From NCBI GenBank assembly GCA_028874995.1, contig JAPPGM010000053.1, forward strand, positions 1 to 35,941: a stretch of 35,941 nt of DNA, in the 5' to 3' direction. Position 1 is the stretch's first letter; each line of letters begins with the position of its first letter. Position numbers and translations under genes: made by a program. Of this stretch, positions 1 to 35,941 are shown piece after piece. The notes under the pieces are model-generated. The model was given only the letters and a program-made list of their open reading frames with translations. It searched no databases and was not told the origin of the DNA. This DNA comes from Gemmatimonadota bacterium. GTDB lineage: Bacteria > Gemmatimonadota > Gemmatimonadetes > Longimicrobiales > Gaopeijiaceae.

Positions 1-55
1 CTGGATGCATCGCCGCTCGAATGCCGTGGGGGTTTTTTCCACGGGCTCCTAGCCC
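1..55. repeat. Terminal inverted repeat, left copy (55 bp)
   Basis: The first 55 bases are the exact reverse complement of the last 55 bases (35887-35941); identity stops at base 56. The repeat contains an imperfect hairpin core, with CCGTGG and CCACGG flanking a G/T-rich loop. An exact 55-bp match equals a common assembler k-mer size, so this is best read as the point where the contig meets a dispersed repeat such as an insertion-sequence end or REP-like element. No gene lies in 1-158. Confidence 0.9.
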
Positions 56-158
56 GTTTCCGTCCGCCGGCTGGTCCGTGCCCGGCACCACGCGAGCACC
101 GAGGCCGTCAGTAGCCGCCTCATCTGGCTAGATTGCCGACGCATCAGCCCGCCGCCGG

Positions 159-1487
159 CTACGACAGAAACCTCATCACGCAGAGCGCCACCGCGCGCGC
201 GCCCTCCACCAGCTCCCGCACCCGGATCGACTCGTTCTCGCGGTGAGCCTCGCGCAGGTCGCCCGGTCCGAAGAGGATCCCCGGAGTTTCCCCGGTGTTG
301 ACCAGGTGGCGCAGGTCGGAGCCGTACGGCACGCCGACGACCTCACCGGCACCCACCTCCAGGTCGCGGGCCGCGCCCCGGGCCACCCGCACGATCGCGG
401 CGTCGTCCGGAGTCTCGCAGGGAGCGAACTGCCCACCCCACCACTCCACCCGCGCCGGGTTGTCGCACAGGAAGTCATCACGCGCGCAAGACGCCGCCAC
501 CCGCGCTTCCAGCGCCTGCCGCGCCGCGACCACGTCCTCCCGCACACCCACCCCGAACCTCCCCTCCACCCGGATCGATTCCGGCACCGTCGAGGCCCAC
601 TCCCCACCCCGCACGGTCCCCACACAGATCGGATACGGCACCCGAAGGTGTTCCAGTCGCGGGTCGTCCACTCCCCGGTTGCGCTCCCGCTCGAAGTCGA
701 CCAGATCCCGGTACAACAGCATGAACTTCTCCAGCGCACTCACCCCTTCGTGGCGAAGCGCACCGTGCGCGGCGCGCCCGGGCACCGTCAGGCGAAAGTT
801 GAGCGCACCGGCCTGGGCCGTCGCGACCGACAGCCCCGTGGGCTCCAGCACGATGGCCCCGTCGCCCGCATGTCCGCGCAGCACTGAAGCCAGCGTGCCG
901 AGCCCGCCGTCCTCCTCCCCGACGACGCTCTGGAAGAGCAGCGATCCCCGCAGCGAAGCCCCGCTCGCCAGTATCGCCCTGACCCCGGCCAGTCCGGCCA
1001 CGAGCGGGCCCTTCATGTCCACCACTCCGCGGCCATGGACGCGATCGCCCTGTCGCACCATCTCGAATGGCGGCGTGGTCCAGCGCGAGCGGTCCCCCGG
1101 CGGCACCACATCGACGTGTCCGTTCAGAACGAGCGTGCGTCCCCCGTCCCGCCAGCGGGCCCTCCCGACCACACCCAGCGGATCCCGCCGCTCGATCTCG
1201 GTCGTGTAGTCCGGGTGCCGGGCGAGCCGGGTCTCGTCGATCTCCCAGATGTCGACATCCATCCCCAGCCCGTCCATGACGGTGGCCACATACTCCTGCG
1301 CACCGCGTTCCCGCCCCTCCCAGCTCGGGATCGCGATCAGCCCGGAGAGCGTCTCGAGCAGCCACGACTCGTCGATGGCGCCGAGCACTTCGGCTTCGAA
1401 TCCGTCCACGAACCGGTTGGCGAGGCACACTGTCTCAGAGGACGGGTCCACGCCCCTCTTCCCGCGTCTTCTCGTCGAAGCCGGCAT
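159..1487 (-). CDS. M20 family metallopeptidase (ArgE/DapE/ACY1-like)
   Basis: Zinc-dependent hydrolase of the M20 group, which removes acyl groups or terminal residues from small peptides and N-acyl amino acids in the cytoplasm. Visible motifs are the metal-binding LVLNGHVDVVPPG, the bridging aspartate in GRGVVDMKGPLVAG, and the catalytic glutamate in GEEDGG; a further conserved His lies near the C-terminus (EAHRENESIR). No signal peptide is seen. I place the start at the ATG at 1487 because AAGGA lies just upstream and the protein then begins MPASTRRRGKRG; an in-frame ATG at 1556 has no ribosome-binding site. That gives 442 residues, normal for the family. It is divergent from the PadR gene, and the two share an AT-rich palindromic intergenic region. 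The exact substrate cannot be read; acetylornithine deacetylase-like is a family label, not a demonstrated role. Confidence 0.88.
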   Translation of the reverse strand: MPASTRRRGKRGVDPSSETVCLANRFVDGFEAEVLGAIDESWLLETLSGLIAIPSWEGRERGAQEYVATVMDGLGMDVDIWEIDETRLARHPDYTTEIERRDPLGVVGRARWRDGGRTLVLNGHVDVVPPGDRSRWTTPPFEMVRQGDRVHGRGVVDMKGPLVAGLAGVRAILASGASLRGSLLFQSVVGEEDGGLGTLASVLRGHAGDGAIVLEPTGLSVATAQAGALNFRLTVPGRAAHGALRHEGVSALEKFMLLYRDLVDFERERNRGVDDPRLEHLRVPYPICVGTVRGGEWASTVPESIRVEGRFGVGVREDVVAARQALEARVAASCARDDFLCDNPARVEWWGGQFAPCETPDDAAIVRVARGAARDLEVGAGEVVGVPYGSDLRHLVNTGETPGILFGPGDLREAHRENESIRVRELVEGARAVALCVMRFLS

Positions 1488-1575
1488 CCGTTCCTTCCGT
1501 TTCACCGTCGCCGGACCGCTACGCTCACCGGTTCCCACTCCCCCTCTCTTCCCCATTCTGAAACTTTCGCGATAT

Positions 1576-1591
1576 TATATCGATATATCGA
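1576..1591. promoter_or_regulatory. Overlapping AT-rich palindromes, candidate PadR operator
   Basis: Two perfect 12-bp palindromes overlap in this GC-rich genome: TATATCGATATA at 1576-1587 and TCGATATATCGA at 1580-1591. They lie between the divergent M20 peptidase and PadR genes, about 90 bp upstream of each chosen start. PadR proteins commonly bind AT-rich palindromes near their own promoters, so autoregulation is the simplest reading. Binding itself is inferred. Confidence 0.55.
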
Positions 1592-1682
1592 ATAACAACG
1601 CTTCCGATCCCGTACTGGTTGGCAGCACCCCTTGCCGGATCCCTCATCTCCAACAGCCAAGACAAACGGAGGACCCCCCAAG

Positions 1683-2345
1683 ATGAGATTCGACGATCTT
1701 TTCGACCTGGACAACTTTCCCTGGCCCTTCGGCTCCGGCGGTCCGCCCTGGCAGCGCCGCCAACGGCCGCAACGAACCCGCTGGAAGTGGTTCGAGCGAG
1801 GCGACCTCAAGTTCGCCATCCTGGGGCTGATCGAGGAGAAGCCCATGCACGGCTACGAGGTCATGCAGGCGCTGGAGGACCAGTCCGCCGGATGTTACAA
1901 GGCCAGCCCCGGGTCCGTCTACCCCACCCTCCAGCTCCTTGAAGACCAGGGACTTCTGAGTTCGCGCGACCACGGCGGCAAGAAGATCTATTCGATCACC
2001 GACGACGGCCGCGCCTACCTGGACGAGAACCGCGACCACGTGAACCGCATCTTTGAACGCGTTTCGCGGTTCAGCGACCGCATCTTCGGCCGCGACATGG
2101 CCGAGCTGTCCCGGAAGTTCTCCCATCTGGCGCGGACCACCTTCCAGAGCGCCCTCGGCTGGATCGAGGACGAGCAGCTCTTCAAGGACATGAAGGAGGT
2201 CCTCGACAGGGCGGTGAAGGACATGGACACCGCATGGGACGAGGCCCGCGAGCGCTGGCGCGCCGCGAAGGCGGAGAGACGAAGCGCCACAGGGGACGGC
2301 GCCCCGTCGGAGGAAGCAGAACCGGCCAAGGCAGAGGAGGATTAG
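1683..2345 (+). CDS. PadR family transcriptional regulator
   Basis: Winged-helix DNA-binding regulator of 220 residues. The PadR N-terminal domain spans about residues 43-115: it begins LKFAILGLIEEKPMHGYEVM and contains the typical GSVYPTLQLLEDQGLL recognition region followed by the KKIYSITDDGRAYL wing. The C-terminal part is charged and helical, ending in a Glu/Ala/Lys-rich tail, consistent with PadR dimerisation helices. A Phe/Asp/Trp/Pro-rich N-terminal extension of about 40 residues precedes the domain, as in many PadR proteins of this kind. The ATG at 1683 is chosen because GGAGGA (1668-1673) sits nine bases upstream; an earlier in-frame start at 1632 lacks one. No same-strand gene follows, so its targets may be its own promoter and the divergent peptidase, or distant genes. 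Confidence 0.9.
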   Translation: MRFDDLFDLDNFPWPFGSGGPPWQRRQRPQRTRWKWFERGDLKFAILGLIEEKPMHGYEVMQALEDQSAGCYKASPGSVYPTLQLLEDQGLLSSRDHGGKKIYSITDDGRAYLDENRDHVNRIFERVSRFSDRIFGRDMAELSRKFSHLARTTFQSALGWIEDEQLFKDMKEVLDRAVKDMDTAWDEARERWRAAKAERRSATGDGAPSEEAEPAKAEED

Positions 2346-2386
2346 GGGCCCGCGGAGAAAGCCCGGGGGACCGGCTTCGCGATCAC

Positions 2387-3268
2387 TCAGCGGGCCGAAT
2401 CCCCCGCGTCCCCTCCCTCCCGCCACAGGTGCCGCATGTATCGCTCCGGCGCCTGCAGGAACGCCTTGACGAGCTGAACGCCTTCGAGGGCGTCGTACGC
2501 CACCTCCCGGAGCGGCGATTCGTCGAAGTTGTAGATCGTCGCTCCGGGGACCGCCATCAGCACGGGCGAATGGGTCGCGATGATGAATTGACCCCCCTCC
2601 GCGACCATCTCCCTCATCATCGCGACGAATCCCAGCTGGCTCTGTGCCGACAGCGCCGCCTCCGGCTCGTCCAGGAGGTACAGGCCCTCCGGGACGAAAC
2701 GGCCCCGGAAGAGGCGCAGGAAGCTCTCACCGTGCGAATTCGCGTCCAGATTGCGGCCGTAGGTGGCCTCCATCGCGCCCAGCGACGCGGCGGCGGGCCC
2801 CATCGCGAGCCGCTTCGCGAGTTCGGACCGCCCCTCGTATTCCCGCTCCACCTGCTCGATCCGCGCCTCCATCTCCGCCCTGTCGCGTTGCAGCCGGTGC
2901 ACGAAGCCGAAGAAGTCCTCCGCCCGCAGGAAGAACCCGCGGTGCGCCCGCCTCCGCCACACCGTCCTCAGCAACCCGGCCAGCCTGCGCTGGCTGACCA
3001 GCGAGTCGTCCGTCGAAGCGTCGGCCCTGCCCACCGCCGGGAGATCCGTCGCGATCGCGAGGGCCTCGAGCAGCGTCGACTTGCCGGAGCCGTTCTCGCC
3101 GGCGAAGAAGGTGACCGGACCCGGCAGTCCGATCTCGTGGAGACCCTGCAGCGCGGGGATGTTGAAGGGGAAGCGGTCGCGGTCGGGGGCGGGGGGTGTG
3201 GCGAGGCGTACGGCGGTGAGTCGTGGGTGGCGCAGGTGGGACTCGGGATCCCAGGCGTCAGCGGGCAT
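2387..3268 (-). CDS. AAA family ATPase, COG3910-type (ABC/SMC-like fold)
   Basis: Soluble P-loop ATPase of 293 residues. In order it shows a Walker A (FFAGENGSGKSTLLEA), a lid with GFFLRAEDFFGF, an ABC-like signature (SHGESFLRLF), a Walker B with catalytic Glu (LYLLDEPEAALS), and the switch region QFIIATHSPVLMAVP followed by IYNFD. The closing PERYMRHL segment is typical of this family of predicted ATPases. The family lacks a well-defined role; members often stand alone. The ATG at 3268 follows GAGGAA and lies 25 bases after the stop of the upstream lipoprotein gene. The in-frame extension to 3397 would overlap that gene by about 100 bases and reads as unrelated sequence. A helical insert of about 50 residues, rich in Arg and Glu (RDRAEMEARIEQVEREYEG), lies between the lid and the signature and may form a short coiled coil. 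Confidence 0.85.
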   Translation of the reverse strand: MPADAWDPESHLRHPRLTAVRLATPPAPDRDRFPFNIPALQGLHEIGLPGPVTFFAGENGSGKSTLLEALAIATDLPAVGRADASTDDSLVSQRRLAGLLRTVWRRRAHRGFFLRAEDFFGFVHRLQRDRAEMEARIEQVEREYEGRSELAKRLAMGPAAASLGAMEATYGRNLDANSHGESFLRLFRGRFVPEGLYLLDEPEAALSAQSQLGFVAMMREMVAEGGQFIIATHSPVLMAVPGATIYNFDESPLREVAYDALEGVQLVKAFLQAPERYMRHLWREGGDAGDSAR

Positions 3269-3293
3269 TTCCTCGATGGGCCTTTCGCAGGTG

Positions 3294-4409
3294 TCAGGGG
3301 TCTCGGCGGTCCAGGCCGAGCGCCGGGAAGACCGGTTGTGCCGTGAGATCCTGGAAGTCCAGATCGTAGAGTTGAATCCGCGTTCCGTCCACTTCATACC
3401 ACACCGCCAGCGCGGTCGTCCCGCTCACGAGGATCGCGGCGGCCCGCGGAACCGGAAGAACAAGCTGTCCGCCGCCGGGGCCGCGCGCGAGCAGCCGCAC
3501 GCCAGCCCACCCTTCGGGGTCGATCGGCGACAGGTAGACCAGCGCTTCGTCCCCGGCGGCGCGGAACACGAGAAACGGCGGGAAGTGTGCGGGACGATGC
3601 ACGCGGATCCCCGCGTTGCGGTTGCTCGACTTCATGTACTCGTCGGCGAACTCCTTCGGCACGGGCACCCGGTCCATCCACTCGTGGCAGATCCGTTCCA
3701 GCAGCCCCCCCTCGAAGTCGAACAGGCCGAGGCAATCCTCGCCCGTGTGACCGAAAACGAAGCCGCGCGGGTGGCCGGCGATCCTCGCGAACCCCCGATC
3801 GAACCGGACCTCGGTCACGTCCGCCGTGTCGGTGACCAGGGTACGGGCCGTGCCCGCGTGGTCGTTGACGACAACCCTCCATCTCGTCTCCACTCCGTAG
3901 CGCTCGAAGCATCGCGCCACGAAGAGCAGGCCCGCGGGGCTTGGCGCCATGTCCACGACCGCCGGCACCTCGCAGTGATCGTCGAGCACCCTGCGGTCGG
4001 CCAGGGGCGTGCCGTCGAGCCGGTAGAGGTGGATTCCCCAGCCGTCCAGCACGACGACCGTGTCCCCGTGCACCACGATCGGGCGGGCGTTGCCGCGCAG
4101 TTCGCCGGGCCCCTCACCCCTCCCGGCGAAGCTCCCCAGCCACGAACCGTCCCGGCCGATGCGGTGGACCTGGTCGGCGCGGCCGTCCAGAACGAACCAG
4201 ACGCCGTCGTGCCGGGCGGCGTCCGCGATCACCGCCACGTCCGGGTAGAGTAGCGCCCCCGCCGGGGCGGATGGCAGGCCGCCGTCGGAGATCTCCGCGC
4301 GGACATCAACCGCTTCGGCATCGGATGTCGATGGTTCATCCGGACCGGCGCAGGCAGCCAGCATCGCCAAGCTCGATGTCAGCACGCCAACAACCGGCCC
4401 GGCCCTCAC
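3294..4409 (-). CDS. 6-bladed beta-propeller lipoprotein
   Basis: Predicted lipoprotein of 371 residues in the 6-bladed beta-propeller group common in Gemmatimonadota and Bacteroidota. With a GTG start at 4409 the protein begins MRAGPVVGVLTSSLAMLAAC, a compact lipoprotein signal with the lipidated Cys at residue 20. The longer reading begins at a TTG at 4496 and would add 29 Arg-rich residues in front of the signal, so I prefer the GTG although neither has a clear ribosome-binding site. The mature part shows propeller-blade signatures such as VFVLDGRADQVHRIGRDGSWLGSFAGRGEGPGEL-like spacing, including FAGRGEGPGELRG. It probably sits at the periplasmic or outer face and binds a ligand or partner; no catalytic residues are recognised. 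It is followed after 25 bases by the COG3910-type ATPase, so the two are probably co-transcribed. Confidence 0.72.
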   Translation of the reverse strand: MRAGPVVGVLTSSLAMLAACAGPDEPSTSDAEAVDVRAEISDGGLPSAPAGALLYPDVAVIADAARHDGVWFVLDGRADQVHRIGRDGSWLGSFAGRGEGPGELRGNARPIVVHGDTVVVLDGWGIHLYRLDGTPLADRRVLDDHCEVPAVVDMAPSPAGLLFVARCFERYGVETRWRVVVNDHAGTARTLVTDTADVTEVRFDRGFARIAGHPRGFVFGHTGEDCLGLFDFEGGLLERICHEWMDRVPVPKEFADEYMKSSNRNAGIRVHRPAHFPPFLVFRAAGDEALVYLSPIDPEGWAGVRLLARGPGGGQLVLPVPRAAAILVSGTTALAVWYEVDGTRIQLYDLDFQDLTAQPVFPALGLDRRDP

Positions 4410-4500
4410 ACGCGGTGCTCGGTGGCGTGGCCCCCGTCTCGGCTTCCGCAGCTGGTCCACGGTCAGGGTCCCCGCTCGCTCGAGGGACGCGAACAAAGCA

Positions 4501-4620
4501 CCGGGCGAACGCGGGCCGCCGAGCTGGAGTCACCCATCGCGGGGGCGGGCGGACGAGCTAACGCGCGAACAGGGGCCGCCGGGCTGAAGTCCCCCCTCGT
4601 GGGGGCGGAGCGAATCGATC
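4501..4620. repeat. Two degenerate tandem 60-bp units (REP-like)
   Basis: The segments 4501-4560 and 4561-4620 align without gaps at a 60-base offset. The core (about 4505-4547 against 4565-4607) matches at most positions, sharing GCGAAC, GGGCCGCCG, GCTG, AGTC and GGGGGCGG. Each unit contains C-rich and G-rich arms that could pair. The units lie in the gap between the divergent lipoprotein and S9 peptidase genes. No regulator or coding function is evident. Confidence 0.6.
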
Positions 4621-4769
4621 TCGGTTGCATGCCTGATATGGTGCGAACACGGTGGCGCGCCCACAATCCGTACCGCCCATGAGTCCGCCTTGTTGGCGCC
4701 GGTCCACCCGCCCATAATGCCAGCAAGCGAAACCGCCCCGCACCGTCCGCTCCCCGAAGGAACCGATCA

Positions 4770-6830
4770 ATGATCAAGTCGCGCCCCCGACACCCACGTC
4801 CGACCTGGACCGCCCTGCTGCTCGCCGCCTCCCCCCTCGCGACGCCCTCGACCCCCGCCACCGCCCAGGAACCCGCCGACGCCCCTCCCGCCGAAGACCG
4901 CTGGACCCCCGGCCTCAGCATGCGCTACCTCCAGCCCTCCGGGTTGGCGATCTCCCCGGACGGCTCCCGCATCGCCTACGTGGTGCGCAAGCCCCTCATG
5001 GAAGGCGAAAAGTCCGAATACCGGAGCCACATCTGGGTGGCCGGCGCCGACGGAGGGCGACACGTCCAGTTCACCCGCGGCGAGTCGTCCGCGTCCGGCC
5101 CAGCCTTCTCGCCCGACGGCCGCTGGCTGGCCTTCACCACCTCCCGCTCGGGAAGCAACCAGATCTGGGTCCTGCCCCTGGACGGCGGCGAGGCCCACCA
5201 GGTAACGGAAGCGAAACCGGGCGTGGGACAGTACCGCTGGTCGCCCGACGGAAGCGCCTTCGCCTTCCTCATGCGCGACCCGCAGACCGAGGAGGAGGAG
5301 AAGGCCGCCAAGGAGAAGCGGGACGTGATCCTGGTGGACCAGAACTTCAAGTACGGGCACATCTACAGCGTCCCCTTCGACCCGGCGGCCACCGAAACCG
5401 CCGAGGCGACCCGCGTCACCGAGGGCGATTTCCACGTCACCAGCTTCGACCGGTCCCCCGACGGGCGGCGGTTCGTATTCGCCCACCAGGCGGACCCGCG
5501 CATCAACACCGGGCGGCTTTCCGGCGACATCGCGGTGGTGGACGCGGACGGAGGCGAGGTCACGCAACTGGTGACCGGCGCCGGAATCGAGTCATCCCCC
5601 CGCTGGTCCCCCGACGGCTCGCTGATCGCCTACGCCTCGACCGGCGGCCAGCCCGAGCCGATCGGCCTGACGGACCTCTACGTCGTCGATCCCGAGACGG
5701 GCGAGTCCCGCATGCTCCCCGAGACGCCCAACCGCAGCGTGTTCATTCTCGCGTGGTCCGCCGACTCCGACGAGGTCTTCCTGAACGAGTCCATGGGGAC
5801 GACCCGCCATGTCATTGCCGTGCCCGCCGGAGGGGGACGGATTCGCCACGTCACCGAGGGAGATGGCGTCGTGGGTTCGACCGCACTCGCGGCGCAGGCG
5901 GACAAACTGGCCATGACCTGGCAGACCTCCGACGAGCCGGCCGAGGTCTACCTGACCGGACTCGACACCTTCGCCCCCACCCCCGTCACGGCCATCAACG
6001 CCGACATCCCCCGCCCCCCCATGGGCCGCACCGAGCTGCTGTCCTGGAACGCCCCCGACGGCACGCCGGTCGAGGGACTGCTGACCTACCCCGTCGGCTA
6101 CGACGAGGGCTCCCGAGTCCCACTCATCCTGAACGTCCACGGCGGCCCCGCGGGTGTGTACTCCCAGTCCTTCACCGGGAGCCCGAGCATCTACATGATC
6201 CAGTACTTCGCGCAGGAGGGGTACGCGGTGCTGCGCCCGAACCCGCGCGGCAGCACCGGCTACGGCAAGGAGTTCCGCTACGCCAACTACATGGACTGGG
6301 GCTACGGCGACCTCTCCGACCTCCTGGCGGGCGTGGACGAGGTCATCGGGATGGGCGTCGCGCACCCCGACAGCCTGCTCCTCATGGGGTGGAGCTACGG
6401 CGGCTACATGACCTCCTTCGCGGTGACGCAGACCGACCGTTTCCGCGCCGCCTCGATGGGCGCGGGACTCCCGAACCTGATCAGCATGGTGACGACCACC
6501 GACATCGGCGACTACCTGGTCGGCCACATGGGCGAGGAGTACTTCGAGAACTACGAGGCCTACGAGCGCCACTCGGCCATCTACCACATCGGCAACGTGA
6601 CCACGCCCACCCAGGTCATCCACGGCGCCCGGGATCTGCGGGTGCCGTTCACGCAGGGGCAGGAGTTCTTCAATTCGCTGCGGCGGCTGGGTGTGGAGAC
6701 GGAGATGGTGGTGTATCCGCGCACCCCGCACGGGCCGACCGAGCCCAAGTTCCTGATGGACGTGTCGGAGCGGATTCTGACGTGGTTCGAGAAGTACCTG
6801 CGGCCTGCGAAGCCGGCGGCGGACGGGTAG
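4770..6830 (+). CDS. Secreted S9 family prolyl oligopeptidase-like serine peptidase
   Basis: Exported serine peptidase of 686 residues. A signal peptide occupies roughly residues 1-33 (hydrophobic TALLLAASPLA, likely cleavage after ATAQ). The middle forms a TolB/DPP-like beta-propeller with repeated SPDGRWLAF-type blades. The C-terminal alpha/beta-hydrolase domain carries GWSYGGYM with nucleophile Ser542; Asp622 (HGARDLRVPF) and His654 (PRTPHGPTEP) complete the triad by spacing. An HGGPAG oxyanion motif is also present. S9 enzymes of this layout cleave short peptides, usually after Pro or Ala, in the periplasm or outside the cell. It is followed convergently by a secreted D-aminoacylase-type enzyme, in line with a peptide-scavenging lifestyle. 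Substrate preference is not readable. Confidence 0.93.
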   Translation: MIKSRPRHPRPTWTALLLAASPLATPSTPATAQEPADAPPAEDRWTPGLSMRYLQPSGLAISPDGSRIAYVVRKPLMEGEKSEYRSHIWVAGADGGRHVQFTRGESSASGPAFSPDGRWLAFTTSRSGSNQIWVLPLDGGEAHQVTEAKPGVGQYRWSPDGSAFAFLMRDPQTEEEEKAAKEKRDVILVDQNFKYGHIYSVPFDPAATETAEATRVTEGDFHVTSFDRSPDGRRFVFAHQADPRINTGRLSGDIAVVDADGGEVTQLVTGAGIESSPRWSPDGSLIAYASTGGQPEPIGLTDLYVVDPETGESRMLPETPNRSVFILAWSADSDEVFLNESMGTTRHVIAVPAGGGRIRHVTEGDGVVGSTALAAQADKLAMTWQTSDEPAEVYLTGLDTFAPTPVTAINADIPRPPMGRTELLSWNAPDGTPVEGLLTYPVGYDEGSRVPLILNVHGGPAGVYSQSFTGSPSIYMIQYFAQEGYAVLRPNPRGSTGYGKEFRYANYMDWGYGDLSDLLAGVDEVIGMGVAHPDSLLLMGWSYGGYMTSFAVTQTDRFRAASMGAGLPNLISMVTTTDIGDYLVGHMGEEYFENYEAYERHSAIYHIGNVTTPTQVIHGARDLRVPFTQGQEFFNSLRRLGVETEMVVYPRTPHGPTEPKFLMDVSERILTWFEKYLRPAKPAADG

Positions 6831-6963
6831 TGGCGGTTGCCCGCGAGCGGTCCCCCCCATGGGCCGCTTCGGGCCGGAGACGCCAACACCCGCGGCCAGC
6901 TTCGCCACGAGCCGGTCCGCAAGCCCGTTCCGGGTCACCCGGAGTAAGCTCCTCCGCTTGCTC

Positions 6964-7003
6964 GTGACAGATTCCGAGACAGATTCAGGGTAGAATCTGT
7001 CAC
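6964..7003. repeat. Inverted repeat GTGACAGATTC/GAATCTGTCAC with a third half-site
   Basis: GTGACAGATTC at 6964-6974 is the exact complement of GAATCTGTCAC at 6993-7003 (11-bp arms, 18-bp spacer). A further direct copy, GACAGATTC, lies in the spacer at 6978-6986. The arrangement suits a DNA-binding protein with dimeric half-sites, or the remnant end of a mobile element. No regulator gene is adjacent. Confidence 0.75.
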
Positions 7004-7061
7004 CTGAATACGTTGCCAGTCTCTCTCAAACGGTGCGGACGGACCTCAATCGGTGTACTAT

Positions 7062-7085
7062 GACAGATTCGGCATTGAATCTGTC
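7062..7085. repeat. Second inverted repeat GACAGATTC/GAATCTGTC
   Basis: GACAGATTC at 7062-7070 and its complement GAATCTGTC at 7077-7085 are separated by 6 bp. The motif is the same as in the 6964-7003 repeat, about 60 bp away, making five half-sites in 120 bp. It could fold as a 9-bp hairpin. There is no T-run, so a plain terminator is unlikely. Confidence 0.75.
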
Positions 7086-7196
7086 CACAGAGGCGCTCGG
7101 GCAGGTGAACAACCCTCAGTCGACCTCGCAGTCCGCGCGCAAGCCTAACCCGGGCACCGGGAGCGGCGAGACGCCGGGCTGCCTGCTCGCCCGCCC

Positions 7197-8792
7197 TCAA
7201 CTCACCGGCTTCCGCACCGGCCCCCGGATCCACCGCCCCGGCTTCTCGCCCGTGATCCCCCCGTCGCGGATCACCGGCACCCCGTTCACGAGCAGGTCGG
7301 TGATCCCCACGCTGTACTGGTGCGGATCGGCGAAGGTCGCGCGATCCGCGATCACCTCCGGGTCGAAGACCGCGATGTCGGCGCGCATCCCCTCGGCGAT
7401 GACCCCCATGTCCTCGCGGCCGAGCCACCGGGCCGGCATCGAGGTCATCTTCTTCACGGCCTCCTCCAGGGTGATGACCCCGAGCTCGCGCACGTAGCGT
7501 GCCAGCACCCGGGGGAAGGCGCCGTAGCTGCGCGGGTGCGGATACCCGATCCCGTACCCCACCGCATCCCCGTCCGTCTCGATCATCGCCAGGGGGTGCT
7601 GCATGATCCGGATCACGTCGCCTTCGTCCATTGCGTGGTAGATCGCGCTGAAACCGCCCTGGAGCTGCAACTCGATCGCGAGCGCGATTCCGGTGTCGAG
7701 ATCGTTGGGGAGGCCCCGGTCGGCGGCGTAGTCGGCCAGCGTCTTCCCGTTGTAGGACTCGTCGGAGCGCAGCACGCGGAACTGGATGCGCGAGATGTCG
7801 GCTCCCACCCGGTCGGTCATGAAGATCGTGCGCATGTCGGCCTCCATGCGCGCCCGCGTCTCGGGGTCGGCGACCCGCGCGGCAAAGTCCTCCGCGCCCC
7901 CCGCCAGCGCCCACTGCGGAAACAGGATGCTCGACCCGGTGCTCGAAGCCGCATACGGGTACAGGTCGTGGGTGACCGTGAGCCCGGCCGCGTTGGCCGA
8001 GTCGATCAGCGCGAGGCTATGCTCGCTCCATCCCCATTGCGCCGCCCCGGCCGCCTTGTGGTGGTTGATCTGCGCCGGGATGCCCGCCTCCTCCGCGATC
8101 CGGATCACCTCTCGCACCGATTCCAGGAGCCCGCTGGCCTCGTTGCGCATGTGGCTCACGTAGATGCCGCCGTGCGCCGCCGCCACCTTCGCCAGCTCGA
8201 TCACCTCCTCGGTCTCGGCGAAGTTGGCGGGCACGTACAGCAGTCCCGTCGAGAGGCCCAGCGCCCCCTCGCGCATCGACCGGTCGACGAGGGTCTTCAT
8301 CTCTTCGAGTTCCTCGGCCGTGGGCGCGCGGTTCTCCATGCCGAGGATCTGCTTGCGCGTCCAGGTGTGCCCCGCGAAGAACCCCACGTTGGGGGCCATC
8401 TCCAGCCCCGAAGCGAACTCCTCAAGCGGCCACGGCTGGTTCCCCGAGTGCAGCGACGCGATCAGGGTCGTGATGCCCTGGCGGAGGAAGTTCTCGGCAA
8501 GGGGGTAGCCGGCGATGGTTTGCTGGACGTGTGCGTGGTTGTCGATGAAGCCGGGGGTGACGACCCGTCCCGTGGCGTCGATGACGGTGGCGGCGAGGGC
8601 GGGGTCGAGGCGGTCGCGCGAGACCAGGACGATGCGGCCGTCGTTGACAGCGACGTCGGCGGCGAAGCGGTCGGCTCCCATGCCGTCAACGACGGTGCCC
8701 CCGGTGATGAGGACGTCGTAGCGCTGGGCGGTGAGGGGGGTGGTGAGGGCCAGGGTGGCGGCGAGGAGGGTGGGGAGGGGGAGGGGTTGCAT
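7197..8792 (-). CDS. Secreted N-acyl-D-amino-acid deacylase (D-aminoacylase-type amidohydrolase)
   Basis: Metal-dependent amidohydrolase of 531 residues with an N-terminal signal peptide (MQPLPLPTLLAATLALTTPL, cleavage near LTAQ). The fold begins with the small beta domain (YDVLITGGTVVDG), then the metal-binding GFIDNHAHV, followed by further expected ligands in HMRNEA, INHHKAAG and ETDGDAVGYG, and closes with RADIAVFDPEVI. This layout fits the D-aminoacylase group, which removes acyl groups from N-acyl-D-amino acids; some relatives act on dipeptides or hydantoin-like rings. The ATG at 8792 is chosen because GGAG lies six bases upstream and the signal peptide starts there; an in-frame start at 8972 adds 60 unrelated residues. 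It probably works in the periplasm on products of cell-wall or D-amino-acid turnover. It is divergent from the exonuclease III gene. Confidence 0.88.
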   Translation of the reverse strand: MQPLPLPTLLAATLALTTPLTAQRYDVLITGGTVVDGMGADRFAADVAVNDGRIVLVSRDRLDPALAATVIDATGRVVTPGFIDNHAHVQQTIAGYPLAENFLRQGITTLIASLHSGNQPWPLEEFASGLEMAPNVGFFAGHTWTRKQILGMENRAPTAEELEEMKTLVDRSMREGALGLSTGLLYVPANFAETEEVIELAKVAAAHGGIYVSHMRNEASGLLESVREVIRIAEEAGIPAQINHHKAAGAAQWGWSEHSLALIDSANAAGLTVTHDLYPYAASSTGSSILFPQWALAGGAEDFAARVADPETRARMEADMRTIFMTDRVGADISRIQFRVLRSDESYNGKTLADYAADRGLPNDLDTGIALAIELQLQGGFSAIYHAMDEGDVIRIMQHPLAMIETDGDAVGYGIGYPHPRSYGAFPRVLARYVRELGVITLEEAVKKMTSMPARWLGREDMGVIAEGMRADIAVFDPEVIADRATFADPHQYSVGITDLLVNGVPVIRDGGITGEKPGRWIRGPVRKPVS

Positions 8793-8959
8793 GATGCTCC
8801 GGGGTGGAGGCGATAGGGAACTGGCGAATTGTTGGGGCATCAATGTAACCGGCCGGCAAGCAAAGCAGGGGTTGACGCAGTCCGTGCGGCGCCACGCGCT
8901 GACCGGGCGTAGGCAGCGGAGGTTCCCCCGCGCTCCTCGTGTGCCTACCGTTACCCACC

Positions 8960-9733
8960 ATGCGCATCGCAACCTGGAACGTGAACTCGGTCAAGGCGCG
9001 GCAGGCGCGGCTGCTCAAGTGGCTGCGCGACTTCCGCCCCGACGCCCTTTGCCTGCAGGAGATCAAGACGCTCGACGAGGCCTATCCTGCCGACGAGGTC
9101 CGCCGCGAAGGGTACGACTCGGCCGTCTACGGCCAGCGGGCATACAACGGCGTGGCGCTGCTGAGCCCCCACCCCATCACCCAAGTCACGCGGGGGACCG
9201 GAGACGACGACCCCCAGGCGCGCTTGATCGGCGGCACCGTGCGGGGCGTCACCGTCTATTCCGCCTACTTCCCGAACGGGCGCACGGTCGGGTCGGAGGC
9301 GTACGAGTACAAGCTGGCGTGGATGGCGCGCCTTCTGGAGCTCCTGGAAACCCGTCACGATCCCCGCGACCCGGTGGTCCTCACGGGAGACTTCAACGTC
9401 GCCCCCGACGACCAGGACGCAGCGAATCCCGAGAAGTGGGCGGCGAGCGTCCTCTGCCACGCCGACGCGCGCGCGGCCCTCGAGCGGATCCGCGAATGGG
9501 GGCTGGTCGACGTGGTCAGGAAGCACAACCCGCAGGGGGGCGTCTACAGCTGGTGGGACTACCGGCGGCTGGCGTTTCCCAGGAACGACGGACTCCGCAT
9601 CGACCACGTCTTCGCCACCCTCCCGGTCGCCGAGACCTCGACGGCGGCCCGGGTGGACCGCGACCAGCGAAAGGGGTCGAAGCACGACACGCCATCGGAT
9701 CATGCGCCGGTGGTGGCGGACTTCGACCTCTGA
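8960..9733 (+). CDS. xth: Exodeoxyribonuclease III (AP endonuclease)
   Basis: Cytoplasmic DNA-repair nuclease of the exonuclease III / EEP family, 257 residues, close to the family norm. It cuts abasic sites and trims 3' ends in base-excision repair. Expected motifs appear in order: MRIATWNVNSVKAR, LCLQEIKT (metal-binding Glu), the SAYFPNG strand, the GDFNVAPDDQD metal and phosphate site, the WWDYR loop and the catalytic SDHAPV. The ATG at 8960 begins exactly at the family N-terminus; an in-frame GTG at 8939 adds seven residues. Nearby genes for two DNA glycosylases and an alkyl-DNA methyltransferase (10.6-14.1 kb) make repair a theme of this stretch. Confidence 0.93.
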   Translation: MRIATWNVNSVKARQARLLKWLRDFRPDALCLQEIKTLDEAYPADEVRREGYDSAVYGQRAYNGVALLSPHPITQVTRGTGDDDPQARLIGGTVRGVTVYSAYFPNGRTVGSEAYEYKLAWMARLLELLETRHDPRDPVVLTGDFNVAPDDQDAANPEKWAASVLCHADARAALERIREWGLVDVVRKHNPQGGVYSWWDYRRLAFPRNDGLRIDHVFATLPVAETSTAARVDRDQRKGSKHDTPSDHAPVVADFDL

Positions 9734-9833
9734 GGGGAGCCGGCAATACCGGAACACCGAACCGTGCGCGAAGGTATATGATGGTGTACATTGGTTTGGA
9801 GCCTCAGACTCTTGCAGGAACAGGGAGGGTGCA

Positions 9834-10493
9834 GTGACCACTCGTGAGATCCGCAACGGGCAGAACCGGATGGTCGTGGGCGTGAGCCTCGGCATTTCGG
9901 TGGCCGTGCACGGTGTCCTGTTCGGCGCCCTGACCTTCCACGTGCCGCAATCACCCTCCGAAGCTCCTGACGGCGAGATCGAACCGGTCGCCTTCCTGGA
10001 TCCCGCGATCGAGGTGGTGCAGATCGAGGAAGTCAGGGAACCGATCATCCTCGAGCCCATCCACGTCAAGGCACGCCCCGCCCTGGCCACACCCACTCCG
10101 GAGGAGTTGCCCCAGCCGGCACCCGGCGAGGTATCCGTGGCAAAGGCCGGTGAAGCGCCGCCCTCCGACGCCGTCAAGGGTTCCGACGTATACGCCCAGG
10201 GCGACGCCTTCCCGTCTACCACCATTCTCAGCGACGCGGGGCCCGCGGCCCAGCTCGCCCTGTCCCTGAAGCCCCGGCTCGGCATGCTGAAGGAACTCCC
10301 CGAGACGAACCGCGAGCCCATCGCGCAGATCGACCCCCACGCGGGCCGCGATCACGGGGAGGGAGACGGCCGGGAGGAGGAGACCTGGTGGCAACGTCTG
10401 GGCAGGAAGCTCGGCATCGGCGGAGGACTGATCTGCCGTCCCCGTCCGGAACTCATCGTCGATGAGGAAAAGCCGGACAAGGACAAGAAGTAG
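9834..10493 (+). CDS. TonB-like single-pass membrane protein lacking the C-terminal TonB domain
   Basis: Protein of 219 residues with a short cytoplasmic N-terminus, one membrane segment at about residues 13-36 (VVGVSLGISVAVHGVLFGAL) and a Pro/Glu/Val-rich periplasmic region with PIILEPIHVKARP and TPTPEELPQPAP. This resembles the N-terminal half of energy-transducing TonB proteins, but the beta-alpha-beta C-terminal domain is absent; the C-terminus is instead charged (WWQRLGRKLGIGGG, then DEEKPDKDKK). The GTG at 9834 is preferred because GGGAGGG precedes it and translation then starts just before the membrane segment. Function is unknown; a periplasm-spanning linker or truncated TonB relative is possible. 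A possible extracytoplasmic-sigma style GGAAC (9751-9755) lies upstream but the -10 is unconvincing. Confidence 0.68.
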   Translation: MTTREIRNGQNRMVVGVSLGISVAVHGVLFGALTFHVPQSPSEAPDGEIEPVAFLDPAIEVVQIEEVREPIILEPIHVKARPALATPTPEELPQPAPGEVSVAKAGEAPPSDAVKGSDVYAQGDAFPSTTILSDAGPAAQLALSLKPRLGMLKELPETNREPIAQIDPHAGRDHGEGDGREEETWWQRLGRKLGIGGGLICRPRPELIVDEEKPDKDKK

Positions 10494-10495
10494 CA

Positions 10496-10518
10496 GCCCG
10501 GGGACAGATCCCCCCGGC
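10496..10518. terminator. Candidate bidirectional hairpin between convergent genes
   Basis: A GC-rich imperfect stem (GCCCGGGG against CCCCCCGGC around an ACAGAT loop) sits directly after the stop of the TonB-like gene and before the 3' end of the convergent glycosylase gene. There is only a short T-containing tail, so it is a weak intrinsic terminator candidate. Confidence 0.35.
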
Positions 10519-10557
10519 ATTTGATCCGGCGAAATCAGCGGACTGGAAGACCCCAGG

Positions 10558-11472
10558 TCATGAATCCGTCCCGGGCGCCCGCCTGAGTTCTTCCAGTTCC
10601 TCGACCGTCCTCGGCCAATCCCGTCCGAGCAGCCTCGACAGCGCCCGGTCGGCGAGCACCCGTCCCCCGGTCTGGCAGGCGGGGCAGTAGTTCGTCTCGC
10701 GCGTGGCGTAGACGATGCGCTGGATGGGGGTCCCGCACTGGTCGCAGGGCTCGCGGTACTTGCCGTGGGCGGACATGGCCGGGTGGAAGGCCGTCACTTT
10801 CGCCGGGAAGTCGTCTCCCGCTTCCTCGATCAGCCGCGCCGACCACTCGGTGAGCGAGGACCGGGTGGCCGCGCGGAGGCGCTCGACCTCCTCGTCGCTC
10901 AACCGCCGGGTAAGCTGCACGGGGGACAGGCGGGCACGCAGCAGGATCTCGTCCGAGTGCGCGTTGCCGATCCCGGACAGGATGCGCGGGTCGGTGAGCG
11001 CGCGCTTCAGGGTGCGGTTTTCGTGCCGGATGGCGGCCGCGAAGAGGTTCGCCGGCGCCTCCAGCGGCTCGATGCCGCCCGGGTCGAGTTCCCGCAGCGC
11101 GGCCTCGCCCCTTACCAGGTGCAGGGAGGCGCGCTTGTGGGTGCCGGCCTCCGTCAGGAGGAGGGTGCCGCTCGCGAAGTCGAAGGCGGCGTGGCCTCGC
11201 TTGCGGGGGACGGCCGTGCCCGGTGCTCGCCACTGGAAGCGCCCCGCGATCATGAGATGGATGACGGCGAAGAGGTCATCTTCCAGTCCCAGCACGATCC
11301 GCTTGCCGAGGCGCGACAGGGTCTCCACCACCTTTCCGTGGAGTTCGGACGGCGCCGGATCGAAGGTCTTGAGCAGGGAGGGAGATGCGATCCGCACCCG
11401 TTGCATTCGTTCCCCGAGGACGCGGGGTCGTAGCGCGTGCAGGTACAGGGTGACTTCGGGCAGCTCGGGCAA
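10558..11472 (-). CDS. Formamidopyrimidine-DNA glycosylase / endonuclease VIII family protein
   Basis: Base-excision repair enzyme of 304 residues that removes oxidised bases and nicks the abasic site. The mature N-terminus PELPEV carries the catalytic proline, the conserved Lys lies in LGKRIVLGL, HLMIAGRFQW follows, the helix-two-turn-helix region is around ILSGIGNAHSDEILLRARLS, and a C-terminal zinc finger has the spacing C-x2-C-x16-C-x2-C (CDQC to CPAC). All parts needed for activity are visible. Fpg (MutM) and Nei are hard to separate from sequence alone; the atypical HLMIAG in place of HLGMSG and the long linker leave either open. It is divergent from fabV with 157 bp between the starts. 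Confidence 0.9.
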   Translation of the reverse strand: MPELPEVTLYLHALRPRVLGERMQRVRIASPSLLKTFDPAPSELHGKVVETLSRLGKRIVLGLEDDLFAVIHLMIAGRFQWRAPGTAVPRKRGHAAFDFASGTLLLTEAGTHKRASLHLVRGEAALRELDPGGIEPLEAPANLFAAAIRHENRTLKRALTDPRILSGIGNAHSDEILLRARLSPVQLTRRLSDEEVERLRAATRSSLTEWSARLIEEAGDDFPAKVTAFHPAMSAHGKYREPCDQCGTPIQRIVYATRETNYCPACQTGGRVLADRALSRLLGRDWPRTVEELEELRRAPGTDS

Positions 11473-11629
11473 CGGTGTTCACCTCTCCCGTTCATGCGTT
11501 AGCATTTCAGGGCACCTCCGCACGGGGCCCTCCCACGATGATACACGCTCCGGGCCCGTTATGCGTTCCCCCGGGACGGCCCGCGCGGCGAGGCGGGACA
11601 TCGAACCAACCACGTCAACCCACGCAAAC

Positions 11630-12826
11630 ATGATCATCCGTCCACGAGTCCGCGGCTTCGTATGCGTCACCACGCACCCCACAGGTTGCGCGCGCAACGT
11701 CGAGGCCCAGATCGCGCACGCCCGGGCCCACCCCATCGCCAACCCGCCGCGTTCGGTGCTCGTCCTGGGTTCATCGACCAGCTACGGGCTCGGGTCGCGG
11801 ATCGCGCTGGCCTTCGGCGGCGGGGCAGCCACCTTCGGCGTCTTCTTCGACCGGGCTCCCACCGCGCGGCGGGCGGGGACGGCGGGGTGGTACAACACGG
11901 CCGCCTTCGAGGAGGAGGCCGCGCGCGCGGGGCTCAAGTCGGCCTGCTACAACGGCGACGCCTTCTCGCACGAGGCCAGGGCCAGGGTGGTGGACGCGCT
12001 CAGGCGGGACTTTCCCCCGGTCGACTGCGTGGTGAACTCGGTGGCGGCGCCGCGGCGGATCCATCCGGACACCGGAGAGCGGTTCACCTCGGTGCTGAAA
12101 CCCATCGGGGAGGCGTACCGGTCGAAGACGCTGAACACCGACAAGGCCGAGGTCACCGGCGTGGAGCTGGCGGCGGCCACGCCCGAGGAGGTCGACGCGA
12201 CCGTAGCGGTCATGGGGGGCGACGACTGGCGGCTGTGGATGGACGCGCTGCGTGACGGAGGCGTCCTGGCACCCGGCTGCCGCACCTTCGCCTACAGCTA
12301 CATCGGACCCGAACTGACCTGGCCCATCTATCGCGACGGCGCGATCGGGCGAGCCAAGGCGGACCTGCACCGCACGGCGAACGAGCTCGACGGGGAGCTG
12401 GCGGGGACGGGGGGCGGGGCCCACATCGCGATCATGAAGGCGGTGGTCACGCAGGCGAGCGCGGCGATCCCGGTGGTTCCGCTCTACGTGTCGATACTCT
12501 ACGGGATCATGAAGGAGATGGGCGACCACGAGGGCCCCATGGAGCAGGCCCGGCGGCTCTTCGGCGACAAGGTCTACGGCCCGGGTGGAATCGAGACGGA
12601 CGAAAACGGCCTCATACGCCTCGACGACCTCGAGATGAGGCCGGAGACGCAGGCCGCGGTGCGGAAGATCTGGGATTCGATCTCGACGGAGAACCTGCGT
12701 GAATTGTCCGACTTCGACGGGTATCGGGCCGCCTTCCTGCAGCTCTTCGGCTTCGAAGTGCCGGGGGTGGACTACGGCGCCGAGGTCGATCCGATGGTCG
12801 AGATCCCGGGGCTGATTGTTGACTGA
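11630..12826 (+). CDS. fabV: Trans-2-enoyl-ACP reductase FabV (NADH)
   Basis: Enoyl reductase of 398 residues, the usual FabV length, catalysing the last step of fatty-acid elongation. The N-terminus MIIRPRVRGFVCVTTHP is characteristic, the nucleotide-binding region is VLVLGSSTSYGLGSRIALAF, and the catalytic Tyr-x8-Lys is at Tyr234 and Lys243 (IYRDGAIGRAK). Other hallmarks are YNTAAFEEEA, SVAAPRR and SYIGPELTWP. The ATG at 11630 matches the family start exactly; the open frame continues far upstream without meaning. FabV enzymes are usually insensitive to triclosan, unlike FabI; whether a FabI also exists elsewhere cannot be seen. It stands alone among repair genes. Confidence 0.96.
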   Translation: MIIRPRVRGFVCVTTHPTGCARNVEAQIAHARAHPIANPPRSVLVLGSSTSYGLGSRIALAFGGGAATFGVFFDRAPTARRAGTAGWYNTAAFEEEAARAGLKSACYNGDAFSHEARARVVDALRRDFPPVDCVVNSVAAPRRIHPDTGERFTSVLKPIGEAYRSKTLNTDKAEVTGVELAAATPEEVDATVAVMGGDDWRLWMDALRDGGVLAPGCRTFAYSYIGPELTWPIYRDGAIGRAKADLHRTANELDGELAGTGGGAHIAIMKAVVTQASAAIPVVPLYVSILYGIMKEMGDHEGPMEQARRLFGDKVYGPGGIETDENGLIRLDDLEMRPETQAAVRKIWDSISTENLRELSDFDGYRAAFLQLFGFEVPGVDYGAEVDPMVEIPGLIVD

Positions 12827-12896
12827 GCACGCGACTTGGCCATGCGATGCATCTGCATCGGACCCGCACCCCTTCACCCAGTCACACTGGAAAGCA

Positions 12897-12926
12897 TAGA
12901 TTACATTATGTCATGTGTAGTATACA
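12897..12926 (+). promoter_or_regulatory. AT-rich candidate promoter of the alkA-ogt pair
   Basis: An AT-rich island in otherwise GC-rich DNA lies about 50 bases before the AlkA-type gene. TATACA at 12921-12926 could be a -10 box with TAGATT at 12897-12902 as -35 (18-bp spacer). The segment 12901-12930 resembles 31661-31690 at about 21 of 30 positions, so a shared regulator site is also possible. Confidence 0.4.
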
Positions 12927-12972
12927 TTTCCGTCGTCCAACGGCGTGACCACGACGCTTCATCCCGCGCTGC

Positions 12973-13605
12973 ATGAAACCGACTACCGCCCAGCTCCGCG
13001 AACTCGCCGACCGTGATCGCACACTCGGCGCCGCGATGAAACGTGTCCCCCCCTATCCGGGCTTCCCCGCGGGACCGCTCGCCCGCGGCTCCCACTTCCA
13101 GGCCATCGCGCGCTCGATCGCCTACCAGCAGCTGGCCGGGGCCGCCGCGCGTACGATCTACGGACGCGTCTGCGCCCTCACCCCTGGGCCGCGGTTCCCC
13201 ACGGTGGAGGAATGTCTCGAGCTTTCGACCGAGAGCTTCCGAGGGGCCGGATTCTCCGCCGCGAAGACCCGCGCCGTGAAGGATCTGGCCGCGAGGTGCG
13301 CGGCGGGTTCGGTGCGCCTGCGCAGCGTGTCCCGCATGACCGACGACGAAATCGTCCGGATGCTATCCACGGTGTGGGGGATCGGGGAGTGGACGGCGCA
13401 GATGTTCCTCCTGTTCCGCCTTGGGCGCCTCGATGTGATGCCTGCGGGTGATCTGGGCGTCCAGGAGGGAGTGCGCATCCTGGATGACCTGGAGGAGCGC
13501 CCGTCCGCGAAGGCCGTGCTGGAACGCGCCGAGCCGTGGCGCCCGCTGCGCTCCGTCGCGACGTGGGTGCTCTACCGGCTGTGCGATGAAGCGAGGTCCG
13601 GCTAG
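12973..13605 (+). CDS. AlkA-type DNA-3-methyladenine glycosylase (HhH-GPD family)
   Basis: DNA glycosylase of 210 residues that excises alkylated purines. It shows the HhH-GPD domain: helices around FQAIARSIAYQQLAGAAART, the FSAAKTRAVKDLA segment, the helix-hairpin-helix LSTVWGIGEWTAQMFLLF at about residues 131-148, and catalytic Asp160 in MPAGDLGVQ. It lacks the N-terminal domain of E. coli AlkA, like many bacterial short forms. It is followed after two bases by ogt, so alkylation damage is handled by one transcript: base excision here, direct reversal there. Recognition is firm at family level; the precise lesion range is inferred. Confidence 0.92.
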   Translation: MKPTTAQLRELADRDRTLGAAMKRVPPYPGFPAGPLARGSHFQAIARSIAYQQLAGAAARTIYGRVCALTPGPRFPTVEECLELSTESFRGAGFSAAKTRAVKDLAARCAAGSVRLRSVSRMTDDEIVRMLSTVWGIGEWTAQMFLLFRLGRLDVMPAGDLGVQEGVRILDDLEERPSAKAVLERAEPWRPLRSVATWVLYRLCDEARSG

Positions 13606-13607
13606 CT

Positions 13608-14120
13608 GTGCACATCAAGAGGCTCGACACCCCGCTCGGAACAATGGTGGCCGGAGCCACCGACGACCGGCTCTGCCTGCTCGAGTTCTCGGATCGGCCG
13701 ATGCTTCCGACCCAACTCAAGCGGGTCGAGGAGCGGTTCGGAACTCCGAGGCCCGTGAACCACCCCCAATTCGATCGGCTAGAGGCGCAGCTGGCCGAGT
13801 ACTTCGCTGGAACGCGGCAGGACTTCGACCTTCCCCTCGCGCTGGCGGGGACCGGATTCCAGGAGCGGGTCTGGCGGCTGCTGCTCGAAATCCCGTATGG
13901 ACGAACGATCAGCTACGAAGAACTGGCGCGCCGTGCAGGATCGCCCGGGGGATCACGGGCGGCGGGGCGGGCCAACGGCGACAATCGGATCGCCATCGTG
14001 GTACCGTGTCACCGGGTGATCCGCGCCAACGGCGATCTCGGAGGCTACGGCGGCGGACTGAGCCGCAAGCGGCGCCTTCTCGATCTGGAGGCCGGCGGAC
14101 TTCAGGGGAGCTTTCTGTAG
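13608..14120 (+). CDS. ogt: Methylated-DNA-[protein]-cysteine S-methyltransferase (Ogt/AGT)
   Basis: Suicide repair protein of 170 residues that takes the alkyl group from O6-alkylguanine onto its own cysteine. The acceptor Cys134 lies in the canonical IVVPCHRVIRANGDLGGYGGG, preceded by the DNA-binding wing (GRTISYEELARRAG, with the RANGDNRIAI Asn hinge). The N-terminal ribonuclease-like domain is short but present. Translation starts at a GTG two bases after the stop of the AlkA-type gene, which indicates translational coupling. The ogt symbol reflects the stand-alone form without an Ada regulator domain. Confidence 0.94.
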   Translation: MHIKRLDTPLGTMVAGATDDRLCLLEFSDRPMLPTQLKRVEERFGTPRPVNHPQFDRLEAQLAEYFAGTRQDFDLPLALAGTGFQERVWRLLLEIPYGRTISYEELARRAGSPGGSRAAGRANGDNRIAIVVPCHRVIRANGDLGGYGGGLSRKRRLLDLEAGGLQGSFL

Positions 14121-14137
14121 CCGGGGACCGGATCACC

Positions 14138-15988
14138 TCACGCATCCATGACCTCACGCGGCTCCGCCGTGGCCGCGAGCCGGGCACCCGGGACGGCCGC
14201 GGCGACCGAAACCCCCAGGAACAACACCGCGACGGCCAGGAAGAGCGGCGCGTTGAAGATCGCCACGTCCGGCGGACCCACGACACCCACCACCAGGGTC
14301 GTGCCCCACAGTCCCATCCCCACCCCAGCCCCACCGATCCTCAGCGCCTCACGCAGAATCAGGCGCTTGAGCGCGCGTGGCGCCGCCCCCAGCGCCGAAC
14401 GTATTCCCATGTCGCGCAACCGGGACCGGACGTGCGTCCGCATCGCGCCGACCATGCCGAAGACGGCCGCCAGCGTTGCAACCACCCCCGCACCCCGCGA
14501 CCCCTGACCCAGCCAGACAGCCGTGCCGTGCATCCGCTCCACTTCGTCCGCGGCCGGCCTCAGCTCCCCGACAGCCAGACCGCTCCCGGGCAACCCGGCC
14601 AGCGACTCGCGCACGATGCGCAGTGAGTCCTCCTCGTCCTCTGCCACACCCGTGGGCACCGAGGCCACCAGTTCGATGCGGGCGGGCGGGTGGTCCAGCG
14701 CGGACAGGTAGACCGAGTACGGCGACCCGGAGGCGCCCAGCCCCCTCCCTCCGATGTCCCGCACGATGCCCACCACGACGTGCCACTCGCCCCGGATGCC
14801 CCCAAGCGCCACCTGCCGCCCGATGACGGGAGGTTCCAGGAAGTGGTCCCTTGCATACGCCAGGTTGATGACGACTTCGCGCGCACCGTTCCCCGGACCC
14901 CCGGTGCTGAAGCCTCGTCCGGCGACGAAGGGCAGTCCGCGTTCCGCGAAGAATCCCGGCATCACGGCGTGGTGCTTTACAATGGCGATGTGAATCGGGT
15001 GCGGCATCCCGCCGTCCGAGCACCTGCCGCACTCGTTCGCGGTGCGCACCTCCGGGCCGCGCCCGATCCACGCCCCCGGGGTCGCCAGCGATTCGGCAAC
15101 CACTTCGGGTGCCCGCTGCAGACCGGCCAGTGCCGACTCGTAGAGCGCGGCACGGGCAAACGGATCTCCACGCGCTTCCTCCGTCGGCGAGAGCAGGCCG
15201 AGCACGGTGTGGCCGCCATCGCCTCCCCGGCCACCGGTGCCGGACACGCCACCGGACTCCGCTCCGCCGCCGGACAGCAGGAACAGCCCGGAGGCCGTGA
15301 CGATGGTGACCGCCACCGTGAGTTGTCCCGTGATCATGAGCACCCGGTTGAAACGCCTGGGCCTGGGGTCCGTCAGCTGCTGGCTCTCGGCTTCCTGCAC
15401 CAGCGGCCGTGACGGGCTGTACAGCGTCCGAATCGGGACCAGCGCGGCCAGAGCCAGAAGCCCGGCAAGGATGAGAAGGGCGCCGAGTCCGGTCATCCAG
15501 GACGGTGCGGCGAAGGAGATGCCCGGAGGGGCCAGAGCCGCCATCAGCGCGGCGATTCCAGCGGCCACCGCACCACCTGCCGCCAGACTCCACAGCAGGC
15601 GGCGGCGCCATCGACGCACCGTCGCGCGCAGCATGCCACGCAGCGGGGCGCCCAGCATGACCTCGACCACGCGCCGACCTTCAAGCAGCAGGGTCTCCGC
15701 GGCGATGACGCCCAGAAGGCTGACCAGCGCGGTCGCGGCCGCCATCAGGAAGAGCACCAGGGTGGCGCGTGCGAGTCCGTCGAGATCGGCCAGCTCGGCC
15801 GCGGCCGCCCGGAAGTCGGGCGAGGGAACCCCCTCCATCTCCACCGTCGGCGTTACTTCGGCGACAACCGTGTGGAAGCGTCCGTCACCACTACCGCCAC
15901 GCACGAGGAGCGCCACCGAGAGCACCATCGCCACGACGGCGGTGCATGTCAGGATCGCGGGGCGTTGCAATGGTGTCACGGGCTCCAC
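14138..15988 (-). CDS. FtsX/MacB-type ABC transporter permease
   Basis: Integral membrane protein of 616 residues resembling the permeases with an FtsX domain that are frequent in Acidobacteriota and Gemmatimonadota. Membrane segments are visible near the N-terminus (ILTCTAVVAMVLSVALLV), at about 75-100, 130-155, 165-190 and 215-240, then a large periplasmic domain (about 245-480) with the MacB-PCD-like GFFAERGLPFVAGRGF and VVINLAYARDHF, and three more segments in the C-terminal FtsX domain (MRTHVRSRLRDMGIRSALGA). No ATPase gene lies next to it. The N-terminal part looks like the second half of a longer permease, so it may be a degenerate or partner-dependent member. It starts with GTG only 19 bases from the divergent aminotransferase start. 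Confidence 0.75.
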   Translation of the reverse strand: MEPVTPLQRPAILTCTAVVAMVLSVALLVRGGSGDGRFHTVVAEVTPTVEMEGVPSPDFRAAAAELADLDGLARATLVLFLMAAATALVSLLGVIAAETLLLEGRRVVEVMLGAPLRGMLRATVRRWRRRLLWSLAAGGAVAAGIAALMAALAPPGISFAAPSWMTGLGALLILAGLLALAALVPIRTLYSPSRPLVQEAESQQLTDPRPRRFNRVLMITGQLTVAVTIVTASGLFLLSGGGAESGGVSGTGGRGGDGGHTVLGLLSPTEEARGDPFARAALYESALAGLQRAPEVVAESLATPGAWIGRGPEVRTANECGRCSDGGMPHPIHIAIVKHHAVMPGFFAERGLPFVAGRGFSTGGPGNGAREVVINLAYARDHFLEPPVIGRQVALGGIRGEWHVVVGIVRDIGGRGLGASGSPYSVYLSALDHPPARIELVASVPTGVAEDEEDSLRIVRESLAGLPGSGLAVGELRPAADEVERMHGTAVWLGQGSRGAGVVATLAAVFGMVGAMRTHVRSRLRDMGIRSALGAAPRALKRLILREALRIGGAGVGMGLWGTTLVVGVVGPPDVAIFNAPLFLAVAVLFLGVSVAAAVPGARLAATAEPREVMDA

Positions 15989-16007
15989 CGCTTAGTTTGG
16001 AGGACTC

Positions 16008-17132
16008 ATGAAAATACCCCTTCTGGACCTCACCGCGCAGTACGCCTCGATACGGGAAGAGATCGAAGCGGCGCTGGCCGAGGTCGTAACCTCACAACGC
16101 TTTATTCTGGGCCCCGTGGTGGAGGCGTGCGAGGAGGCCGTCTCCCGCTACACGGGCAGCGCTCACGGCATCGGCGTATCGTCGGGGACCGATGCGCTCC
16201 TTGTCGCGCTCATGGCCGAGGGCATCGGCCCGGGTGACGAGGTCGTCACAACGCCCTTCTCCTTCTTCGCCACCGCCGGCGTGATCGCGCGGGTCGGCGC
16301 CGAGCCCGTCTTCGCGGACATCGATCCCGTCACCCTCAATCTGGACCCCGAGCGGGTCGCCGACTGCATCACGGCGAGGACCCGCGCCATCATCCCCGTG
16401 CACATCTTCGGGCAGATGGCCGAGATGGCGCCGATCATGGAGATCGCGCGGTCGAACGGCCTGGTCGTGATCGAGGACGCCGCCCAGGCGATCGGCGCCG
16501 AACACGAGGGCGGGCGCGCCGGATCGATGGGAGACTACGGCTGCTTCTCCTTCTTCCCGTCCAAGAACCTGGGATGCTTCGGCGACGGCGGGATGGTGGT
16601 CACGAACGACGCCGAGCGGGCGGACAGGGTCAGGGCCCTGCGCGTACACGGCGAAGGCGTGAAGTACCATCACCGGGCCGTGGGCGGCAATTTCCGCTTC
16701 GACGCGCTGCAGGCGGCCGTGGTCCGCGCCAAACTGCCGCACCTGGACGGATGGAGCGACGCGCGCCGTGCCAATGCGGCCCTCTATTCGCGCCTCCTGG
16801 GCGATCTCGCGAGCCGGGATCCCGCGCTCCTCACTCTCCCCGCGACCGTCACCGACAGGCACGTCTTCAACCAGTACGTGGTTCGCGTGCCGGACCGCGA
16901 CCGGGTCCGGGAGCGTCTCGGGGCCGCCGGTATCGGCACCGCCATCTACTATCCCGTGCCGCTGCACCTGCAGGAATGCTTCGCGGGACTGGGATACCGC
17001 AGGGGCGATCTGCCCGAGAGCGAGTCGGCTGCCGATCACGCCCTTGCGCTGCCCATCTATCCGGAAGTCACCGCGGACCAGATCCGCAGCGTGGCCAGTG
17101 CCCTGCGGGACGCCGTGGCCTGGGCCACGTAG
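16008..17132 (+). CDS. DegT/DnrJ/EryC1/StrS family aminotransferase
   Basis: PLP-dependent enzyme of 374 residues that transfers an amino group to a keto-sugar nucleotide, usually for surface polysaccharide or modified-sugar synthesis. Visible features: the N-terminal IPLLDLTAQYASIREEI, SSGTDALLVAL, the TTPFSFFATAGVI loop, VIEDAAQAIGA (cofactor Asp) and the PLP lysine Lys186 in FFPSKNLGCFGDGG. The C-terminal PVPLHLQECF and LPIYPEVT are also typical. GGAGG (15998-16002) precedes the ATG. No sugar-nucleotide partner genes are nearby, so its pathway is not visible here. Confidence 0.92.
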   Translation: MKIPLLDLTAQYASIREEIEAALAEVVTSQRFILGPVVEACEEAVSRYTGSAHGIGVSSGTDALLVALMAEGIGPGDEVVTTPFSFFATAGVIARVGAEPVFADIDPVTLNLDPERVADCITARTRAIIPVHIFGQMAEMAPIMEIARSNGLVVIEDAAQAIGAEHEGGRAGSMGDYGCFSFFPSKNLGCFGDGGMVVTNDAERADRVRALRVHGEGVKYHHRAVGGNFRFDALQAAVVRAKLPHLDGWSDARRANAALYSRLLGDLASRDPALLTLPATVTDRHVFNQYVVRVPDRDRVRERLGAAGIGTAIYYPVPLHLQECFAGLGYRRGDLPESESAADHALALPIYPEVTADQIRSVASALRDAVAWAT

Positions 17133-17262
17133 GGGTTGGCTGCGGTTTCCCACCTCGTCCGGCCGCCGTCCCTCGGTTGTCCGAGTGGGAGGGAGCGACG
17201 ACATTGGTCGCGGAGCGAAAACCACCAGCCGGCCGGCCCGCTGACTACTTCGAGGAGCGCAG

Positions 17263-17652
17263 ATGGAAGGCGAGGGCGGAAAGCAGTTGATCGTCGTGGG
17301 TGACCGGGTCCTGATCGAACCCGAGGAGGGCAAGGAGCGGACCAAGGTCGGGCTCTACCTGCCGGCTTCGGCGGTGGACAGGCAGTCCGTCCAGGGGGGG
17401 CGCGTGCTGGCCACCGGTCCGGGCACACCAATCGGAGCGCCCACGGAGCTGGATGAGGAGCCCTGGAAGATCGGATCCGGAGAGGCGCGCTATCTGCCCG
17501 TTCAGGCCCGCGTGGGCGACTTCGCGATCTTCTTTCGCAAGGCGTCCGTGGAGATCAGCTTCGAGGGCAAGGACTACCTGGTCGTGCCCCAGGCAGCCAT
17601 CCTGGCCCTGGTCCGGGAAGGGGCCGCTGGGCCGGACGTCTTCCAGCGCTAG
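17263..17652 (+). CDS. GroES-like co-chaperonin (Cpn10 family), long variant
   Basis: Protein of 129 residues with the Cpn10 fold: VVGDRVLIEPEEGKERTKVG, the mobile-loop position GLYLPASAVDRQSVQGG, RVLATGPG, then VGDFAIFFRKASVEISFEG and DYLVVPQAAILALV. Standard GroES has about 97 residues; this one carries an insertion of about 30 residues (around PTELDEEPWKIGSGEARYLPV) between the two halves. GroES caps GroEL in protein folding, but no GroEL gene is present and the usual GroES mobile-loop hydrophobic tripeptide is altered, so it may be a specialised paralog. It ends eight bases before the SNF transporter gene and is probably the first gene of a three-gene operon. Confidence 0.82.
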   Translation: MEGEGGKQLIVVGDRVLIEPEEGKERTKVGLYLPASAVDRQSVQGGRVLATGPGTPIGAPTELDEEPWKIGSGEARYLPVQARVGDFAIFFRKASVEISFEGKDYLVVPQAAILALVREGAAGPDVFQR

Positions 17653-17660
17653 CACCCCCG

Positions 17661-19091
17661 ATGCGCGAACAGTGGAGCAGCAGGATCGGGTTCGTTCTGG
17701 CCACCGCCGGGTTCTCGGTCGGGCTGGGAAACATCTGGCGCTTCCCCTACCTGGCCGGAGAGAACGGCGGCGGCGCCTTCATGCTGGTCTATGTCGCGTT
17801 CGCCATTCTGATCGGCATCCCGCTGATGACCGCCGAGCTCAGCCTGGGCCGCAAGGCGCGACTGACGCCCATCGCGGGGATGCGCCGCCTGACCGGGTCG
17901 GGCACGAGCCCGTGGAACCTGATCGGGTGGCTCGGGATCGGCGCCGCGGTGCTGATCACGGCCTACTACATCATGCTGATCGCGTGGCTGGTGTCCTACT
18001 TCGTCACCTTCGCGGGGGGCGGGGGGATGGGGGGCACGCCGGACGAGACGCGCGCCGCCTTCGACCGGTTTGTCGCGACACCCGGGCCGGTGGTCGGCTA
18101 CGCGGCGCTGGTCATCGTGCTGATCGCCTTCGTGGTGAGCCGGGGCGTGAACCGCGGGGTCGAGCGTTCGGCCAGGTTCCTGATGCCGCTACTGGTCGTG
18201 CTGCTCGCCGCGCTCGCCATCCGGGCAATGACCCTTCCAGGCGCCGACGCCGGTCTCGCGTGGTATCTCACACCCGATTTCTCCGCGTTGAGCGGCGGGG
18301 CCATCCTGGCCGCGCTGGGCCAGGCGTTCTTCTCGATCGGGATCGGGATGGCGGCGGCGTTCGGCCTGGGCAGCTACCTCGACCCGCGCGACAGCGACGT
18401 ACCGGGCAACGCGGCCACGGTCGTCGCGTTCGACACGGGGGTGGCGGTGGTGGCGGGACTGGTCCTCTTCCCCGCCCTCTTCGCCTTCGGGATGGACCCC
18501 GACCAGGGGGCGGGGCTCCTCTTCGTCACCATGACCGCGCTCTTCCAGGAGATGCCCGGAGGAGCGGTCTTCGGGGCGGCCTTCTTCTTCTTCCTGCTGG
18601 TTGCGGGATTCACCTCGCAGGTCGCCGTCTTCGAGGTTCTGGTCGCCTCGGTCACCGACTCCACGGGCATGAGCCGCGCGCGGGCGGTCGTGCTCTGCGC
18701 CGCGGGAGCGTTTCTCATCTGCGTGCCCGTGGTCCTGTCGCTCGGACCGTGGTCCGACTTTCTCGTGGGGGGCATGAACCTCTTCGACTTCGTCAATCGG
18801 GTTTCGGGGGACTACTTCCTGCCGGTTGTGGGGCTGCTCACGGCACTATACGTGGTCTCGAAGTGGGGGTGGAGCGCCTTCCGCGAGGAGACCAACCGGG
18901 GGGCGGCGGGATTCGTCACCGTGAGCCGGTGGTGGAGGCCCCTGGTCCGTTTCGTGATCCCCGTCGCGGTTTCACTCGTGCTCCTGGGCGCGTTCGGGGT
19001 GGGCACGGGCAACCTGGGGGCCTTCCTGGGGTGGTCGGCGGTGGTCGTGGTGCTGTACGTCGTGCTCTTCCTGCGCCGCGCCCCCGATTAG
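17661..19091 (+). CDS. Sodium-dependent amino-acid transporter (SNF/NSS family)
   Basis: Membrane transporter of 476 residues with 11-12 predicted segments. The first segment holds the Na+- and substrate-site signature GFSVGLGNIWRFPYLAGENGGGAF, seen here as two adjoining stretches, and the family's typical LGRKAR loop follows. NSS proteins symport amino acids or related amines with Na+. It lies eight bases after the GroES-like gene and four bases before the homocysteine S-methyltransferase gene. That context suggests methionine, S-methylmethionine or a similar methyl donor as substrate; a bacterial NSS member (MetP) is known to import methionine. The substrate is inferred from context only. 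Confidence 0.92.
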   Translation: MREQWSSRIGFVLATAGFSVGLGNIWRFPYLAGENGGGAFMLVYVAFAILIGIPLMTAELSLGRKARLTPIAGMRRLTGSGTSPWNLIGWLGIGAAVLITAYYIMLIAWLVSYFVTFAGGGGMGGTPDETRAAFDRFVATPGPVVGYAALVIVLIAFVVSRGVNRGVERSARFLMPLLVVLLAALAIRAMTLPGADAGLAWYLTPDFSALSGGAILAALGQAFFSIGIGMAAAFGLGSYLDPRDSDVPGNAATVVAFDTGVAVVAGLVLFPALFAFGMDPDQGAGLLFVTMTALFQEMPGGAVFGAAFFFFLLVAGFTSQVAVFEVLVASVTDSTGMSRARAVVLCAAGAFLICVPVVLSLGPWSDFLVGGMNLFDFVNRVSGDYFLPVVGLLTALYVVSKWGWSAFREETNRGAAGFVTVSRWWRPLVRFVIPVAVSLVLLGAFGVGTGNLGAFLGWSAVVVVLYVVLFLRRAPD

Positions 19092-19095
19092 CGGC

Positions 19096-20058
19096 GTGCC
19101 TTCGGCCGGATTCTCCGCGTACCTCGCGCAACAGGGGTTCATCCTGCTCGACGGGGGACTCGCGACGGAGCTGGAGCGGCGGGGCCACGACCTCAACGAT
19201 CCTCTCTGGTCGGCGAAGGTGCTGCTCGAAGACCCCGGCGCGATCCTGGCCGCGCATCTGGCCTACCTGGAAGCCGGCGCCGACTGCGTGACCACCGCGA
19301 CGTATCAGGCCACCTTCCAGGGCCTGGCCGCGCGGGGCATCGACGGCGCCCGCGCCGGGGAAGTGATGCGGGGGGCGGTGGATCTGGCCGTGCAGGCGCG
19401 GGACAGGTTCCGGGCCCGCTCAACGCGGGGTGGGCGTATCCGGCCGCTGGTCGCGGCCAGCATCGGGCCCTACGGCGCGTTCCTGGCCGACGGCTCCGAG
19501 TACCGGGGCAAATACGGGATCGGTGCGAGCGACCTGGCCGCCTTCCACCGCCGACGCTTGCACCTTCTTGCCGAGAGCCCCGCCGATGTGCTGGCATGCG
19601 AAACCCTGCCCTCCCTCGACGAGGCACGGGTACTGGCAGCGCTGGCGAGGGAAGCGGACGAGAAACCGGCCTGGTACAGCTTCACCTGCCGCGACGAAGG
19701 CCACCTCAGCGACGGGACCCCGGTCCGCGAAGTCGCCGGGTGGGCGGAGGGTACCGCGTGCGTGACCGCCGTCGGAGTAAACTGCACGGATGCAGCGCTC
19801 GTCCCGGACCTGATCGGGGCTCTCGTTGCCGGTACGCGAAAACCCGTAATCGTCTACCCGAACGCCGGTGGCACCTGGGACGCGGACGCGAAGCGATGGG
19901 GCCGCGGGGAAGAGATACCCGACTGGGGAGAGGCGTGCCGGCGCTGGATCGCGGCGGGGGCGGTGGGGGTGGGGGGCTGCTGCCGAGTGGGGCCGGATGA
20001 CATTCGACGGATGAGGGCGGTGCTCGGCCGGCTTCCCCACCGGGTACGGAAGGATTAG
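19096..20058 (+). CDS. mmuM: Homocysteine S-methyltransferase
   Basis: Zinc-dependent methyltransferase of 320 residues, the normal size for MmuM-type enzymes, which make methionine from homocysteine using S-methylmethionine or a similar methyl donor. The N-terminal ILLDGGLATELERRGHDL, the TATYQATFQGL segment and CETLPSLDEA are typical. The zinc ligands are Cys230 (VGVNCTDAA) and the pair Cys295-Cys296 (VGGCCRVGPDDIR). It begins with a GTG four bases after the transporter stop, indicating a coupled uptake-and-use unit. The gene symbol is by family; the methyl donor is not proven. Confidence 0.9.
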   Translation: MPSAGFSAYLAQQGFILLDGGLATELERRGHDLNDPLWSAKVLLEDPGAILAAHLAYLEAGADCVTTATYQATFQGLAARGIDGARAGEVMRGAVDLAVQARDRFRARSTRGGRIRPLVAASIGPYGAFLADGSEYRGKYGIGASDLAAFHRRRLHLLAESPADVLACETLPSLDEARVLAALAREADEKPAWYSFTCRDEGHLSDGTPVREVAGWAEGTACVTAVGVNCTDAALVPDLIGALVAGTRKPVIVYPNAGGTWDADAKRWGRGEEIPDWGEACRRWIAAGAVGVGGCCRVGPDDIRRMRAVLGRLPHRVRKD

Positions 20059-20070
20059 CTTCATGACCCG

Positions 20071-20144
20071 CGGGACGTGGCGCAGTCCGGTAGCGCACCT
20101 GAATGGGGTTCAGGGGGTCGCCGGTTCGAATCCGGCCGTCCCGA
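20071..20144 (+). tRNA. tRNA-Pro (anticodon GGG)
   Basis: A 74-nt cloverleaf: acceptor CGGGACG pairs with CGTCCCG at 20137-20143, with discriminator A20144. The D-stem is GCGC/GCGC, the anticodon stem is CCTGA/TCAGG around loop ATGGGGT with anticodon GGG, and the T-arm is GCCGG-TTCGAAT-CCGGC. The 3' CCA is not encoded. It follows mmuM by 12 bases and its 3' end comes one base from the stop codon of the convergent metzincin gene. Confidence 0.96.
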
Positions 20145-20145
20145 C

Positions 20146-21978
20146 TCAGCGCGGCAGGCCCTCGCTGATCACAACGTCGACGTCGTTACCCACGAAGTCG
20201 TAGCCACCGCTCCAGTCGCGCAACACCCCACGCACCCGTCCGGTGCGCCGGTCGGTGATCAGGGCCATGGGCTCCTTGCCGAAATGCTCCAGGACGAAGT
20301 GCCCTTCGGGTCCCGACAGCACCACGCGCTCCAGCGCACCGTTCCCCGAGGGGTCGTAGGGCACCGCGAACAGGAAGCTTCCGCCGCCGAACTCCATCGG
20401 ACGGGGCGCGAAGCTAAAGGAGAACCGGTGCTCTCCGGCGGCCCCGAAACCCTCCAGGCGATATGGTCCCCCCGATTCGGGCAGCGTCGCGGGCAGGTCG
20501 GTCATGAAGGCGGGCTCGAGTTCCAGTCCAGCGTCACCCGTGCTGCCCCACAGCAACAGCGTCCGGTCCCCGGCTGTCCCCGCCACCGTGCCGCGCAGCG
20601 GTCCGACCAGCTCGCTCTCCCGGGTCTCGCGGAAGACCATGGCTCGCTGGAAGTGATAGTCGCTTACCCAGTTGGGGCTGCAGTACCCCATCACGTCCTT
20701 GTAGAGGAACGGGTTCACGAGGCGTCCGGCGTGCATGTCATAGCCCCATACGCCGGCGACTCCCCCTTCGTAGGGGTAGTCCTGATCCGCCCCACCCGTC
20801 CCCCCGCAGGGCGCATGTTGAAGTCCCTGATTGTGGCCCAGCTCGTGAGCCAGGGTCTCCCCGTCGGCGACACCGATGGCCACCGGAAACGCGACCACGG
20901 CCAGCCCGCTCCACCGGCTGTCCGGAATGGGTGCGACCGCCCCGTAGTAGTAGCCCCGCGACCCCTCGCTGACGCGCAGCAACGTGATTTCCCCCAGGAG
21001 GTCGCCCCAACCGTCCCCGGTACTCAGGTCGGCGTTCGTCACGACTCCCTCATGGACTCTCACGGACATGCCGCCGATGGGGAGCACCGAGCGGGCCAGC
21101 CGCAGGTCCTCGCTGTTCGCCGTCAGGCCCTCCGTCCATTCGAAGGCAGGCTGGTCCGACACCGTATCCGACGCGACCACCACCGGAACGACGGTGAGGT
21201 CCAAGCGGGGCAGGCGGCGAACATCGAGCGCGAGACGTCCCTGGGCGGGGATTCTCAACTCGCTCTCGGGGCTGTGCGGAATCACCCTTTCCGGGTCCAC
21301 CTCGATCACCATCGTGGTCCCGGACTTGATGGTGCCCCCCGGAATCCGCGCGTTGAAGGACCGATCCAGCCGACCTTCCTCCACATCCGTCGGCAGGCGG
21401 TCCCAGTCGAGGGTCATGTCCACCCGATAGGCCAGCCGCGAGTCATGAAAGAAGGAAGCTCGCACGCGCGGCCGGTAGAAGCTGGGCAGGTCGCCGGTAA
21501 CGAACACCCGCAGCAACGCCGCGCGACTCGCAATGAGCGGGATGGTGCCGCCTTCGTTCTGGACACCCTGCGTCAATGTATAGGCGGCCACCCGGGCGGT
21601 CAGCACCTTCGGATTGACCCTGAGTCGAGTGCGTGCCTTCACCCCGGCGAAGGAAACGCGCACCTCCGTTTCGGTGTGACGGCCCGCCTCCGCCCTTCCC
21701 CGCTCCGTCATGTACACGGCGGTCGGCGCCGGGGTGGTCCACAACGGAGCGGCCCAGTCCGGCACGTCATCCATCACTGCGCTGTCCTGGTCCAGAACCG
21801 TCAACCGGTACTGTACGGTGTCGCCCACGCGCAGGAGCGTGTCCGCAGGCGCGATCACCAGAAACGAGGGGATGCGGTCCGGATCAAGCGCCAGATCGCC
21901 GCACGCGCCGACCGCCAACGCCACGACCACGGACAGCGATGCCCGCAGTCTGCGGACACCCCACCGCCGAGCGTTCAG
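20146..21978 (-). CDS. Metzincin-type zinc metalloprotease lipoprotein (copy A), CTG start
   Basis: Predicted surface or periplasmic zinc protease of 610 residues. The catalytic motif HELGHNQGLQH (His378, Glu379, His382, Gly385, His388) is a full metzincin HExxHxxGxxH, and the Met-turn is DVMGYCSPNW (Met430). A Big-like beta domain (about 40-125) follows the lipid anchor. The annotated-looking GTG at 21930 would leave only nine residues before the Cys of VGAC, too short for export. The upstream in-frame CTG at 21978 gives LNARRWGVRRLRASLSVVV, a complete lipoprotein signal with Cys26, and has GGAGGTG (21983-21989) at ideal spacing. The CTG overlaps the TGA stop of copy B (21975-21977). The sequence CGDLAL-x-PD after the Cys is shared with copy B, confirming the anchor. 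Substrate unknown. Confidence 0.85.
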   Translation of the reverse strand: MNARRWGVRRLRASLSVVVALAVGACGDLALDPDRIPSFLVIAPADTLLRVGDTVQYRLTVLDQDSAVMDDVPDWAAPLWTTPAPTAVYMTERGRAEAGRHTETEVRVSFAGVKARTRLRVNPKVLTARVAAYTLTQGVQNEGGTIPLIASRAALLRVFVTGDLPSFYRPRVRASFFHDSRLAYRVDMTLDWDRLPTDVEEGRLDRSFNARIPGGTIKSGTTMVIEVDPERVIPHSPESELRIPAQGRLALDVRRLPRLDLTVVPVVVASDTVSDQPAFEWTEGLTANSEDLRLARSVLPIGGMSVRVHEGVVTNADLSTGDGWGDLLGEITLLRVSEGSRGYYYGAVAPIPDSRWSGLAVVAFPVAIGVADGETLAHELGHNQGLQHAPCGGTGGADQDYPYEGGVAGVWGYDMHAGRLVNPFLYKDVMGYCSPNWVSDYHFQRAMVFRETRESELVGPLRGTVAGTAGDRTLLLWGSTGDAGLELEPAFMTDLPATLPESGGPYRLEGFGAAGEHRFSFSFAPRPMEFGGGSFLFAVPYDPSGNGALERVVLSGPEGHFVLEHFGKEPMALITDRRTGRVRGVLRDWSGGYDFVGNDVDVVISEGLPR

Positions 21979-23774
21979 CTTCCACCTCCGGGCAAGCCGT
22001 CGCTGACCATGATCTCGACATCACCTCCGACGCGAGCGAAATGTCCCGCCCAATTGCGCAGAATCGCCCGCACCTGGCCGTTTGCGCGATTTCGGATGAT
22101 CGCCATCGGCGGGGTGCTCGACCGGCCCAGGGTGACTTCGCCGCCGGGACCCGACAGGACCACGCTCTCCAACGCACCATCCCGTTCCGGATCGTAGGGG
22201 ACGTTGAACATGAAGTCGGCGCCGCCGTACTCCGTCGCATCCGGCGTGAACCCGAAGTCGAAGCGAAGCTCACCCCCGGGACCGAGTCCGGTCAACCGCC
22301 AGGGACCGCCTGTGGTCGGCATGTCGGGTACCGCCTCGATCACGAAGGCCGGTTCCAGCAACACCGACTGGTGGCTCGCGCTTCCCCACAGCATGAGCGT
22401 CTGCTCGGGCTCGGCGTGCAGGACAGGCCCTTCATTGGTCGCCAGCCGGTGTTCCATGGCCTTCTTGAAGTGATAGTCGCTGACCCAGTTCGGGCTGCAA
22501 TACCCCATGAGGTCCTTGTACTGGCCCGGACTGATCAGCCGACTGTGCTGGAAGTCGTATCCCCACCTTCCGATGCTCCCGTGCGAGGACGGGAATCCGG
22601 GATCGGGGTTTCCGGCGCCCCCGCAGGGAGCATGCCGAAGAGTCATGTTGTGGCCCACCTCGTGAGCGTAGGTATCGGGGTCGGGCGCACCGACGCTCAC
22701 ATGCGTGCCGTTGACGTAGCCGAGACCGCCCCATGGGGATCCGGACGGCACAACCACGACACCGTAGTAGTAGCCCATCTTCCCCTCCATATCCCAGATC
22801 GCCCGAACTTCGCGAAGGTACGAATCCCACCCGCTATTGGTCGTGAGGTCGGAATCCGTGTAGAAGGTGTCGTGTACAAAGACCTCCATCTCCCCGATGG
22901 GAAGGAGTGTGCGGGTGACCTGCACCTGGCGGCTCTCAGGGCCGATATCCCTCACCCATTCGAACACTCGATGATCGGGGTTCGTGGTGCGCAGTGTGGG
23001 CACGAACGTCTGCTGAAAAACGGGCATCTCGATGATCTCGACCGGACTGGTCCCTTCGGCCGGATAGCGCGTTACGCTCCCCGCAGCCTTGGGAATCGTG
23101 TTCTCGACATCCAACTCGACGGCCAGCTCGAGTCCCGGCTGCATCAGTTCCGCGGGGACCTCCATGTTGTAGGAGCGGTCGAGCCGACTCTCGTCCGGTT
23201 CATCCAACAGCACATCCGACTGCGACGGCATTACGGCGCTCTGAACCACCTCGCCGTCCCGATAGAGTTCCGCGCGCACGGCCAGCTGATAGAAGCTGAC
23301 TTCGTCGCCGGTGGCGAAGATCCGCAGGAAAGCCGGACGCCCCGCGATAAGCGGCACGCCGCCTTCGGGGTTCTGGATCACCTGGTTGAAGTAGATCGAC
23401 GAAGCGGTGAGCACGATGCTGCTCGGATTGACCCGCAATCCGGTCCACGCCTTGAAACCTGCCAGGTGTGCCGTCACCCGCAGGTCGCCTCCCCTGTGGG
23501 CCTGCACGTGCCCGTCGGGCGCGATTTCCACCGAGCTGGAGTCGGTCCATTCCCAGCGGGTGGGTGCCCAGGACGGGGGCTCGGGCAGACGATTGCCCTC
23601 CCGGTCGAACACCAGAACCGTGAGCCGGGCGGCATCGCCCGCGGTCATCAGCGTGTCTTCTGGCGTGAGTTCCAGGTACGCGGGCTCCTGGTCAGGGTTC
23701 AAAGCCAGATCGCCGCAGCCCGCGACGGCAATCAGAGCGGCCGGCCCGAGGATCCTGTGAAGCGTCGATCGCAT
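21975..23774 (-). CDS. Metzincin-like metalloprotease lipoprotein (copy B), variant zinc motif
   Basis: Paralog of the downstream gene with the same architecture in 599 residues: lipoprotein signal MRSTLHRILGPAALIAVAGC (Cys20), Big-like domain, catalytic domain and a C-terminal beta-rich part. The zinc motif reads HEVGHNMTLRH (His371, Glu372, His375, His381), so all three zinc ligands and the catalytic Glu remain, but the conserved Gly is Thr378. The Met-turn DLMGYCSPNWVSDYHF is intact, as is the HAPC cysteine that may pair with the GYC cysteine. AAGGAG (23784-23789) precedes the ATG. A perfect 7-bp hairpin (23797-23813) lies just upstream of it. The pair probably arose by tandem duplication and is co-transcribed. 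Whether the Thr change affects activity is not known. Confidence 0.87.
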   Translation of the reverse strand: MRSTLHRILGPAALIAVAGCGDLALNPDQEPAYLELTPEDTLMTAGDAARLTVLVFDREGNRLPEPPSWAPTRWEWTDSSSVEIAPDGHVQAHRGGDLRVTAHLAGFKAWTGLRVNPSSIVLTASSIYFNQVIQNPEGGVPLIAGRPAFLRIFATGDEVSFYQLAVRAELYRDGEVVQSAVMPSQSDVLLDEPDESRLDRSYNMEVPAELMQPGLELAVELDVENTIPKAAGSVTRYPAEGTSPVEIIEMPVFQQTFVPTLRTTNPDHRVFEWVRDIGPESRQVQVTRTLLPIGEMEVFVHDTFYTDSDLTTNSGWDSYLREVRAIWDMEGKMGYYYGVVVVPSGSPWGGLGYVNGTHVSVGAPDPDTYAHEVGHNMTLRHAPCGGAGNPDPGFPSSHGSIGRWGYDFQHSRLISPGQYKDLMGYCSPNWVSDYHFKKAMEHRLATNEGPVLHAEPEQTLMLWGSASHQSVLLEPAFVIEAVPDMPTTGGPWRLTGLGPGGELRFDFGFTPDATEYGGADFMFNVPYDPERDGALESVVLSGPGGEVTLGRSSTPPMAIIRNRANGQVRAILRNWAGHFARVGGDVEIMVSDGLPGGGS

Positions 23775-23796
23775 CGTCTCGAACTCCTTGTCCGGT

Positions 23797-23813
23797 CCCG
23801 GCCTGCGGCCGGG
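23797..23813 (-). promoter_or_regulatory. Leader hairpin upstream of metzincin copy B
   Basis: CCCGGCC and GGCCGGG form a perfect 7-bp stem with a TGC loop, seven bases upstream of the ribosome-binding site of the copy B gene. A second palindrome, CGGCCCGCGGGCCG, lies at 23853-23866. These could affect translation or message stability. The remaining 23814-24063 shows no gene. Confidence 0.35.
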
Positions 23814-24063
23814 CCACTACGCGAATAACCGGTACAACGCCGTTATCGTAAGCGGCCCGCGGGCCGGGAGCAAATGACGGGTGGATGCACTCCGCGGGAA
23901 CCCCCGGCGTTGAGTCCCGGAAACAGGCGACACGCCGAATGCCGGGGGCGCCGGGCGCTACAAGGTGCGACGACGGGGAATGGCGACGCGATTTGGAGGA
24001 CGAGCTACCTCTCAGGCCAGATCGATTGCGGGCCCGACAAGGTCTGGAGGTTTCGCCACGAAA

Positions 24064-24621
24064 CTAGCTTCCTCCCATGAACTGATACGCGAACCCCAGG
24101 TCAAGGGACAGCGCGACGGCATGATCGTCGTCGGACGCCGATGTCGCCTTCATCCAGCGGTACGAGAGGCCTGGAAGGAAACGGAACCCACCCGATCCTA
24201 CCGTCAGGCCACCCGCCGCGTGCATACCGATCCCCATGGTGGGAGAATCGCCCCTCGTCCCGGCCCTTGTGGTGCCGAGCATCAGCCCGGTGCGCAGCCA
24301 GGGCCCGCCGCTTCCCCATTCCACACCCAGGACACCGTGGTTGCCTACGACCGTAATGGACGGGTCCTGATCCTTGCAGATTCCTTCCTCGCACCCGAAA
24401 GCCGTGCGGAAGTATCCACCGAACACGGCGAAACGCGGGTGGATCTGCCGTCTGACGACGACATCCATGGATATTGACGGGGCGATGTCCAGCGCCGCGT
24501 ACGAGCCCGAGTGGCTGCCGATCGTGAGGCCTCCGCGAACTTCGGCCTGCATCTGGCCGGAAGCCGATCCGGGCGCGAGGGCTACGCCCAGAATCAGGGG
24601 CAAAATCAATCTGCGGTTCAT
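24064..24621 (-). CDS. Small outer-membrane beta-barrel protein
   Basis: Protein of 185 residues with a signal peptide (MNRRLILPLILGVALAPGSA, cleavage near SGQ) and alternating hydrophobic/polar strands typical of an 8-stranded barrel: VVVRRQIHPRFAVFGGYFRT, GVLGVEWGSGGPWLRTGLML, LSLDLGFAYQFMGGS. It ends in an aromatic-rich strand as outer-membrane proteins do. Two cysteines in FGCEEGICKDQD may form a disulfide in a loop. The ATG at 24621 follows AAGGAGG at good spacing; an upstream in-frame start at 24708 does not. It likely has a structural or small-molecule-binding role; no family is recognised. A palindromic operator candidate lies 122 bases upstream. Confidence 0.72.
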   Translation of the reverse strand: MNRRLILPLILGVALAPGSASGQMQAEVRGGLTIGSHSGSYAALDIAPSISMDVVVRRQIHPRFAVFGGYFRTAFGCEEGICKDQDPSITVVGNHGVLGVEWGSGGPWLRTGLMLGTTRAGTRGDSPTMGIGMHAAGGLTVGSGGFRFLPGLSYRWMKATSASDDDHAVALSLDLGFAYQFMGGS

Positions 24622-24742
24622 CGTGCCTCCTTGAAACATCGCTTCATCCTCTCCTGTGGGGGTCAGGCCGTGGCCCGGGACCACCCCGTGCCTGTAGCGG
24701 GCGGCCATGACCCATCCGATGACCCAACCCTATACCTCTCAG

Positions 24743-24769
24743 ATGACGGAAGGGTTCCGTCATTGTCAA
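24743..24769 (-). promoter_or_regulatory. Palindrome ATGACGGAA-GGG-TTCCGTCAT next to a TTGACA box
   Basis: A perfect 9-bp inverted repeat with a 3-nt centre occupies 24743-24763. Reading leftward, TTGACA (complement of 24764-24769) directly precedes it, so the palindrome fills the region between the -35 and the expected -10 of a promoter for the barrel protein. The -10 itself is poor (TCATCT). There is no T-run, so an operator is more likely than a terminator for the DUF1080 gene. Confidence 0.5.
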
Positions 24770-24798
24770 GTGCGGCTCAGCCTGGCGAGGGAACGGTC

Positions 24799-25548
24799 TC
24801 ACAACTCCCTGATCCTGACGTTCCGATACCAGACCGGGTCACCGTGATCCTGGAGTCCGATGTGCCCCTCGCCGGCCATCCCGTAACTTGGCCATTCGCC
24901 GAACTTTGTGCCCGCGACCAGCGCCCGCCAGTCGTCCGACCACAGCTCGTATTCCAAGATCTTCACGCCGTTCATCCAGTGCTCCACGTAGGGGCCGCGC
25001 ACCAGGATCCTGCCCTCGTTCCAGTCTCCAACGGGGCGGGTCACGTCTTCGACCGGGGCGTGCAGTGCGTAGTTGGCCCCGGCCGAGGTTTCGGGCTGCC
25101 GCCCGTCGGGGTGTCCACCGTTGTCAAGCACCTGGTACTCGGGCCCGGTCCAGTAGGGGGCGCGCTCGGCCTCGGTCACCTTGTAGAACACGCCACTGTT
25201 GCCGCGCGCCTCCACCCTCCACTCGAAGGCAAGTTCGAAATCGGCGAACCGGTCGCGGGTGATGATGCTGCCACCCTCCACTCCTGGCGTGAAGGTGATG
25301 GCATCACCCGACGCCGACCACCCACCGGGAACATCCTGCCGCCGATAGCCTCTCCATGCATCGAGGGTTCCATCGGAGAGCAGTCTCCAGCCGGTTTCCT
25401 CCTCCCGGGCGGCAGACCGGATCACAGGTGCCTCCTTCGCTCCCGCACCGCCGACCGTCCTTTCCCCTTCGCCGCCACCCCTCGCTTCACCCCCGCACGC
25501 CACCATACAAACCAGCACCGCTGTCCCCACGGCAACCATCGAACTCAT
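24799..25548 (-). CDS. DUF1080 (3-keto-disaccharide hydrolase-type) lipoprotein
   Basis: Predicted lipoprotein of 249 residues; the lipobox is VCMVAC near residue 18, followed by a Gly/Glu-rich linker. The DUF1080 beta-sandwich runs from WRLLSDGTLDAWRGYRR to the C-terminal GHIGLQDHGDPVWYRNVRIREL, with FELAFEWRVEARGNSGVFYKV, TGPEYQVLDNGGHPDG and GDWNEGRI in between. Members of this family hydrolyse the glycosidic bond of 3-keto-glycosides, a step that follows oxidation by Gfo/Idh/MocA enzymes. Both partner types are encoded immediately upstream (TIM-barrel epimerase and Gfo/Idh oxidoreductase), supporting that role. It is the last gene of an eight-gene leftward run. Confidence 0.9.
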   Translation of the reverse strand: MSSMVAVGTAVLVCMVACGGEARGGGEGERTVGGAGAKEAPVIRSAAREEETGWRLLSDGTLDAWRGYRRQDVPGGWSASGDAITFTPGVEGGSIITRDRFADFELAFEWRVEARGNSGVFYKVTEAERAPYWTGPEYQVLDNGGHPDGRQPETSAGANYALHAPVEDVTRPVGDWNEGRILVRGPYVEHWMNGVKILEYELWSDDWRALVAGTKFGEWPSYGMAGEGHIGLQDHGDPVWYRNVRIREL

Positions 25549-25643
25549 CGCAATCTTCTCCTTTTTCGTGGTCCCTTCGCGGGACGGGTCCCGAAGCTAT
25601 GGAAACACCTTCCCGGCATTCGGGGGCATCCATCCACGGGCGT

Positions 25644-26648
25644 CTACTCGCCGCCGCCGAACGCGGCATCGAAGGCGGTTTCCGACGGCGGGAACGCCAG
25701 CCTGCGCACGAAGCCGCATGCCTCGGCCGCGCCATGTTCCCGTTCCATGCCGGAATCCTCCCATTCCACCGAGAGCGGACCGGCATACCCTGTCCGGTTC
25801 AGCGCGCGGACAACCTCCTCGAAGTCTACGCGCCCGCGCCCCGGGGAGCGAAAGTCCCAGTACCTGCGGGCGTCCCCGAAGTTCGTGTGCCCACCGAAGA
25901 TTCCCGCCAGCGCCGACTGATCCGACCACCACACGTCCTTCATGTGTACGTGGGCGATCCGGTCCCCGAACCTGCGGATGAACTCAATGTAGTCGACTCC
26001 CTGGTAGGCAAGGTGACTGGGATCGTAGTTGAAGCCGAACGCCTCGTGCCGGTCCAGGGCGGCCACGGCGCGCTCCGCGGTGACGATGTCGAAGGCGATC
26101 TCCGTGGGGTGGACTTCCAGCGCGAAGCGGACGCCCTCCCGCGAGAAAACATCGAGGATCGGGACCCATGCATCGGCGAATTCCCGCAACCCGTCGTCGA
26201 TCCACTCCGGCGGAACCGGCGGAAACGAATACAGAAGATGCCAGATCGGGCTACCGGTGAAGCCGTTGACCACCCCCACCCCCAGCCGCGCCGCCGCCGT
26301 CGCGGTGTCCGCCATTTCACGGGCCGCGCGGCGGCGCACCCCGTCCGGGTCGCCGTCCCCCCAGACCCGGGCCGGCAGGATGGCGCGGTGACGATCGTCG
26401 ATCCGGTCGCACACGGCCTGTCCAACCAGATGGTTGCTGATCGCCCAGACGCCGAGGCCGTGCCTGGCCAGGAGATCCCGCCGACCCTCGCAGTACGACG
26501 GATCCGCAAGCGCGGCCCGCACATCGAAGTGGTCTCCCCAGCATGCCAGCTCCAGCCCGTCGTACCCCCACGCGGCCGCTTTTCCGGCCAGGACTTCGAG
26601 GGACATGTCGGCCCACTGTCCCGTGAAGAGGGTCACCGGACGCCTCAC
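25644..26648 (-). CDS. Sugar phosphate isomerase/epimerase family TIM barrel
   Basis: Xylose-isomerase-like TIM-barrel protein of 334 residues with the expected metal ligands: Glu in FALEVHPTE, Asp in [12 protein letters not shown], His in HVHMKDV and Glu in LSVEWEDSG. The start is taken as the GTG at 26648, which overlaps the TGA stop of the upstream oxidoreductase gene in the four bases GTGA and follows GGGGGAG; this indicates coupled translation. It has no signal peptide. Its probable role is isomerisation or hydration of a keto-sugar made by the coupled Gfo/Idh enzyme. The real substrate is unknown. Confidence 0.92.
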
Positions 26649-27817
26649 GGGTCTCCCCCCATCCCCACCCACCGCTCACGCGCATCGGACTTCAGCACGC
26701 TCTCGATGAAGCGCATCCCGCGGGCACCGTCCACGTGGTCCGGGAAGTCACGGTCCAGCGGATCCGCCTCCACCCCCGCGATCGCCGCCCCGATCTTCCT
26801 CCCCGCGCTTCTGTATATGTTCGCGAACGCCTCGATGAAGCCTTCCGGATGCCCCGGGGGCAGACGCGTCGCGTGGCGTGCCGCCGCCGACAGCCACGGA
26901 CTTCCCCGCGTGAGCGTCTGCCGGGCGGCGTCCGGGAAGAGCAGGTGCAGCCGATCGGGGCATTCCTGCCGCCAGATCAGACCGCCCCTGTCACCATAGA
27001 CCCTGAGCGCCAGTCCGTTCTCCTCACCCGTCGACACCTGGCTCGCCATGACGACCCCGCGCGCACCGCTCACAAACCGGACCAGCACGCCCGCATCGTC
27101 CTCCATCACGCGCCCTGGGACCTGGGCCGAGAGGTCGGCGAAGACCGCGTCGATCTCGAGATCCGTCACGTAGCACACCAGGTTGTGCGCGTGCGAGCCG
27201 ATGTCGCCCACTGCCGACGACCCCCCGGCCCGGTCCGGATCCTGGCGCCAGCTCGCCTGCTTGTGTCCCGTCTCCTCCAGCCGCGTGGAGAGCCACCCCT
27301 GCGGGTACTCGGCCACCACCTTGCGCACGGTTCCCAGCCGACCCGAGCGGACCAGGTGGCGGGCCTCCTTCACCATTGGATAGCCCGTGTAGTTGTGTGT
27401 GAGGGCAAAGGTGAGGCCGGTGCGCTCCACGGTGTCGCACAGGTCATCGGCGTCGGCAAGGGTGGTGGTCATCGGCTTGTCGCAGATGACGGGGATGCCG
27501 GCGTTCAGGAAGGTGGCCGCGACGGGGTGGTGGAGGTGGTTGGGGGTGACGATCGACACGGCCTCGATGCGCCGGTCTTCGCCCAGTGCGGCCTCCGCCT
27601 CGGCCATCTCGCGCCAGGTGCCGTAGACGCGGCCCGCGTCCAGTCCGAGGGCGCGGCCCTGCTCCCGTGAACGTTCCGGCCGCGACGCGAAGGCTCCCGC
27701 GATCAGCTCGAACTCCCCGTCCAATGCCGCCGCCATCCGGTGCACCACCCCGATGAAGGCGCCGGGACCCCCACCCACCATGCCGTACCTGAGCCTCCTG
27801 CGGATATGGGGGTTCAC
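26645..27817 (-). CDS. Gfo/Idh/MocA family oxidoreductase
   Basis: NAD(P)-dependent sugar dehydrogenase of 390 residues. The Rossmann motif is [18 protein letters not shown], the region around [14 protein letters not shown] and [20 protein letters not shown] carries the family CDKP-type lysine (EKP in most members), and the C-terminal catalytic half includes [16 protein letters not shown] with the conserved histidine. It starts with GTG, 18 bases after the MFS transporter stop, and overlaps the epimerase gene by four bases. With the DUF1080 protein it fits oxidation of a sugar to a 3-keto form as the opening step. It appears cytoplasmic, as there is no Tat or Sec signal. Confidence 0.93.
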
Positions 27818-27835
27818 TTGGCGGCCGCGTTCAGC

Positions 27836-29329
27836 TCACGAAAGACGCTCGGCCCGGTAGCCGCCCGAACGCCGCTCCCGCAGGTACAGCAGCCCGAAGA
27901 CCGCCGCCAGCACCGCGCTCAGCGGAACCAGGTAACGGAAGGATACCAGTCCCCCCTGGTTTTCCGCGGGCCCCAGAATACGCTGCGCCTGCTCCACGGC
28001 CGGCGAGGTGGAACCCGATTCGATGAAGGCGCGCATGGCCCGGGCGGTCTCGAGCTCCGGGAGAATCGGCTCCTCGCCGAGCGGTGGGAGTACCTCCGTG
28101 AGCAACTCGAGCGCCGACCTCATGTCGTCGCCCTCGGGCCCCGGCGTGCGTAGCGACTCCGACTGGAGCGCCCCGGCCGCCTGCACCATCACGACGTAGG
28201 CCCGATCCTTGTCGAGCACTTGATGGGTCACCCGGTCCGCAATCCCACCCATCCAGGGGGAGGTGACCAGCCCGACAACGGCCATTCCCACTGTGCCCAT
28301 CAGTCCCAGCCCCAACGCCCCGCTCCTTGGGACGCGCTCCGACACGAAGCCGAGCATCGTCGGCCAGAAGTAGCAGACACCGATCGCGAAGACCGTGGCC
28401 GACGCGAACACCGACGCCGCCGATCCCCCGAAGCTGAGCCACAGGAGCCCGGCCCCCGAGATCACGGCCGAGGCCAGCAGAATACCGGTGGGCGACAGGC
28501 GGTGCACGACCGGCCCCGCCCAGTACCGCATGACCGCCATGATCCCGTTGACGTAGACCAGCACCAGGATGCCCGCCATCCCCCCCGCTTCCAGCACGGC
28601 GGGGACCCACCGGTTCGGCCCGAGTTCGATCGACGCGGTCATGGCCATGCAAAGCAGCATGAGCAGCATGAGGGGTGTGGTAAGGGTCGCCCGGAACATT
28701 TCCCCCATGGAGACGCCGGAGCGGACACCCTCGGTCGCGGGGAAGCGCTGGCCCAGCAACAGCACACCGTAGGCGACGGTCGGAATCAGGATCAGCGCGA
28801 TCTTGATCTGCCACGAGGTGACACCGGCGCTCTCCAGCCCGAAGGCCGCCAGTCCCCCCAGCACGATGCCGCCGGGGAACCAGACGTGGAACTGGTTGAG
28901 CTTGACGGTCTTGTTGTCCGGGTAGAGTGCCGCCACCAGCGGGTTGCAAGCGGCCTCGACCAGTCCGTTGGCCATGGAGATGATCAGGGCGCCGGCAAAG
29001 AGCGTCGCGAAGCCGCCCGCGAGTATCATGACCAGCGAGCCGACCAGGTGCCCGGCGAAGGCCATCCGGACCAGGAAGCGCATTCCAAGGGTGTCGCAGA
29101 GCGGCGCGAAGACCAGCTGCGACACCGCGAAGCCCCAGAGCGCCGCCCCACCGATCCAGCCGACCTGGGCGTTGTTGAGGCCGAACTCGCCCTTGAGCGC
29201 GAACATCACCGCGCCGATCGTCGCGAAGGCCACCGAAGTGGCGATCAGCGCGACGCAACTGCCCAGAAACAGACGGCCCGCGTTCGCGCCGCGGTTCCCG
29301 CCGGATCCGCCGTTGGTCGATTCGCTCAC
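27836..29329 (-). CDS. MFS transporter, sugar-type
   Basis: Twelve-segment major facilitator of 497 residues, beginning with a polar Gly/Asn-rich tail and a first segment LFLGSCVALIATSVAFATIG. The family motif between segments 2 and 3 is seen around APLCDTLGMRFLVRMAF. Before the last segment (LVPLSAVLAAVFGLLYL) there is an unusual soluble insertion of about 90 residues, rich in Glu, Leu and Pro (ALELLTEVLPPLGEEPILPE). GGAGG precedes its GTG start. It lies between the exported TIM-barrel gene and the Gfo/Idh gene, so it probably imports the sugar or keto-sugar processed by these enzymes. Confidence 0.9.
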   Translation of the reverse strand: MSESTNGGSGGNRGANAGRLFLGSCVALIATSVAFATIGAVMFALKGEFGLNNAQVGWIGGAALWGFAVSQLVFAPLCDTLGMRFLVRMAFAGHLVGSLVMILAGGFATLFAGALIISMANGLVEAACNPLVAALYPDNKTVKLNQFHVWFPGGIVLGGLAAFGLESAGVTSWQIKIALILIPTVAYGVLLLGQRFPATEGVRSGVSMGEMFRATLTTPLMLLMLLCMAMTASIELGPNRWVPAVLEAGGMAGILVLVYVNGIMAVMRYWAGPVVHRLSPTGILLASAVISGAGLLWLSFGGSAASVFASATVFAIGVCYFWPTMLGFVSERVPRSGALGLGLMGTVGMAVVGLVTSPWMGGIADRVTHQVLDKDRAYVVMVQAAGALQSESLRTPGPEGDDMRSALELLTEVLPPLGEEPILPELETARAMRAFIESGSTSPAVEQAQRILGPAENQGGLVSFRYLVPLSAVLAAVFGLLYLRERRSGGYRAERLS

Positions 29330-29369
29330 CTTGCCTCCCTGGAAGTGATGTGTTGCGGTCTCCGGGGCG

Positions 29370-30434
29370 TCAGGTCCCGGACAGGTAACGGTAGCTCGCC
29401 TCGATGGACGCGAGGGGGTCGCCGGGCTGGTCGTGCTCGACGAAGAAGTGCAGGAGCCCCGCCGTCCCCGAGAGGGCGAAGAGCCCGGCCCAGTCGATCT
29501 CGCCCGCGCCCACGTCCGCCATGCGCCCGTCGGCCGTGAGGTCCTTGACGTGACACAACGGGAAGCGTCCGGGGTTGTCCCGGAGCAGGGCGGCGGAGTC
29601 GGCGCCTCCTACCGCCGACCAGTGGAAGTCGATCTCCAGGTCGGTCAGGGCCGGGTCGAGATGTTCGAGGAGGAGCGAGAAGCCGGTGGTGCCGTCGTCG
29701 TCCACCGTGTCGAACTCGAAGGCGTGGTTGTGGTAGGCGACTCTGAGGTTGGCCCGTGCGGCGGTTTCGCCCGCGGCGTTCAACATGTCGGCGAGCGCGC
29801 GATAGCCGTCGGACGTGCGCATCTCCTCGGGTATCCACGGCAGGACCAGCCATCGCTGCCCGAGCGTGGACGCGGTCTCGATCGCGGCCTCCAGCGCGGC
29901 CCCGGCAAGGTCTTCCATCCCCACGTGCGCCGCGGGCGAGGAGAGACCGGCGGCGTCGAGCCATCCGCGGACCTGAGCGGGCGCGTGGCCGAAGTAGCCG
30001 GCGAACTCGACCTCGTCGTAGCCGATCGCCGCCACCGCGTCCAGCGTGCCGGCCACGTCCTCCGCCATGAGAGAGCGGACGGTGTAGAGCTGGAGTCCGA
30101 TCCGTTCGAGGAGGGGTTGGCGTGCGGTGGCGTCGCCCGCGGCGGTTGACTCTCCCGACGCGGCAGCGCCCTCGCCCGCCTGCCCCGCCAGCCACCCCGC
30201 CCCGCACACAATCCCCGCTGCACGCAGGAACTGTTTCCTGTCGATACGGCACGTCCCCCGCGTTCCGCCATCCACATCGAAACGGGCGCCCCAGCCACCG
30301 AGGGCCTCGGCACCACCCACCGTCGCCCGGCCATCCCGCTCCACGCGGCGCGCCGCATTCACGCGGACCACTCCGTCCACGCTGGCCGCTCCGTCGACGC
30401 CCGTCCGGCCAATGCCTCCATCTCGTCTGCTCAT
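29370..30434 (-). CDS. Exported sugar phosphate isomerase/epimerase-like TIM barrel (Tat-type signal)
   Basis: TIM-barrel protein with the family's IGLQLYTVRSLM entry, YDEVEFAGYFGH, RVAYHNHAFEF, DLEIDFHWSAVGG and LCHVKDLT; the metal-binding Glu, Asp and His positions are recognisable. Before the domain is a Tat-like signal: DRKQFLRAAGIVCGAGWLAG, with an Arg-Lys variant of the twin arginines. The start is uncertain. I use the ATG at 30434 (354 residues); a GTG at 30275 would place the Tat motif close to the N-terminus and is a serious alternative. Exported members are common in Gemmatimonadota and Bacteroidota and act with Gfo/Idh and DUF1080 proteins on sugars. Here it sits just upstream of the MFS transporter. 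Confidence 0.82.
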   Translation of the reverse strand: MSRRDGGIGRTGVDGAASVDGVVRVNAARRVERDGRATVGGAEALGGWGARFDVDGGTRGTCRIDRKQFLRAAGIVCGAGWLAGQAGEGAAASGESTAAGDATARQPLLERIGLQLYTVRSLMAEDVAGTLDAVAAIGYDEVEFAGYFGHAPAQVRGWLDAAGLSSPAAHVGMEDLAGAALEAAIETASTLGQRWLVLPWIPEEMRTSDGYRALADMLNAAGETAARANLRVAYHNHAFEFDTVDDDGTTGFSLLLEHLDPALTDLEIDFHWSAVGGADSAALLRDNPGRFPLCHVKDLTADGRMADVGAGEIDWAGLFALSGTAGLLHFFVEHDQPGDPLASIEASYRYLSGT

Positions 30435-30504
30435 GCGGCCAAATAGGCAGCCTGCGCGCCCCCGGCACAATCCCCACCCGGTCCTCTCCGTGCCGCCCCC
30501 CACC

Positions 30505-31653
30505 TCATCGCACCATGAAGCCCCCGCCCAGCGGGTCGCCCTCCTCGTACCGGAAACACGCCTCACCCGTGTAGTGCGCACGCCCTCCCACCAGCACCGT
30601 CACGGCCTCGTGCTCCCCCACCCGCGTCTCCTCCACGATGCACCCCGTGAACACCGACCCGGTCACGCTCGAGAACCGCCGCTCGTCCCCCACCCCCGCC
30701 TGCCCACGCGCCTTCTGGATGGCCATGCGGGCCGTGACCCCGCTTCCCGTCGGGCTGCGGTCCACCTGGCGGTCGGCGAAGACGCAGACGTTGGCGCTGG
30801 GACGGCCCTCGCCCAGCGTGCCGTCGGTGAGGACTGTGCCGTACAGGTATGCGAGGTCGGGGTGTTCCGGGTGGTCCAGCTCGAGCTGCGCCTTGGCCGC
30901 GCAGGTGATCGCCCACGCCGCGTCCACCAGGGTCCGCGCAGGCGATGTGCGTACATCAAGCCCGAAACGCGAGGCGGGGACGAAGGCGTAGAAGGCGCCG
31001 CCGTAACCGATGTCGACTTCGACCGTGCCCGTACCCTCCACCTCCACCTTCGCGTCCAGGAGGGGGGCGAATGCGCCGACGCTCTCGAAGTGCACCATCC
31101 CGGCGCGGCCGTCCCTCACCTGCACATGCGCGGTGACGAGCCCGCACGGACACTGGATGCGCACCGTGGTGCGGGGCTCGCGGGGCTCCACCACGCGCTC
31201 GTCAACCGCCCATCTGGCCATTGCGATGGTCGCGTGCCCGCACATCGTCGAGTACCCCTCGTTGTGGCAGAAGAGCACGGCCAGATCCGCGTCGGGATGG
31301 TCCGGCTCGACCGGGATGACCCCGTACATGTCGGCGTGGCCGCGCGGCTCGTGCATGAGGAAACGGCGCAGGTGGTCGAGGTGTTCGCGCGCGTGGCGGC
31401 GCTTGTCCAGGATGGTCGCGCCGGGGATTCCGGGGTAGCCGGCTGTCACGATCCGCACCGGTTCGCCGCCCGTGTGCATCTCACAAGTGCGGATTTCGGG
31501 AGGGAAGGCATTCGTCGGGCCGTGCCCCTCGTCGGCACTCCGGAGGGGGTGCGAGTGCCCCCGGCTCGACGCCTCCGCACTCGGACTGTCCGCCTCCCGG
31601 TGCCCTCCCCGGTGCGAGGCGGCGCTTTCCTCGGGTGTCCTTCCGTTAGTCAT
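30505..31653 (-). CDS. Trans-3-hydroxy-L-proline dehydratase (proline racemase family)
   Basis: Proline-racemase-fold enzyme of 382 residues. The first active-site residue is Cys138 (STMCGHATIA), but the second position is Thr302 (DRSPTGSGVTAR) where racemases and hydroxyproline epimerases have Cys. A Cys/Thr pair is the signature of trans-3-hydroxy-L-proline dehydratase, which yields delta-1-pyrroline-2-carboxylate. Other family marks are EMHTGGEPVRIV, the HEPRGHADMYG loop and DIGYGGAFYAFV. A polar, His/Ser-rich N-terminal tail of about 50 residues precedes the domain and may reflect a misplaced start, although no better start codon is seen. It lies 38 bases after a sodium:solute symporter gene that could supply the imino acid. 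The reductase for the product is not in the window. Confidence 0.88.
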   Translation of the reverse strand: MTNGRTPEESAASHRGGHREADSPSAEASSRGHSHPLRSADEGHGPTNAFPPEIRTCEMHTGGEPVRIVTAGYPGIPGATILDKRRHAREHLDHLRRFLMHEPRGHADMYGVIPVEPDHPDADLAVLFCHNEGYSTMCGHATIAMARWAVDERVVEPREPRTTVRIQCPCGLVTAHVQVRDGRAGMVHFESVGAFAPLLDAKVEVEGTGTVEVDIGYGGAFYAFVPASRFGLDVRTSPARTLVDAAWAITCAAKAQLELDHPEHPDLAYLYGTVLTDGTLGEGRPSANVCVFADRQVDRSPTGSGVTARMAIQKARGQAGVGDERRFSSVTGSVFTGCIVEETRVGEHEAVTVLVGGRAHYTGEACFRYEEGDPLGGGFMVR

Positions 31654-31659
31654 CCACAG

Positions 31660-31685
31660 TTTACATTAAGTCAAGTAAAATTGAC
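31660..31685. promoter_or_regulatory. AT-rich overlapping inverted repeats before the dehydratase gene
   Basis: The 38-bp gap between the symporter and the dehydratase is AT-rich. It holds TTTAC/GTAAA (31660-31664 and 31675-31679) and GTCAA/TTGAC (31670-31674 and 31681-31685). Reading leftward a TTGACT box is present. This suggests an internal promoter or operator, perhaps for a GntR-type regulator encoded elsewhere. Confidence 0.4.
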
Positions 31686-31691
31686 ATTCTT

Positions 31692-33083
31692 CTACTCGAT
31701 CCTCCCCGTCACGCGCCGCGCCCCGAAGAAGATACCGAACGCCGCCCCCGCCGCCAGCAGGCCCCAGGCCGTCGGCGGCATCCAGCCACCGAATCCCGCC
31801 GAACGCACCACCAGCAGCACCACGACTCCCGCAGCCGCCGCGGCGAGCGCCTCCCCCGCCCCCGGCCGACGCGAGTGAATCCCTGCCACCACCGGCACGA
31901 AAAGGCTCACCGAAAGCAGCGAATAGAAGATCGTCAGCGCATCTACCACGCTCGGGAGCACCACCGCGAGCACGACCCCCGCCAGCCCTCCCGCCACCGC
32001 CGCCCCCCGCGCCACCTTCAGGACCTGCCCGTCCGTCGCCTTCGGCTTCACGAACCGCTTGTAGAGGTCCTTCGACAGCGAGGTGGAGAGCATGAAGAGG
32101 ATGGCGTCGGCCGAGCTGATCTCTGCCGAGAGCACCGCGGCCAGGCCCAGCAGCCCCACCCACGCCGGCACGCCCTCGGTGAGGATCACCGGGAGCGCCT
32201 TCTCCGCGTCATCCAGCCCGGGGGCCACCGCATGGGCCACCATCCCGAGCATGGGGGGCAGAATCGCGAAGAGCATGAGCGCGACCCCGCAGGCGCTCAC
32301 CCCGAGGCGCACGGTCCGCACGTCCCGCGCCCCGAAGATCTTTTGCAGTATCCCGGGCGACACAATGAAGGCCGGGGCCAGCAGGATCAGGTACATCCAC
32401 CCCGAATCCCCGTTGCTCATGAAGTCCATGCGCCCCGGGACGGTCCGCGCGCTGTCCATCACCGCCGAGAGCCCCCCCGCCCCCTCCACCGCCAGCGGCA
32501 CCGCGATGAGGAAGCCGACCATCAGCACCGCCAGCTGCACCAGGTTCACCCAGGCCGAGCTCAGCAGCCCGCCCGCGACGAAGTACACCGTCATCACCAC
32601 ACCCCCCACCACCGCCCCCAGCCAGCGCGGGGCGCCCGCCACCACCTCGAGGATCCACGCCATGGCGATCAACTGCCCCGCCAGGATCGCGAGCGTGCCG
32701 AGCCAGAGCAGCATCGCGATCGCCGCCCGCACCGAGGGCCCGTAACGATGCTCCAGGTAGTCGCCCACGGTGCTGAGCGAGTGGTCGCGCGCGATGCGCC
32801 ACATGCGCGGCCCCAACCACAGCGCCAGGATCAGCGTGCCGATCCCGGCCGATCCCACCCACCACCACGCGGCGAGCCCGTTCTCGTATCCGAGCCCGGC
32901 GGCCCCGACCGTGGAGCCCGCCCCGATGTTGGCCGCGAGCAGCGTCGCGAAGAGGAGCACGGGACCGAGCACCCGCCCCGCTACGAAGAAGTCGCTCGTC
33001 CCCGACACGCGGCGCCCTATCACGAGGCCCACCGCAGTGATGAGGACGACGTAGAGGAGGAGTACCGGGAGGGTGGCGCTCAC
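31692..33083 (-). CDS. Sodium:solute symporter (SSS family)
   Basis: Na+-coupled importer of 463 residues with about 13 membrane segments. It opens VLLLYVVLITAVGLVIGRRV and shows the family region TSDFFVAGRVLGPVLLFATLLAANIGAGS in two adjoining stretches, and the SSADAILFMLSTSLSKDLYKRF signature. The GTG start overlaps the TGA stop of the P1 peptidase gene in the four bases GTGA (33080-33083). PutP-like members carry proline, and the next gene is a hydroxyproline-type dehydratase, so an imino acid is the likely cargo. This assignment rests on context. Confidence 0.92.
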   Translation of the reverse strand: MSATLPVLLLYVVLITAVGLVIGRRVSGTSDFFVAGRVLGPVLLFATLLAANIGAGSTVGAAGLGYENGLAAWWWVGSAGIGTLILALWLGPRMWRIARDHSLSTVGDYLEHRYGPSVRAAIAMLLWLGTLAILAGQLIAMAWILEVVAGAPRWLGAVVGGVVMTVYFVAGGLLSSAWVNLVQLAVLMVGFLIAVPLAVEGAGGLSAVMDSARTVPGRMDFMSNGDSGWMYLILLAPAFIVSPGILQKIFGARDVRTVRLGVSACGVALMLFAILPPMLGMVAHAVAPGLDDAEKALPVILTEGVPAWVGLLGLAAVLSAEISSADAILFMLSTSLSKDLYKRFVKPKATDGQVLKVARGAAVAGGLAGVVLAVVLPSVVDALTIFYSLLSVSLFVPVVAGIHSRRPGAGEALAAAAAGVVVLLVVRSAGFGGWMPPTAWGLLAAGAAFGIFFGARRVTGRIE

Positions 33084-34198
33084 CGGCCGGCCCCGGGCAG
33101 GTCACGCACGGCGGGAATGCCGGGCAGGCCGTGGGCCGTCCGCACTGCGCGCAGGATCGCCTCGGCCACGACCTCGGCCGCCAGACCACCGATCCGGCCC
33201 ACATTGTAGCCTTCGGTCAGCGTCCCGGTGGCCAGGGAGAAGACGGTGTCGCCGTCGTTGGGCGTGTGGCTGGGAACGATCGCGCGAGCCAGCCCGTCGT
33301 CCGCCATCCGCGCCACCCTGGCGGCCTCCACCTTGGTGAGGCGCGCATTGGTGGCGACAATGACGATAGTGGTGTTCTCAAGCTCCGACGGAGGCGGCGC
33401 CAGACCGCGTACGAGGCGCCGGGCGTCGGCAAGGGTCCCGTCTTCGTTGCGCGCCCCCGCCACCACCTGGCCGGTTGCCGGGTCGACGATGTCGCCGACC
33501 GCGTTGACCACCGCCAGCGCGGCCACGACCAGGCCGCTCTCCAGCGTCACGGAACTCGTCCCCACACCGCCCTTCATGGAGCGGTTCATCCCGAGCATCT
33601 TCCCCACGGTGGCGCCGGCCCCCGCGCCCACGCTCCCCTCCGCGACGGGGCCGGCGGCGGCTGCGGCGGCAGCCTGGTAGCCGCACTCGGGGCCGGGCCG
33701 CACGTCGGCCACGCGGCGGTCGAAGATGATGGCACCGGAAACGATCGGGATGACGCCCACGCCGGGAATCGGGTAGCCGCGGCCCTGTTCCTCCAGGTAG
33801 CGCACGATCCCCATCCGCGCGGCGAGGCCGAAGGCGCTCCCGCCGGAACTGAAGACCGCGTCGGGGCCCTTTACGCTGTTGACGGGGTCCAGCAGGTCGG
33901 TCTCCACCGTGCCGGGAGCGCCGCCGCGCTGGTCCACCGACCCCACGGTGCCCTCGGGGGCGATCACGACGGTGCAGCCCGTGGGCTCGTCCGGGTAGGT
34001 GAAGTGGCCGACCCGGATGCCCTCGACTGCCGTGATGCCCTCCCCGGCCGCGGCGGCTTGGGCGGCGGCCTCGTCGGCGACTCCCAAGGCAAGGACGGCA
34101 GCCACGATCCGTACGGATCCAACCCACGGGCCGCGAGGGTGGTGCCCGACGGGGCCTGCTACGCGCCCGCCACCGTGTCCGAACCGTTTCACGACCAC
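33080..34198 (-). CDS. Exported P1 family peptidase (DmpA/S58-like)
   Basis: Aminopeptidase of the self-processing DmpA group, 372 residues. The N-terminal part carries a signal-like segment (VGSVRIVAAVLALGVADEAAA, cleavage near AAQ). The catalytic domain shows GITAVEGIRVGHFTY, VFSSGGSAFGLAAR, GYPIPGVGVIPIVSGAIIFD, the processing-site region MKGGVGTSSVTLESG and the closing VATNARLTKVEAARVARMADDGLARA and HTPNDGDTVFSLATG. The GTG at 34198 is chosen because GGAGG lies seven bases upstream; the frame stays open to 34513 but reads as non-protein. These peptidases release N-terminal residues from short, often non-standard, peptides. It heads the eight-gene leftward run and is coupled to the symporter gene. 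Confidence 0.88.
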   Translation of the reverse strand: MVVKRFGHGGGRVAGPVGHHPRGPWVGSVRIVAAVLALGVADEAAAQAAAAGEGITAVEGIRVGHFTYPDEPTGCTVVIAPEGTVGSVDQRGGAPGTVETDLLDPVNSVKGPDAVFSSGGSAFGLAARMGIVRYLEEQGRGYPIPGVGVIPIVSGAIIFDRRVADVRPGPECGYQAAAAAAAGPVAEGSVGAGAGATVGKMLGMNRSMKGGVGTSSVTLESGLVVAALAVVNAVGDIVDPATGQVVAGARNEDGTLADARRLVRGLAPPPSELENTTIVIVATNARLTKVEAARVARMADDGLARAIVPSHTPNDGDTVFSLATGTLTEGYNVGRIGGLAAEVVAEAILRAVRTAHGLPGIPAVRDLPGAGR

Positions 34199-34507
34199 TC
34201 GACTCCCTCCAGTAGTGGGTATCACGCCCGGATGCGGCACAAGCCGCCCGGAGCGGAAGATAATGCCATCGCGGGTTGCCAAGCGCGGTCGGCGGCCGGT
34301 CGGCGTCAACCCGGCGGAAGCCGATCGGCGACCCGAGCGGTCCTTCATGGACGCGCAGGTTCTGCGGTTTGTGGGCGTGCCCGACGGGTTGCGGAGGTGT
34401 TTCGCCCAGACGGGAGGACTCCACCGGCCGCGGATTACCCCGCGATGCAACCCTTTTCGCCTCGAGAGGGTCCAAGAAACCGAGAGCCAACGCTTCGCCG
34501 ACATTTC

Positions 34508-34523
34508 TGGCACGGAAATTGCT
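34508..34523 (+). promoter_or_regulatory. Sigma-54 (RpoN) promoter, consensus match
   Basis: TGGCACGGAAATTGCT matches the sigma-54 consensus TGGCACG-N4-TTGCW at every defined position. The invariant GG (34509-34510) and GC (34521-34522) are separated by the required 10 bases. Transcription should start near 34534, about 45 bases before the small secreted protein gene. Sigma-54 promoters need an activator ATPase, so expression of this gene is probably tightly signal-dependent. Confidence 0.8.
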
Positions 34524-34533
34524 GGAAAATGTA

Positions 34534-34560
34534 GGCATCGCCGGGATGCCCCCGGCGGGC
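34534..34560 (+). promoter_or_regulatory. Structured 5' leader with mutually exclusive hairpins
   Basis: GGCATC (34534-34539) can pair with GATGCC (34545-34550), or GCCGGG (34540-34545) can pair with CCCGGC (34551-34556); each stem has six pairs and a five-base loop, and they cannot form together. A third option is GCCC (34548-34551) with GGGC (34557-34560). The structure starts at the predicted transcript 5' end and ends before the ribosome-binding site. Confidence 0.45.
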
Positions 34561-34578
34561 AAGAACGGGAGAGGGAAA

Positions 34579-34830
34579 ATGAGAACGATACGCCTGAGAC
34601 GACGCGGAAACCTCCGGCTGACCGCGGCTGGGTTGATCCTGTCAGTGGGATTGATTCTCGGCGCCGGCGAAGTCATCGAATCCCGGACAGCGGCGCAGGA
34701 GCCGTCGTCGCCGAAGTCCGAAGAGGTGGTCGAGCCCGGCCACCTCCGCACGGTCGGAGAGTCCCCCGCTGCGACCCGGAGTGTCCACCAGAAGGGACAC
34801 CCGCGGATCGGCCGGATCATGCAAATCTAG
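34579..34830 (+). CDS. Small secreted protein, 83 residues, unknown function
   Basis: A short gene with a strong ribosome-binding site (GGGAGAGGG at 34567-34575) and an N-terminal export signal: basic MRTIRLRRRGNLR, hydrophobic LTAAGLILSVGLILGAG, then a likely cleavage after SRTAA (residue 39). That leaves a polar mature peptide of about 44 residues beginning QEPSSPKSEE and ending HPRIGRIMQI; it has no cysteines. If uncleaved it would be a single-pass membrane peptide. It lies directly downstream of a consensus sigma-54 promoter, which is the main reason to accept it as real. No family is recognised. The next gene on the same strand, 229 bases on, encodes an ABC six-transmembrane protein. Signalling, stress or antimicrobial roles are all open. 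Confidence 0.65.
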   Translation: MRTIRLRRRGNLRLTAAGLILSVGLILGAGEVIESRTAAQEPSSPKSEEVVEPGHLRTVGESPAATRSVHQKGHPRIGRIMQI

Positions 34831-35059
34831 TGACGCGTGACTGTTGGATTCGCCACGTGCGCCCCTGCCCGCACGCCGTGTACCCCGGCACCCGCCCGCC
34901 AGCGGGCATGCCCTCCCCCATCGTCGGCCTCCGTCGTCCGCACGCCAGCCCTCCCCGGACCGCTGGCCGAACGCCCCTGATCGTGCATAACCTTTAGTGG
35001 ATCAGCCGGGGCGCGACCCCGCACCGACCACAATCCGCCGGACGCTTCCCGGCCATCCC

Positions 35060-35893
35060 ATGCACGCACTCCTGAAACGCTTTGCGGGACGCTTCGTCCT
35101 TACCCTCACGCTGGTCGTACTGGAGGCGGCCGGGTGGGTCCTTTTCCCGCTCGTCATCGGCCGCGCCATCGACAGCGTCCTCGCGGACTCGACCCGTGGC
35201 CTCTACGAGTTCGCCGTGCTCGGCATCGTCACAATGGGGATCGCCATCCTGCGGCGCGTGGTGGACAGCCGGGCGTACGCGCGCATTTACGTGACCCTGG
35301 GCGAGGAAATGGCGGCGGCGGCCGCGGGGAGCAGCACATCCACCCGCACGGCGCGGCTCGGGATGCTGAGGGAGATCGTCGAGTTCTTCGAAAACTCCCT
35401 TCCCGAACTCATCAACAGCGTGATCGGCCTGGCGGGCACGGTGCTGATCCTGGCCGCACTCAACGTCCCGGTATTCCTGGGGTGCCTGGCGGTCGCCCTC
35501 GCCACCGTCGTGCTCTACGCCCTCACCGGAGGGCTGACGATGCGCTACAACCAGGGACTCAACGACGAGCACGAGCGGCAGGTCGACGCCGTCGACAGCG
35601 GCGATCCCACCCGCCTCGCCAGGCACCTCCGCGCCATGATGCGCTGGAACATCCGCCTCTCGGACCTCGAAGCGGCCAACTTCGGCATCAACTGGGTCTT
35701 CATGATCGCCCTGCTGGTCTTCGCGGTGAGCGCGGCTACAACGGAGACGGCGGAGTACGGCGCCGTCTTCGCGATCGTGATGTACGTCTTCCAGTTCGTC
35801 GAATCGATGCTGATGCTGCCGTTCTTCTACCAGCAGTGGCTGCGGCTCAGGGAGATCTCGGGGAGGTTGGCGGCGGTGGAGGGGGAGGGCTAG
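35060..35893 (+). CDS. Stand-alone ABC transporter six-transmembrane domain protein
   Basis: Membrane protein of 277 residues matching the ABC exporter transmembrane-domain type (ABC_membrane_3-like): segments near residues 10-32 (LTLTLVVLEAAGWVLFPLVI), 50-65, 120-160 (two), 212-232 and 240-262. A short Ala-rich loop (EMAAAAAGSSTSTRTARLG) and the coupling-helix region YNQGLNDEHERQVDAV are visible. No nucleotide-binding domain follows: the protein ends GEG and the stop codon lies inside the terminal repeat. The family does include natural stand-alone forms of this length, so truncation is not certain. The ATG at 35060 fits the family start. It could pair with an ATPase encoded elsewhere; its cargo is unknown. 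Confidence 0.8.
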   Translation: MHALLKRFAGRFVLTLTLVVLEAAGWVLFPLVIGRAIDSVLADSTRGLYEFAVLGIVTMGIAILRRVVDSRAYARIYVTLGEEMAAAAAGSSTSTRTARLGMLREIVEFFENSLPELINSVIGLAGTVLILAALNVPVFLGCLAVALATVVLYALTGGLTMRYNQGLNDEHERQVDAVDSGDPTRLARHLRAMMRWNIRLSDLEAANFGINWVFMIALLVFAVSAATTETAEYGAVFAIVMYVFQFVESMLMLPFFYQQWLRLREISGRLAAVEGEG

Positions 35894-35941
35894 GAGCCCG
35901 TGGAAAAAACCCCCACGGCATTCGAGCGGCGATGCATCCAG
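35887..35941. repeat. Terminal inverted repeat, right copy (55 bp)
   Basis: Exact reverse complement of bases 1-55. It begins inside the last sense codon and the stop codon of the ABC membrane gene. An imperfect hairpin, CCGTGG with CCACGG around an A/C-rich loop, follows the stop. See the left copy for interpretation. Confidence 0.9.

Follow-up and report, generated by a model that had tools for sequence, protein, structure and literature searches.

The window analysed here comprises 35,941 nucleotides of a marine Gemmatimonadota genome, and towards its end the forward strand carries a promoter element followed by one short gene. The sigma-54 (-24/-12) element, TGGCACGGAAATTGCT, lies at 34508-34523 (+) and is followed by a tentative hairpin in the 5'-untranslated region (GCCGGG-loop-CCCGGC, predicted by folding at 34535-34560, +), a ribosome-binding site, GGGAGAGGG (34567-34575, +), and a gene at 34579-34830 (+) that translates into 83 residues and encodes a small membrane or exported protein of an orphan family. 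The ribosome-binding site had been called strong in a preliminary description of this DNA, which agrees with GGGAGAGGG ahead of the ATG at 34579 and with the purine-rich site that precedes the start in homologues. Since an in-frame upstream ATG at 34546 is missing from the relative G021, 34579 is the likely start. On the other strand lies a divergent gene for a peptidase of family S58 (DmpA-like; 33080-34198, -; PF03576, E 2.2e-46), and downstream of the short gene lies one for a six-helix ABC_membrane_3 protein without an ATPase domain (35060-35893, +; PF13748, E 6e-46). Neither a sigma-70-type promoter nor an intrinsic terminator was found in 34200-35060.

The sigma-54 element and its surroundings

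TGGCACGGAAATTGCT matches every defined base of TGGCAYR-N4-TTGCW with the GG-N10-GC spacing, as had been claimed, and neither strand of the window holds a second perfect match (0.01 expected in all), which also bears out its description as the sole such site in the gaps between genes. The distance originally given to the gene, about 45 bases, needs correction: the box ends 55 bases before the ATG, and 45 bases is what separates the ATG from the predicted transcription start near 34534. The spacing by itself is uninformative, since bare GG-N10-GC occurs 891 times in the window against 869 expected in such GC-rich DNA. At the scale of the 4.52-Mb genome the perfect 11-base pattern occurs three times, compared with once for the pattern read backwards, and summed across 23 congeneric genomes it occurs 84 times, compared with 71 for the reversed control; because these counts are so similar, the motif alone is weak evidence at genome scale. 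By these comparisons it is position and conservation, rather than the motif alone, that make the element significant.

Conservation of the element together with the small frame, which had been proposed as a check, was found for all of the homologous genes compared: GG-N10-GC is present upstream of 23/23, its first base 69-92 nt before the ATG, in related genomes that do not constitute independent samples. The perfect form TGGCAC-N5-TTGCW precedes 17 of the 23, and the elements of G010, G008, G022, G044, G047 and G034 deviate from it by one or two bases with GG-N10-GC intact. When 14 diverged representatives are aligned on the element the footprint is sharp, in that information approaches 2 bits in TGGCACG and TTGC alone and is low in the flanks. 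A second tandem copy of the 83-residue family in G017 (83580-83816 of G017:C30, L146), about 100 nt downstream of the first, has no sigma-54 site of its own.

Further upstream, the sequence GCAACC (34447-34452, +) is a tentative activator half-site. It recurs on the same strand in 20/21 homologues, at varying positions no more than 300 nt ahead of the element, and within 200 nt in 12 of 14 representatives against 1.05 expected, and it is rare before the other sigma-54 sites of the genus (2/36). GCAACC is not palindromic; on this pattern of recurrence it may be an activator-binding site. In G014, two further sigma-54 sites lack it, which fits poorly with one activator that binds GCAACC. The 5'-untranslated hairpin is predicted to fold in G000 and in six nearer relatives; its loop varies among them, and G017 has an altered stem. 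The corresponding regions of other relatives fold differently. As a separate observation, AAGATAA (window 34257-34265) is common to 6/14 representatives upstream of the element, and may serve the divergent S58 peptidase gene as its -10.

An orphan protein under purifying selection

Of the 23 genomes in the genus, 20 encode a homologue of the 83-residue protein, as does one genome in each of three sister genera (G044, G047 and G034), and the remainder of a 394-genome sample of the class gave no convincing homologue; the gene is absent from G005, G007 and G016, which are assigned to the genus. A query of a public genome collection with the single protein returned three loci, and the close relatives with named records are Gemmatimonadota MAGs, one of them labelled Longimicrobiales. 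The preliminary description recognised no family for the protein, and Pfam, NCBIfam and the PDB chains likewise yielded no profile match. The frame is under purifying selection, with pairwise dN/dS of 0.06-0.62; values for residues 1-35 range from 0 to 0.40 and those for the tail from 0.08 to 1.0. Substitution patterns of this kind indicate that the frame is a real protein in which the N-terminus and helix are constrained and the tail drifts.

Membrane anchor or released peptide

The best-conserved part of the protein is a hydrophobic helix, about residues 15-34 (encoded at 34621-34680, +), together with the Arg-rich N-terminus that precedes it. Across homologues the N-terminus carries three to seven basic and zero acidic residues before the hydrophobic stretch, whose maximum 17-residue Kyte-Doolittle mean is 1.7-2.5, so that both the positive n-region and the hydrophobic core of a Sec-exported protein are present. 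An AlphaFold model computed from four sequences, which is weak overall (mean pLDDT 58), places one helix at residues 10-36 (pLDDT about 72) followed by disorder, and the remaining residues, about 49 in number (encoded at 34681-34827, +), are poorly conserved and predicted to form a variable, disordered external tail. Of the export signal originally described, the charged N-terminus and ensuing hydrophobic stretch are thus present, whereas a signal-peptidase cleavage site is not conserved: no AxA-like site occurs in at least 3 of 19 homologues (G009, G001 and G019), and the site is doubtful in two further ones. Because of this, secretion is no likelier than retention by an uncleaved single-span anchor, and the earlier designation of the product as secreted, with a mature part of 44 residues, is unproven.

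The alternative is that signal peptidase cuts the protein, releasing a peptide of 40-45 residues that would have an extracellular role, such as signalling or antimicrobial action. An AA/AAE pair follows the hydrophobic core in most homologues, the window protein could be cleaved after TAA, and the conserved, charged leader joined to a variable tail of relaxed dN/dS also speaks for release. The stretch between the core and the putative site is nevertheless long and charged, the cleavage site varies as described above, and no partner for export or maturation is consistently linked to the gene. On balance we regard release as a serious possibility, albeit one that falls somewhat short of even chances.

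Neighbouring genes

The six-helix gene adjoins the peptide gene in the same orientation in most genomes of the genus and in the sister genus represented by G047, and the six-helix gene is likewise missing from the three members of the genus without the peptide, a pattern that would be compatible with a single operon in which the peptide is the substrate exported by the ABC_membrane_3 protein or one of its subunits. Against this, the two genes are unlinked in six genomes (G002, G013, G015, G017, G019 and G044), no sigma-54 site was found before the unlinked six-helix genes in the copies examined, and g12, a further genus in the family, carries the six-helix gene and no peptide. These distributions indicate that the six-helix gene is not an obligate partner of the peptide, and we consider joint function in one operon improbable. 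Separately, in four genomes in which the six-helix gene sits elsewhere (G002, G013, G015 and G044; loci L028, L027, L031 and L034), a convergent M20-type amidohydrolase-like gene lies opposite the peptide gene.

RpoN and candidate activators

The presence of rpoN and of an enhancer-binding protein, which had been suggested as a further check, was confirmed by a PF04552 match (E 2.6e-58) and by five genes for strong sigma-54 activators (PF00158) in the same genome. Taken together with the conserved element, they make sigma-54 control the best reading of the locus. Counts of strong activator genes range from one to seven per genome; activators were read in eleven genomes (G000, G001, G002, G005, G007, G008, G010, G014, G016, G020 and G021). 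G014, which retains both promoter and 83-residue protein, has a single detectable activator, an orthologue of a response regulator encoded on contig C26 of G000. The C26 regulator combines receiver, sigma-54 and Fis-type domains, and its gene lies between those for a histidine kinase (HAMP, HisKA, HATPase) and a probable exported coiled-coil protein. Orthologues are present in 11/11 genomes compared, at 68-78% identity where measured by tblastn. As the sole activator found in G014 and one present in all eleven genomes, the C26 kinase-NtrC pair is the likeliest activator of the small gene, an assignment by elimination in an incomplete assembly (G014 is 93% complete) to which we attach only moderate confidence. 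The regulator does not predict the peptide, since G005, G007 and G016 carry it but lack the 83-residue gene.

Interpretation of the locus

That the motif might be a chance match and the short frame non-coding or spurious, as the similarity of perfect motif counts to the reversed control at genome scale could suggest, is rejected by the comparative data with scarcely any room for doubt, in that site, spacing and coding frame are conserved in 23 genes and the frame is under purifying selection. On these computational grounds promoter and gene are near certain, and the locus as a whole (34508-34830) is probably best explained as a transcription unit that depends on sigma-54 and encodes one small protein. 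Under this model, an NtrC-type activator, most likely the C26 response regulator, would respond to a cue and open the sigma-54 polymerase bound at 34508-34523, giving rise to an mRNA that starts near 34534. The product would be an 83-residue protein specific to the lineage: its Arg-rich N-terminus would lie in the cytoplasm, a single helix would span the membrane, and a tail of about 45-50 residues would be exposed, disordered and fast-evolving. It would either stay anchored in the inner membrane, the somewhat likelier outcome, or be cut and released. Exported proteins are often targets of a sigma-54 programme in the genus, and the product is probably one output of it. The signalled response suggested in the preliminary description would follow from the biology of sigma-54. 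That description therefore stands, provided that 'secreted' is weakened to membrane-anchored or exported.

Comparison with known systems

Two known systems share features with this arrangement. In the PEP-CTERM/PrsK-PrsR system a sigma-54-type activator controls exported proteins; PEP-CTERM proteins are defined by a C-terminal PEP motif, helix and Arg cluster, whereas the 83-residue protein has an N-terminal helix only, which rules out this identity. The type IV pilin gene pilA, under PilR and sigma-54 control, likewise encodes a small protein whose N-terminus forms a hydrophobic helix; a pilin identity is ruled out since the G|FxxxE prepilin motif occurs nowhere in our alignment, and the helix here follows an Arg-rich stretch.

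In more general terms, sigma-54 (RpoN) has been seen as governing the bacterial exterior (Francke et al. 2011, PMC3162934), and the present locus shares with that scheme the canonical -24/-12 element, rpoN, activators of the NtrC family and a product at or beyond the cell membrane. It differs in that the target is an undescribed small orphan protein; what is new is the product, the regulatory arrangement itself being of a known kind. The exported products encoded behind other sigma-54 sites of the genus also agree with this role of sigma-54 (PMC3162934). Flagellar genes are reported to be lacking from marine and host-associated Gemmatimonadota MAGs, or from Palauibacterales save one species (PMC10581226, PMC10469786), and neither of these two papers mentions rpoN. 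Our literature searches found no paper pairing 'Gemmatimonadota' with 'sigma-54', and no match for sigma-54-controlled small proteins with signal peptides. It is conceivable, if rather unlikely, that sigma-54 in this lineage, with relatives reported to be flagella-less, runs small exported or membrane peptides and surface proteins, and that the window peptide and the peptide with an ATT start described below are dedicated outputs that signal to or act on host or neighbouring cells. With an undescribed protein family placed behind a promoter of a known activator class, the inducing condition can be sought, and the pair of element and gene opens a way into the sigma-54 regulon of a lineage that is largely uncultured, a regulon in which many of the predicted targets are exported.

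Other sigma-54 sites in the genus

Our genome-wide reading of sigma-54 sites was confined to perfect matches, a sizeable share of which lie inside long frames and are probably due to chance. Many of the other sites read precede exported proteins, with recurring products that include lipoproteins with a GQVSIEG-type domain start, Cys-rich small exported proteins, an outer-membrane-like protein and a peptide ending in RLRELGI. This last, a second small peptide of about 59 residues (MRKSTVNLLGAAAL...RLERLRELGI; L224 = G000:C30:22112-22288, +, also L221-L245), occurs in 23/23 genomes of the genus, recurs in many more from the same family, and has no match in Pfam or NCBIfam. A sigma-54-like element, weak in G008, lies upstream in the 25 nearest copies, 23 of which start with ATT (ATG in G008 and G047), and a strong ribosome-binding site, GGAGG(G)AG, precedes the ATT start.

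Four cassettes (L104, L077, L095 and L100, at G003:C35, G012:C318, G018:C11 and G018:C50, respectively) encode a short, receiver-less sigma-54 activator that has a GAYTGA motif and starts near RWKDEWNDLP, followed by a co-oriented perfect sigma-54 site and a small exported protein of Cys-rich or lipoprotein-like type. The lipoprotein family found behind many perfect sites, sometimes in more than one copy per genome, has the start MNRLK..LACxE...PPPPxGSIxGQVxIEGxGxDGVSVxLSNG and is represented at L046, L055, L058, L060, L063, L066, L076, L087, L089, L101, L102, L114 and others.
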